Of a stretch of DNA of 64,000 nucleotides, positions 1-64,000 are shown piece by piece (position 1 is the stretch's first letter; each line of letters starts with the position of its first letter). A program made the position numbers and the translations under genes. Under the pieces are notes generated by a model. The model was not told the DNA's origin. It did no database searches and saw nothing but the letters and a program-made list of their open reading frames with translations. Source of the stretch: Biscogniauxia marginata (taxonomy: Eukaryota; Ascomycota; Sordariomycetes; Xylariales; Xylariaceae); assembly GCA_022695795.1 (NCBI GenBank), contig MU404102.1, positions 243,485 through 307,484 on the forward strand, read 5' to 3'.

Positions 1-205
1 AACACACAAACGCCTATTTCTGCACGCGGCTCGAAAGATGCAATGAAAGACGCCATTTCGTGAGAAATAAAAGTCTATCACCGGAATAATCATGCTAGAC
101 GAAGGAGTCTAGCCAAGCGTCGATACGCTGCCTCCGGGTCAGAAATAAGTCACCGACAGGAGGGTCCGCTGCTCGCACATCCTATGTCGGGCTTTGGTGA
201 GCTTC

Positions 206-3200
206 CTAGGCATCCTCATCCCTCAGGGACTCGTAATCCTCCTCTTCCTCGTCGGCATACCGTAGTCCTTCGTTCATGGCAGCAAAAGAGCGGACAAACC
301 TGGCATCGGGTCGTGAACCAGCATATATACTCGGTATCATGAGCACGGGCGGAGCGCCTACATCCTGACTGGTGTATACGGCCTTCAAGAAACCTAGCTG
401 CCAGCCTGCGACGTACCATGGAAACGAAGGGTACTTGGAATAATACATCTTAAAGCAGAAAGATGCCTTGAGCAAGTCCCAAACTGACAGCCCGACCCCG
501 ACAAGGCCTTCTTCACGTAGAGATCGGATCGTCTTGGAGTTGACTTTGTTCGTGGGGGCGATATCACGCCACTTGTCGTAGGCGTTAGTCACCTTGACAT
601 TGAATGAATCCCGACTTTTCGCCCATTCGATAGCTACAGTATCGATATCCTTCTTCAATTCCTCCAAAACGGTTTCCCATGTCGTCATCCTGAATCTCCC
701 CTCTTCTTTTGCCTTGGCGCGCTCGGCGAACGACCTCTGCATCTTCTCATAGTACTGGTAGAACCTCACTAGGTCCTTATCGAACGGTACAGCTTGGTTG
801 AGGAACTGGTCAAGTGCTCTGAGTTCCGCATCGATTGTCGGTTTTCCAACGGCAAATTTGACATAGTCGATGATATGGGTTGGCTGTCCAATCCCGTCCC
901 ACTCATTGCTTTTATATCTAGGTAGCATGGGATCAGATCGACTCTTTCTTCGCTGAGGGTCAGCCTGTTTTTCGTTTAGACTTTTCCGTAAACGCGACCA
1001 GTCTTGCGCAGTGAAGACAATGCCTTGCTTGGCTCGATCTACCAAGTGGCTGATAAGAGTACTCAAGAAAATAGCCGGCTCATCCCGAACAGAGTTCCTC
1101 GAGTAGCAAAGCTTCTCCTTGTAGTTTGTACAGGTACCGAGTAGGTTAGCGTGCATGTTGAACCGGAAAGCTTGATCCAAGAACTCCGAGATCACATCTT
1201 CGGCGCCGTAGGAAAGGTGAAGATCTTGATACGATTGAGTCTTCTTAGAAACGATGCCTTGTCCAAACAGGTCAGGAACAACAGGGACGTCAGCATTCGT
1301 GAAGTTCTCAACGAGGCTTGGTTCCCAGCAAATCCAGGCAATATCCCCATCGTAATCGCCACCCGAAAGCTTCTCCGCGAGAGGCGTATTACCTTTCGTG
1401 GAAAATATGATGACATCTTTCAGAGAGCCTAATTCGGGTTTAAAGACAGCTTTCACCCTCTGAATATCGCTCGGGTAATGTGCTGGAGTGCGTGCAACGA
1501 GGATATCCATACCGTGAAGAAATGTCTCGCAAAAGCCAGACCGCTCATCGGAGAATTTGGACGAAAATCCGAGGTGAACTTCATCTTCTTTCAACACTCC
1601 AAGAAAATCTACTACCATATAGGCGTAGGTGGAACGCCCGATCTTCACGTTGAGACGCGTCTGAAGTTCCTCGCATTTCTCCTTTCGCAGGGCCCAAGCA
1701 ATTTTTCGTAAAAACTCTAGTTTTGTCGGGTCGAAACCCTGCGACAGGAGAAGCTCCATCTGGTCTTCTCGGCTAGTTGGAAGCCCAGCTGTCCAAGGGA
1801 CGTGGCCGAGGTTCACGCGGTCTTTTCTACGACTGGCGGGCGAATTCTCATAAACCCAGAGTCTGAATTGAGCGGGATCTTGCATCGCCGTCTTTTGGGC
1901 CTCCATTTCCTCTAGGAGACTGTCTCTCATAAAGTCACCGACGTGCACCTTCATCTTGGACGGACTGATGGCCCTATCTTCAAGAATAGGAAGCAACTGG
2001 AGATTCAGATGCGCTGATTTTAATTCCCTGGATTCATTACGGACCTCGAATGTTCGATGATCCTCTTCATCATAATCGCACTTCCATTTCCGTTGGGAAG
2101 GACTTGTTTCTATCCACACGTCATCACTGGTATCGGTCGTGTCGCGGATCCAAAAGCCCTTCGCGCTGCCAAAGCGGCCTTGGTATCCCGCTGGAACCTC
2201 GTCTAAGCCCATGATATCACGTATTCTTCGTGCAAGACCTATTGACATGCGAGAAATACCATCATTCATGACTTTTCCAGTCGGGGAAAGAATGTCTTGC
2301 GGTCGATGTCGAATCTGATGAGGTTGAAGGACAACGGTAGGGTGTGTCCGACTAAGGCCTAGAGGTTGTCAACAATAGGTAATAACTTTAGGCCTCGACG
2401 AATGTACCTAGCGTTATCCGAGAGAAGAGCTTGAGCAATGGCTGTGTTTGATTTAGGTCAATCTGCAGGAGCCAGTCAAGGAGACATTCTCGACTCATTT
2501 TGGTGTGGGCTCTGAATGATTCACCTTTTGGGGAGTACTTCCCCGTCTTATGCCGAATTAGGTCATTGCCATCCTCTGCAAAGAGGTATATTCTCTCCTG
2601 GTGTATTGTTTTAGATTCGGGGCCGAGCGTATCTTCCCTGGCGACTTTCTTCGGCAAGGAAGGTTTGACGAAGAATGACGCCCATATTCGACCAAGAAAC
2701 ACGTGCGAACTTTTAGCAAGCCAGTGATGAATATCATCGTGGATAGGTTCAAGAACTTTCAGTTCCGACATTGATGGCATAACAATCTCAAGGAAACGAT
2801 CAGACCCGAAACGTCGATCGAGCCTATGTGGCAAGTCAAGCTTGAGTGGTTGAAGTTGAAAATGAAATAGAGGCCCGGTTTTGGACATATTCGTCGACAG
2901 AGACGCGCCGAGTACAACCACTTGGTCTGTGGAGCAGAACTTGTCATTCAGACTTGCAGTCCAGGCCTCAGGTCGTGATTTCTCGGGAAAGCTCTTTCCA
3001 TTGAAAATAGGCAATGATCGTAGTCTTTCCCATAACTTTGCTTGATTCGTAAATGTTGGATCGTACTCAATACGTAGGTCATCAATCTTGATCCCACAAT
3101 GGAGAGCAATCCGTAGGATCTCCCAACGCACCGCAAGGGGTGCGGCATCAAGATGTGAAGGAAGAGAAGCTGTTAAACTAGATATCAGACTATAGTGAAT

Positions 3201-4457
3201 AGCAGGGTAAGGAGATCTTTACTTACGCCAGACATCCCGAAGTCGCTCCTCGATCTCTTGTGTACCAGTTGCCCCTAAACCACCAAGCTTCATGGGAGAC
3301 TTACTTGGGGATACTGCTGGAGCTGCATGGATCTCTGGCGAAGCGGGTTGGTCAAGCTGGGTATTTGCAACTATCGGCGGAAAATCGAACTCTGAGGATG
3401 AGTTAGTTGGTGGAATACTCCTGCCAAGCAAACTCCGGGCACTCTTCTGAGACTCGAGAAAATGGTTAAAGGACAACTCGAGAGCGCGTTCAGTGCCTGA
3501 AGATGGCGCAAGCGAGTCTGAATCAGATGCAGGCGGCGGAAGTCTCATCTTTTCCTGGGTGCTTGCCTCGACAGTGTACTGGGTTTCTTGAGAGGGAGGG
3601 AGGGGATCATTTTCTTCTCTTTCGGAGAAGACCTGTGACACGAACGTTGATCTGCTCGTGTTGGCAGACTCTGTGAGCTTATATAAGTCTTTCCCTTTAT
3701 TAGACCGTGCTTCACGCGCCTGGAGTGACGGTACCGGCTTAGTGGAGGGACTGATTGGGCGATGCATTTCAGCCTGATTAATATCAAACTCAAGCTCAGA
3801 TGGAGAATCTGGCCGTCCAGTATCTTCGGCTATGCTCCTAGATCTCTTTAAAGAATGTATGCTAGTTCCCCATTCTTCTGAGCGGCGTTTAGATTGCCGA
3901 CTCAGGGAAGGAGAAGGGGAAGGAGGAGGGTCTTCAGGGGTTAGGTTTGTATGGTTCGTATGAAACGAGCTTGTCAGGGAGCTTCGGGCTTCGCTGATGG
4001 GACGTGGGATTTTACCTGGGCTCAGGCTATCAAGGATATCTAATAGGAGATCCAGAAGCTGACGTCGCTCAGGTTCGGTTGTAGCCCGTGGCAATTGAGT
4101 GAAAGAGGGTGTAACGTCAGGTTCTCCAAGGGGCTTTTTAACCCACTTGGTATGGATATCACGGACGCCTCGATCGAAACGACGCCGGAGCTCTGATGAA
4201 TTACCCTGATGGTACTGATACTTGAGACGGTCATAGAATACTAGCTCGTGATAGTAAGGCAGCATTCTCTTTGCCTGGGGTGTTAAACTTGGGTCAGGCC
4301 GCTGCAGGTTCAAGCTGTACAAGTTGGAGAACTCCAGGAACCAAATATCGAAGTCACCAGCTTTAGCACGTTTCTTGGACGGCGTTACAGGCATGGAAGA
4401 CACGGCAGACCGGTAATCAGACCCGGATATAGATCCAGATCCCTCCCACGTCCCCAT
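206..4457 (-). CDS. RNA-dependent RNA polymerase (QDE-1/SAD-1 family)
   Basis: Three exons on the minus strand: 4457-3227, 3169-2408 and 2358-206. The introns (3170-3226, 57 nt; 2359-2407, 49 nt) are GT-AG and keep frame, giving about 1381 aa, the usual size for fungal RdRPs. The catalytic loop is visible as SGGDYDGD at residues 996-1003; its three aspartates are the metal ligands of eukaryotic cellular RdRPs. Joining exons 2 and 3 restores the conserved HPTVVLQPHQIRHR and VMNDG blocks, which supports that junction. The first 410 residues are Ser/Pro-rich and poorly conserved, as is normal. Family members make double-stranded RNA from aberrant transcripts for quelling or meiotic silencing by unpaired DNA. 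Which paralogue this is cannot be decided here. The start is the first ATG in frame; no other gene lies within 1.9 kb upstream. Confidence 0.95.
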
Positions 4458-6409
4458 GGCTGTCGAGCAGTTGTTATATACCTAGGGTAGGGCTTAATGC
4501 TGCAGTTACAAAACCTTGCCGCAGTTACCAAACCTTCGGGTCCCCCAAGCCCAGATACGGTAGTTTTCAGAGTGTTGAACTCGAGAGAGGCTACCCGGAA
4601 TCACCAATCACGGCACGATGCCCATCGGTGACATGCACGGAGCTCCTAGCTGTAGGATAGAGCCATGTGTGAAGGTAGCACGTGGAAGAACAGAGCCCCT
4701 GGTCAAGCAAGTAGAACCGAGCCGTCAGCGAGAGATGCCCACCCGAGAACCGTCGAGTTGGTTTCGATTGGACGGTACCCAGGAGCCACAGCGGACCGAG
4801 CCGCTTAGTGGGGGAGACTAGAAGGTCGCGTACAGGAGCGAGAGAATGAGCCAACGACGCGACCGGAAACGTAATTGGCAGCCAACGAAAGTATCGCGAG
4901 AAGGAGGGTATGGGTACCACAACGATAGGAACCTTTAGTAGGGCGACGCGAGACTGACGCGAAGCGTACTACCTAGTCTCGTCTCCTTCAGACCAGAGAC
5001 TAAGCAGCCGGGTGGTGAGCCAGATGGTGTTAGACAAGCGAAAGAGAGCGAGAGGGAAAGGGAGAGAAAAAAGACGCGTAAATGGAGGGAGAGGAGATGG
5101 TGGGGGAAGATTGGAGGAAACATTGAACCAGATTGGCCGGGGTTATTTTGAGTGGTAGGTAGTCCCTTAGCTCTAGGTACTTGCATATTTCGTACTGTAC
5201 TTACCTACCGACTTACCTACCTATTTTCTCCCAACCCGTTGCAGCCGTCTTGTGTTGTGATTGGCTTTCTACCCAACCTAGCTGCGTAGGTAGTTGCCTG
5301 CTTGAAAGGAAAAGCGGGCCCCTGACCCACCCTTCTGCAGTTCCCATTGTGAACTCGATGAAACTGTCAATGCCTAAAAATTGCAACTTCCAAGAGGGGG
5401 CCGTCACAGGAGTACCTAGTGTATCTGAAGCTGGAAGCGGCATATCCCTGACTAACAAAACCCCGCCTTAGGTACGTAACCAATACATGTACCCACATTG
5501 AAGGTAGGTAGGTAAGTAGTAGGCAACTTACATAGGTAGGGATAGGTTGTAGCTGCACGTTTCTATTACTTAGTAGGTAGATACGGGTTACATTGATGTA
5601 GGTAAGTAATATAGCAGCGACGGGACTCCCTATATACATACCTATATAAGTACTATGTAGGTCCCGGGTATTACATGTAATATTCTAGGTACTTTTTAAG
5701 TGTTTATGTTTTAAACAAGTAACACTTACCTAAGTACCTTTAACAATACATTACTGCGTTGTTAATTGCTTTATGCCACCTAGTATTTAAGCGAATTCAC
5801 GTAGATGAGTTTATGTTGCTTAAATATTCGGAAGGACATTAATAAATTGTTTTGCTCATTTCGTGACAAGGGGGGAATTTCTTATGTGTAAGGAAACCGT
5901 TACCGCTTATTAACAAGTTGAGTTGTGGTTTAGATATACCTACCTCTGCGAACTTATCACTATAAGTACTGCGTACATACTTGACCTAACCCAATGGACG
6001 GGAACTTGGTTCTGGCTCTAAATAGCCCGATTACCTAAGGTATTAAACACGTGGTGGCCCGTGCTCGACAGTGGACCTTACCGTCACCCCCCTCGGCATG
6101 TCGGAATGTTTATTGGCTTGGCAGCTCTTCTTCTGGTTCTTCCTCGCCTCAATCTTCAGAGCCCCGCCCCTCAACAACCGGTACAACTCTCTTAGTCTTC
6201 GGTTTTCGGCGTTCTCAATCGAACCCACTTACACTTCCATATCGTGATTGTTAACGAAATATACGTTTTCCTATCAGCTCTATCTCAGGTTCCATCTCCT
6301 GATCAACTAAAGCCAAGCCCACCGTCTCCCCGTCTCATTGGGCCCGTAGGCTTGTAACATCCGGCGGGGGCGTTTTTGTTGTCTCTTTCGCTGATCCTGC
6401 CGTCGCCCA
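4458..6409. other. Intergenic spacer with TACCTA/TAGGTA tracts
   Basis: Divergent spacer between the RdRP and the first Zn2Cys6 factor. It carries a purine-rich stretch at about 5035-5075 and many copies of TAGGTA/TACCTA between about 5155 and 5680. Several open frames run through it, but none has motifs, a sensible start or splice logic, so I call no gene. Both promoters must lie here. Confidence 0.6.
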
Positions 6410-9059
6410 ATGTCGGAGCAAGACATCAACCAGGTCCCCGTGCAGGATCTGACCCCCGAACAAGCTAGTCATATCATCCATTCTCATCGTAAAGTGCGAT
6501 ACGGTATGTCTCGAACGACGTACGACGTCTTTGTGCCCCAACCAATTGCCATGAGTATAAGCTTACAGTGCCCTATAATAGGCACCGCCTGCTGGCCATG
6601 CAGACAGCGGAAAGTCAAATGTACGAATGATCTGCCTTGTGAGAACTGTGTCAAGAGAGAGCATCCGCAGCTGTGCTCTTATAAGCCCAACCGTTCCAGC
6701 GCCTCCAAGCAAGGGTCTATATCAACCGGGAACACCCAAGGAAAGAAGCGTGTTCACTCGCCCGATGAAAGTGTTGACAATGACCAGGAGAGTGACCGAC
6801 AGCCTGAGGGTTGGCGACGAACTCTAGGTACGAGTGTTTATTACCCCGAAGCTTGACCTAGCCGTCATCACTCGCTAACCCGCCCCCTTAGAGGAGTCTG
6901 AAAACGCTGAGATATCCCGCTACGTGGGCCAAAACAGCATACCTGCTCTGTTGAGGGACCAACCTTCTCCAATAGAGACAAAAGATGGAGTTGACATCCG
7001 TCGAGACATGCGTCCGATACTTGGTCTTGATACCTCTGCCCCCTTTCCACTGATGTCCTCGAAACATCTGGACCGATTAACTCGAGACATATTTGCCGAG
7101 CTTCCCTCTGACCGAGAGGTTATGATGTGAGCACCCTGTCACTTGGTATTTCAGGCATCGAAATCTAATCTCATAGACTCTTCACGGCATATAAGGAAAT
7201 CACTCATCCTTTCTGGGGCTTTGTTGTTGATATTGATGATCTCGAGTCTCGGATCATGATATATCTTGAAGAGCGAGCGAAGAACGCCAAGGACCAAAAC
7301 AAGTCAAGCCGGCCCGTCTCTGCATCTTGGCTAGCCATCCTCTTTGCCGTCTTGGCTGTCGGATCGCAGTATCGTGACTCTCCCTACCATATTCGAACTC
7401 AAGATTCACAGAAATATATCCAGATTTCGTTTCATTTCCTGAGACTTGGCAATTTCCTGCTGCGGTGAGTTAGCAATCGAACAAGTCAAGCATAGCTCGG
7501 AGTCTAATAGAGTCAACTCCAGTCCAAATTTAGATTCGATTCAGGCACTGCTCCTTACTGGCTTCGTTCTTCTAAACGATATGAAAGCTGAAGCTTCCTG
7601 GGCTCTGCTTGGGATGACCTGCCGACTGGCACAATCCCTTGGGCTGCACCGAACTGTGGTATATGAAGAGAACACGTCAAATGAAATGTCCCTGAAGTCA
7701 TACGTACGCGCCAAGTTATGGTAAGATGCCATGTTCGCGGTCCAACTCAGCTATTCTAACCAGCCCCAGGTGGACATGCCAATGGCATGATACATTGACC
7801 TCGTTGTCGTTTGATCGGTAGGAACCACCAATGCAAATTATGTCCATGATATCAATTCTAATGAATAAGCTCCAGTCCCAATATGACCAATATTCAATGC
7901 TGTCCGATCCCAGTGTCCCCGAGTTCAACCATAGAAGGGCTATCTTATCTGGAGGCCATGTACCATCTTTGCGATCTAATTTCTCAGAGGCTGAATCCAG
8001 ACACTACGGCGGACTACACATATGAAACGATTCTTGACAATTGTGCAGCATTTGAGTCTCTCCGGCAAAGGGTTTACCCCCAGCTGCGGAGCAAAGAGGC
8101 ATGCAAGAGTGTTATTGACAAACTCCAGCACTATGCTATACGCTTACATACTTCATTTGTCATTTCGGTGTGCTGTCGTCCCGCCTTGCGTCGCGACTGC
8201 AGCACGCTTGAAGATTCTGAAAAGAAGGCTCTTGCAGATAAATGCAAGGTCAACCTGACCGAGACTGTGCGCATGTTCCTGTCAATGCATCAACTCTCTT
8301 TCATACCTACTCGCAGTTGGGCCTTTACCTATCATGGTCTATCTTCTGCTGTCCTCCTAGGCATATTATGTGAAACAAAACTGGATCCCGAGATTCGACA
8401 ACTTCAGGGTGATCTCATCTCGGCGTTGTCAGCCGCAGCGGCTAAAGAACAGAAAAGTCCTTCTCCAGATCACATTCGTAGGATCGACAGGGACATCGAG
8501 CTGTCAGGGCCGCTCTCGAGAGCGCTGACGGCACTGAAAAACATATACGACTATGGCTCTTTACATGGAGCTACAGGGATGAAGAGTGAGAGTGCATCCG
8601 GTACCCGCACGCCAATCGGCGTTCCCATCAACCAAAACCTCCAGAACCTTAACTCTCAGTTCCGCATACAACCGGGGTTAGATAGGCATCAGGATGCCGC
8701 GTTGGCCATGGCTGAGTTGCAGAACGGCAATGGTCTCTCAGATTTTCCTACGTATGACTTCACGTCCACCTGCTTTTTTGGAGCTTACTGACGTTGGTCT
8801 TCAGGACGATGCCTTTCCAAGGGCCTATACAGCCACAAGTTACAATGGCGGACTTAAATCAACTAGATCCTTCGACGCTAGCGCCAATGGACCTATACGA
8901 CTCCATCTTCTGGGGTAAGTCTCCCTGATCCCCTGCACTACTTGCTCATCATTAATGTACATAGAATCGCCGGACCCTTTCTATGCGGGTGCCGACATGA
9001 ATTTCGACTTCCTTCCTCAGGCGCCACCAGGTCAATCTCAAAATCAGTTCTATTTTTAG
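6410..9059 (+). CDS. Zn2Cys6 transcription factor with fungal-specific domain, nine exons
   Basis: Exons: 6410-6503, 6582-6827, 6892-7126, 7177-7464, 7523-7720, 7770-7817, 7876-8751, 8805-8914, 8965-9059; all eight introns are GT-AG, 48-78 nt, and keep frame, giving 729 aa. The DNA-binding cluster is reconstituted across intron 1, with cysteines at residues 35, 38, 45, 51, 54 and 63 and the basic run RQRKVK between Cys 2 and Cys 3. The middle contains hallmarks of the fungal-specific regulatory domain: an ALLLTGFVLLN helix, a RLAQSLGLHR helix, and LTSLSFDRP split by introns. The C-terminus is Asp/Phe-rich, as in acidic activation regions. It is a nuclear regulator; its targets are unknown, but the neighbouring transporter/amidase pair is an obvious candidate. 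The high intron number is typical of this subfamily. Confidence 0.9.
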
Positions 9060-9579
9060 TGAAATCTTTTTATCATCGTAGGACCTTTGGCGTGATTTGG
9101 TACATAAAATGGAGAAGCGTAATGGACAACCCTGTATCGGACACTAAAATGATGAATACGCTATTGGTTTGGTTGTTTTAGGGCAATTGGGAAAATGTTA
9201 TGAATACGAAGTTCATCAACTACTTTGAATATTTTGGAAGCACGGTTTATGTAGCTATTTCAAACGGTTCATCGTCGTCATTTCCTGGAAAGCGCACACC
9301 TTCGATGTTTGAATGATTCCTACGTTATCTAAGTAAATTTGAAACATAACTGCCTTGAATATTGATAAGCTTAAGGGCTGAGTCTGATTATGTATTCACG
9401 TATTCATGCATTATTTCCATATCTGATGTTCAGTCATACAAAGCCTACGAAATAATAGTACAGTGTGATTTAAGAGCGACAAGCTTATTTATTCTATACG
9501 ATCCAACATTAATGATGGGATAAAGCTATTCTCTTGATCCCACAATTCAATAACCTAACTAGCTTCGAGCTAGGGAATA
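9060..9579. other. Convergent intergenic spacer
   Basis: AT-leaning DNA of 520 bp between the stops of the Zn2Cys6 factor and the MFS transporter. It must hold both 3' UTRs and polyadenylation signals. I see no gene, repeat or RNA in it. Confidence 0.6.
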
Positions 9580-11423
9580 CTATTTTTCGTCTCTTGGACG
9601 AGTCCTTCCCAATAGTGTTGCCTTGCGTGCCCTCACATATCGAGAAGTTGTGTATGAAAGCACAGCTGTCCAGATAGCCAGCAAGATAGACACCGCGATC
9701 ATGGCCCACATACCTCTCTAAGTCAAAAGTCAGTTACCCATCATGATAGAGCACTATGTTAAAAGAGAAGTAGAAGAATTAGAAGAGGAAATGGGGGGGC
9801 TCGACTCACCTTAAACCAAGGTGCCATAGAAGCCCCGTAGAAGACGATGCTCCACCACGCGTTCACCGCGTTGCTTCCCATGTTCATGCTCGCCAGAACG
9901 ACGGCGCGGAACATGTTGTCCTCAAAGCGCAAGGCGTCGTTGGCCCAGGCGAAGAAGGTCGCCTGACAGGCGTACACGGAACCGGCCCAGTAGTAGGCGC
10001 CGAAGACGACGGCAGTAGAAGAGCCTCCATCTCGCGACGCAGCAAGCACCATAGCCGACGTGGCGACGCCCGTCGCCCCGATAAAATACCCCACGAGGTC
10101 GCGCCGGCCGCCAAGGAAGTCGGTCAGCGTGGCCCAGAAGAGCGTCGACACGATGCCGACGGCGGGCACGCCCGTCGGGTAGTTATTGAGCTGCGGGACC
10201 GTATAGGAGATCGTCGGGTGCGCCTTCATGTACAGCGCCAGCAGCGCGTTGGTGCTGAACGACTCGGTCTCGCCCGCGATGATCCAGAGCACTACGAACC
10301 CCCAGAAGAACCAGCTCGTTAGGACTTTCTTCGCGAAGGCCCAGTTTAGCGGCGAAGAAGGTGTGGAGGCAGTGGGGTTGCTGTTGCTGCTGATGCTGCG
10401 GTCGTCGGTGTCCTTACCCTCCCCGTTCTCGGCTGAGGACGGTGCCGGTGGCGATGATGGAGATGGGATTGGGGATGGAGGCTGGACGCGAGATACCGCG
10501 AGGGCTCTCTGCGCGGGGGTTAGGTAGAAAGCCGACGTCGTGGAGGGAGTATCCGGGAAGAATATGAAGCCATAGAGAGCTACGGGGAGAGTAATTAAGC
10601 CGTCGATACTATGATGATGATGCGAGGGTTAGAAAAATTGCTACATTTGTGGCGGCTCACGTCGCATACATACATAAATAGCCAGCGCCACCCACTGAGC
10701 CCGTTCCGCCCGTCCAGACTAGAGTGGATGCCCGTCTGGATGAACCCGCCGATCATGGTACCGGCGAGCCCGGACGCCGTGAAGATGCCGGAGCGCTTAC
10801 CGAGCTCGCGCTCCGTGTACCACGCGCCGAGCACGTAGTGCGTTCCGACAAAGGTCGTGGCTTCGGCGATGCCCTGAAAGAACCGGATGGCCATGATGGA
10901 CTGCGGGTTGTGCACTGAGGCGGTTACCATAGTCAAGCCGGCCCAGATAACCATGCACGCGGGGAAAAAAAGGCGCGGTCGCATGTAGTTCAGTGACAGG
11001 TTCGCGGGAACCTGGCCGATCACGTACCCGATCGTGAAGCACGTGTTGATCTGGTTCAGCTGGTCGCCGGCGAAGCCGAGCTCCTCCTTCATGCCCGAGA
11101 CGTAGGCATTGTTGAGGTTGGACCGGTCCAACTATGGGTATACAATCATGGAGGCATTAGTCTAACCTATCATAACACGATGAAGTGTCTCTTATTTTTA
11201 AGGAGTTGACAATACTAAGAAGGGAGGAATAAAAATATAATCATGGGGGGAAATATGGCTTAGGTAGGATTGGTTAACTGACATAATTCGTAAAGTAACT
11301 CAAACAGCAGAACGTCAAGATGAAGAAGTCGATCTTCTGTATCAACATCCGTTCGCCTGGCTGGTACTCCGTGTGGAAGTACTCCCGTATTTTCGATCTC
11401 ATTGTCGCCGGTGCCTCCGCCAT
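9580..11423 (-). CDS. MFS transporter, anion:cation symporter (Dal5/Liz1/Fen2-like)
   Basis: Four exons on the minus strand: 11423-11283, 11131-10674, 10608-9810 and 9717-9580; introns of 151, 65 and 92 nt; 511 aa. The signature FTNYLDRSNLNNAY spans the first junction, and NLSLNYMRPRLFFP and RFFQGIAEATTFVG follow. These are typical of the allantoate/pantothenate permease branch of the major facilitator superfamily. About twelve hydrophobic segments are present, with a Pro/Ser-rich cytoplasmic loop between the two halves (encoded about 10360-10530) and a basic C-terminal tail. Such proteins import small organic anions (allantoate, ureidosuccinate, pantothenate, nicotinate) with protons across the plasma membrane. 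It diverges from the amidase over a 1.1 kb spacer, so an amide or carboxylate substrate linked to that enzyme is a reasonable inference. Confidence 0.9.
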
Positions 11424-12518
11424 GCTTGCAGCGTGCAGTTGTTCCAAGAAGATGAGATGAATAAAGTGGACGGAAACGTCATCGCATTCTAAAGCCGCGC
11501 CTTTTTAACTTAAGACCTTTTCAGAGAATCGTAAGCCGGCGTCGGTCGTAACTCGATTGGTGTTCATATCTGTGTTACCCGGAGACAATCCCGACTGCGA
11601 TATCGTATACTTCTCTCTCTATAGCCGATGTGTCAGCTCACGATATCAATACCAAGGTTTTTCTTTTCGTTAGGTTGACGATATCGAGATAAGAACTGAA
11701 AGATAAATACAGCCCCCGCTTGTCCCACCTCCAAGTCCCGGGAACCAGGGTTGGAAGCCGATCCACTAGATAGGTAGGGTAGATTATAGAAGGTTAATCG
11801 GTAATTGTATTAGTTAGTGAGTTGCATAGTGGCTGAGGGATCACAGGGCATTAGGAACAGATCGCGAGTAGTGGAAGCAAGAAAGATAGATATAGTCTTG
11901 GAAAGAGCTGGAATGCGATAAGCACCTGCGGTCAAGACGCTGAAGATTGTTTTACATTTTCCACATTCCTGTTCTAAACATAGTGCTACCGACGTTTATA
12001 AACCAAGGGGTCGGGCGTTACAAGTCTATGGGGGAAACTTAGTTGTGGATGTAACGCTATGAATAGTCTTACAAGTAAAATAGGGATAAAGTTGTAAGTG
12101 CTTGTTCTCCGTCAGCGGCTTACACATGAACCATCGGATAAAAGCAAAAGAAGCCGATATACGCCAAGTGTAGTAATAGATGAATAATTTCTAGATCTAG
12201 TGAATTTACTTTCACCAGCATTATAATTGAGTGATAGTCATTAGTAGTATTAGATTCAGATAGATAGGTTAACTACCTACCTAACCTAGGTAGTTGAGGG
12301 GAACGAACTATTCACTCCTTCGTGCGACAAACGCGGGGATTGACTCGCAGTCCACCATGTCGCATGGCTCCGATCGCGCCCTCAATTGTATAAGTATGGA
12401 ATTATAAATACGGAGGTAAGAAATCACTTAAAGCAAGGCGCACGGCCTTAAACTAAGTGTCGTGCTAATGTGCAACTCTGTAAACGTTATACTACAATCC
12501 TGACGCAACACCGAAGAG
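11424..12518. promoter_or_regulatory. Divergent promoter region of MFS transporter and amidase
   Basis: The 1.1 kb between two opposite start codons must contain both promoters. A short inverted repeat is visible: AACTACCTA at 12271-12279 and TAGGTAGTT at 12287-12295, with a 7-nt loop, 224 bp upstream of the amidase ATG. It could be a regulator site, but the same TACCTA words occur throughout the window, so this is weak. Confidence 0.4.
12271..12295. repeat. Perfect 9-bp inverted repeat upstream of amidase
   Basis: Arms AACTACCTA and TAGGTAGTT separated by 7 nt. It may be a low-complexity palindrome made of the dispersed TACCTA/TAGGTA words rather than a specific operator. Confidence 0.45.
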
Positions 12519-14435
12519 ATGACTGCCAAAACCTGGGAAGACCTCGCTGCAGCGAAGAGACAAAAGCTGAGGGATTCCATCCCTGAGGAGTGGCGCATCC
12601 CCAACCACTTGCTGCCTCCCGACAGTCAAGACGATGTCAGGAGTTTCCCTGAGACGTCGGGGTGGTTCTCTGCGGAGGAGCTGGCTATCACGGGATGCAC
12701 TGCGCTGGAACTACTACCTAGGTTGGCTTCCGGGGAGCTCAAGTCTGAAGCCGTGACGAGGGCTTTCTGTAAGAGGGCGGCTGCAGCACATCAACTGGTA
12801 TGTTGTTCAGCCGGGAATACAGAGAATTGCGGATATAATACTAAACCCTGCCCACTACACTCATACACGCCTGTAGATCTCCAGACTGACAACGCATTGC
12901 TACAGACAAACTGTCTTTCGGAAACCTGCTTTGAGCGCGCTATCGCGACAGCGAAGGAACTAGATGCGCACCTCGCCGCGACTGGGCAGCCAGTCGGGCC
13001 GCTCCACGGCCTGCCCATTTCGCTCAAGGACAACTTCAACCTGCAGGGCCTTGACTCCACCGTCGGGTTCATATCGCACATCGGCGATCCGGCGAAGTAC
13101 GACGCGGTGCTCGCGGACCTGCTGCGCGAGGCCGGCGCCGTCTTCTACGTCAAGACCAACGTGCCGACGGCCATGATGATCGCCGAGAGCGTGAACCACA
13201 CGTTTGGGCGGACCGTCAGCCCGCTCAACCGCCGCCTCACGAGCGGCGGCAGCTCGGGCGGCGAGTCGGCGCTCATCGCGTTCGGCGGCAGCCCCCTGGG
13301 CGTCGGTACCGACATTGGGGGCTCGCTGCGCATCCCCGCGGCCTGCACGGGGATATTCACGCTGCGGCCGTCGTTTGGGCGGTTCCCGACGCTGCGGTGC
13401 CGCTCGGGCATGCCGGGCCAGGAGGCCGTACAGTCGGTCAACGGCCCGCTGACGCGCACCCTCGCCGACCTCGAGTTCTACGCGCGCGCCGTCGTCGGCG
13501 CCGAGCCCTGGCACGCCGACCCGCGATGCCTGCCCATCCCGTGGCGCGGCGTCGCGCTGCCCGCGCGGCTGAAGGTGGCCGTCATGTGGGACGACGGCAT
13601 GGCGCTGCCGACGCCGCCGGTCGCGAGGGCGCTGCGCGAGACGGTCGCACGGCTCCGGGCCGCGGGCCACGAGGTTATCGACTGGTCGTCGGAGGACCAG
13701 CTCGAGGGCGCGGACCTGCTGAACCGCATGTTCGTCGCCGACGGCGGGCGGGCAATTCGCCGGGAGCTGGAGAGGACGGGCGAGCCGTGGCGGCCAGAGA
13801 TGAAGATGTACCAGGAGGCGCGCGAGCTTGGCGCTCTTGAGTACTGGCAGCTGCATCTCGACCGACAGGCGTACCAGAAGAGGTACCTGGACCGCTGGCT
13901 GGCCGCGGGTATAGATGCAATATTATGTCCGACCACCCCTTACAGCAGCGTGGAGAACGGCAAGTTCAAGCACGGTGAGTAGACCCCCCAGGCTTTTATC
14001 CATACGCACCAATCGCGTCGTCGTCGTCAAGGGGGGGCAGATTGCAATTAACTGGTTTTACTGATTCTTTTAATCGGGGACTAATAGTGGGATATACGGG
14101 CGTGTTCAATGTGCTCGACTACGCCTGCATATCCTTTCCCACCGGGGTCACCGTCGACAAATCTGTCGATGTCGCGCTGGGCGACGCGTACAAGCCCTTA
14201 ACAGACCTAGACCGGGAGATACAGATAGAATGTAATCCGCCCCTGTTCCCCCCTTAATTGTCTGCGCAATTATATATAGACGTAAAGACGGGTGTGATAT
14301 TTGCTAACTGTTGGGATATTAGATAACGCCGACGCGGTTCACGGGATGCCCATAAACCTACAACTTGTCGCGCAGCGATTAGAGGAGGAGAAATGTGTGG
14401 AGATCTGTAAAGAAGTGTTGAGGGTCCTAAGTTAA
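12519..14435 (+). CDS. Amidase-signature hydrolase (acetamidase-like)
   Basis: Exons 12519-12797, 12906-13974, 14088-14231 and 14323-14435 with GT-AG introns of 108, 113 and 91 nt; 534 aa, the size of fungal acetamidases. The amidase-signature Ser-cisSer-Lys triad is present: Lys134 in LKDN, Ser209 in GGSSGGE and Ser233 in GTDIGGSLRIP. The C-terminal VGYTGVFNVLDY and VHGMPINLQL blocks are recovered only by splicing. The enzyme should hydrolyse a short-chain or aromatic amide to acid plus ammonia in the cytosol. Intron 1 is a multiple of three and has no stop, so retention would insert 36 residues just before the conserved TNCLSE block. Exon 2 is markedly GC-rich compared with its flanks. It is divergent to a transporter and next to two Zn2Cys6 regulators. 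Confidence 0.93.
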
Positions 14436-15007
14436 TTAAGATATTCTTGCTATAGACTAGGGAACTTGTTTCACGAACACGAGAGATTAGCTGCACGGCA
14501 AAGGGGATGATAGGGATTTGGGCGTCAGCCATATATGCTCATTAAACTACTATTATCCAGTATAAGGCAGACACGTATCCCCCATCGAAAAATGGACCAG
14601 TTGGGTGTGAAATTATCATAATACCTTCTACTATTAAGAATGAGCGGCTGCACGCAAGGGATATTGGATGAAATATCGGTCGCGATCGCAAAGTCTTGTA
14701 GACTAAAACATTGCTGCTTAAGAGTGTTAGTTATCGGAAGCGTGGCATGAGACACAATGGGCGCCTCAATACCCATAACTGCGCTATAGATCTTTTTTCT
14801 TTTTTTTTCTTGTCATGTCTACAGGTGCGTCACTCTCGACGTATTGCCGTAGACACCGTGTAGATGCTAGATGTATTGCTTTAAATGCTGTGGCCCCCCT
14901 AGGATGAATTCAGCCTTAAGTCCGAAATAAACCAAGGTTTTCAATCGGTAGGTGAGGTTTGATGAATAAATGCACCACCGTTAACTCCGATGGGTTAATA
15001 ACCTGAT
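14436..15007. other. Convergent intergenic spacer
   Basis: Lies between the stops of the amidase and the minus-strand Zn2Cys6 factor. A T-rich run occurs at about 14790-14812. No gene or structured repeat is visible. Confidence 0.55.
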
Positions 15008-17454
15008 TTATGGGGTGTCGGGAATATCATCGGAATCTGAATCCATCTGAAATCCCTTTAGCTCGTCGATGAGCCTAGTTAATCTTTGTTTCTCAGGGTC
15101 GTCGGCGACGCTGACTATGTTGACTGGCCAGACCGAGCGAAGCCGGCCGGCCTGCTGGGCTTTGAACTCTTCCAATTCATCGTCCTTCGCATACCTGCTC
15201 AGGATATCCCGGTCCTCCTGAAACATCCCAGCACGCACCAGGCGAAACAAAGCCTGTGAGAGGTACACGTTCTGTCCCTGATCTTTGAGGCCTTTAGCAC
15301 AGAGTATGACCGTCGACCGCATGGCCGTGATGAGCGGCGATTCTCGATGTTCCCTCATGTATTGTTGACGAAGATTGGCAAGCGATATAATAGGTTGGAG
15401 AATCCAGTAATCTAGGAAATCAAATCCATGGCGGAGGTAGTAGAGCCGGATGACGGTCTCCAGAGATGTCTGCGCGTCCCAGAGGATCTTCGCCGGTGTT
15501 CTCTCCTCGGGCTTTCCGGCAGTAATGTATCCAGCTGACGATGCTTGATCTCGTGAAGCTTCCGTGCCGAGGATGTAGATAATTACATTAAAGTAATGCA
15601 TGCTGCGAAATTGTTAGAGACAGGATGCAGATAACGACTATTACTTAAGTCGCATAGCATTACCGGATAGCAACCGCTGAAGCAGCAGCTTAAACATCTT
15701 GAATAGTGGAGGAGACTGAAGAGAACTTACTGGAGCTTGAGATGACCTGGAAGCACGACTAGCTTCGGGCTCATTAGTTCCGGCAAGTTGTTATACCAAG
15801 TGGTTACTTTTTCATATAAATCCTGTCTTAGTTTCCGAGAATGTAGTCTCTCATCACGGCCGAAACACTGGCGCCCGAAATCATTGAGAAATACGCTCAG
15901 CTGGCAATTTGCATAGAAAAGGCTCCCACAATGCGCGGGCCACAGTGTTTGGTTTAGAGGATACCTTACCCAGATTTCAGGATACCACCCGGGGTTTTGG
16001 ACCGGGTCGGGTAAAGGAGCCTTCGGGGGATCATTGATCAACGGTGGACGCAAGAAATACCAACCGTTATGACTATCATCCCATCAACGTCAGCAGCAAG
16101 ACGACCGGTTTGGCATTACTTACTTTTGAAACAAGAACATTGCCCAGGCCGTAAATATTTGAGCATGTCGAACCTTCTTCGACTTCGTACGTGATTCGGC
16201 TTCAAACAATCCAAGTTCTCGTGCGAGCACCAGGGCTTGAATGCTATATGCCCAACCGATTGAGTCGGCACCGGAGACGTTATAAACAACATTTATGATC
16301 AATCCAGCCTGGATTGTAGTCAACCTGCTTTCGCCGGACTCCTGCTCCCAGAGTCTCTTCGCTTCAGCGAGGAACTGGTATCCGATATTTCGTGGGTTCC
16401 AAAACTCGGTGCGGTTCGTGATTCCCGGATGGATGTGCTTTACACCTGTTAGGTCGTGGCGAACGAGGCACGCAGATGATCAAAGCGTACCGATGCATGT
16501 GCCAAGATGGCATTAACCAGCAAGGATGAGCAGAACCTCTGGCGACCTGAAATCATATCGTCAAGAAAGTAATCCTTGTGAATCATTGGAAACCACTGCC
16601 AATCGTAAAGTAAATAATCGTGGAACAGCTTTCTCATAAATACATCGTCTGAGCTGATAGAGGTCCATTTTGAGGGCATGATCATTTCTAGCCGATGATC
16701 GACAACTGTGGCTGCATGGTAGGGTGTCAGGTAGGGCGTGTTAAACTGGGATGAAATAGCAGAACGCGACTGCGGTGGCTTAGGGTAAGAGTGCAGAAGC
16801 GAAGATTCGTAAATCAAAGAGCCGTCCAGATAGGGATTGGGCTGCTGGGTAAGAAAAGAAGGCATGTCGGTAATATAGGGAAAGTCATATCGGAACCTGG
16901 TCTCGGGAGTGAGGGAAAGCTGGAGGAGGACATCGCCGTAGCGGACATGGCGCACGACAGACTGAGCGTCGGCGCCGCCTCTTATCCTCTGGAGGATCCC
17001 TTCAGCTTCGGCCTGAGGCCTGTTCCGGAGCAGGTCATAGACATCGGCGTAAGCGGCCTTTTCATCCTTCAAGTCATGAAACTTTCTCTTCAGGGCCTGC
17101 GTGTGGGTTTCGGCCGCGGCTATCGTGTCGTAGCGACAATCGAGGTCCCTCGTGGTGCAGTATGCGCATCTGGGACGTTCAGCGGAGCACTGCAACGCCA
17201 AAAAAAGAATAGTCAATACACGAGGACTGCTTAGTTTTCTTTGAAGACTACCTGAAACTGGTATTAAGTGAAAACCTTCGTGCCTTTGTCTTCTTTTTGC
17301 GGCAATTCCAACATGCCGAAGGCACAGTAGTCCGCTTTTGCGAAGACCGGCCAGGGACGCTTCCGTCGTCTGACGACGACGCCCGGTCTTGGCCGGTGCT
17401 CTCTGTCGCTGGGAGGAGCGGTCGTAAGGGCCGGCTGCTCGGAGAGAGCTGCAT
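15008..17454 (-). CDS. Zn2Cys6 transcription factor (NirA/NIT4-like architecture)
   Basis: Five exons on the minus strand: 17454-17284, 17189-16491, 16437-16124, 16072-15731 and 15602-15008; about 706 aa. The zinc cluster needs the first intron (17190-17283), which starts with GC instead of GT. Splicing there joins KKKTK to CSAERPRC and gives cysteines 48, 51, 58, 65, 68 and 75; no GT donor nearby restores it. Intron 2 (16438-16490) probably uses an AAG acceptor, because the nearer CAG is followed by a stop. After the cluster comes a coiled linker with FHDLKDEKAAYADVYDLLRNRP, as in NIT4-like regulators. It is followed by a fungal-specific domain (VVYNVSGADSIGWAYSIQAL; FLRPPLINDPP). The acidic C-terminus ends DSDSDDIPDTP. 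Likely a pathway-specific nuclear activator; the target is unknown. Confidence 0.87.
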
Positions 17455-18910
17455 TATGGGGCTTCCGTTATATGAGTGTAACAGTGGTGAAAAGGGGAAA
17501 AGGGCAGGTTGATACCGGATATGGAAACAAAGTTGTGGTTTTTTTAACTTTTAATTCCCCCAGCGGGAGCTACGAACGTGCGCATGTGCCTCTTAAATCG
17601 ATCACGACGAAAAGGCCGTTAAGCTATGCGTCCCATCCTTGATAAAGCGGTATCATTCTTAGCGAATAGTTGCTATAGCGGGACTCAGCTATGAGCTAAG
17701 GAGGACTGCATTGGTTCTTCTTAGAGTTTAGTACAAAAATTCCATGGGTTTGAGGGGCGAGGCCACGATAAAGCGTACAGACTAAAGCTCACCGTCTTCT
17801 GGATGACCAACGGCCTTTTGACAACGAAAGACTCATGACAGTTCTCCAACAATCCCCTAGCCTATGAGACGTTCAACAACTCTTTATGTGCATACACACC
17901 CATAACTCCTGTATTGACTCTGAAGATCATAAAGGCATATGTCGGCATTTGATTCATGGGGTGTGGGTTTCTAAGATTAGTAGGTTAATATGTATAACCC
18001 GGACGTTGGTTAAGTAAGTGTTATAGTCAGCTTGGTATAACCTAAGAGTTTGCGATCAACGTCGTACAGACGTATTTCTCGATTACACTAGGTAGATTGC
18101 ATACCCCAGGGCCAGGTCGGGGATTGCGTAGCTACGCTGGAGAGTCCGTTAGGTCCACCCCCCAGAAGGAAATTATCAACTCCGGGGCTGAGTCCGAACC
18201 AATTGCAGCATGCTAAGTATTTGGCCCCCGATAATCGGTAATCTCAGTCGTGATCTTTGGATCTGGTACGGAATACTTGGTTGTTTTTTCTCTTCTGGTG
18301 TAGCTGGTGCTGACTATTGGTAACGTGGCACGTCCGACAGGTCTGAACAAGAACCCAGGGAGCTGAGCATCACGTATCCGTATATCAGAACTTTTCGACA
18401 ATCCAAGCACTTCACTATTCGCTGGAAGCCGTCGCGGAGCATTACCTAATATTACGTCTCACTAACAGCAGGACTTTGTGGAATGTGGTATGGTACGGGT
18501 ATGCATCACATGCTTGCTGCCAGATTAGCGACCCAAGACAGCAGAATCTTTTTATTGTTAGTCAGCTCTTTTATATGCTGTAAGTACATAGACTAAGGAT
18601 CGTTACGCTATAGTAATCGCCCTTAGTTCTGCGGCCCTAAAGCCCAGAATCCTAGTAGATCATTGCCTTAGTGGCTTGTAAATACGCACTTCCATATAGG
18701 TACCGACTGGCCCAGTGGGACAGTCGTCCAATCACCTTGTGAATCTCACGGAGCGCACTCCGGAACCTTTTATTGGAAGCATAAGGGACCCGGTGCCTGT
18801 GTCCCAACTTTCGTAGTCTTGGGGCTCAAAGTGTATCAAAAGCGACTAACTATGTTGGGTGTTGGATGAACATGAGGCCTATCCATATTTCACCCGTCAA
18901 GAAATCCTAA
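17455..18910. promoter_or_regulatory. Divergent spacer between two Zn2Cys6 regulator genes
   Basis: The 1.46 kb separates the start codons of two related regulators transcribed away from each other, so it holds both promoters. No ORF here has recognisable motifs, and no clear repeat was seen. Confidence 0.5.
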
Positions 18911-21572
18911 ATGTCCGAGGGTTATAAACGCCTACTTCCTGCCCCTACGCTGCCATCTGGCTCTGGCCAAGGACCGGCAGAGGCATCATCTTCGGCGTCT
19001 CCATCGAAGAGCACTGGCCCCCCTTTAAAGAAACGGACGGTTTCCAAGGCTGCTTGCAACAACTGCAGGCTCAAGAAGATACGTGTACGTCAACCCAGGT
19101 CCAGAATCGACACGTCACCCAACCCCCTTGCTCTAATTACCGTTCCAGTGCGATGGCAAAAGACCGACCTGCACTGCATGTCTCCGGGCTGGGCTGGAGT
19201 GTAACTTTGTCACCGCCACTAGTGATGAGACGCCCTTCAGGGCTTTGAAGCGAGAGGTCGAAACCCTTAGAAGATCGTCGGACGACATGCTGGAGCTGTA
19301 CGAGTTGTTGAGGACAGTGCCTGATGCTACCGCATTGGACATTGTGAGGCGGCTCAAGTCTACAAGACCTTCAGCCGAAGGGGCGGATCATATTGCTGAA
19401 ATTCTGGCTGTGGTCAAGCAGGAACTCGAAGATGACCCTCCTTTGTTTGCCAAAGTGTCTAACCGACAGCTTATAGAAAGCCTTAGGCCTTCAATACGAG
19501 ACAAGGCTGAGTTCGAGCTCATGATGCGCTGTCCAGCCGTTTATTCAACCTTCGTCCCAGTCGATGTCTCATTCATCAATCTAGCAGACATGTTAAAACC
19601 ACCCGTTCTGGATCGCGGGGAAGCAGCGTTAAGGTCGTGTGAAGCTCTCTTTTCGGGTGTATAATTAGAGGCGGCTTGCAGCTAATACGCGCAGACAGTA
19701 CGAAGCAGAGTTTCGACCTCAGCCCAGGGGATACTTCTACTCTTACATCATCCATAGGCGTTTTTGGCGGAAACACCCCGGAAAGCCGAGCAACACCAGG
19801 CTCGGAATCTAGCAATCCTAAGCATATAATGTTAAAGGCTAAGTCTCACGGTCCCCCCATACAGTTTGATGGTCGTTTGGAGGCATTGCTCATCTCTATA
19901 TGGACCGATGTGGCCATCTCAAATGAGCTAGCTGCCACGCTCTTATCTCGCTATCTTGAAACCACTCACCAATGGTGTCCACTGTTCGATGCTGACTTGT
20001 TTCTGGATGGCCTACTCAGCGGCAACTCCCACTTCTGTTCACGTTTGCTCGTTAGCTCTCTACTAAGTTGGGTATGCGTAAGTGTCAAAACATGTGTTGA
20101 GAACCCAAGTGTTGAGAGCGTGGGCCCTAATGGTTTGTATAGCAATGTTATTCAAACTTGCAGTCCGAAGTCGCTTCCCTTGCTTTAGCCTTTGAAACCG
20201 AAGCTGAAGAGCTGTGGCAATTAGAGAAGCATACAAATACGCTGACAGCGGTTGCGGCAGCTCAACTTCTCAGCAACGCAGCAGCGTTCCGAGGAAGAGA
20301 AGAGTTCTCAAATCAGTGCTTAGAGGAAGGGATTCAGATGGGCCTGCGTATGGGCCTCTTTGGCGTCGAATCCCAAGATGCCTCGACCCTGGCCTGGTTG
20401 GATCACCAACAGGATTGGCTCCGAGCCGCCTGTCATACGTCATGGGGCATCTTCACGTGCGTCTGGTAAGGACCTCTCACCGTGGCATTCCTTGCATATT
20501 CCTAACCCATTGGGTTGGCTACTGCTCACACCTCCAAGTATGCACTCCCTGCATGTGGACAGGGGTGTAATAGAAGCTCCGCCACTCCTTCCTATGCCAG
20601 GACAATATTTCGAAACCCATGAATACATACAACCTTCTCAACACCAATTGCAAAGTCTAGTGTCAACCAAAGTAGGCGATGTCTTTCAGGCGATGTGTCA
20701 TTTATCCCTAGTTGTCCACGACATCGTCTGGACATACTTCAACAAGGGTGACGTGGTTCCCGCTGAACGAGCTACAATCAACTTTGCGGAACAGACGTAC
20801 TTGAGGTTGTTTAAGTGGGCTGCTTCACTTCCCATAGAACTGGCCCGCGAGAATACCAGCGACCACCCTACTTCAACTTTACGGTGAGGTTACCAACAAA
20901 CCTATAGAATCTCCTCTGCCTTTGCATTCTAGACGCATCACATAAGCTTTCACGTGCTAATGCATATTAACTTCTAGTATATACTTTCACTGCGCGGTAA
21001 TGCAGCTTTTCCGCCCTTTTCTGCTTTTGGACGAACACGAGCCCGTGCAAATGCATCATGTTACATCAGTTACAACAACCCCAAGAGAGATATATGCATC
21101 ATCGGTTAACCAGCTGAAAAGGCTTGTCCTCCTGCATCGCACCGACTTGGATAAACCCTACATATCGGCACCATGGCATCTCGCGTTCGTATACTTGGCG
21201 AACGCGATGCTGCGTGATGCTTCTCGGTCAAACGACACACAAGACCCCGAGTGCTACTTCTACTTCATGCTCTGCATAGCAGGATGTCAGGACATATATC
21301 AGAGTCTCCGTGTCGTCGAGTTGACCATACTAGGCTTGCTAGCTATGGCATTGCGTAATGGCTTTCTGACCGCTGCTGAGACGAACACGACCCTGAAGCA
21401 CATGCGCGAGATAGGTAGTCAATATAACGTAGCGGATATTGTACAGGCTAGCTTCATAGTCGATCTCGACTTGGCTTTGACGAAACCAAGAGATGCCCAG
21501 GTGCAAGTCTTAGCTAACCAATTCCATGAACTGGCCATGTTCCACGAGTTCACAACTGGGCAACTTATGTAA
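18911..21572 (+). CDS. Zn2Cys6 transcription factor (NirA/NIT4-like architecture)
   Basis: Exons 18911-19084, 19149-19638, 19695-20077, 20164-20465, 20563-20883 and 20978-21572; about 754 aa. Cysteines 49, 52, 59, 66, 69 and 76 form the zinc cluster, again completed across intron 1 (KKIR then CDGKRPTC). A helical linker, LKREVETLRRSSDDMLELYELL, follows and resembles that of the divergent neighbour at 15.0-17.5 kb. The fungal-specific domain includes ALLISIWTDVAIS and the HQWCPLFDADLFLDGLLSG stretch, and the end has RIYFHCAVMQLFRPF. The second intron (19639-19694) is the least certain. I chose it because it is 56 nt with donor GTGAAG, branch GCTAAT and acceptor GCGCAG; alternatives of 35-38 nt also keep frame. 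Function: nuclear regulator of unknown target, possibly nitrogen- or amide-related from its context. Confidence 0.85.
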
Positions 21573-22062
21573 AAAGACCGTTGTTCAGACTTTTGGAATG
21601 CAGGATATGGACTTACAGCACGGAAATATCGATCGGAAAGATCAGGAAATGATAAAGCGTCCGCGCTAGATGCATTTTAAGGGGAGCGAAGTTAAACATG
21701 CATTGTAGGAGTAGAGGATCGGTCATCAATCAGGGTACCGTGCATTCATATTGGTGTTCGGGGATGGTTTACGAAGCGGCTTCGTCCAAATGCATCTATC
21801 ACTTGTCAATTTCTGGCCTGTAAGCTTGGGTAGGTACCTACATTGCGATCAATAAAACAATAGAACCGGGGTTTCCATGTACGATCCATGTGTATAACCG
21901 GCCATCCCGCAGAGCGAGGCGAAATCATCATCTTGAGAATCATTTCAGAAAATCATTTTTAACCTTCTAGACACCTCATGTAAGGTATACTCTACGCCCC
22001 TATAAACGCTAAGCCACCTACTCCCTTATGAAGAGATGCAACGCCACACACAGGACTTCCAC
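21573..22062. other. Intergenic spacer
   Basis: 490 bp between the stop of the Zn2Cys6 factor and the 3' end of the tyrosinase pseudogene. Nothing recognisable. Confidence 0.5.
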
Positions 22063-22640
22063 TCAAGCGTAAGAGTAGCAGAATAAGCCATCAGCAAAAC
22101 TAACAAGGTCGCCGATCTCATAGACGTTTTCCGCGATCACGTACAGGCTCACGGCATCATCCAGAGTTGCAGCCTCCCTTATGCTGCCCATTATGGACCG
22201 CGCACCCTGAATAGAAGTATGGAAGTTAATTGAAGAGTGCTCAAAAGGCCAACCCAAACTAGGGAAAAATCCACTTCGATGACTTGCAGCCGATTTTGCA
22301 GATCCTGCATCTGCCAGATTGCCCAGGCTCTGTCAATCATGGCATGATGAAGCCTCATGACATGTCAGCTAGATGTACACATTGACGCTTCAGCAATGTC
22401 ATAACCGCAGGCTAACGAGAGATAACTCTCTCAGTCGTTTTCATAAGTGTGGTAGATGAAAATCACCTCTATTAATGAGACAAATGTAAACTGACAGAAT
22501 GTCGGGTCCCCAGACGATGCGAAGAAATCACCTGCGGGATCCCCGGCTATGATGAAGTGACCCCTAGCGTGGACTCCCGTGCTTACCCCGGCGGCCTGCA
22601 TTTTATCCTGGAACGAACCGATAGTCTTAGGGGTTTTGTA
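22063..22640 (-). pseudogene. Tyrosinase pseudogene, 3' half
   Basis: Read on the minus strand from 22640, this begins YKTPKTIGSFQDKMQAAGV. It then shows the copper-B region of fungal tyrosinases, GVHARGHF and GDPAGDFFASSGDPTFC. A probable intron (about 22355-22494) follows, then LHHAMIDRAWAIWQ, carrying the HHxxxDR copper ligands, and a C-terminal stretch ending FADGLFCYSYA with the stop at 22063-22065. Substitutions at usually invariant sites (VWWIWQ is expected where AWAIWQ is seen) indicate relaxed constraint. The left end of a TIR element starts right at 22641; the missing N-terminal part lies on the far side at 26024-27041. Family role: oxidation of monophenols and diphenols to quinones (melanin or secondary metabolism); here it cannot be functional. 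Confidence 0.85.
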
Positions 22641-22825
22641 CGGTGCTCCATTAGAGCGTATCCGCCAAAACCCCAAAACCTGAATTGGCTAAATCGCGAT
22701 TTGGCAATTCGCGATTCGGCCACTTAGGGTTTTGGCCGAATTTAGCAATTAGATTTACTAAGTGAAGTAATTAATAAATACCTTTTGTTTTAAAAGTCGT
22801 GCATTAAAGTAAATAAAAATCGAAA
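22641..22825 (+). repeat. Left terminal inverted repeat
   Basis: Left arm of the TIR pair. It also contains a local palindromic patch, AAATCGCGATTT, near 22691-22702. The right arm has an extra block of roughly 15 bp (CCAATTGGCCAAAA-like), so the arms align with at least one gap. Confidence 0.75.
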
Positions 22826-23544
22826 AAACATCGGGTTTTTATTTTAAAGGTAATAATTACTTAATTGAATTTTTAAAATTAATATATACTTTATAAGTGC
22901 TTTTTTAATTTAATTATATAAATAAATATAATTATTATATAGTTAAATAAATAAGTTGATTTAATTTTTTAAAATATAAATAACTTAATTAAAAAATTAA
23001 AAAATTTTAAATTTTAAATTTTAAATTTTTATATATATATATTTTTATTTTTATTATATATAACTTTAAAATTTATTTAAAAATTTATTATCATTTAATA
23101 ATTAATTTTAATTTTATAATATAATTTTTAATTATATTTAATTATTATTAAGTTTTTATTATATCATTTTTATAGTTTTTATTAATATATTTAATTTTAA
23201 ATTTTTCGATTTTTATTTTTAATTAAATTATTAAATTGTTTTAATAAAAAAAGGTTTAAAACTTTTTCGACTTTTATATATAAAATTATAACTTTTTTTT
23301 AAAAAAGTCGATTTTATATAAAATATTAAATAATGTTTTTTAAATTAAAATTAAAATTATAAAGCCTTTTAATTAAAGTTATTAATTAAAAATTATAATT
23401 TTATATAAAAATTAAAATAAAATATTTAATTATATAATATATATATATATATTTATAAATATAATAAATTAATATAATAAATTAATAAAGTTTATATAAA
23501 TTTTTAATTTATATATATTATAACGTAACTTATTATATATTTTT

Positions 23545-24016
23545 TGTGACGAACCTCCCTGTGTGTTCCTAGTCAGCTAACTTCATAGGTAAGTACGTAC
23601 TGGGTTTCCTTGATTTAAAGGTAACAGTGGATTAAGATTAGTTTAAGAGATTTATAATGCTTTGTTCGTCAAAGAGATTTCAAGGTACTTTCATTATAGT
23701 ATTAAAGAGTGATTATAGTCTTAGATTAATAGCTAAAGAACTAGAAATGAATAACTAGATATAAAGGAAATTCCATCCTTCTTATACTCGTTCTCCTTTA
23801 TACATTCCTTCCCTATAGGTATGTTGGATACCTGTTGGATCTAACTGGATCTCAGATCACTTTAGATCTAGTTATTGACAATCTCTCTGGATCTCAGATC
23901 CACTGAGATCCTAGTCACGTGATGTTGCATCACATCTTCCTTTTTTAGAGGTTTGTTTCGGGGTCCTCTTAACCCGTTCCGTCCCCTGGTCCTTTCGGAC
24001 CAGTTGGTTCGTAACA
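23545..24016. mobile_element. Solo LTR nested in the TIR element
   Basis: A 472-bp block of normal base composition inside the AT-rich element. It begins TGTGACGAACC and ends GGTTCGTAACA, so the ends are TG...CA and form an 11-bp inverted repeat with one mismatch. It is bordered by TTTTT at 23540-23544 and TTTTT at 24017-24021, a plausible 5-bp target duplication, although poly-T context weakens it. Internal duplicated words (CTGGATCTCAGATC twice near 23848 and 23888) are present. No gag/pol or second LTR was seen, so this is a solo LTR left by recombination. Its lack of AT saturation suggests it arrived after the host element was mutated. Confidence 0.75.
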
Positions 24017-24299
24017 TTTTTATATTATATTTTTTTATATTTATAAATAAGTTTATAATTTTTTAAATACTTTATAACTTATATATATAAATTATAAATA
24101 ATTTCTTTTTTTAATTTTTTAATTTATTAATTAATTTTATAAATTATAATTATAAAAGTTTTATTTTATATTTTTATATTTATATTTAATAATAATTATA
24201 ATTATAATTTTATTTATAAAAAAATTAATTTAAAAAATTAATTAATAAAAATCTTTTTATAATTAAATATTATTAATATATTATATAAACGAATAAATA

Positions 24300-24870
24300 A
24301 AATGTTATAATAATGCTTTATAATTATTATATTAATAACTTTAAAAGGTCAGCGATTTTACTTATAAAAATAAAATTTAAAGCTTTAATTTTGTTATATA
24401 TAATAATTAACTTAATTACTTTATAATTAGTTAACCTTTTATAATAAAATTTTTTATATAATTCGTTTTTAAATTATAAAAGGCTAAAAAACGTATTAAA
24501 ATGATTTCGAGTATAATAAATAAATTATTAAATCCTTTAAAATATTTATTTAACTTTATAAGTATATATTAAAGTTTAATAAATCATTATTTTATAATAG
24601 CGTTTATTAACTTATTACTTAATATAACTCCGAAATTATCTTGATTTTAAAACGTTATACCTCTTTATAATTATTCGCTTTAAAGTTAATTTAAATAAAC
24701 GACTTTTATATATTTACTTATTAAATAAAATTATTATTATAATAATACTTTATAACCGCTATATTAATAATTTTAAAAGGTTAACAATTTTACTTATAAA
24801 AGTGAAATTTAAAGCTTTAATTTTATTATATATAATAACTAGCTTAATTATTTTATAATTAGTTAATTTC
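24300..24870 (+). repeat. Imperfect direct repeat of ~140 bp, 432-bp period
   Basis: The segment about 24300-24446 (containing TTTAAAGCTTTAATTTTG) recurs at about 24732-24870 in the same orientation with scattered transitions. The copies share TATATTAATAA and AATTAGTTAA words. It is internal to the AT-rich element. Confidence 0.55.
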
Positions 24871-25867
24871 TTATAACATAAAACAAGCTTATAAACGAAA
24901 TAATTTCCTATATAAAATCGACTTTTTCGAAAATTTATAACTTTATACGTAAAAATTAGAAAAATCTCGAACTTTTTTTTTAGTTATATAATTTTATAAT
25001 TTAAAAAAAAAGTAAAATACATAAAAAAATACATAAAAAGATTTATACATTTTATTATAATTTTATTTTTTACGCGTTTTCTTTTTGTGTTTATTAATAT
25101 TATTTTATTTTTATTTTAATTAAACTATATAGTTATATAATTAGAAAAAAAGGTTTAAAATTTTTCTAAATTTTATATATAAAGTTATAAATTTTCGAAA
25201 AAGTCGATTTTATATAAAAAAACTATTTCGTTTATAAGCTTATTTTATTTACTCGCTTATATAATACGTTAAATTTAATTAATTATAGTTATATAAAATA
25301 ATTATATAATTTTAAAAATTAAAAATATTATATATTATAAATTAATTAATTTATTAACTTTTAATTTTATAATTAATATAACGTGCATTATATATAAATA
25401 AACTATATAAACTATATAAACAAATAAGTTACTCGATTTTTTAAAAATTCTTAATTTTACACGTAAAAATCGTATAAATCTCGGACTTTTTTTTAGTTAT
25501 ATAATTATATAAAATAACTAAATATAAAATTAAAAAAAATTTAAATTTAAATTCTTAATAAAAATGTTTAAAACTTTTACGATTTTTATATGCGAAGTTA
25601 TAAATTTTTTAAAAAAGTCGATTTTATATAAAAAATTAAATAATTTACTTGTTTATATAACTTACTCACTTATAAAGTATATTAATTATATTTAAAATTT
25701 CGTTTTATAAAAAATATTTTATATTAATTATAAAAAGTTAAATTATAATTATAAAAAATAAAAAATTAAATTAAAATTAATATATATTATAAGTAAAATA
25801 TATGAAATTTTTTAATTTTTTAAATTAAATTAAGAAATTAATATCTTAAAAATGAAAACCCGATATT

Positions 25868-26021
25868 TTTCCGATTTTTATTTACTTTAATATACGACTT
25901 TTAAAAATAGTAATTATTAATTATCTCAAAACCTAAATTTGCTAGATCGCGAATTGGCTAATTCAGGTTTTGGCCAATTGGGGTTTTGGGGTTTTGGCGG
26001 ATGCGCTCTAATGGGCCACCG
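25868..26021 (-). repeat. Right terminal inverted repeat
   Basis: Reverse complement matches the left arm at the outer 45 bp or so and again in the inner block TTTTAAAAGTCG followed by ATTAAAGTAAATAAAAATCG. The differences are mostly C/T and G/A changes and one gap. Confidence 0.75.
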
Positions 26022-26023
26022 TA

Positions 26024-27041
26024 GTTTTGATAAGGCTTACGATATCCTCTGTGCGGGTGTGGCGCGAACTAAAGTAGTTAGAGATGTCACGTCTGAGACA
26101 GCGGGGATTATACCCGAACCCGTCAGTTCGAGGGTTAGTTGGTGGTGCCGGAGCAATCGCCGGAGTCATTAGCCTATGAAATCGTCACATGAGGACAGTC
26201 CACCATAAGTGGCCTGTTCTTAGACCTACCCAAGGGTTGCTGTCTTACTGAGCAAACAGGTTGGTAGATACTCGGAGGTCGAGTGTGATGTCAAGTAACC
26301 ATACTTCTTGAACGGTCCGGTATAAACCCTCCCATCCGGTTGGTAATCTTCTCGCCGTTACCGCTCATACTAGTATCACTGCCGTCAAAAATCGGAGACG
26401 TCTCTGGGTCTGATGCCCACCTACCCAATCCCAGTACTACGGAAGCAGTAGGTTAGAAGCAACGATACACTCTCCCATCTCATGATGTTCACATACTGGT
26501 CGAGACCTGTTATAGCCGCATTCGTTGTGAAGAGCTTGCTCATAGGCCTAGGTAAAATATCTATGCCTTGACAAGAAGTTGCCCCGTGTTAATCTTAGTT
26601 CCTTGGCCAAGTTATAGACCATAGGCCTCCATGGTGGGATATGTCTGACTGTGCCGTGGAATGACAATGTCTGATTGAAGTGGACAGCTACGAAGCCGTC
26701 ATATCGTGATTTCGCCCCCGGATACTTCGTCGGGTCTAGATTCGAGTGATTCGTAGTTAGACACGAGACGGCATCGATATAAGCCTTCTTCTCTACGAAT
26801 TCGAGGTCACCCCTTAACTAGATCAGTCCACCATCTAAGTTTAGCAGAAATAATTTCTGAAAATTCGCCATTCCTGCCGAACCAATAACTTGTTCTGAGT
26901 GTAAGTCGTTAACTTGGCTAGCTGAGCGTCAAGAGCCGACTTCCCCTGGTCCCATAGATCTGACACAGCATCTGCCGAGACAGATTTTTCCAAATGCCCT
27001 CCATGTACTAATATGAGTGTTAACTTTGCTAGGACCAACAT
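26024..27041 (-). pseudogene. Tyrosinase pseudogene, 5' half
   Basis: On the minus strand, ATG at 27041 opens a hydrophobic leader (MLVLAKLTLILV) and KLLVRQEWR, the normal start of secreted fungal tyrosinase-like proteins. Further pieces follow in order: EKKAYIDAVSCL near 26790, YPGAKSRYDGFVAVHFNQTL and FHGT (copper-A histidines) near 26720-26655, GNFLSRHRYFT near 26580-26550, AYEQALHNECGY, SPIFDGSDTSMSGNG near 26370, and GFGYNPRCLRRDIS near 26090. SWHRYF is expected where SRHRYF is seen, and the next Trp codon is a TAG stop (26548-26550). The pieces also lie in different frames. It stops at the TA bordering the TIR element at 26022-26023; the continuation is at 22640 and below. Confidence 0.85.
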
Positions 27042-28542
27042 TTTGATGAGGGCATGGTAGGAGTCGAATGGCAGGCAATTAGTCAAGGAGATGAGCCAGG
27101 GGCATGGCGGCTCTTATGCATCTCTAGCTTTCTCAAACCGCGGCAGGGGAGATGACGCAATTTTTACAAAAGCAATTGGAGTGGAATTTATACTTAAGTG
27201 TTGCGGCGCAGATACCTAGTTGTCCCAAATGCGGAATGCGTGCTTGGGCAGTGGCAGATGTAAGAAGTCAGGAAGTAGGTATTAGTTTCAGCTCTCATTC
27301 GCGAAGGAAATCTGGGGTAATTACTTGATTCCAAGTAGACGCTAGAATGCAGACCACGACTAGCGTTACAAGAATAGGGGCGGTTTTTATTGGTGAGAGA
27401 TATTCGTACTTATGATACTGGAAAATGAAGAAAGATGGCTGTGTGTATATGTCCTGGCCCGAGAAAGGGATCTCTAACCCCTATATTAGTGGAAGGCCGG
27501 TAATGCGTCCGCGCTTCAAGACCGAGTAATTGTTCATCACATTACATAACAGATAAGCAGAGTACCATAAGAGCAAGAAAATGAACATCGTCGGTAAACC
27601 TGACTCTGCGAGCAATATATAAGTTTTGTTAATGAACAGTCAACCAGTCAAATACCAAGAGCTTGAGATTTGAAACTCGTATGCAAACCTCCCGCCGCCT
27701 TAACAGGCGCTAAGCTGGGCACGCACTATAGGTGTCGTATTGAGATTTAGTCATTTATAATAGTTTTTCAACGATTAAGCGAAGCTTTTCTTTTCATGCT
27801 TGTTAATACTAAATCAGGGCATCTATACTCTAGGCACCTACTCTCTGCCCTTGCAGTACGAAGTGCCAATGCCAAATAATTAGGTCTCTCCGGCGATCAT
27901 CTGTAAGGTAGGGCGATTGGTCAAGTTCTAAGGCCAAGGATCAGGTACCCAAGACGTTGCATGGGTGGCCCTACTGCTGCACTTCCACATTACCACTGTC
28001 TGGACTTTGCCAAAGGCAGCGCCTGTCTCTGGCTGGCCTACTCCAAAACCCAACAACCCGCATGCGGGCACATTCTCGACTACCTTCAGAATTACTGTGA
28101 GGGACGGCCGTACAACTGTTGAATTGACTGAGGTCAAATCTTGGCTGGATTGTATGCGATAAGCCTAACGACGACGACGAAGGAAAGAAACCAGAAGGAA
28201 AGGCCGAAAAACAATAGGTAAGAATCTGGTCTGGTTCAGTGTGATGATCTGGCTAGCTATCTCGAGATCAGCCTCTCGGTGGAGGGGTAGAAATGGTGGG
28301 TAGGGGCTCAGCCATGGCCAGCCCACCAAGGGTCACGTGACCACAACATGACAATTACGGCGCCTCACATACGACGATATTAACCATGACGGTGAGCCCT
28401 CCAGGGGGAATAAAGAAGTAGTAGCTGTGCTTGCCACCGTATAACACTGTGAGACTGGCACTAGACCCAAAGGATGTTGACTGCAATATCGACGTCGTTA
28501 ACTAAGTTGGGGGAAGTCGTCCGCTTACTCCCATATTTCCAA
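27042..28542. other. Intergenic spacer
   Basis: 1.5 kb between the tyrosinase pseudogene and GMP synthase. One open stretch at 27928-28162 is open on both strands but lacks motifs. No gene called. Confidence 0.5.
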
Positions 28543-31101
28543 TCACTCCAACTCGATGGTACCTATCAAGGTGTCAGCGATCGATAGATTCTAATCGGCC
28601 TGCATGCACATACCAGGAGGCTTGCTCGTGATATCGTAAGTCACGCGACAGACCCCATCAACCTCGTTCACAATTCTCCGTGAGACTTGTTTCAGAAACC
28701 CGAAATCGAACTCATAGGGCTCAGCAGTCATAAAATTAGTTGACGTGACAGCTCGAAGGATAATGATGTACCCTATATGTTAAAATCAGCTTCGATCGTT
28801 CCAGTAAAGCTCCCAAAAGTTAGCATACCGTAGACACGACTATCGCCCATAACTCCAACAGCTAGAATGGGAATTAACCATTAGTATGATGATATCCTAT
28901 TCGCGGGATAGATAATTATGACGTCCGAATGGATAGACTGTCGGAGTATATACCTCTGTTGGAATCAAGGCCAGCATAGGCTTGAGCTATCTGCGACTGA
29001 AAGTTAGTAGTCGGTTGGAAGTGACGCAGTCGCAAGTGTTGTACTTGCCTCATTATAAATGCCTGCTTCCTTGATCATGGAGATGAAGATATGATCAGCC
29101 TTCCTGACGATGGCGACGCGCTCGGGCGTGACCTCCCCGATGATTCTGATCGCAATGCCCGGCCCCGGGAAGGGGTGACGCATAACCAGGTCTTCCGGAA
29201 TACCCAATTGTCGACCAAATTTCCGGGCTTCATCTTTAAAAAGCTCTCGTAGGGGCTCAATCAGCTTGAGGCCTTGCTGTTATGATTCAAATTAGTCATT
29301 TGCCACGTGCAATGTTTGTTCTGGTAGTTACTCACGCCGTTCATCATCCGAGCCGGAAGGCCACCCACATTGTGATGTGCTGTGTTTACAGTTAGTAATC
29401 GTGTATTTAAACAATGCTCCCGAGTAGCAAGGGGAAAGGTACGAGTATAGGACTCTTAGACCGTGAATCTCGCAAACTGGCAAAACGGGTTGACATACTT
29501 TTGATAACTGTTGAGGTGTTGAAACTCAGGGACTCGATGACGTCTGGGTATAGAGTGCCTTGGACGAAAAACTCTACCTTGCCAGCGTTGGCGGTGTTCT
29601 CGGCTTTCTTTTCAATTCTGATAGCCTCCTGCTCGAACAAGTCGATAAAGGTGCCACCAATGATCTTCCGCTTTGTTTCGGGCTCGGTAATGCCTTTTAG
29701 GCGGTCAAGAAACAACGCCGACCCATCGATAATAGTTAAGTTGATACCGAGGTGTTGTTGAAGCATCTTCTGTACCTCTTGGCATTCGTTGAGGCGCATC
29801 ACTCCGTTGTCAACGAGTACGGCAGAAAATCTGTCGCCTGATACAAATTAGCTTATGCCACAAAATCTCGAATCAACAAAATTACCGATAGCTTCCTGCA
29901 TTAGTCGAGCCACTACCGTGCTATCGACACCGCCCGAGACAGCTCCTATGACTTGAGCTTTCTCCCCAACGAGCTTGCGGATCCTAGCGATGGTATGATC
30001 GATGAAGTTGCTCATGACCCAATGCTGCCGTGCTTTACAGATACCGACGGCAAAGTTCTTCAGTAGTTCTATACCGCGGGGAGTATGCGAAACTTCGGGG
30101 TGAAATTGGATTCCTACGCACGCCTCGAGTCAGATTGTCGTGAAATGACTACAAGAGGCGAGGCAATAAATAAGCTAGGGCACCCACCATAAACTGGCTT
30201 TGTCTGATGAGCGATTCCCGCATATTCAGAATTCTGCGACCTGGCGATCACGACAAAATCTTCGGGTAACCGAACGAGCTTATCAAAGTGGCTCATATAG
30301 ACTGTCTGACGGTTAGAGTTGTATCCCGTCAATCGATCGAGGAATCGAAAACTCGTCATGTGAGGGTGGCTTACCGTCCATTGTCTCCCCCAAACCCTCA
30401 AAGAGTCGGTTGATATGGTCGGAGCCGCCGACTCGGTATATGGTAAGATCCTTTCGTCAGTAGATTAGCACCAATCACTCCTAGAGAGGTCGACCAGGGG
30501 AACCCTGCCGCAGCAGACATACCGTATGGCCATATTCCCGCGCCTCGCCAGGGGCGACATTGTCAGCGCTTGCTCTCCAAGCAATCTCCTGGCAACCGTA
30601 ACAGATCCCAAGGATGGGCACCCCCAAGTCAAAGATGGCAGGATCGACGTCTTCGCCGAGTCAGTCCACGAGTCTTTGGGGTGTGATGGAAGAAACTCAC
30701 GAGGAGCCGCCACATCCTGTACGGATGCGGGACCTAAGCACTAGGTCAGTAAGTAGTCCTCGCGAGTGAAGTCAACAAGGCGCTTACTTCCGCTCAGGAT
30801 GATCCCTTTGGGCGACCAAGTCAGGTCCTCAACCTTGGTGGTGCAGGGCAATACCTCACAGAACACATTGAGCGATCTAAGACCTCTCAGTATCAAATGC
30901 GATGTCTGGCCTGGTGAACGATTTTGGCGACGTCAGTGGATTACTAGAATCGTTGCTAGTAAAACGTACTTCCAAAGTCCAAAAGTAGGATTGTCTGCAC
31001 AATCCGGAGTTAGTACTTGATGAGTCTGGCTGCTTGCAAAGGGTTGAACTCACGTCGAAAATCTCATGAGGCGCCGCAGCCCCCTCGATGTCGCCGGGCA
31101 T
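28543..31101 (-). CDS. gua1: GMP synthase (glutamine-hydrolysing), 15 exons
   Basis: Minus-strand exons: 31101-31054, 30994-30970, 30910-30788, 30733-30701, 30650-30523, 30450-30375, 30301-30188, 30113-29886, 29837-29499, 29379-29336, 29276-29049, 28996-28954, 28861-28829, 28772-28614, 28562-28543. They total 1641 nt, 546 aa, with no frame error. It is a bifunctional enzyme converting XMP plus glutamine and ATP to GMP, the last step of guanine nucleotide synthesis. Visible: the class I amidotransferase Cys in GICYGCQ, His/Glu in FHPEVSHT, the PP-loop [16 protein letters not shown], and the C-terminal KPPGTIELE end. Fourteen introns (48-119 nt) are remarkable; one (28997-29048) has a GCAAGT donor and several exons are only 20-44 nt. 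Some conserved sites differ (MSHFDK where MSHGDK is usual; DFGSQTSHLI where YTHLI is usual), so it may be a divergent second copy. Confidence 0.92.
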
Positions 31102-32882
31102 TTTGGAGTAGATCACAAGCACGATAAGGATCCTAGGACAATAAAGATGCGAAACTCGAGGTTATCATGTCTTGGAGGTACAAGAACGGATTATATTTAA
31201 GAGAAAGGGACCAGTTTGCACAAGAAATTTTCTTCAACACTACAGCTGGGCCTTGCAAAAGTAAACTTAAGGACCATATGCAAGCCACACCAGCCACATA
31301 CTAGCCACGATGTGGCCCGTGCTGAGGGCTGGCACAAAGTGGTCCCACTAAATGGCTAGAGTAGCTATCTATCAGCTGGTGGTCTATTTTCCCACCTGCT
31401 AGCGCCTTTGCCAAGACATGCCAAGCCTTGCTGTACACCAGACCCCTGAAATAGGTAATGTTCACACCCACTTCGCACTGGCACAGGTTAAAGCACCGGC
31501 CTACCCACGAAGAAGGAAGTAGTTGAGGGCAAGATTTGGGCAGGATTTTAGGCTGTCATAAACGGATCAGTCAATACGCTGGCCCGATTCCTAAACCGGG
31601 AGTTGAATTAACTGTCACAGCCATTGCCATAGCAGTTGCCTGTTGCGGTTGCTGTGGTGAAGCTATTCGGATGCGTTGCCACAGCTCAGTTGCCATGGCT
31701 TAACTTTGGTACTTAAGAAATGTACGTAACTCGCTAGTAGTGTGAGGAATTACCTTTCTTTCCTCACATAATTCTTTTTCATTGCAATACAGAGATTACT
31801 CGAGCCCTCGTGCCCTGGGTCTTATTGCAGTTCTCTTCAAAGAGTTAACTACAATCAGATCTAGTCGTCTTTTCAAGATAGCTAGAGAACCCTAGCAACA
31901 CGACCATTTTATATATACCTAGTTTTCTGTGGGTCCTGTCCTCCTTAGTCCTTTGCCTGGAGGTCAACCTTCTTAGCTTATACTTTGAGTTTAAGATTTA
32001 CCAATCCTGTATGAGATTTCAAAGTAAACTACCTACAGACAGTGAATATTACATTGTATTAAGCCTGAGTTTGTAATCAAGCTCTTTCTCCTTTGAATAA
32101 CTTTGATCCCCTTTTGGTGCTTACGGCTATGGAGACTTGGGTTATGGTTTAACTTGGCACTAACATATTCACCGTGTCATAATTCAATTTGCCTTTTATA
32201 ATGATGGTTTACTATGAATTTACAGCTTACAAGATCTCTGCGGAAAGGCACACCCCAAATTTATGTCTTATTTATCAAGCCTATTGAGCTTGGAAAACTG
32301 TTTGCTCTTTATAAGTCTACCTATATACCTAAAGTGTTGTCGCTTTCCTCTTTCAGTCTTGCCTGTTTGACAATGTAATATTTAGATTATACGCTAAGCA
32401 AAAGAACGATTTTATGTCGATTCTAAAATAGTACTAGTGCTAGAATCTCGTAATGATACTAATCCGTACTACATACAAGAGGCACTGGTAAGGAGCAGGC
32501 ATAAGTACAAGCAAGGTCTTATCTAGATTATCTAAGTTCCTTATGTACATTAGATCAAACCAACCTATCACCTAGTCTGTACCTATGGACAAGAGCGGGG
32601 AAATACCACAAACCCTTCGACAGGAGGGAGAGGGGTTTCTCATATTTGTCTCTACCTACAATTAAAGAGGCATAGTTGTGTAATAACCCAAGTAAAGTCG
32701 GTATGTATTATCTATCTCCTTTTAGTCGTTAAGGAGTAAAACCTAGTTTCTGTTGATGTATAATGCCCAGTGAGTTTTATATTCAAGGCTTAACCACTTC
32801 TAGGAATTAGATAATGAATACCTAGATAACCGACAAAGAGACTGACGTATCAGCCGACATCCTCCCTCCCTTATCTCAAGGA
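31102..32882. other. Intergenic spacer with LTR-like stretch
   Basis: 1.8 kb between two divergent genes (GMP synthase and nickel permease). It contains the LTR-like segment listed separately; the remainder is AT-leaning and without recognisable genes. Confidence 0.5.
31613..31900. repeat. Possible solo LTR fragment
   Basis: A 288-bp stretch starting TGTCACAGCCATTGCC and ending CCCTAGCAACA. It has TG...CA ends and GCCATTGCCAT/GTTGC-rich sequence like fungal copia LTR starts. The 5-bp flanks (TTAAC and CGACC) do not match, so the boundaries or the call itself may be wrong. Confidence 0.25.
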
Positions 32883-34127
32883 ATGCCTTGGATGCCCTCC
32901 TCTCTCTGCCGGGCGCTGCCCCTCCCCCGAGGGCTGAAGGCACTCCCGCAACCCGTGCTCAGCATCATTGCGCTTCTGATCCTCGTCAACCTCGCGGTCT
33001 GGGCCGTAGTGGGTATCGTCCTGCGCTACTATGCGGCGTCACTGATTAGCTCGGCCGTACTCTCGTACTCGTTGGGCTTGCGGCATGCCCTAGATGCCGA
33101 CCACATCAGCGCCATCGACCTGATGACGCGGCGGCTGATCGCGTCGGGCCAGCGGCCCGTGACCGTCGGCACCTTCTTCAGCCTCGGCCACTCGACCATC
33201 GTGATCATTACGTGCATCGTCGTGGCCGCCACGTCGGGTGCCCTGCGCGACCGCTTCGACAACTTCCAGTACGTCGGCGGCATCGTTGGCACCAGCGTGA
33301 GCGCCGCATTCCTCATCCTGCTCTGCCTCGGCAACAGCTGGGTGCTCTACCGTCTGGTGCAGCGGCTCCGGCAGGTTTTACGCGAGCCGGATCCGCATCA
33401 CCCGGAGGAGGACAGCGAAGGCGACAGGGCTGATGGGGACCAGGCGGCTGCGAACAACCTGCAGCTGGAGGGCGCGGGGTTCCTGGCCCACGTGTTCCGA
33501 AAGCTGTTTCGGATCGTGGATCGCCCGTGGAAGATGTACCCTCTCGGTGTCCTGTTTGGGCTCGGTTTCGATACAAGTTCCGAGATTGCGATCCTGGGGA
33601 TTGCGAGTCTTCAGGGGGCGCAGGGGACGAGTCTCTGGGTTATTCTAGTTTTCCCCTTGCTATTTACCGGTATGCTCACTCCCCTTAGTACGTCACGAGA
33701 TCAAGTAATTCGGACTCGCTGAAATAAATATCCACTAGCTGGCATGTGTCTCCTCGATACTACCGACGGCGCCCTCATGATGGCGCTCTACACATCTAAG
33801 GCATTCGCTCGAGATACTGTCGCGATCCTATACTACTCAATCGTACTTACAGGCATCACGGTCGTAGTGTCGGCATTCATAGGCATCATACAGGTCCTTT
33901 CGTTAGTTCAGAACGTGGCAGAGCCTGAGGGCAACTTTTGGGACGGGTTAAGTGCGATTAGTGATCATTTTGAGATTATCGGCGGCAGTATATGTGGCCT
34001 CTTCCTGGTAGTCGGTGTAGGTTCCGTAGCTGTATATAAACCATGGAGAAGGAGGGTTGAGAAGCGAAGAGCCCAAAGGATACTATCTGACGACGCCGGG
34101 GGTGTTTTTCATGATGCAGAAACTTGA
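32883..34127 (+). CDS. NiCoT-family high-affinity nickel/cobalt permease
   Basis: Two exons, 32883-33669 and 33739-34127, with a 69-nt GT-AG intron; 391 aa. All four NiCoT signatures are present: RHALDADHI at residues 67-75 (the metal-binding HX4DH motif in helix II), LGHST at 101-105, LGFDTSSE at 227-234, and GMCLLDTTDG at 264-273, the last restored by splicing. About eight hydrophobic segments are separated by a charged Glu/Asp/His-rich loop (encoded about 33380-33470), as usual between the two halves. It imports Ni2+ or Co2+ across the plasma membrane, in fungi mainly to supply urease. That makes a link to nitrogen release from amides or urea conceivable, but the gene is far from the amidase. 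Exon 1 is GC-rich relative to the flanks. Confidence 0.93.
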
Positions 34128-34553
34128 TCTTATTAAGCCGACAATAGATGATATAATAGGCGTATAATACCGGTCTTGACTGCAAACGCCCGTCACTGCA
34201 TATTGTGCAATCAATTAGGTAGATGAGATACATTCTAGCTAGGCCTTAAATTAATACAATGTCTAGGCTGGCGCGAGGTATTTGTCATTATCACGGCACT
34301 GCATAAGAATCCGGTAATATAATAGTATATGGAATTCTCACTATATTACACTTAATTAAGCACGATAGCAAACTTCATATCCATAGCGCTGGCTATCTTC
34401 CTGTAAACAATGCCCCGGCCATCTGACTACTAATCGTAAAACGATCGTGACCTAATAACTCAATTCTAGAAATGATATCCACACTCCTGAATGGTACGAT
34501 GCTGAAATTCAATTCAAATCAACGCTGTAGGCTATGAGAAATAAACATGGTCA
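34128..34553. other. Convergent intergenic spacer
   Basis: 426 bp between the stops of the nickel permease and the calpain gene. AT-rich, nothing recognisable. Confidence 0.5.
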
Positions 34554-37500
34554 TTAGGTTGAGTTCTCTGCAGACGAATCTGGTGTCCTCTTGGGAGTCG
34601 ACTGTGGACTGCAGTCCTGACTCGAGTCGGGGGTCGCAATCGGTGTTGAGTCTGTTGAGTCGGTGATGTCTGACTTAGCTATGTCTCCAAAATCGTCATC
34701 CTTGTCGTGAGCACATGACCCATCGCCTTCCTCCGCTTCAGTATCGGCGGCATTACCCTCGTCTTCGTCATCTCTTACTTGCTCTTCATCTTTCTTGTTA
34801 TCCACAACAATCTTCTGCTTCACCACAGCATTTCCATTGATAATTTCAACTTCGTCAGTGACTTTGTCGACATCCTTATTCTTCTCCCGGTCACCTCCAG
34901 CATTCATTTGGGCGTTGTCAATATCGGCGCCGCCCTTTTCGCCCATGCCTCCCTCAGCAAGCTCGCCACCCTCAATCACGACACGAAGGTCCAAGTCTTC
35001 ATCCTTCGAGTAGATACGGAACCCCATGATACAGATGGCATTCCAAGGGTCAGGAAGGCTGGATTCTCCATCACTCTCTACCGTATTATCATTGGTAGCG
35101 GGTGGAGGCTGGGGGTTGGCCATTCTAGGCTTCTTGGACATGTCATCCGAGGAGTATAACAACTCCCAGTCTTCAATCGGGCTATCAGATGAGTCACAAT
35201 CTGACGAATATGCTGGAGTGGTCGGAGTTTTCTTCTGGTTACTCTCGTTATCGGATTTGGGGGGCGGCGGGTCATTAGCCTTCTTCCCTGCAGGCTCCTT
35301 GTTATCTTTAGTGTTTTCTGATGACTGAGTCTTCGCTGTCTGCTGTACTGTCTCAGATGTGTCTGAGATAGCGGTAGGATCTGGATCATGAGCTTCGGTT
35401 TGGCTGCTCTTGTCGTCTCCCGGCTGAGGCTTGTCCGTTTGAACTGCTACGTCTTTCGGCTTTTCATCCTCCTTCGCAGCAGACCCGGCCTTGGCCGCAG
35501 CAGCAGCAGCGGCGGCCTCCGCTTCTGCCTTTTTCTTCGCATCTTCGGCCGCTCGACGTTTATCACGTTTCTCCTGGTTCTTCTTGGTCTGTTTCTTGGT
35601 AATATCACTGCTCAAGTGCCGCTTCTCCCACACCTTACGACGCTCTTTCTTGCGTGATGCGCTTGCTTTCTTGTGGTCGGATTCCTTGCGGAGCTTGTAA
35701 ACTTGTTCAAGGTGTGCAACGCCTTTGCTGTGGGCTAGATCATAAGCGTAGCCGACCTGGGCAAGCTTTTCATTCTCTTCTCGCTTGCGGCATTCGCGCT
35801 TGACCACCTCCTCGACTGAGGGGCATTCAGTGTCGCGCTCGGCGACGACACTAATGAATACTGAGTAATTACCAGCTTCCATGCAAGGCAGCTCAATAGA
35901 GACAGAACGGTCCATCAGGTAATTGCCGTGTGATCTGACGATGTAGTCCTCGCTGTCAGGCCGCCCTTGCTCATGGACTCGGAAATGCATACGGAAATTG
36001 TACTGGCCACGCAAGCCTTTATAATACCTGTTGTCAAGCTGCTGTAGTACAAGAACGAGAGGGGATTCCTTGGTTAACTTGAAGTGGAATTTCTCATTCC
36101 ATTGTGGTTTCCAGGGAACTTCAACGCCAATCCAACGCTGGCAGCATCGCCAGTCGGGGTCTCGGAAGAGGCGGGTTCTGTCGAAGTGCAGGTATTTCTC
36201 GAGCATGTCTTCAAACGTTATCCAGAAAACCGAGTCGTTCCCAAATTGGTGCCCGAGCTCTTCCTTCACATCGTTGTTCCATTCCTTGGAGCCGTCGGAC
36301 CACGGGCCCTCCCAAATACCTTTACGAGTCTTACCCCAAGGGTTTCTGTTTCTCGTTAGATATTAGGCAGTTACAGCTTAATAGAGGACCTACCGGAGTT
36401 TCACAAGTCGCTGGCCACTCTTGAGTGTTCTAGCATCCATCACAACGTAGGCATGACCCTCGCGTATTCCGTTTCGATCGCCGTACCCACCGTCAAGGAG
36501 GCCGGTAGAACAACCGAACAGGAATTCTTCGTTGACTTTGCTAAGCTCGTCCTCCCAGAACCCATCAAGATCCAGAATGTCGGAAGCTAGAAGCTCAGTG
36601 GTGACACCGCCAGAGAGATCTTCCAACCCCTCGCCGATCCAGCCACCATTTAAAGATGCATAATCACCATGAGCTTTGGCATACGCTTTCTCAATCAGCG
36701 CAACCCAGGTTTCATGCTGGTTTTTGCATTGGCCAAAGAACAGAGCCTTTGATCCAGTTTGATAGGTCTTGCGGTATACCTTTTCGGGGTTTTCACGGTC
36801 AATCTGGTTTAGCAGATCTCGCTGCATGCTGGGCGAGTCCCAACAAGGCGAAGTCAGGTACAACTTGTCATCGATTATGGAATAGATCCATTCACCGTCT
36901 CGATAGAAAACGAAGCCATAGATTCCAATCCCTGGGATAGTTCGTAAGCAACAACACGGCTATAGTCATGGGCGTTGGAACTTACGTGTATCGTATTCGA
37001 CACAGACCCGTTTAATCCCATCTTCGACATTTGCCAATGCGCTCAGACTTGCGATAAGCCAACAATCGCCTAGGCCTCCTTGCTTCACATCGGCGCCGTT
37101 TATGTCCTTCATGAAAGTCGGCTTTTCAAAGATTTCGTGCACTCGCTTCACAGCCTTCGGAACAGATGTACTTGTGCTGAAACGAGTGCTGGAGATATCA
37201 AACCTGTTGGAGCCTAGATAGTTGAGACAATTGCCTTTGCCCATTTTGAGATCCCAATCCTGTTATCATAAACGTTAGTGGTCAACATCAAACACGCACA
37301 TAGCAGTCACACGCGGGAAATATATAAGGCGTACCAAGTCAAAACCTGGGTCTCTGTAACGTGTGTTAACCCGCCGACATTCCTGGATGATTTTCTTTAC
37401 TTTACGAGAGCATTCATCTCTCGCGCGTTCATATCCCGCATTGAGGAGCTCATTAGGGCGCTCTGGAGTACTTGGTAGGGGTACGGGGTCAAACGGCAGA

Positions 37501-37736
37501 ATCGAGAGCGCCTTGGTGAACTGCTTACTCGAGAAGCGCCTCCAAATTTTGTTGATACTTTGCTGTGGTGGGGACTTCGGTTTCTTCTTTTTCTTTTGAT
37601 TTTGGTTGCTAGTGCTGGGGGTGTTCGCCTTGCGTGGCTGTTCGTCAGACTCGCTCGTGGAGCTGTATCCGAATCTGCTGAGATCTCGTTGGACAGGGGG
37701 AGGCGCCATCATGGAAAACGAGGACGAAGCAGTCAT
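34554..37736 (-). CDS. Calpain-family cysteine protease with long charged tail
   Basis: Minus-strand exons 37736-37335, 37259-36986, 36931-36394 and 36345-34554; introns 75, 54 and 48 nt; 1001 aa. The start is the ATG at 37736 giving MTASSSF. The C2-type papain fold shows the full calpain triad: Cys200 in GGLGDCWLIA, His385 in EGHAYVVMDA and Asn406 in RNPWGKT, the last two separated by intron 3. After the protease core comes a calpain C2-like domain (VPWKPQWNEKFHF, about residue 460 on). A Lys/Glu coiled region (KKASASRKKERRKVWEKR) follows, then about 300 residues rich in Ser, Asp, Glu, Lys and Ala without fold signatures. No EF-hand region is seen. Intracellular regulatory proteolysis is expected; substrates are unknown. 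PalB/Rim13-type function is possible but not supported by the tail. Confidence 0.92.
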
Positions 37737-40700
37737 AGTGTACTGCAACGCAATAGTTTCTAGCGTAGAGTTTCGGATCGAGGAAAATCACATGTCTATT
37801 CCGTCCAGATATCAGTTTTGCTCTTTATGTATTAAGCGTGCACCAGGAAGATAGCTACTGAAGAGTTACCGAACACTTACAAATACTAAACTGCGTGCGT
37901 CTTGCAACTTCAGAGGAAATAACAGTAAATGGGAAATACACACGAGCACCTAACTCCAGAATGTAGTGAATGTCAAAGGAAACACATAAAGGATCTGGAG
38001 TAGCAGATCACTTCCAGGAGCCTCACTATGCTTAGGAAGTAAGGAGTTATAAGGTAGGAGACGGGGAGATAGTAGGCAGACGGAAGGCAATTCATAAGTA
38101 GGACTGCTCACACCGACAGTAAGGCGGACGAGTCTCCATATAAGAAGGACTGAGCCGCCAAACTTGTCTCTATCGCCATAGTTGGGCGGGGATCCCCTGT
38201 ACGGTAGTGCCATCTAATGCATGTAGTCTACCGTTAGTGTAGTACCTAGACTAACTAGATAGGCAGTACAAGACGGTTAGGTGCTATCGCAGGAGGCTCG
38301 ACCAGGGCGAAGCAGGGATCCAAGTGAGAGAGACTATCGTTGCATTGTCAGACTGTGTATAATGCAGACGGCTCACCGCACTTGCGCGAGCCGTTGCTGC
38401 AAGGACATGTGTGAAAATGCCAAAGGCTACTTGATTAGCGGGAAGCGGCCTGTTAACCGACATCTTCTCGTTGGGGAAGATTGCTACCTAGACTAGGAGA
38501 CTAAAAGAGGCCCCTGAAGTGGGACGCTGGGACGGTGGAGTGATCAACGGCGGGGAGAATCGTGAATGCGATTTCAGGGTCCTCGCCCACCGAAGACCCA
38601 GAGCCAGAAGGAAGGGCCATTTAGGGGTCCATGTTGTGTTCCGATATTATGTACTACTCCGTAAATGCTTATCAAAACGCCACAAACTCGCAACCTGATA
38701 GGTATGAACTGACCATTCCTTCTATCAACTACTATGGCAAACTGCAGAAACCAATATTGCCGATGTGCACGGCATACAAGCGCGAAGCGTCGCAACAACG
38801 GGATCTTATATAAGATATTGTCGAGTAAGACAAGAATGGCTTGACTCCCGGAAAGCCTTGCTTACTTGCACGAATCGAACTAGCACAAGTTGCTGACTAT
38901 TTCTGACCCCCACAAACACACCCTCGGAAAGATCGGCTGGCCCGGTACGAACGATGTCGTATGTGCGCATGTCACGATGTCTTGCGCGGCAGGCATAGTT
39001 ATTCAAAGTCCTTGTCAGCTGGGTCCGCGCCGCTCAACGAGTCAGGCGGGTTGGTCCACCATGCTCAAGTCGACACTTAAAGGGGGGGGGGGAAGGGGGC
39101 CAAGATTGGCTTTAACCTGCTGGGTGATACCTTGTGTAGTGTTACCAGTGGTAGCAGCTGTCACCTATGAGATGCTCATGGGAAAGCAAAAGTGTAGCTT
39201 TCATCGAATATGATATGCAAGTGCAAACATGTTCCAACGCCTAGACCCGACAAACCCAAGCGGCGCAAACCGGCCGCCTCCTTTTTCGGCCAAACGCCGA
39301 AGAAGAAGAAAGCGTTTAAAAATAAAAATAAAAGCTATAGCAAACCAGGCAATCAGACAGTGCCACAACCGAAGGTGATAAGACGCAGCCACCCATATAT
39401 TACCTACCTACCTACATACTGTCTGGTAACTTAACCTAGAATCTTGTCCAATTGTCAGTTTAGAAAATTGCTCTACGACTCAAGCGGCTTAGGAGCTGTA
39501 GTGTAATGCCACAACTACCCCAGAACTCCTCGTTACATTAACTAAAGAACCGCTGCACCCTCTCAGGTGTACGACTCCACTGAGGTAAACCGTAAGTCCA
39601 ATGATTCCTGTAGATCGTCTCACCCATAGGTTTCCCAGCCATGCCTTACAGCCTATTACATATAGGTAACAGCATCTGTTAGGTCGCCTCGTCTAATACG
39701 ATGGATTGTATGGTTCAAGATGCGGGTAATTGAGCCCACAATCACAGACTATGCAGTTGTCAAGTCGCACTAGTTAGCTCCTCAGGTATTCTTTATCAAT
39801 CTGCGACCCTTCTAATACTTTAGGTGATTACCTGCTGGCTGGTTCAGGCGTAAGTCGCAGGATCTGATTAGCCTATAAATTACATGACAGACAATCAATG
39901 ATAGTAATGAAGGGACCCCAATAGTTAACTCTCTTCCCGAAAAAGCGCTAGCTAGTCAGAGCTGGTGTATGGCTATGGGGAAGGTGGTGTACGACTTGCC
40001 AACCCAAACCTTTTCCTTTCTCTGATGCTTCCAGCATTCCGAAAAGGAAAGACGAGTAGTCCTGAAAATAGCGACCGATTCATCAACCAGAGTCAGCTTA
40101 GTCGTTCTTGGCCTAGAACGCTGATCGGGAATAATATGCACTTAAGACTTGAGCACCTAGAGTTGATATGTAAGGTTCGAAATCTAGATAATTTTTCCAT
40201 TTCCTATTTTCGTCACGGTTGAAGCCCCCCAGCCACTCGCCACTGAAGTTCCAGTCCTAACATAAACTACACCTTTTGCCACCAACCGGTTAGACGGTAT
40301 CCCGTTGCGGACATATTTCGGCGATAGGCTGGATATGACGGAGATCAGATGGCTATGTTACTGAAGCCGAACGACCGTTCCAGGCATGGTATATAAGGTC
40401 GATCAGCGACGGAATACAACAGACAGCCTATCAGAACCCGGTGACAGGCTTAACGGCATTCTGTGTTCGTTGCTCTAATCCAACCATAACAAATAGTCTC
40501 CAAGAACTCTCACGTGGTGCCAATGGCAGAAGAATAGGTATCACGTTCATGCAGCTAAGAATGTGTTCATGTTGCTCGGGGCGATGAAGCTTAAAACTTT
40601 CGTCCGAATTCCAACCGCAATCATGTCAAGCTACTTAGTAGAGAGCTAATTGAAAGACATGCCCGGGGTTACTACTGGCCAATTGAAGCCTGTATACGTA

Positions 40701-43700
40701 TGGCTTTCTAGTGATCATAATTGAACTATCAGCATCGAATCAAGCCCCTTGCGCTGTCTACTCCGATGATAGGGAAATAGGTCTGTTAATTTAACCTGCA
40801 GGTGAGGAAGTCCACATGGCAGCTCTTTTATGGTGGATAACTCGAGTTCCACAACCGTAGTATGATGCTCATGCGATGCTACATGCGATGCCACCCTTAT
40901 TGATTCATTCGGTGTGAGAATGTGCAGAATTGCACACAGACTTTTGAATACCCCTATCTTCAACCCGAATTTTGGTAACCGTTAAAGCCTTGCGCGGGCG
41001 AAGCGAAATATGCCCCAGCAGTCTCGCTGCACCCAAGATAAACAAACGTGTCAACCAACCTGACCAAATAGGAACAACTATCTGTAATTAGGTGCTCACC
41101 GAGAGAGAGCCGTTAAATTTTTGTAGGGGGAAAAAGGTCCCTCTCCAGGTATACTCGTCAGCCTGTAGTCTCATGATGGGTCTAATCTTAGACGATCTTA
41201 CGCAAGGAATTGTAGCCTATAGCTAACGTAACAATCATTCTAGTTTCTTATTCCGCTTACTTCTGAATCAAGATATCCATAGATTATGCTAGACGGATCT
41301 AAATACAAGAAGTCTAGAGACCCTGATATTATATTATAGGAGTGGGCTCAGGGTGGAAAAGGAAGTAGTCATAAGGAGCATAACTCACACTGAAGGTTTT
41401 CATTTCTATCCTTTTTTTCAGACTTACAAGTAGTGAGCGATGCAGATATCGTTTCTGGACTGTTCAAAAGGAATTACCACGTTGTGTACTGTTTTGTCAT
41501 CTCGTTCTAGCGTAAGTGTACTAGGAATTAGGAAATACCTTTAGAGCTCGCAGGCTCGTGTGTGAATATCGCTCATAGTTTAAGATTCTAGTTCAACTAA
41601 ATTTTAGGAATTAGCGATTCAAGAACAATATACTTTGTCCATAAGTGTAGGACCATTTAACGGCGGGTACTAGATCAGTTAGAGCTCATGATCCGTATAT
41701 ATCCGCGCTAGCTACCTTTTTCTTGACACCCTGAATATATTCGAGGAGGTCGTGTTAAACGACACATCTAGTACATAGTATGATTGGTTTAGAGATGAGA
41801 AGATTAAGTGTATTTTTGATATTCGCAAATATGTCCACCTTTCCTTATGTGCTGTCAGACGGTTGTAAGAAAACCTAGTTAGATAGTCTTGATTCATATC
41901 GAAACCCGCATAAGTCTCAATATGGTCAACGGATTGTGTTCAATTGAATGATATAAGAAATCCTTTTACTTGAGGGCAATATGTTTCTGTAACTTTACCA
42001 CAACCAACTATGTCACTCCGAATGTGGTTATGGAATAAATTCTATTCCCATTCCACCTGGCAGCCCCGGAAACTTATACTACCGAGCCATATGCTCATGA
42101 GAAGCTCTTTGAGCTCTTCATATACGTTATATATACATATAATTTGTCCGTTGAGGTATTGCAGTTGTTTTAACTGAATATAAGTATCATTTCTCTGGAG
42201 TGTGGAACTGAATACTGATCTAATACTCTAAATCTCAAGTGGCCGCCTGAGACCTAGATTCAGAGAAGTACTTCATATGCAAGTGAAATGAGGCCTGGGG
42301 TAAATGGACGCTGGTAACCATGGCATTAGTCCTTGTAAGGAGGTTCATAAGCTATAGTTATGGCATAAAGATCAGCTTTTCCTGTGGTGGCTTAGCCCTT
42401 ATCTAGTGATATACTTCAAACCAGATACGAGACAACTATCTGATAAAGGGAATTTACAAGTACTGTAAAAGTTAGGATTGACCACATACTTACTGGTCAT
42501 TATTACAGCTCTCTAAAACTTACTTTCCTAACAGGAAATTCCATATTCCCCTATTCCCCAGGACATGTCATGCAATGGATACTATTTGATGTGTTATTGG
42601 AGCTTGTAAGAAGTACCTGCCATGGCCCCGGAATAGTTCCCTTTTGATGATGATGATGAGTACATGTAAGGCGCAAATATGTCTTACTGTTTAGATTGCC
42701 TACCTGCCTCTTTACTAAATGCGTCACTATCTACAACTGTGTATAATAAAGATATTCCAGAATGGCCATTCTCTCTATTGGCAGGTTGGGTAACCCTCTC
42801 ATTGGACTATTTTATGGTCGCTATGGTTCAGCAGACATACCATTGAAAATATCATAGAACTAGTTCAAGTATAGCAACTAATTCTGTATATTGAAAGTAT
42901 ATACCAAAAACACTACACTGTATAGATAAGGAGAAACCATAGTTGCGCCTTTCAGTTTTTGAGCTCCGGTGAATTCGTATCTCTGGTAGGACGGCATAAC
43001 ATAGCATGACCCCTTACTATGCCGAGCTAGTGACTCCTATTAGGAAGTTTGAATTTCCATCTCATGACTTTGTGGGCCTGTTCGATACGCTTCAATTGCT
43101 AGTTCCTAGTTTACCCTCCCCTCGCTCTTCATATGTAATTGGGAATTTGTCAGCATTCAGAGCGGTTGTTGTGGTACTGTTGGGTCTAAACTTGAGATAA
43201 TATACGAAGTGATATAGTTTTTATTCGGAGAAATGAATCAAATCAATCATATGGACTAAGAGAAGGAACTTGAATGTCGTGCGACGCCATTGAACACCCG
43301 GTATCGTGCCGCGTAACCTGTTGTTGTGGTACCTAGGTAGTAATATACGAGGTCTTGGCGGGAACCAAAATATTAGCATTGCTCATGGCGTTGGCGGATG
43401 TCGAAACAAGGACGCTCAGTGAAGTTAAATCGAGATTCGATATTAGTTAGTATGCATTATAGTTTCATGTGTATAAATCGCGGGCGATTGAAATATATAA
43501 TCGCGTCTATGATTGTAGAATGGATTTTGTTCTTGTGGCTTTGCCATGTCGTGGAGCCTATGTACTCTGTTAGTAGTATAACCTATACCGAGAATATATG
43601 TACCTCACTTCTAAAACGATATCGCCTACGCGCTAGAATATATTTCGAAAATATAGATATCCTTACCTTCTTCTTCTTCTTCTTCTTCTTCTTCTCTATA

Positions 43701-45100
43701 GCAATGGCGAATGAGTTATCTCTATCAAGTGCTCAAGCTACAGGATCAACTACCCCTGCTTACACTAGTAGATCCCTTGGTTCTGATAACTCACTTTACC
43801 AAGGCCACGGAATCTAACATGCGCTGACGATTCACTAATGGTACTGCAAGGAAGGGAATAGTTGTCTCAGCTGAGTTTATTTCGCCTGAACCCTTTAAAT
43901 AACAAGGAGCGGGAACCAATAGGAATTCGTGCCTAGCCATGTCTACATCTAGCCAAAACCTGCTATGCCAATCATCGAATTAGACAAGTCTGTAAAAAGA
44001 TCTAATGTAATCTAAATCTTGTAATTGGGGATCATTAAATGGTTCGTGTAGATCCCCGTTGTAATGATTCTCATTTAAGAATATCAATATATGATCCCCC
44101 CTTCCGGGATTCCGAGTGCCTCGACAATTTATTTCCCCACGCTCGCCATGCTTCAATAGTTACTAGGTATGTACGAGAACTCACTTATGTGGCTGAAAGG
44201 TGTTTAGTCCGATGAGCACCTGATATGAATTGTGTAATTGAATAGATGACCATCGCAAGATATACCGGAATTGGATGCCGGATGGCCTGCATTCCACCAT
44301 GGAATCCCGGCTCAACGTCTAGGACTTGACAGGCAGGGGTCAAGACATTTCGGGATTTATCAATTTATAAAGTCGTCGACCTTAAGTCCCTGCAGACGTT
44401 GTACAATGGCTAAAGCCCAAAAGGCTGGCTGCCAACTTGAACAACCCCTCACCGCGATCATTGCGTATCAGTGGGTGCTGCAAAACTATTCGTCGAAAAG
44501 GGGGGTTTTCCATTTCCCATCGATATTTTTTTTTCCCTCCCTACGGACTTGCTTTGTCGTCACCTCGATCAACCAGTCTTTGCTGAGAGACGAGGTAGTA
44601 TCAAATCTTGCTATCCAGTGAATTCCATGCGGGTCTTTGCTGCCAAGTTGTGATCGGACCCGATCATCTCCGTCCTCTGAGCTCCGCTTTCAAGACGGGA
44701 TCTCTCCAAGTTCGATAGCGTTTCTTCCTTAACATCGGCCAAAGGCATTGAAAGATAGTCACTCGAGGCTGGGCCTTGGTACCCATCCCCGTCGTTCGCG
44801 GCCCGACTCAAATTGGACATATCCAAAACACAGCGTAATCTGTCTCTACTCGTGTGCGATCTTGATCCCGGTGTCTCAGTTGAGCAGAATAACCTTCAAT
44901 TTACCGTTACCATTGAGGAGAGAGGTCTGTGCGGTCTCTTCTAGAACTAATACGGTTTACATTGACACTATCACAAGTCTCCACTGGCGTTCTCATAATT
45001 GCTTTTAGATCACCGTATAACGAACTCCAGGAATCTAAACATTGAAATTATCCTTTCTTCACTTCCACCTGGAAGCTCTTCGCGGAGACAGTAACTCGCC
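37737..45100. other. 7.4-kb gene-poor region
   Basis: No coding model could be supported over 7.4 kb. Short open frames are frequent, but none has motifs, and the starts do not fit. Composition is moderate, not AT-saturated like the 23-26 kb block. Visible low-complexity items are a G-run near 39080-39096, TACCTACCTACCTAC near 39402-39416, a GATGATGATGATGA run near 42646-42659 and the TTC microsatellite at 43667-43695. Decayed genes or unannotated RNAs could be hidden here. Confidence 0.55.
43667..43695 (+). repeat. TTC trinucleotide microsatellite
   Basis: About nine and a half uninterrupted TTC units. Confidence 0.9.
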
Positions 45101-47081
45101 ATGGAGTCATACACATCCGATGTCGCGCCTTCAGCAGTGAACGGGACTGTCGACCCGCGAGCGCCTCAACCGACCGTGCCGGCAGCCTGTCTTGCTTGTG
45201 TAAGTTGAACTTGTTCTATTTTCCCACAGCACCACTTTATCTTGCTGACCTGAGGAACTACTGAAATAAGCGGGCCAAGCATCTCAAATGCGACGGCTTA
45301 AATCCATGTGGGCGATGCAAAACAAGTAACTCGGAATGTGTCTACGTAGCTTCTCGTCGAGGCTACAAGGGCCCACGGAGGAACGGGACTGCAAATCCAA
45401 ACAAACGACATGCTTCAGACTCTTCGCCCGAAGCCGGTGGGGAGAGCTGCCCGATGCTGCTGGGCGCCGTTGCCCCTACGTCTGCTGCCCCTGGTCTGTC
45501 GGCCTTCAATCCATCCATAGTGATCCCTGATACCCCAGGCTCGTCCTTCACGGCAACCCCAAATTTGAGTGCCCTCCAAATGTACAGAAACCCTTACCTC
45601 AACGGTATGAACGGAGCAATAGTGGAAGCAAATCCGCGACCGCAACAGACTGTCCCAGAGCGCTGCATCGACTCTTTCTATCACCACTTCTTCCCTGGCC
45701 ACCCGTCCGTGCTGCACAAGGCGCATCTCCTAAAGATGGCAGAGGAGAAAAACCTCGAACATCTCCTTGCTGCGATGAGATGGGTTGGCTCATTATACAT
45801 CGACATCGGGCCACCTCGGGCCACATTCTTTGAAGAAGCTATGCGTCTGGTCAACGCTCCGGATGTTGCCAAGGACGGTTTCTTAGTCCAGGCCATGGTC
45901 ATTCTTCTCATAGGACTTGATGGGAGCCGCCAACAAGATAAAGCAAAAGAAATACTCTTGACCGCTGAGCGGATTGCCATCGAGATCGGACTCTATACTC
46001 GAGCGTTTGCCACGATGCATGGGGCCGGCAATCCTCGATTGGAAGAGAGCTGGCGGCGGACGTGGTGGGATCTGTTCGTAGTCGACGGTATGATCGCTGG
46101 GGTGCACAGACAGACGAGTTTCCTCCTCTTTGACATCGTCGCGGACGTCGGGCTTCCATGCGAAGAACATGAATACGCCTCAGGGGTAAGGCTTCTCCAA
46201 GAAAAGCAACATCCGGTCTAGCTAATCGCTGTCGATAGCAAATCCCCCGTCCAATGTATTTGGAGGATTTTGATGACCAGGTTTTCTCGGGGGAAGAGCG
46301 AGTGTTCTCCTCCTTCGCATATCGTGTTGCATCTATCAGAAACCTGGGGCGCATGATGCGGCTGCCGCCCAACCCCTTTCCCGATGACAGGAACGTTGAC
46401 CGAATCGAGTCTCTTCTTTCTAATTGGAGAATGCATCTGCCAGAGTCGAAACGACATAGCTTGAACAAAGACTGCCAATTGGACGAGATGATGTTCCAGG
46501 CACACATGATTAACCATGCGTAAGTTCTCTGCTCCTCTTCCGAAGCTCGGGCTAAAAGGTGGTCTAGCTGCTCGATCATTTTGCACCAACCTCTTTCGCA
46601 ATTAGATTCGTCCCCAGCTCGAGATGTGACTGCTTGTGCGCCCCATAGTGCGGTTCAGAGTGGCGATAACTTCAACATCCATACCAAACATATCATCACG
46701 GCTGCCTGCGAGATAAGTAAGATGGTAACATACAACGTGCCTATCACGAGCCATACCCACTTCTTCACGTGTGTCTTAACGCTGTCCTCGATTGTCCATC
46801 TGAGCAAATGGGCACTCTATTATGTCCACGACGAAGACGACCTCCGGCAACAGATCCGTCTTAATATAGGGGCCCTGAACAAGCTCAGCAACGTCTGGAA
46901 GGCCGCTGCCAATGCTTCGGGACAAGTGAAAGGGGTCGCGCAGGAGATATACCACGAAAAGAAAGCGCGACAGAGCAACCCTTCGTACTGGGTCGGATTC
47001 ACCCAGGAAGAGATTATGGGTACCATGGCGGCCGACGATGGTATCATGAGTGAGATCGACATGCTCAGTAGCGACACTTAA
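45101..47081 (+). CDS. Zn2Cys6 transcription factor with fungal-specific domain
   Basis: Exons 45101-45199, 45271-46185, 46239-46519 and 46568-47081; introns 71, 53 and 48 nt; 602 aa. The cluster is completed by splicing at CLAC/RAKHLKC: cysteines 30, 33, 40, 46, 49 and 56, a canonical C-X2-C-X6-C-X5-C-X2-C-X6-C. The first intron appears to end in AAG. A Gly/Arg-rich basic linker (RRGYKGPRRNG) follows. The central regulatory domain includes CIDSFYHHFFPGHPSVLHK, IAIEIGLYTR and the WRRTWWDLFVVDGMIAG motif. The C-terminus has SKWALYYVHDEDDLRQQIR. The protein is nuclear; its targets are unknown. It stands alone between two gene-poor stretches, so its regulon cannot be read from neighbours. Confidence 0.92.
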
Positions 47082-49639
47082 GAAGACACTGCTAATGGTG
47101 GTCGTAAAGTTGTATGATTGAAAGTGTGGGCGGAGCTCTCGGTGAGCATGGCGGTAGGTTCTAAGGACTCGTTTTGGTCAGTTTTTTTCTGAGTGCTTTG
47201 GGAGTTCTGGCTAGCCAAGATGGGGGGTTTTCTAATATCGTGGGATCACTTTACGATCACTAAGAGGACAGAACTGTTCGTGCCTGTAAAGTCAGGGGGG
47301 AGGGAAGCGAGTAGGATAAGGAATAATACGTTCGATTAACTACATTTCCACCTATATACTTAGATGTTTTGGGAGTTAAAGGTGCTTACGGGAGTCCGTA
47401 TATCCATCCCGTGTGATGTCTTCCAACGCAAGCCTATATGCAAGGGCATTCACCAACAATTCTGGTCCACCAAATTACACAGGGATCGTCGACTTTAGCG
47501 GAGCTGTTATTTGTCCCCAGTCGCCGTTCACATCTCTTTGTAGGTTAGCTGCATTTTTCATAAGCCGCTGGGCTACTTTCACCTCCAATCAGCTCTGCTG
47601 TCAAAGTCCCAACGTTCTACTCTCGAAGTAAGTGCGCATCTCTAGCTTGGTAATCTAGCACATGTTTAAGTGGTAAGACACGCCTCCTACTCTCTCTAAT
47701 TAGTAGAGATATGTGTCTTCACCTTGGCTGTGCTACTATCGCTTTCGACGGCGAACTTGAATGTGTTTAGGTCCCCTAGCTGTGCTTGGCAGGACTCCGC
47801 GGGCGGGTTTGCTACGATTTCCGATTGTCGCCGGTCCTACAAGGTCCCCCGTTGGCTCGGCATCTTGTGTTGCAATTGTTATTCATGGGTCACATTGCCG
47901 GGGACCATCAAGCGAGCCCCGCGGACGGCGACCAGAAATATCAATATGTAACACGGGCATCTTCGTTCTCGTGCTATCATGTTTCCCGTACCAATCATGG
48001 TCTTCCAATTTGCCCTACATGAGGCTCCATAACCCGGCCGCCTCATCATTATTAGGTACTACTACCCCTTGTGGCGGCAGGCGATTCTCTTGAAGAACGT
48101 CGTCGTCTTAATTTTATCATTAATAGGATGCCGATAGAAAAAGAGGGGATTCTATCTCAATGAACGCAATTTATTAATCTTACCGGTAAAAGTCTCCTGT
48201 TGGGTCACGCCGCCCAGAAGTCTCCTGGTAGAACGCCAGCAACCTCATCATCGGAGCGAATAGACGCTATAATGACTTCACTACAGGCCCATTATCACCA
48301 ACGACACACAACTATCACGCATATATCATTCTGATTATCCCTGTAGCTACATATCAGTATTCATCTTATCGTTTAGTGGGTTTGGTGCAGCCCTTATGTA
48401 TTTACATAGGTTTCATGACCTTCGAAAGCTTCTCAGGGTTACATCTTCTACGATCCTCGATCCGCTATCGTCTCCGAATCCACGAGTGGCAAACCGGCGG
48501 CCATGTCGCCATAGCTTAGTCTAAATGGCGCAGTTCCTGTAGTCAATACTTAGCCACTGACCTAAAATTGTGTCGGCTCTGATATTGCAAAGGGCGACAC
48601 CTGGATGCCCACTGTGAGTTCTTAGCCTGTTGCGTAGTCTACAGTACAGTGGTGCAAGAAGCCGATATGGTGACAAATACCGTGGCTGTCGAGGCGCAAT
48701 GAATGTTCGGTATCAGTGACACTTCCTTACTTCATCGGCGACTACATTCAATATGGTGGACTATTTTCGGGCCTTTGGTGACCAATCTAACCATTTATCT
48801 TGAGCCTGCGCTTCGTCTAGTCTAGTCACTAGACCACCTTCGTGGGCCCAAGTGAGAACTAGCTAGACTACGATTTCCTTGATACATATATATGCTACCT
48901 CTGTCACTTTAGACCCCACCTATCGAGATGCGTTGTTGATCCCAGACTCTCGAACTACATGACGACTTCAACCGACTGTTGCGAGAGACAATCCTGGGTA
49001 CCTACCTAGTCATTTCGGCGCGACAGTTCGAACTTTGCCAGTATTTTTGCCTACATAAAGTCTAAGCGAAGAAACTTAAGACGTCACGTCTCAGTCCTCT
49101 TACCTCAATATTGGTAGAACTAGAATTTGTAATCTAGAGAATCGAAGTATATTCGTAACCTGCGGGAATATGAATGAGCTGCGAAAAAACCTAGGTAAGA
49201 GTTATCATTACGGCACGGTGTAATAAACAGTTAGCTATACAATTATATGGCCGTCTATTGGCTTCATTTTCTATGCTAACTGGCAATGGTCGCTTCTACC
49301 CGCCACAGCAATACGCAAGGGGTGGTAGTGCCACGTTAGGATAGAGTACCGAGAGAGAGAAAGAGAGGGGGAGAGAAATACACACCCCTGGGTTTGGGTG
49401 AACTTTATATCAGCTCTCACGTTGTTCGTGTCCGACATAGTTATCTGGAAGTTTTGACGTTACACTATATAGTATTAAAGGGCGCCCCTTCGAAGTAGGT
49501 AGGTAGCAACAATACAATCCATCCGAACACCAAACGCCTCCCCTAATTCAACCCAAGGATCCCCATTAATGGTGATGTATGCTCCAAACCTCCGAGTTGA
49601 ACTCGGTCACGTATAGTGGTTATTAGATCGCCATTATCA
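47082..49639. other. Gene-poor spacer
   Basis: 2.6 kb. Several short overlapping open frames at 47413-48093 are seen but share no frame with splice logic or known motifs. A GA-rich run lies at about 49345-49377, and GTAGGTAGGTAG near 49495-49506. No gene called. Confidence 0.5.
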
Positions 49640-50724
49640 TCATCCAAATGAGTCTTGAAGCTGCGCGAAATACCAGTTCTTGCTCCAGTTCGGCTCGCCC
49701 AGCTGGCTCTTCAACCAGCACTCCATGCCGCCTTGGTAACTACCGAAGCCGACGCCGACGCAGCCGCTCCATTTGCCGCAGTTGTTGATACACTCAGCCA
49801 TCGTCGAGGCTCTCATGTGTGTCATGTCCCGAGCGCCCCTGTCGGAGTTGTAGTCTCTCCCACACTGAACGTTGAATGGCTTGGACGTATCCTGCGAGAC
49901 ATATACGGTGTTGTTGTTTTGCGGACACAAGACGGGTCCCAAGACAAGAGTACCGGTGAAGCTTGGTGTCGGCGAGACCTCTGTCGATGTTGCGCTTGAT
50001 GTTGTTGTCGTCGCTGGGGTAGTTGTAGATGATGATGAATCGCTACGTTCGGCTCATTAGCTATATTAACGCTAGATTACCCAGACGGCCTATATTATTC
50101 GTGATACACGCTTAGATGATGAAGCTTTGTTTCATCTAGTATGTATCCATTCAGGCTAAGCGACTATTGTTTGAAAGAAACCTGTCACAGAAGACTTTGA
50201 AATCCCATATGCCTGACCTAGCCCAGACCCAGGCACCAAAATTTCCCCAATGTCGTAGATGAATAACTTAATTTATAAATCGGACAGGATGAAATAACCT
50301 ACCTATCAGCAACACTATAACTGGTCGGCCTCGAGGCCAAACCTGCACCCAGGCCCACCGCGATTTCGATAACGAGCAGGAAAAGCCCTACGGCCACGAC
50401 AATGAAGAACCATTTCCGCTTGATGCCGCATATCCTCATCATCGAGTCCTTCTCCCGCATTGATGCGAAAGTGGCGGCGCCGAGCGTGCGGCGATCGAAG
50501 TTGGAATCGGCCACAGATGTCCATTCGCTCACCGGTGTCTTTGCTATGGGTGGAGGGGACATGACCGAGGGCTGGTTCGCGACCCACGTGTGAGTCCGCG
50601 TGTAGCCCTCCGGGATGTAGTAGTTCATCGGCGGCGGTTGCGGGTGGCACGAGGGATGGCCCTGCGAATTGTACGCGGCAAAGCCGACCTCTCCCGGTGC
50701 CGCTGGGCGTAGTTGATACGACAT
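49640..50724 (-). CDS. Single-pass membrane protein with Cys-rich PAN/apple-like ectodomain
   Basis: Two exons on the minus strand, 50724-50303 and 50042-49640, joined across an unusually long 260-nt GT-AG intron; 274 aa. Residues 1-104 are Pro-rich and likely cytosolic, ending in a basic ICGIKRK stop-transfer patch. Residues about 105-130 are a strong transmembrane helix. A Ser/Thr-rich stalk (DSSSSTTTPATTTTSS), probably O-glycosylated, is created by the splice. The last 100 residues carry a disulfide-type domain with spaced cysteines (VQCGRDY, AECINNCGKWSGCVG, ECWLKS), resembling PAN/apple or WSC-like carbohydrate/protein binding modules. This layout is typical of fungal cell-wall sensors or surface receptors; no enzyme motif is seen. 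The domain assignment is by pattern only. Confidence 0.82.
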
Positions 50725-52631
50725 TATCGTCGGTCAGAATCGTGCGACTATTGGGTCGGGTCGGATAGCCGTTTCCTTACTTCCTGCGGAGTTTCATACT
50801 TGGACTTTACTGGCCTAGGATAGAAGACGGAGTGTGGAGGGGTTTTTAGAGACAGGCGAGGGAGATGATGAGAAGGAAAGCAGAAGGAATCTGACTGTGA
50901 CCGTAGACTCCTGTTTATTTTCAATAACGAGCTAGCTTACACTGATTAGTTCTTACTGAACAAGCTTCGACAATAAATCCTTCTTCGGGCCGGGGCCCCC
51001 GGACCGCTGCAGAAGACAAATCCTATTTAGATCATAGATACGATGCTGAGCGGCTTTTATGTGCTTTTCTGACAATATGTATGCAAGCTGTATGAGGGTG
51101 CCGTCAAACAACCAATCATAGCCGTATAGTCTTAGGGCAAAATAAATCTTGAACAGGACTCGAATAGGACTCGGCGGCGCAAGCCCGTTAGAAATTGTAG
51201 ACCAAACAATACGGGTGCTGCTGAGAAACGGGCTAACCACATCTCAAGCCAGACAGTGATCCTTTCAATACAGGAGTTTCATTACACTCAGTAACTCGCC
51301 AAACACTTAGCCTATATGATCGGATGGGAATAGGCTCTAAGATTTATCCCGGCCACTAATGCCACAGTTGTGCAGGCTGCTAACTAACTACCTAGAACTA
51401 TGTAGCTAAATGAATCGCAGGTAATCCTTGGTGCCGTGGAGGAGATCGGCACTTAGTGCAATGACACCAATCGTACCTTGTAAGCCAGCGGACGACCAGG
51501 ATTTGAATCCTTTACCTTCATGGGAAAGCTTGATTTCCCGACGCAGCAAGACGGCATGGCTTGGCGACCAAATCAGACATGATAAGTAGTATACTCATAG
51601 ACTACAGGCTGTATGGGGAATCTTGGTAGGTATCTTTTAAACCTCCTTTTAGTTCAGTATATAGCTTTGGTCTATAAACTTCGATTTTTCTATGTTAAAT
51701 CAACAGTGTATCTCTCTACACACCTGTGAACCTGACTCATCGTGTCCTGGACCAGACAACACCTACCAGACCTAGGAATGCTAGCCATTGGGATCTGCTG
51801 TACTTGTTCGCTGACCATCAATTTGCTCAATAATGACATATGAAGCTGACGCCAGCGACCCCCCCCCCTCCCCCCTTCCACAGTATGAACTTCACCATTC
51901 ATCTTCAGATACATATGGGGAACATGGCAGCAATTTCTCTCGAGGTTTACCTGTCTAATACCTACTTACCTTAGTCATCGGTTGCACATAGGGGGGGGGT
52001 GCCGAGATTCGTCAGGTCTTAGGAGGCCCTCAAGGTTCTACGCCCGCGTAGCTATTTACTAGGTAGGTATTTATTACAAAGAAATCGCTGGATCCGCATG
52101 ATATAAGTTTACAACAACTTCTCCGCACATATAGAACCCCCAGAAAACACGGTTTTCATACGATAGAGCTCTATAACTCTTCATAAATAATGTAGATTAC
52201 AGCCACAAGCTCGCTCGCGATGAGCAAGTTTGAGCTCTTTGAGCCCTTTGAAGGCCCACTTCGCAGACCACAGCCTCTCACATAAAGAAACCCCTCCCCT
52301 CAGTCGTTAGTTCGGTAGACATGTACGACGATATAATGGTGTGAAATGACGCGTAGGAGAGCACCTTGATGGCTACTCGACAGTAGCCGGTCTCATAGTC
52401 ACTTAGGTAGAGGGCGAAGGGGCGAGAGCAAGGGGTAGGATAATCCTAAATCCCCCGAAGACCGTAGTTGCTAGACTGCCTTATTATTTCACGTAGATAA
52501 ACCTGATCTTGGTTTAGTACATTCAAAAACTTCCTCATTTCGTGGTTCGGTTTAGATACCTACCTACTCGGCCATTCGCCTGACTATAGTGTGTTCCTGC
52601 ACAAAGCCGATATTATAGAGATCTAGTCAAC
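50725..52631. other. Intergenic spacer with C-rich run
   Basis: 1.9 kb between the membrane protein and the superoxide dismutase, divergently transcribed. It contains a C-run near 51870-51886. An open frame at 50953-51240 (-) has no ATG start and a stop immediately upstream, so it may be a decayed fragment; no family recognised. Confidence 0.5.
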
Positions 52632-53364
52632 ATGACGACGATAACCTATAAACTACCTAAGCTCCCATATGCCTACGATGTAAAGAGGAACCACCTATCT
52701 CATTTTCTTCCCTCATAGTAGGTCTCACTAATTTGCGAATAATGCTGACCAGATTTTTTTTTGCCAGGCTCTCGAACCCAGTATCTCAAGGCAAATCATG
52801 GAACTACACCATAGTAAACATCACGAAACGTACATCACGAACTTGAACAAGGCGCTCGACGCATCGGCCACAGCACTTGCGCAGGGGAAGCTGCAGGACT
52901 CAGCAGCCCAGCTCTCGGCAATCCGGTTCAATGGTGGCGGGCACATCAACCACTCGCTGTTCTGGAAGAACCTGATCCCCTCGTCGTCGGCAGACGTGAA
53001 GCCCGAGGCGGCGCCCAAGCTCACGGCCGCTATCAACGCTACGTGGGGTAGCCTGGACAAGTTCAAAGAGGCGTTTGGGGCGGCTCTCCTGGGCATCCAG
53101 GGTAGTGGTTGGGGTTGGCTGGTGAAAGAGGCCGGCACGGGTCAGTTGCGTATCGTGACACTCGCCAACCAGGAAGCGGTGGTAGTGGGTGACACGCCGC
53201 TGTTCGGCGTTGACATGTGGGAGCACGCGTACTATCTCCAGTACCTCAATGGTAAAGCCGCATACGTCGAGAACATCTGGAAGGTGATCAGTTGGAGGAC
53301 GGCGGAGGTGCGGTACACGGGCGCGAGAGACGATGCGTTCCAGGTCCTCAAAGCGAATATGTAG
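52632..53364 (+). CDS. Mn/Fe superoxide dismutase, no evident transit peptide
   Basis: Exons 52632-52679 and 52768-53364 with an 88-nt intron ending in a T-run plus CCAG; 214 aa. The short first exon supplies MTTITYKLPKLPYAYD, and splicing restores YDALEPSISRQIM, the standard N-terminus of this family. Metal ligands by alignment to human MnSOD are His30, His78 (GGGHINHSLFW), Asp165 and His169 (signature DMWEHAYY). It converts superoxide to hydrogen peroxide and oxygen. The mature domain starts almost at the ATG with no basic amphipathic leader. This suggests a cytosolic or peroxisomal isoform rather than the mitochondrial matrix enzyme, although an upstream in-frame exon cannot be excluded. 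The C-terminus ends QVLKANM without a peroxisomal SKL-type tripeptide. Confidence 0.93.
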
Positions 53365-53685
53365 ATAGATGCCTAGACACCTTAGACATCGTAGCTGGGT
53401 TTTAGAAAGTAGTCCATTGAAAGTATTATTGCTTGACTGGAATTGTTGAATAAACGTTGCGCAATGTAATACATTTTAATGGTTATTTTATTTTATATCG
53501 TATCGGATACCTGCATATGCCTGCCTGTGTCTTATCTACCTAGGTATGTACATAGCGACCTTACGATTGCCCCACGGACGCTAGCGCGTTATCGGGTAAC
53601 CCCGCACCACTCCCATCACTTTTTATATGCCATTTTCTGCTCCGACGCGTCTTCAACTTCTACACGCGTCGAACCGCACGTCGAA
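53365..53685. other. Short intergenic region
   Basis: 321 bp between two genes on the same strand; contains CTACCTAGGTATGTACATAG near 53536-53555. It holds the downstream gene's promoter or leader. An in-frame upstream ATG at 53479 exists but runs through this low-complexity sequence, so I did not use it as start. Confidence 0.5.
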
Positions 53686-55575
53686 ATGCCACCACTCTCA
53701 CCAGCTGCCATACCAACCTCGTCACCTTTGTCGTCGCCGAGATCGTTTGTGACTGCCAGCGCATCGCCCCCGAACCTGCAATATGTCCCCAGCACCGATC
53801 TAAGTAGTCTCGCCGAAGTCGACGCGGGCGCAACCTCAACCTCGGGCTCGGACTCGCCCGTTCGGCATCGCAAGGCAAAGAGGCTGCCCCCGGAGCTTAG
53901 AGAGCATTGCCGCGTCTACCTCGAGGAGAACCTGCGTATGTATTTCGGATATGCATATATTGGCAACTCCTAATTTCGCAATAGATCAGTACACTCTAAA
54001 TCTGCTGAACAGCCTGCTCTCGGCGCGCCGAGACAGCCTCCGCTACCCTGCGTATTGTCCACCTCCGAGCCAGTTATCGTTATTGAACACCATTATTGTC
54101 CACCCCGACTTCACAACCAGACCCAAAGAATCAAACTGGCCCGAAGTAGCCGTCGAGTCCTTAGTCTACCTACGCAGCATCCTGACATTGTTCGGCCCGA
54201 TTAACGCAGGCTTCAAAGAATCCACTCGGTTTACAAGCGGTCCGGCTTTTTCTCGCGCCAGTACTCCCGAATCGGATAACACTGCAGAAAATCAGAATGA
54301 TGACCACAGGGATGCCGATGAGCGTGGTCAGGTGCGCCTGTCAGGTAAACACTCCGACGACAGCATCTGGAGACGAGGACAAGACTTCTTTACCGTAGTA
54401 GGTTGGGCCTTCAACTGTAGTGTTTTATACCCGAGCCGTTGGCGGTACTGGAAGCAATGGCTCGATTTCATGCTAGACTTGCTCGAGAAGGATCTGGAGG
54501 AGCGCTGCAGGCTGGATAACGAGAGTGGCCAAGACGGCATGCCCCGTCTTCGGGAATCCATCCTCGCAGGTTACCTCAGTCAGCGTTCCGGACGATCGGC
54601 TGGCATGGCCAAATGGATCATGAAGGCAATTTTCGCAGACGGTAGCAAGTCGGCGAGCTCGCTATTCCAAGAAGTCTGGTATAAGGAGCACAGGGGCATG
54701 TCCCACAATGCCATGAACAAGAGGAAGCGCGAGAAGGTCAATATCGAAAAAGGCGAATTCGGCGGATGGCTCGACAACGACTCGGTATACTCATCACAAG
54801 CTTCGGAGCCGCCAACGCCACAGAAGAGGAGAAGGAATGTGGGGAAGATGGACAGGAACGAGTTTCAAGCGCTCGAACCCACATTTATGGACTCGATTCC
54901 CTTGCGACAACGGCTTTTCTCTGCGGTGAGTAAATGGGTGGTTTGGTAGTATACGATGCCATTCACTGACAGCCGCAGCTCTCATATCTCTGCTTCCATC
55001 TGCCCGACGCACCGCTGGACCTCACCGATTTGTATGAAAATTTGGAGGCCACGATCAAGTCCCTCCCTTTGCCCATATTCACGGCTTTCGTCACTAGTTC
55101 GGCGTCAGCGTTACGTGTGGACTCGCAGATAACGATACTTCAAGGCATCGTCGAGTTGTTTATGCCCTCGTCTGCCTTATCCCCAGCTAAAGTCGACCGC
55201 GCGCGGCACGAAGCGGGGGGGATCTCACCAGCAATCCTCGAACGCTGTTTCCTGCCCTACGCTGCCAATACCATCTCGGCGGAGGACAATGCTAAGGTAT
55301 CCGTCTTGCTGGAAAACTTGATACAGATTATCTGGTGCGACGGCAGCGAAGACTTCAGCGCCAGCCTCGGGGATGCCGTTCTCAAGGGGATTGATGCCCG
55401 AGCGGCCAAGGTTAAGAAAAAGAAGACCCGCGGTCGCGGAAAGGACGAGGACGATTCGGAGGCAGAAGCTAGGGCTGTTCTGGAGATGTCGGGCGAAAGG
55501 CTCGTCGCGCTCGCGGACGTGATCGCGGAGCTTTCGGCCGGAGATGACGAGATAGAGCAAGACGAGGAAAGCTAA
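53686..55575 (+). CDS. Conserved-looking protein of unknown function, probably nuclear
   Basis: Exons 53686-53935, 53985-54925 and 54979-55575 with GT-AG introns of 49 and 53 nt; 595 aa. I do not recognise the family. The N-terminal 65 residues are Ser/Pro/Thr-rich. From residue about 70 the protein is helical (LPPELREHCRVYLEENLHQYTLNLLNSLLSARRDSLR), continuing with a Trp/Tyr-rich block (GWAFNCSVLYPSRWRYWKQWL). Basic clusters NKRKREK, QKRRRN and KKKKTRGRGK suggest nuclear targeting. The C-terminal third (encoded from 54979) is helical and acidic at the end. The helical-repeat appearance resembles nucleolar or chromatin scaffold proteins, but this is only an impression. It lies head-to-tail with the SOD gene and converges on the next gene. 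Confidence 0.8.
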
Positions 55576-55884
55576 CGCAGAGTTGGAGGTTTTGCACAGT
55601 TCCACTGATATCGGGAATAAAAATGCTTACGATGAAATACTCAAAAAAGAGGGTGTTTGACCAGTCGTGTATTACTAGATCCGTGGGTTCGAAAAAGACA
55701 AGGCATATGGTATATGGTATGGTACGGTATGGTGTATGAGGCGTGTTGGTATTTGTTCATGTCTCGTTGCTGTACATATAGATAGTAGCTACGTTCTGAT
55801 GGTAAAAAACACAATGATCCTACAGAATTTACACAACTAATGGCAACGTAAGCCGTCGGTGGCCTGACGTGCCGGGTTTCCTCG
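55576..55884. other. Convergent 3' spacer
   Basis: 309 bp between stop codons; contains ATGGTAT/ACGGTATGG-type short tandem words near 55709-55733. No gene. Confidence 0.5.
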
Positions 55885-56757
55885 CTACCGTTTCCTCGGC
55901 GCTGCGCTCGGAGTCCACGCCGCCGGCTGCCACTTCTCGCTCGGCCCTCCCTGCGGACGCTTCCAAGGGTTCTCTCTCGGCTGCGGACTACTACTCGCCG
56001 GCGCCGGCGCCGCATCCTTCCGCCGTCCCTGGTCTCCCTCGTCATGTTCCCTCGCAACGTGCCACCCCTGCTCCCGCTCCCGCGGCCGTATTCCCTCCGT
56101 ATCCAGCGCCGGCGCCGGCTGTCTCTTACTACCACCCGGGGGCGTGGGCATGTCGAGCAGGCTCGGCTTGGCGGCCCACCGGGCGTCGGCCTCGGCGGCG
56201 AGGGCGCGCACGCGCTCGCGCCGCGCCACGTCGGCGGACTGCTCGCGCAGGGTCGGCGGATCCTCTCGCGAGTACCGCAGCCACTGGTGCCACTGCGGCG
56301 GCACTTCGACCTCGCTGTAGTGCGTCAACCGCGGGTACTGGACTATGCGGCGGAAGCGGCGGTGGCGGGACGACGGGTTCGGGCTCGAGGCATCGACGCC
56401 GCGGATGCGGAACTCCCAGTACGTGTTCCCTTGGAGGTCGAGACCTTGGGGGGGAAGGATTAGGTAGTTGGTATGGTAGGTAAGAACAGAAAGAGAGAGA
56501 AAGGGTGTGGGGACGTGCTTTCGCGCTGGTGCGTGCCCCGGTACCAAGGAGAGCGTGTAGGCGGAACGGGAATTTGGGAGCACACTTAGGGGAGGAGACA
56601 ATGGAAAGGGGGATATTAGGCGTAATATGAAAAAACGGGAATCGGGGCCAGGCAAGGAGCAGGACTTACCGACGAGGAAGCGCTTCCGCCATGGTAGGCG
56701 TAGGGACTTCCACCGGTACCAGGCCTTGAGGACAGGACCAATCTGCTTTGCCGACAT
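55885..56757 (-). CDS. NDUFA12/NDUFAF2-family mitochondrial complex I protein
   Basis: Two exons, 56757-56670 and 56444-55885, split by a 225-nt intron whose CAAG acceptor follows a C-run; 215 aa. The N-terminus, MSAKQIGPVLKAWYRWKSLRLPWRKRFLVG, then DLQGNTYWEF and RFRRIVQYP are the conserved core of the NDUFA12/B17.2-like family. The basic N-terminus fits mitochondrial import. PPQWHQWLRYSREDPPT is the usual C-terminal family block. The long Pro/Ala/Arg-rich tail (last 90 residues or so, with GGSKRQPAPA) favours the assembly-factor branch (NDUFAF2/N7BML) over the 140-residue structural subunit. Expected role: late assembly of respiratory complex I at the matrix side. The gene is strongly GC-rich, which produces long spurious frames on the opposite strand. 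Confidence 0.85.
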   Translation of the reverse strand: MSAKQIGPVLKAWYRWKSLRLPWRKRFLVGKSCSLPGPDSRFFILRLISPFPLSPPLSVLPNSRSAYTLSLVPGHAPARKHVPTPFLSLSVLTYHTNYLILPPQGLDLQGNTYWEFRIRGVDASSPNPSSRHRRFRRIVQYPRLTHYSEVEVPPQWHQWLRYSREDPPTLREQSADVARRERVRALAAEADARWAAKPSLLDMPTPPGGSKRQPAPALDTEGIRPREREQGWHVAREHDEGDQGRRKDAAPAPASSSPQPRENPWKRPQGGPSEKWQPAAWTPSAAPRKR

Positions 56758-58021
56758 TTGCAGAGCTGCAGAGGAACAGAGACAACGAGATTAAGATTGG
56801 GTTTCTATTTTTATTCTCCCTTTTCTCTTTCTTCCCTTCTGAGATTCTTCTCCTCGCTGGGAGTATGGACGCGAACGACGCTGATAATGGGAGATCAGAT
56901 TATAGGTGCAAGTGTGTAAGTGAAAGAATATGTAAGAATATGTAACCGACGTCACTTGGTTTTTTTTCTTGCCCGGGTATAGAAAATCCCATGCCATCCC
57001 ATCGATAAACGGATAATGCGGGTTTGGCACCGCCACTTCTAATTTCTGGGTACCTCCTACGAGATTTGGGTCCCGCCGGCAGTCCCCGCCCTACCGGCGA
57101 TAAGCTTTTTTACCAGCCACAGATTACCTCTCCAATCCCTGCCTAATTGGTACCTGATGTTATGCTCTAGGTACCCTGTTTATCGAAAACTGGTTTATTT
57201 ATGTTTCAGAAACAAAGATGGCGGGAGAGAAGAGTTGAAGTTGTTGGTCGAGATATCGTTTTATATTAGTTTTTTTCTTCGAGTTTGCTTTATTCCATTA
57301 TATCTCGACATTGATTTAATACTTAGTAGCAAACTACACAAGGTACCTAGTGGGACGTTGATGTAGGTACCTGCTAATGTACAAAGTATTCCGTATTCAC
57401 AGGTGTTTCCACCCTTGACAGGGGTCTTTTCCTATTTTGACAGGGGCCTTACTTATTCGGATCAGCTAAGAGGCTAAGTACGTACATATGTGGGGGGGAG
57501 GAGGGGCAGCACCACCGAAGCGCCGGTCGGTCATCTCTGCCTCTGGAGTCTGCCCAGCCCAATTCAAGACTGCATCAGCCCTCCTTGTTTCCTGTTTGGC
57601 TTGTACTTAATTCTTTTTTCCCTTCTCAACTCTGCTGCCACCGGCAACTTGCTTCTTGTCTTCCTAAGCCGTCCGCCTGTCTCATGGAGCATTCCGCTGC
57701 CTACCTTTCATTTGTCTCTTTCGATTCTCCCGCGCGAACGCCTCGACGATCCTCACCGAAACAGAGGGCCAGAGGAATTCCAGTAACAAGCCGACTTACA
57801 TGCCCCGGTGACGTCTGACGTCTGAACCCTGCGTCCCACCATTGATTCCTCCGAATTCCTGCTGCGCTTCGAACGAACGAATATCGTCGGCTTTGCGCTG
57901 CGTCATAACTTTTGCGCAACTTATCTCCTCGCCGTCTTTTCTTCCCTCGACGTCCCGGCTCGAGAAGACCGAATCATCAACGAATCATCGCCTATACTGA
58001 TTCGAGATATATCTGCCAATC
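56758..58021. promoter_or_regulatory. Divergent promoter region
   Basis: 1.26 kb between the starts of the complex I factor and the calponin-homology gene. The part next to 58022 is rich in CT and TCG words, typical of a strong fungal 5' leader (about 57900-58020). No ORF with motifs. Confidence 0.5.
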
Positions 58022-60087
58022 ATGGCTTCGGTAACGTCCTTGGATAAGGACTTGCGCAGGTTGCGCCTCGAAAAGTACACCCCTGCTGCTGCGAACGAGG
58101 CTCAGTCATGGATCGAAGACGTATTGGGCGAGAAGTTATCTTCGGCTGATCTCCTAGATGGACTCAAGGATGGCGTTGCGCTCTGCAAGTACGTAATATT
58201 CTCTCTTTCTGCACTTCTCTCGCAATCTGCTCACATGCCCTGTACAGACTTGTCAATTTGGCCGGGTCCTCGCCTGTCAAGTTCAAGAAATCTGCCATGC
58301 CCTTCGTCCAGATGGAAAATATCTCACACTTCCTACGCGCTTGCCGGTCGCCGCCCCTTAATCTACAAGAACATGACGTCTTCCTCACCGTCGATCTCTT
58401 CGAGAAGAAAGATCCTGCCCAAGTCCTCCAATGTCTCGGCGCTTTCTCCCGTGCTGCAAACTCCATCAATCCCTCTGCTTTCCCGTCGCCGATCGGACCC
58501 AAGTCTCGCGTGAACGTGGTGAGCCCACAAAGCACTGGTCCTGCTCCGTCAACGGCGAGACCGCGAGGGTTATCCAACGTCAGTGCTTCGTCAAACGGCT
58601 CGCGGCCCAGTGCGTTAGTACCCTCGAAAACTGGCGACTCGGTTTCCAGCCGCTGGAGCCCTTCTAAGAGCCCCACTAACCAAGGGGCTCTGTCGCCTGG
58701 TGTGTCGAGTTGGAGTAAGAAGAACCATGAAGGGGTTACTAGCCCCGCGTGGAATATTGCGCAATACGGCTACATGGGCGGTGCAAGCCAAGGCAATCTC
58801 GGAATAGCCTTTGGAGGGCGTCGGCAGATTACTAGTGCTGGTCCGCAGGTGCCGACCGCTGCTGAAAAGGAACGTAAGCGCAAAGAGAAGGAGGCGGAAG
58901 CCGAACGTCAGAAGTTGCAGATGGAGGAGCAAGAGCGAATTCGTAAGGCGGAGCTCGAGGCCGGAGAAGAACGGGCACGACTAGAGGAAGAGCGAAGGTG
59001 GGAAGAAGAGACGAGGCGGCTACGCGTGGAGGAAAAGAAGAAAGCAGAGGAAGAGAAACGGAAGTGGGCAGAAGAAGAGCGTCAATGGAAGCTAACAGAA
59101 GAAAAGCGGCGTATGGAAGAAGAGGAAGCTGAGGCGAGGTTGGCTGAGGAACGACGCCGCTCGAAGAATCAAAGTCCAGAGCAGAAGTTGGTGGCACAGA
59201 GGAGTGGAAATGACGGATATACTGATCGTATAAAGCAACTTGAGAAAGAATTAGAACTGGCCCGCCAGCGCGAGAGGCAATACGAAGAAGAACGAGACCG
59301 GCGACTACAGAAAGGGACGGACCCTAAGAGTCGCGCTCGATCCCGCAGCCGCCCGAGGAAACTGGAGAGTACGCCTAGCCGCCAAGATTCCTGGTCCCGA
59401 GACGAACGCGAAGTTCTCCGTACACAGTGGGACCGATATCAGGAGGAGCAAGCCGAAGAGTATGCCCCTCGTCTACCACCGCGTCCACTCCCTAACCCCA
59501 TGGCCACAGCGCTGAAGCCACACCGCACTGGAGAGATTGCCCCAGTGAAAACTCACAGGACCGGTGAGGGTAGGCCCCTTCCCATCCCGGACGGCATTAG
59601 GAACCAGACGCCCGGCAGCACCGACCCTACTCCTTCTCGGCCTCTACCCGTGCCATCGGCGGACGCGAACGGTAACCGAACCGACCGCTTCCTCGCGTCA
59701 AACGCAGCGCCGATACAACCTGTTCCGCAGCAAATCTATTCTCGCGAACTTGATGCTACAGCAGAGCGTGACGAAGAAGACAGACGTCGCATAAAATCCC
59801 AAGCTAAGACCAAGGCCGCCGGCTGGGCTAGTAAGTCCCTCCTGGAACGCGAGATGGAAATGGAAAGGCAGAGACAGCGCGAATGGGAGGAATCACAGAA
59901 GGAGACCGCTAACGCGGTTAGGACCGGAGACGGAGTTGACGGTGTCGGGGGCGGCATCGGCGGGCGATGGGATGTCAGCCAGTGGAGCGGATTTACCGGC
60001 GGGGATAGCCAGAACAAAGGGGGTACAGGTATTGGGGCGGGAAGGAGACAAATCGTGGGGCCTAGGCCGCTCCCAAAGAGGCCGTAA
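58022..60087 (+). CDS. Calponin-homology (transgelin/Scp1-like) protein with coiled-coil extension
   Basis: Exons 58022-58188 and 58248-60087, one 59-nt intron; 668 aa. Residues about 10-145 form a type-3 calponin homology domain. It reads AAANEAQSWIEDVLGEKL, LLDGLKDGVALCKLVNLAG (completed by splicing), MPFVQMENISHFLRACR and DVFLTVDLFEKKDPAQVLQCL, as in yeast Scp1 and animal transgelin, which bundle actin filaments. After a Ser/Pro linker comes WNIAQYGYMGGASQGN, close to the calponin-type repeat (here about residue 225-240). From about 260 to 365 the chain is an uninterrupted Glu/Arg/Lys coiled coil, then a second coil near 382-411. The tail is Pro-rich and disordered (RLPPRPLPNP, RPLPIPDG; possible SH3 ligands). 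The protein acts at the actin cytoskeleton, probably in patches or at the hyphal tip. Yeast Scp1 is only about 200 residues, so the extension is a filamentous-fungal addition. Confidence 0.92.
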
Positions 60088-61155
60088 TGAGCCTATTTCC
60101 TTTTGTCCGGAAAAGCCTAGGGAAGGAGACTATATCATGATAGGTGCTCGGGTTTGGTGGCTTTTTCTTTTTCTTTTTTTATCAGGAATGGCCCTGGCCC
60201 TATGAGAGGGGCTGGCTACCGGGCAGGAGGGAGAGGAGTTAGAGTTGGTGTCGAAAGACAACTTAGGTATAGAGTAATGCTAGTGCAACAAATTTAGGGG
60301 GGGGGTAATGAAATTAACCCTCTCTATGATATTTATTTGCGTTTTTATATTAAAAAGAAGTTGATTCCAGTTGTTCAGGGGCTCATCTCATCTATACGTG
60401 AGTAGCCGGCCAGCTAGCACTCGAGAATATATAGGTCTCTCCGATCGCTTCAAATAACTAGTAGTGAGTGGGCTTTCTTCGCCCGTGATCCCTGTCAAAT
60501 GATAATTGAGCAGACGGATAAGTATAGAGACATACTTCTTCATATTCAAACATATCCTGGATAATATTCTAAGGTTTTGCTCTCGCCCGTAAGCTCAATA
60601 TTATCACTTCCGTGATATTTTGCTTGACTCGAACAGAAACTAATTCTTAAATGCCTTATGTTGTTATTTGTGTGGACGGTCAATAAAAGAGATACGATGT
60701 CTTGTGCCAGCTGCGTTTAGAAGTTTTAACCCCCGGGTCCCTTTCCGTTGACAATACGGACCTGCTCCCATGAAAGCCTGATCCAAATAATGGCTACTCA
60801 CTTAGTAGCTCGGGAGGGGGGGGTTCTCTTCTTGGATTTTTAGATATGGTGAATATAAGTCTGGACATGATTATAGATGATACTTACCGTAAGCCTTTAC
60901 GAATATAGACCCTATCTTTGTCCCAAGAAACTGCACAGGCTGCCGGAAGCTGAAGATGATGAATATGGAGGTTTTTTCTTCTCCTTCTATGTACCGACAT
61001 AAATGTTGTAGGGTTGCGTGTTATACTATATAACTAATCATATGGCATTCTTTGATCTCATTTGTTTATTATTACTATTTTTTCTATCGGATGCTATTTT
61101 AATTTGTTAGGCATACCCGAGGATCTAATTCAAGAGACATGATCCCTTTGTATCC
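60088..61155. other. Intergenic spacer
   Basis: 1.07 kb between two genes on the same strand. A G-run is seen at about 60297-60306. No gene or notable repeat. Confidence 0.5.
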
Positions 61156-63597
61156 ATGTCCAAGTCCAATCAAATGATCGACGGTGAAAGCCCTACGTCT
61201 TACTCTGAGGAACCCCTGCTTGTAAATGATCATTAATGCAACCTCGCTGCGCCACTAACTTGACGCCTGACCTTGTTCTCTTGACTTGGAAGAATCCTGA
61301 CATCTCTAAACGACCACACATTTTCACTAATCCGACTTCTTTCTATATCATCTTTTACGCAGGTATCAATAATGAGCTGATTCAAATTATGGGAGAACCC
61401 GAGACTTTTCGTCCCACGAGGACGACTATCCCTATGGTGCTCGTCGGCACGCTGATGGGCTCGCTGGTCTGCGTCGCCAACATGTACTTCAGCCTGCAGA
61501 TAGGCAGCGTCAGCACCATGCCCACATTCATCGCCCTGGGCGGTTTCGCCGTCTTCAGGGCACTGTCTCGCTGCCTGCCCCCTGCTTACCGCCACACCTT
61601 CACGGCCACAGACAACGTCGTCGTGCAGACCATCGCGTCCTCGATCGCCGGCGTGCCCCTCGCCGCCGCCCTCGAGAGCATCATCCCTGCCTTCGAGTTC
61701 CTACGTAAGCCCGAGGAGGGCGGCGTCCGGCGCTTCTCGGTGCTCGAGCTCTTCGTGTGGTGCCTCGGCATCTCGCTATTTGGCACCGTGTTCGCCGTGC
61801 CGTTCCGGTCTTATTTCGTCTTGCGGGAGCGGTTGCGGTTTCCCGCTGGCTACGCGACTGCGATCCTGATCGGGGTGCTACACGGCGACGACAAGATTGC
61901 CCGAAACGCCGAGCTGGATAAGCAAGGCCTGTCATGTCTGGACGACCGGCCCTTTGATGAACCGGCCGGTGGAGATGCCGGGAACGAGGTGTCTTCACCC
62001 CGGGACGGGCAGAACAGTCGCTTTGAATGGGCATCTAACATCGCGCTGGTCTTCAAAGCCTCCGCCGGGACCGTTACATATGTATGCATGCATCCTCGCC
62101 TAGGCCCAAACTCAGGCGACACTTAACAAGATTCCTTTAGGTAGTGCTATCATACTTCTTGCCCATATTGACCAAGATACCCATTTTCGGGACGGCTGCG
62201 GCCAGCGACTGGCTCTGGTTTTTAACCCTGTCTCCTGCTTTTGCCGGATTTGGTATGATCTTAGATCCCCCTATTGCATGCGCCATGCTTCTCGGGGCTA
62301 TCTTGGGCTGGGGAATTCTTTCCCCAATTGCTAAAATTTACGGATGGGCACCCGGTCCAGTCGGCGACATGGAGATTGGCGCTCGTGGGTGGCTAATCTG
62401 GGTCAGCGTCGGCTTTCTACTCGGAGATGCGGTCGCGAGGGTGATTCATGAGTCCCTCCGGCTCACCCTGCGAGTCTATCATATTGTCCGAGTTGCAAGT
62501 TCGAAAGGGCAGCAATACGGTATGGAAGATGATGAAGACTTAACCCAACAACCCTTGCTCACGGGGCGAAACGACAGTGGCGGCAGTCTATCCTCCAATG
62601 TCCAGACGCTAATGTCTCGGGGTAATGGACTGGTCTCTAATAAAGCCATAGTAATTTGGCTGCTAGGTTCGTGTTCGCTATGTCTTGTATGTACCAGCGT
62701 CGTGTTTCGTTCGGATGTGCTTGTCCACCTCATTATTTTCGCCGTGGTATTAGCGATGCCCCTGTGCTTCATCGTCATGCAATCCTCTGGCGAGACAGAT
62801 ACAGTGCCGTCAAATAGCCTCAGTACGTTGTTTATTTTTATTTATTTTATTTATTTATGTGATGTTATCCTAACTCCTAGGAAGGTAATGCTTGCCAGTT
62901 CCTTTTCGTTCTCATATTATCTCAAGCCTCTAGGTCAAGACTTCTCACTATGGTTGCTGCCGGAATCACTAACGCCGGTCTCTGGCAATCTGCCGTTCTC
63001 ATGACCGACCTCAAGACAGCCTACTTAGCCCAGGCATCCCCTAAAGTTATGTTTCAAGCGCAGCTCATCGGGTCCGTCATAGGATGTTTCGTCGGGACTG
63101 GTTTATACCGACTGTTCACAGTCATATACCGCATTCCAAGCACCAACTTTCCGGTCCCGATTGCCTACATGTTTGTGAACACTGCCCGTCTAGCGAATGG
63201 TGGCGACCTTCCTGAGGGGGTTTCGTATTTTCTTGTTGCGGCTTTTTTCGTCTCTGCCATTCTGCGCACGATCACTATTCAGTTTCCAAAATCACGCTGG
63301 AAGAAATGGATACCGAGCGCGGTTGCTATTTCCATGGGTATGGAGCCTATGGAGCTGTTCAAACTAGCATAACAACTAACTTATAATCATAAAGGCATGT
63401 ATGTTCCGCCGTCAGTAACTCTAGCGAAGTTCATTGGGGCGGCGCTTCGGCTCTACTTCATGACGAGATGGTCGGTTTCCGAAGTGGCCCTAATGGCTAT
63501 AGCGGCAGGGTGTATCCTGGGCGAAGGCACTCTAGGCTTCATTCCCTCTGTCTTTGGGTCTATAGGCTTACCTCGGCTGATGAGGGGAGTCGTTTAA
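61156..63597 (+). CDS. OPT-superfamily oligopeptide/metal-chelate transporter
   Basis: Probable exons 61156-61183, 61363-62081, 62141-62822, 62927-63337 and 63395-63597; about 680 aa. The internal junctions are well supported: TVTYVVLSYFLP and AISMGMYVPPS are restored by splicing, and the 62823-62926 intron needs an AAG acceptor to enter the VAAGITNAGLWQ frame. The 5' end is less sure. A CACTAAT branch, a pyrimidine run and ACGCAG at 61362 mark an acceptor, and the only phase-compatible donor after an ATG is at 61184; a 61236 start would translate the intron tail. Family marks include TIPMVLVGTLMGS, NMYFSLQIG, TDNVVVQTIASS and LMTDLKTAYL. About fourteen membrane spans are expected. OPT proteins import peptides, glutathione or metal chelates with protons; this one resembles the YGL114W branch. 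Confidence 0.85.
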
Positions 63598-64000
63598 ACT
63601 GAGGCTCGTAAGCTATGTGAGACAATGATTGAAGGTAGAACTTCGATATCTAATTTAACGGCGCTTTAGGGGGGATAATTTCAAGAAACCACTTGGTTCT
63701 ATAGAATAGAATTAGCAATCATCCCTTTAGTGGGTAAATTGAAAGGCCTATATCTAATGAATCTAGTGGGTGACACGCTGGGTGTTGAATATATGTGGGA
63801 TGGAGTGATGGTCCAACCTGCTTAGACGCGTAAACATTCAATAAGCAGCGTGTATTCAGCAGTAAAGTTCTAATGTAAGTTAATTACTATTGGACCTAAC
63901 GTACTACACAAGCGAGTAGACAAAACAAGCTCGCGAACGAAATTTCATAGTTATTACACTTTTAATTATTAAAACTTATTTACGCCGCATCGAAATTAAT
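63598..64000. other. Right-edge spacer
   Basis: 403 bp after the transporter stop to the window end. AT-leaning; nothing recognisable. Confidence 0.5.

What the first reader, a model, noticed from the sequence alone, without database searches (positions are those of the whole stretch)
22063..27041. Tyrosinase gene split by a transposon that itself carries a solo LTR: three nested layers
Two minus-strand fragments that look like ordinary spacer are the two halves of one tyrosinase. The right piece (26024-27041) has the leader, the copper-A region and YNPRCLRRDIS. The left piece (22063-22640) continues with YKTPKTIGSFQ, the copper-B GHF...GDP region and HHAMIDR. Between them lies a 3381-bp TIR element flanked by TA, and in it a 472-bp LTR flanked by TTTTT. 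Order of events: gene, DNA transposon, AT-saturation (RIP-like), then LTR insertion and loss. The host gene also has a W-to-stop and a lost Trp in SWHRYF, so it has decayed beyond the insertion.
Basis: partly seen in the sequence, partly recalled or inferred. Interest (0 to 1): 0.75.

Follow-up and report, generated by a model that had tools for sequence, protein, structure and literature searches.

The report
Dead tyrosinase split by nested transposons
In a Xylaria-related fungus a decayed tyrosinase gene is cut in two by a dead DNA transposon that itself holds two other mobile-DNA remnants: a clear but ordinary genomic fossil, whose transposon belongs to a different family than first thought.

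Summary
The two minus-strand pieces are one tyrosinase pseudogene: tblastn of an intact relative (Camillea tinctor, 370 aa) gives residues 1-181 and 204-253 on the right piece and 251-370 on the left. Main correction: TA is not the target-site duplication. The element is 22639-26023 (3385 bp), has its own TA ends (TACGG...CCGTA) and sits between two copies of GTTTTG; the one other complete copy found has CTCGGT twice. With the 6-bp duplication counted once, the junction reads TRTEDIVSLIKTPKTIGSFQD against TRTEDIVSLIQTSTTIGTFQN in the relative; with TA it is out of frame. Six bp and TAYGG..CCRTA are printed for IS3EU transposons, not Tc1/mariner. The interior is CpA-depleted as after RIP; the LTR seems lightly hit too. 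Whether the gene died before or by the insertion is unresolved. Unexplained: ends of family copies differ by 5-6%, yet the AT-rich interiors of the two complete copies show no homology above shuffled controls. No transposase was found. New member of a known kind.

The parts
26024..27041 (-). right piece of tyrosinase pseudogene: start Met, leader, copper-A region, up to ...VSLIKT (includes one copy of the 6-bp duplication)
   Evidence: PF00264 1-131; P0001 residues 1-181 and 204-253
22063..22638 (-). left piece of tyrosinase pseudogene: ...TPKTIGSFQ, copper-B region, C-terminus and stop
   Evidence: PF00264 151-213; P0001 residues 251-370; stop read
22633..22638 (.). target-site duplication, copy 1, GTTTTG
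26024..26029 (.). target-site duplication, copy 2, GTTTTG
22639..26023 (.). IS3EU-type DNA transposon remnant, 3385 bp with its nested inserts, ends TACGGTG...CACCGTA
22639..22705 (+). left terminal inverted repeat arm (67 nt, 84% complementary to the right arm)
25957..26023 (-). right terminal inverted repeat arm
23540..23544 (.). LTR target-site duplication copy 1, TTTTT (low information in this T-rich context)
23545..24016 (+). solo LTR, 472 bp, apparently lightly RIP-mutated
24017..24021 (.). LTR target-site duplication copy 2, TTTTT
24111..25270 (.). third nested insert: AT-rich repeat; 24111-25216 is 75% identical to an AT island in contig C216; right end TACGTT at 25270 by comparison with other copies; exact left end not fixed
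24880..25249 (.). palindromic core of that repeat, 78% self-complementary, many copies genome-wide

Best explanation
A tyrosinase gene of a Xylariales fungus was hit by a DNA transposon of the IS3EU type, which duplicated six bases (GTTTTG) and has TACGG...CCGTA ends. Repeat-induced point mutation (RIP) and decay turned the element's interior into DNA of 3-17% GC (200-base blocks). A palindromic AT-rich repeat and an LTR retrotransposon landed inside it; the retrotransposon was then reduced to one LTR, which took a light dose of RIP. The gene is a pseudogene whose decay is not clearly RIP-biased. Shown: collinear halves, the duplications, the in-frame junction, the nesting. Supported but with a biased reference: C>T excess in the LTR. 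Inferred: the superfamily (from ends and duplication length, no transposase left), LTR-LTR recombination, and the order of the two inner inserts.
For: Collinear halves of one protein. No close paralogue seen: outside this locus P0001 matched 7 of the 15 other fetched tyrosinase loci at E 1e-4, with aligned stretches 31-51% identical. 6-bp duplications in 2 of 2 complete copies, a chance match of 6-mers being 68 in 200000 random pairs, and the in-frame junction. End motif: 12 of 12 places found with a pattern that leaves out the first letters begin TACGG; a pattern that includes them, with up to 3 mismatches, finds 17 places (12 exact, 5 with 1-3 mismatches; reversed-pattern control 0). Printed IS3EU traits: 6-bp duplications, TIRs over 30 bp, TAYGG..CCRTA (passages of PMC12730594); TA..TA termini, TSDs usually 6 bp (passages of PMC10045372). 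RIP: (CpA+TpG)/(ApC+GpT) 0.32 and 0.25 in the interior against 1.10 for the rest of the window; 149 of 150 scored RVT_1 matches carry stops; LTR changes of the C>T/G>A kind fall on 16 of 39 CpA, 6 of 46 CpT, 1 of 22 CpC, 0 of 8 CpG sites; four DNA-methyltransferase loci without stops. Solo LTR: seven sibling copies with matching 5-bp duplications (read by eye); RT relics 4.1-4.5 kb upstream on the same strand for 3 of 46 LTR matches.
Against: No transposase belonging to the element: 19 of 19 DDE_1 matches carry stops and only one shares a contig with an end of the family, 7 kb outside it; DDE_3 none; rva_4 one sub-threshold match elsewhere. Only 2 complete copies; 13 of 17 end matches are single. 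If RIP made both interiors from one ancestral sequence they should still align; window and C27 do not beyond the ends, although plain blastn, with no control for AT-richness, extended the left match to 908 columns at 74%. The reference for the LTR counts was chosen for high GC, which by itself favours C>T. One other interior (C2) has a less extreme substrate index, 0.60. TTTTT duplications mean little in T-rich DNA.
Confidence: 0.8

Rival explanations
1. One reading: a TIR element with a TA duplication (Tc1/mariner-type).
For: TA stands next to CGGTG at all 13 ends read out; terminal inverted repeats.
Against: The junction with TA as duplication is out of frame, with GTTTTG in frame and of the relative's length; both complete copies repeat six further bases outside the TA; no DDE_3 match in the genome.
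Confidence: 0.04
2. The element makes 6-bp duplications but belongs to another superfamily (e.g. Polinton, hAT6), its ends resembling IS3EU by chance or convergence.
For: No transposase was found; Polinton has 6-bp duplications (PMC10045372 passage) and a hAT6 group with 6 bp is named in a reference title.
Against: The terminal motif TAYGG..CCRTA printed for fungal IS3EU fits 12 of 12 ends found without using those letters.
Confidence: 0.18
3. The gene was already dead when the element landed.
For: 12 of 114 near-invariant residues are lost, against 0-3 in 12 intact relatives, which however helped to define the positions; my rough conversion gives about 4-5% neutral change per site, against about 3% per lineage at the element ends (pairwise 5.3% left, 6.2% right).
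Against: The ranges overlap; the junction itself carries no frameshift; the conversion is inference and assumes that the ends escaped RIP.
Confidence: 0.4
4. The AT-rich interior is largely original or captured AT-rich sequence, not RIP.
For: Interiors of the two complete copies do not align beyond about 300 bp from the ends while simulated RIP copies of comparable divergence do; the palindromic repeat is AT-rich in every copy printed (GC 0.09-0.24).
Against: CpA depletion in the interior, C>T excess at CpA in the LTR family, stops in 149 of 150 RT matches.
Confidence: 0.2

Closest known systems
IS3EU DNA transposons of fungi (Pucciniales families, PMC12730594; Styx of Zymoseptoria, PMC10853768; passages read)
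   Same: 6-bp target-site duplications; TAYGG..CCRTA ends (as printed for the Pucciniales families); long TIRs; conserved TIRs and single TIRs as reported for Styx
   Different: no transposase or passenger gene detected; interior AT-saturated; shorter than Styx (7927 bp)
Solo LTRs of crapaud and grenouille in Podospora (PMC10787394; passages and section 11 read)
   Same: solo/fragment LTRs mostly with few RIP mutations beside RIPped full copies; part of the LTR variable between copies
   Different: which part is variable relative to transcription was not determined here; relationship of the elements not tested; many copies here are RIP-mutated
AT-rich elements of Aspergillus flavus (PMC9910759; abstract and outline read)
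   Same: AT-rich elements, some with homology to RIP-like mutated transposons
   Different: those are enriched near telomeres or at centromeres; here the island interrupts a gene and its TIR ends have about 50% GC

Membership tests
IS3EU | 6-bp target-site duplications | tested here: met
   2 of 2 complete copies, GTTTTG and CTCGGT
IS3EU | termini TAYGG..CCRTA (TA..TA) | tested here: met
   12 of 12 ends found without these letters begin TACGG; printed motif
IS3EU | TIRs longer than 30 bp | tested here: met
   67-nt arms, 84% complementary
IS3EU | IS3EU DDD/E transposase (autonomous members) | tested here: inconclusive
   rva_4, chosen from memory as a stand-in, gave one sub-threshold match on another contig than any end; interior too AT-rich to judge
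Tc1/mariner/pogo | TA target-site duplication | tested here: not met
LTR retrotransposon (solo LTR) | TG..CA ends with short inverted termini | tested here: met
   TGTGACGAACC/GGTTCGTAACA; the motif alone is not significant in the window
LTR retrotransposon (solo LTR) | 5-bp target-site duplication | tested here: met
   TTTTT here (weak); sibling copies ATATT, TTTAT, GTTAC, GTATA, AATAA, GCTAG, AGGAC read by eye; the other 22 of 30 loci were truncated matches, mismatched or not checked
LTR retrotransposon (solo LTR) | full-length members with reverse transcriptase | tested here: inconclusive
Tyrosinase (PF00264) | copper-A and copper-B regions of the domain | tested here: met
   profile 1-131, 151-198, 199-213 across the two pieces; the left ones sub-threshold alone, strong by tblastn
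RIP | C>T/G>A bias with CpA preference in repeats | tested here: met
   LTR family, against a high-GC reference that favours this direction
RIP | RID-type DNA methyltransferase | tested here: inconclusive
   four PF00145 loci, not resolved into RID or DIM-2

The most novel reading that the evidence does not exclude
The family consists of IS3EU 'shells': about 200-300 bp of mobile end sequence, too short to be hit by RIP, that stay intact and recognisable while whatever lies between them is turned to AT-saturated filler or exchanged. RIP would then not only kill transposons but leave behind ready-made non-autonomous elements with working ends.
Probability: 0.12. Interest if true: 0.55.

Novelty: new member of a known kind. 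Interest (0 to 1): 0.3.

Why it matters
It fixes the duplication length of a fungal transposon family by a clean test, the closing of a host reading frame at the empty site, and so adds a probable IS3EU family from Xylariales. The contrast between spared ends and AT-saturated, unalignable interiors is a small but testable puzzle about how RIP treats element ends.

Tried and rejected
TA as duplication (rejected). Tc1/mariner or pogo transposase in the element (no link). PF24764 (rva_4) as transposase trace (sub-threshold, elsewhere). RIP as cause of the gene's decay: of 12 lost near-invariant residues 5 need a RIP-type change, 6 a change of another type, 1 either; against this, the right piece's dinucleotide indices (TpA/ApT 1.01, substrate index 0.93) are mildly RIP-like while the left piece's are not (0.64, 1.49). 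One shared interior in the two complete copies: not supported; my first control had little power at 20% divergence and was repeated with stricter scoring. TIR motif in print: three 10-base words of it gave 23 papers, 15 listed, none on transposons by title. IS3EU together with Xylariales: one search listed 12 of 907 papers holding any two of four terms, none of the 12 with IS3EU; this does not show absence. LTR-RT distances were tallied from the 46 listed LTR matches (40 of 1218 candidates scored) and the 57 of 150 RT matches that lie on the same contigs.
Full report
Where it lies. The window is C48:243485-307484 of an unnamed 45.3-Mb assembly in 229 contigs; no relatives are held. The broken gene's closest listed proteins are from Xylariales: Camillea tinctor (63% identity), Xylaria grammica (61%), Xylaria polymorpha (60%); 409 of 773 candidates passed the threshold and the best 120 were listed. 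That the host is a member of Xylariales is inferred from this one gene.

The gene. Pfam tyrosinase matches 18 stretches of the genome; three belong to this locus and run in profile order 1-131, 151-198, 199-213 on the minus strand, the last two below threshold on their own. tblastn of five intact relatives gives collinear pieces on both sides of the element; with P0001 they reach from residue 1 at 27041 to residue 370 at 22066, with residues 182-203 not matched. Some frame changes are introns; at residue 145/146 there is no room for one. One conserved Trp is a stop and one is Arg. Of 142 positions kept by at least 57 of 60 relatives, 114 could be read here: 102 are kept and 12 changed; the 12 nearest intact relatives keep 111-114, but they belong to the 60. 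Outside this locus P0001 matched 7 of 15 other fetched tyrosinase loci (some of them overlapping), at 31-51% over aligned stretches, so no close paralogue was seen.

The element. Its inverted arms run 22639-22705 and 25957-26023. Outside the TA the same six bases, GTTTTG, stand on both sides; the only other complete copy found (C27, 1631 bp with its TA ends) has CTCGGT on both sides. Counting the duplication once gives an in-frame junction of the same length as the relative; counting TA as duplication does not. So TA is the element's own end. Ends TAYGG..CCRTA, TIRs over 30 bp and 6-bp duplications are what PMC12730594 prints for Pucciniales IS3EU (passages read), and PMC10045372 says complete IS3EU families always have TA..TA termini with TSDs usually 6 bp (passages read). 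A pattern without the first letters found 12 ends, all of which begin TACGG; a pattern with them and up to 3 mismatches found 17, 0 for the reversed pattern. By contig these make two pairs (C48, C27) and 13 single ends (two of them on C46, 162 kb apart). Single TIRs are also reported for Styx, the IS3EU-like element of Zymoseptoria. Three single ends lie near contig ends (C90, C200, C2), so some partners may simply be missing.

Composition. In the 13 ends read, GC is 0.39-0.51 in the first 100 bp and falls to 0.00-0.08 at 200-300 bp in 10 of 13; the exceptions are C114, C111 and C135. The window's interior is depleted in CpA/TpG (indices 0.32 and 0.25; C27 0.28, C46b 0.27, C2 0.60). Ends differ pairwise by 5.3% (five left ends) and 6.2% (five right ends) over the outer 112 bases; of the left ends read, C46a, C111 and C135 were left out of that count because of gaps, truncation or divergence, and the ends on C31, C84, C16 and C92 were not read. 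Interiors: in a first comparison of 11 pairs, similarity ended about 300 bp in, apart from z 5.5, 6.0 and 3.5 in three pairs at 300-450 bp. In the stricter one, 14 window blocks from 22941 to 25721 gave z 0.1-2.1 against the C27 interior, the two blocks next to the right end 5.9 and 9.2, and two blocks holding the palindromic repeat 4.6 and 5.5 in reverse orientation; simulated RIP copies of a gene gave z 18-32 at 4% divergence per copy, 6-20 at 12% and 0.1-20 at 20%. Plain blastn, without such a control, extended the left match to 908 columns at 74% identity. Against other copies (C2, C17, C46b) some window blocks do match, in both orientations, because they hold the palindromic repeat. The interiors of the two complete copies are therefore either different sequences or far more changed than the ends.

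The inner inserts. The 472-bp unit has TG..CA ends; 46 places were listed from 40 scored of 1218 candidates. Seven sibling copies show matching 5-bp duplications (by eye). Against a consensus of seven high-GC copies, a choice that favours this direction, the LTR shows 12 C>T, 11 G>A, 5 T>C, 1 A>G and 5 transversions over 288 columns, with CpA hit most. Same-strand RT relics lie 4.1-4.5 kb upstream in 3 of 46 cases; opposite-strand LTR pieces of the same C4 cluster lie at 4.4-5.1 kb, so one of the three is less clean. In Podospora, too, solo LTRs are mostly little RIPped while LTRs of full copies are hit (PMC10787394 section 11). A further fragment lies at 23154-23323, and blocks at 25372-25721 also match it-bearing loci.

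RIP in this genome. 149 of 150 scored RVT_1 matches (of 351 candidates) and 19 of 19 DDE_1 matches carry stops; four DNA-methyltransferase loci have none.

Order of events. The element entered the gene (shown). The LTR entered the element after most of the AT-enrichment, since it has 38% GC with 1-6% GC beside it, and was then lightly mutated or came from a lightly mutated source (inference). Gene death before or at insertion cannot be told apart. Verdict: a well-supported nested fossil, ordinary in kind, with a corrected transposon class and one unexplained feature, conserved ends around unalignable AT-saturated interiors.

Noticed in passing
window 24880-25270 and copies in L074-L084: High-copy palindromic AT-rich repeat, about 430 bp with ends like AACGTA..TACGTT in several copies, and a longer form of about 1.2 kb (C216).
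   Followed up: partly
L051, L053, L054, L081-L084 and the window ends of the TACGGTG family: Transposon ends keep about 40-50% GC and 5-6% divergence while DNA 200-300 bp inward has 0-8% GC (10 of 13 ends read).
   Followed up: partly
window 25957-26023: The right end holds GGGGTTTTGGGGTTTTGG, a G-rich run that could form a quadruplex (not tested).
   Followed up: no
G000:C48:205726-206416: A second tyrosinase about 60 kb away on the same contig, 33-40% identical to P0001 over aligned stretches, so not a recent duplicate.
   Followed up: partly
G000, RVT_1 matches: 149 of 150 scored reverse transcriptase matches carry stop codons; the exception is C81:88953-89273, in a 298-aa open frame.
   Followed up: no
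L021-L049: In many copies of the solo-LTR family about 290 bp match one another and the remainder differs, like reported LTR subfamilies with a divergent half.
   Followed up: partly
window 206-3218, 12504-13982, 32826-33722: Ordinary fungal genes around the locus: RNA-dependent RNA polymerase, amidase, NicO-type nickel transporter.
   Followed up: no
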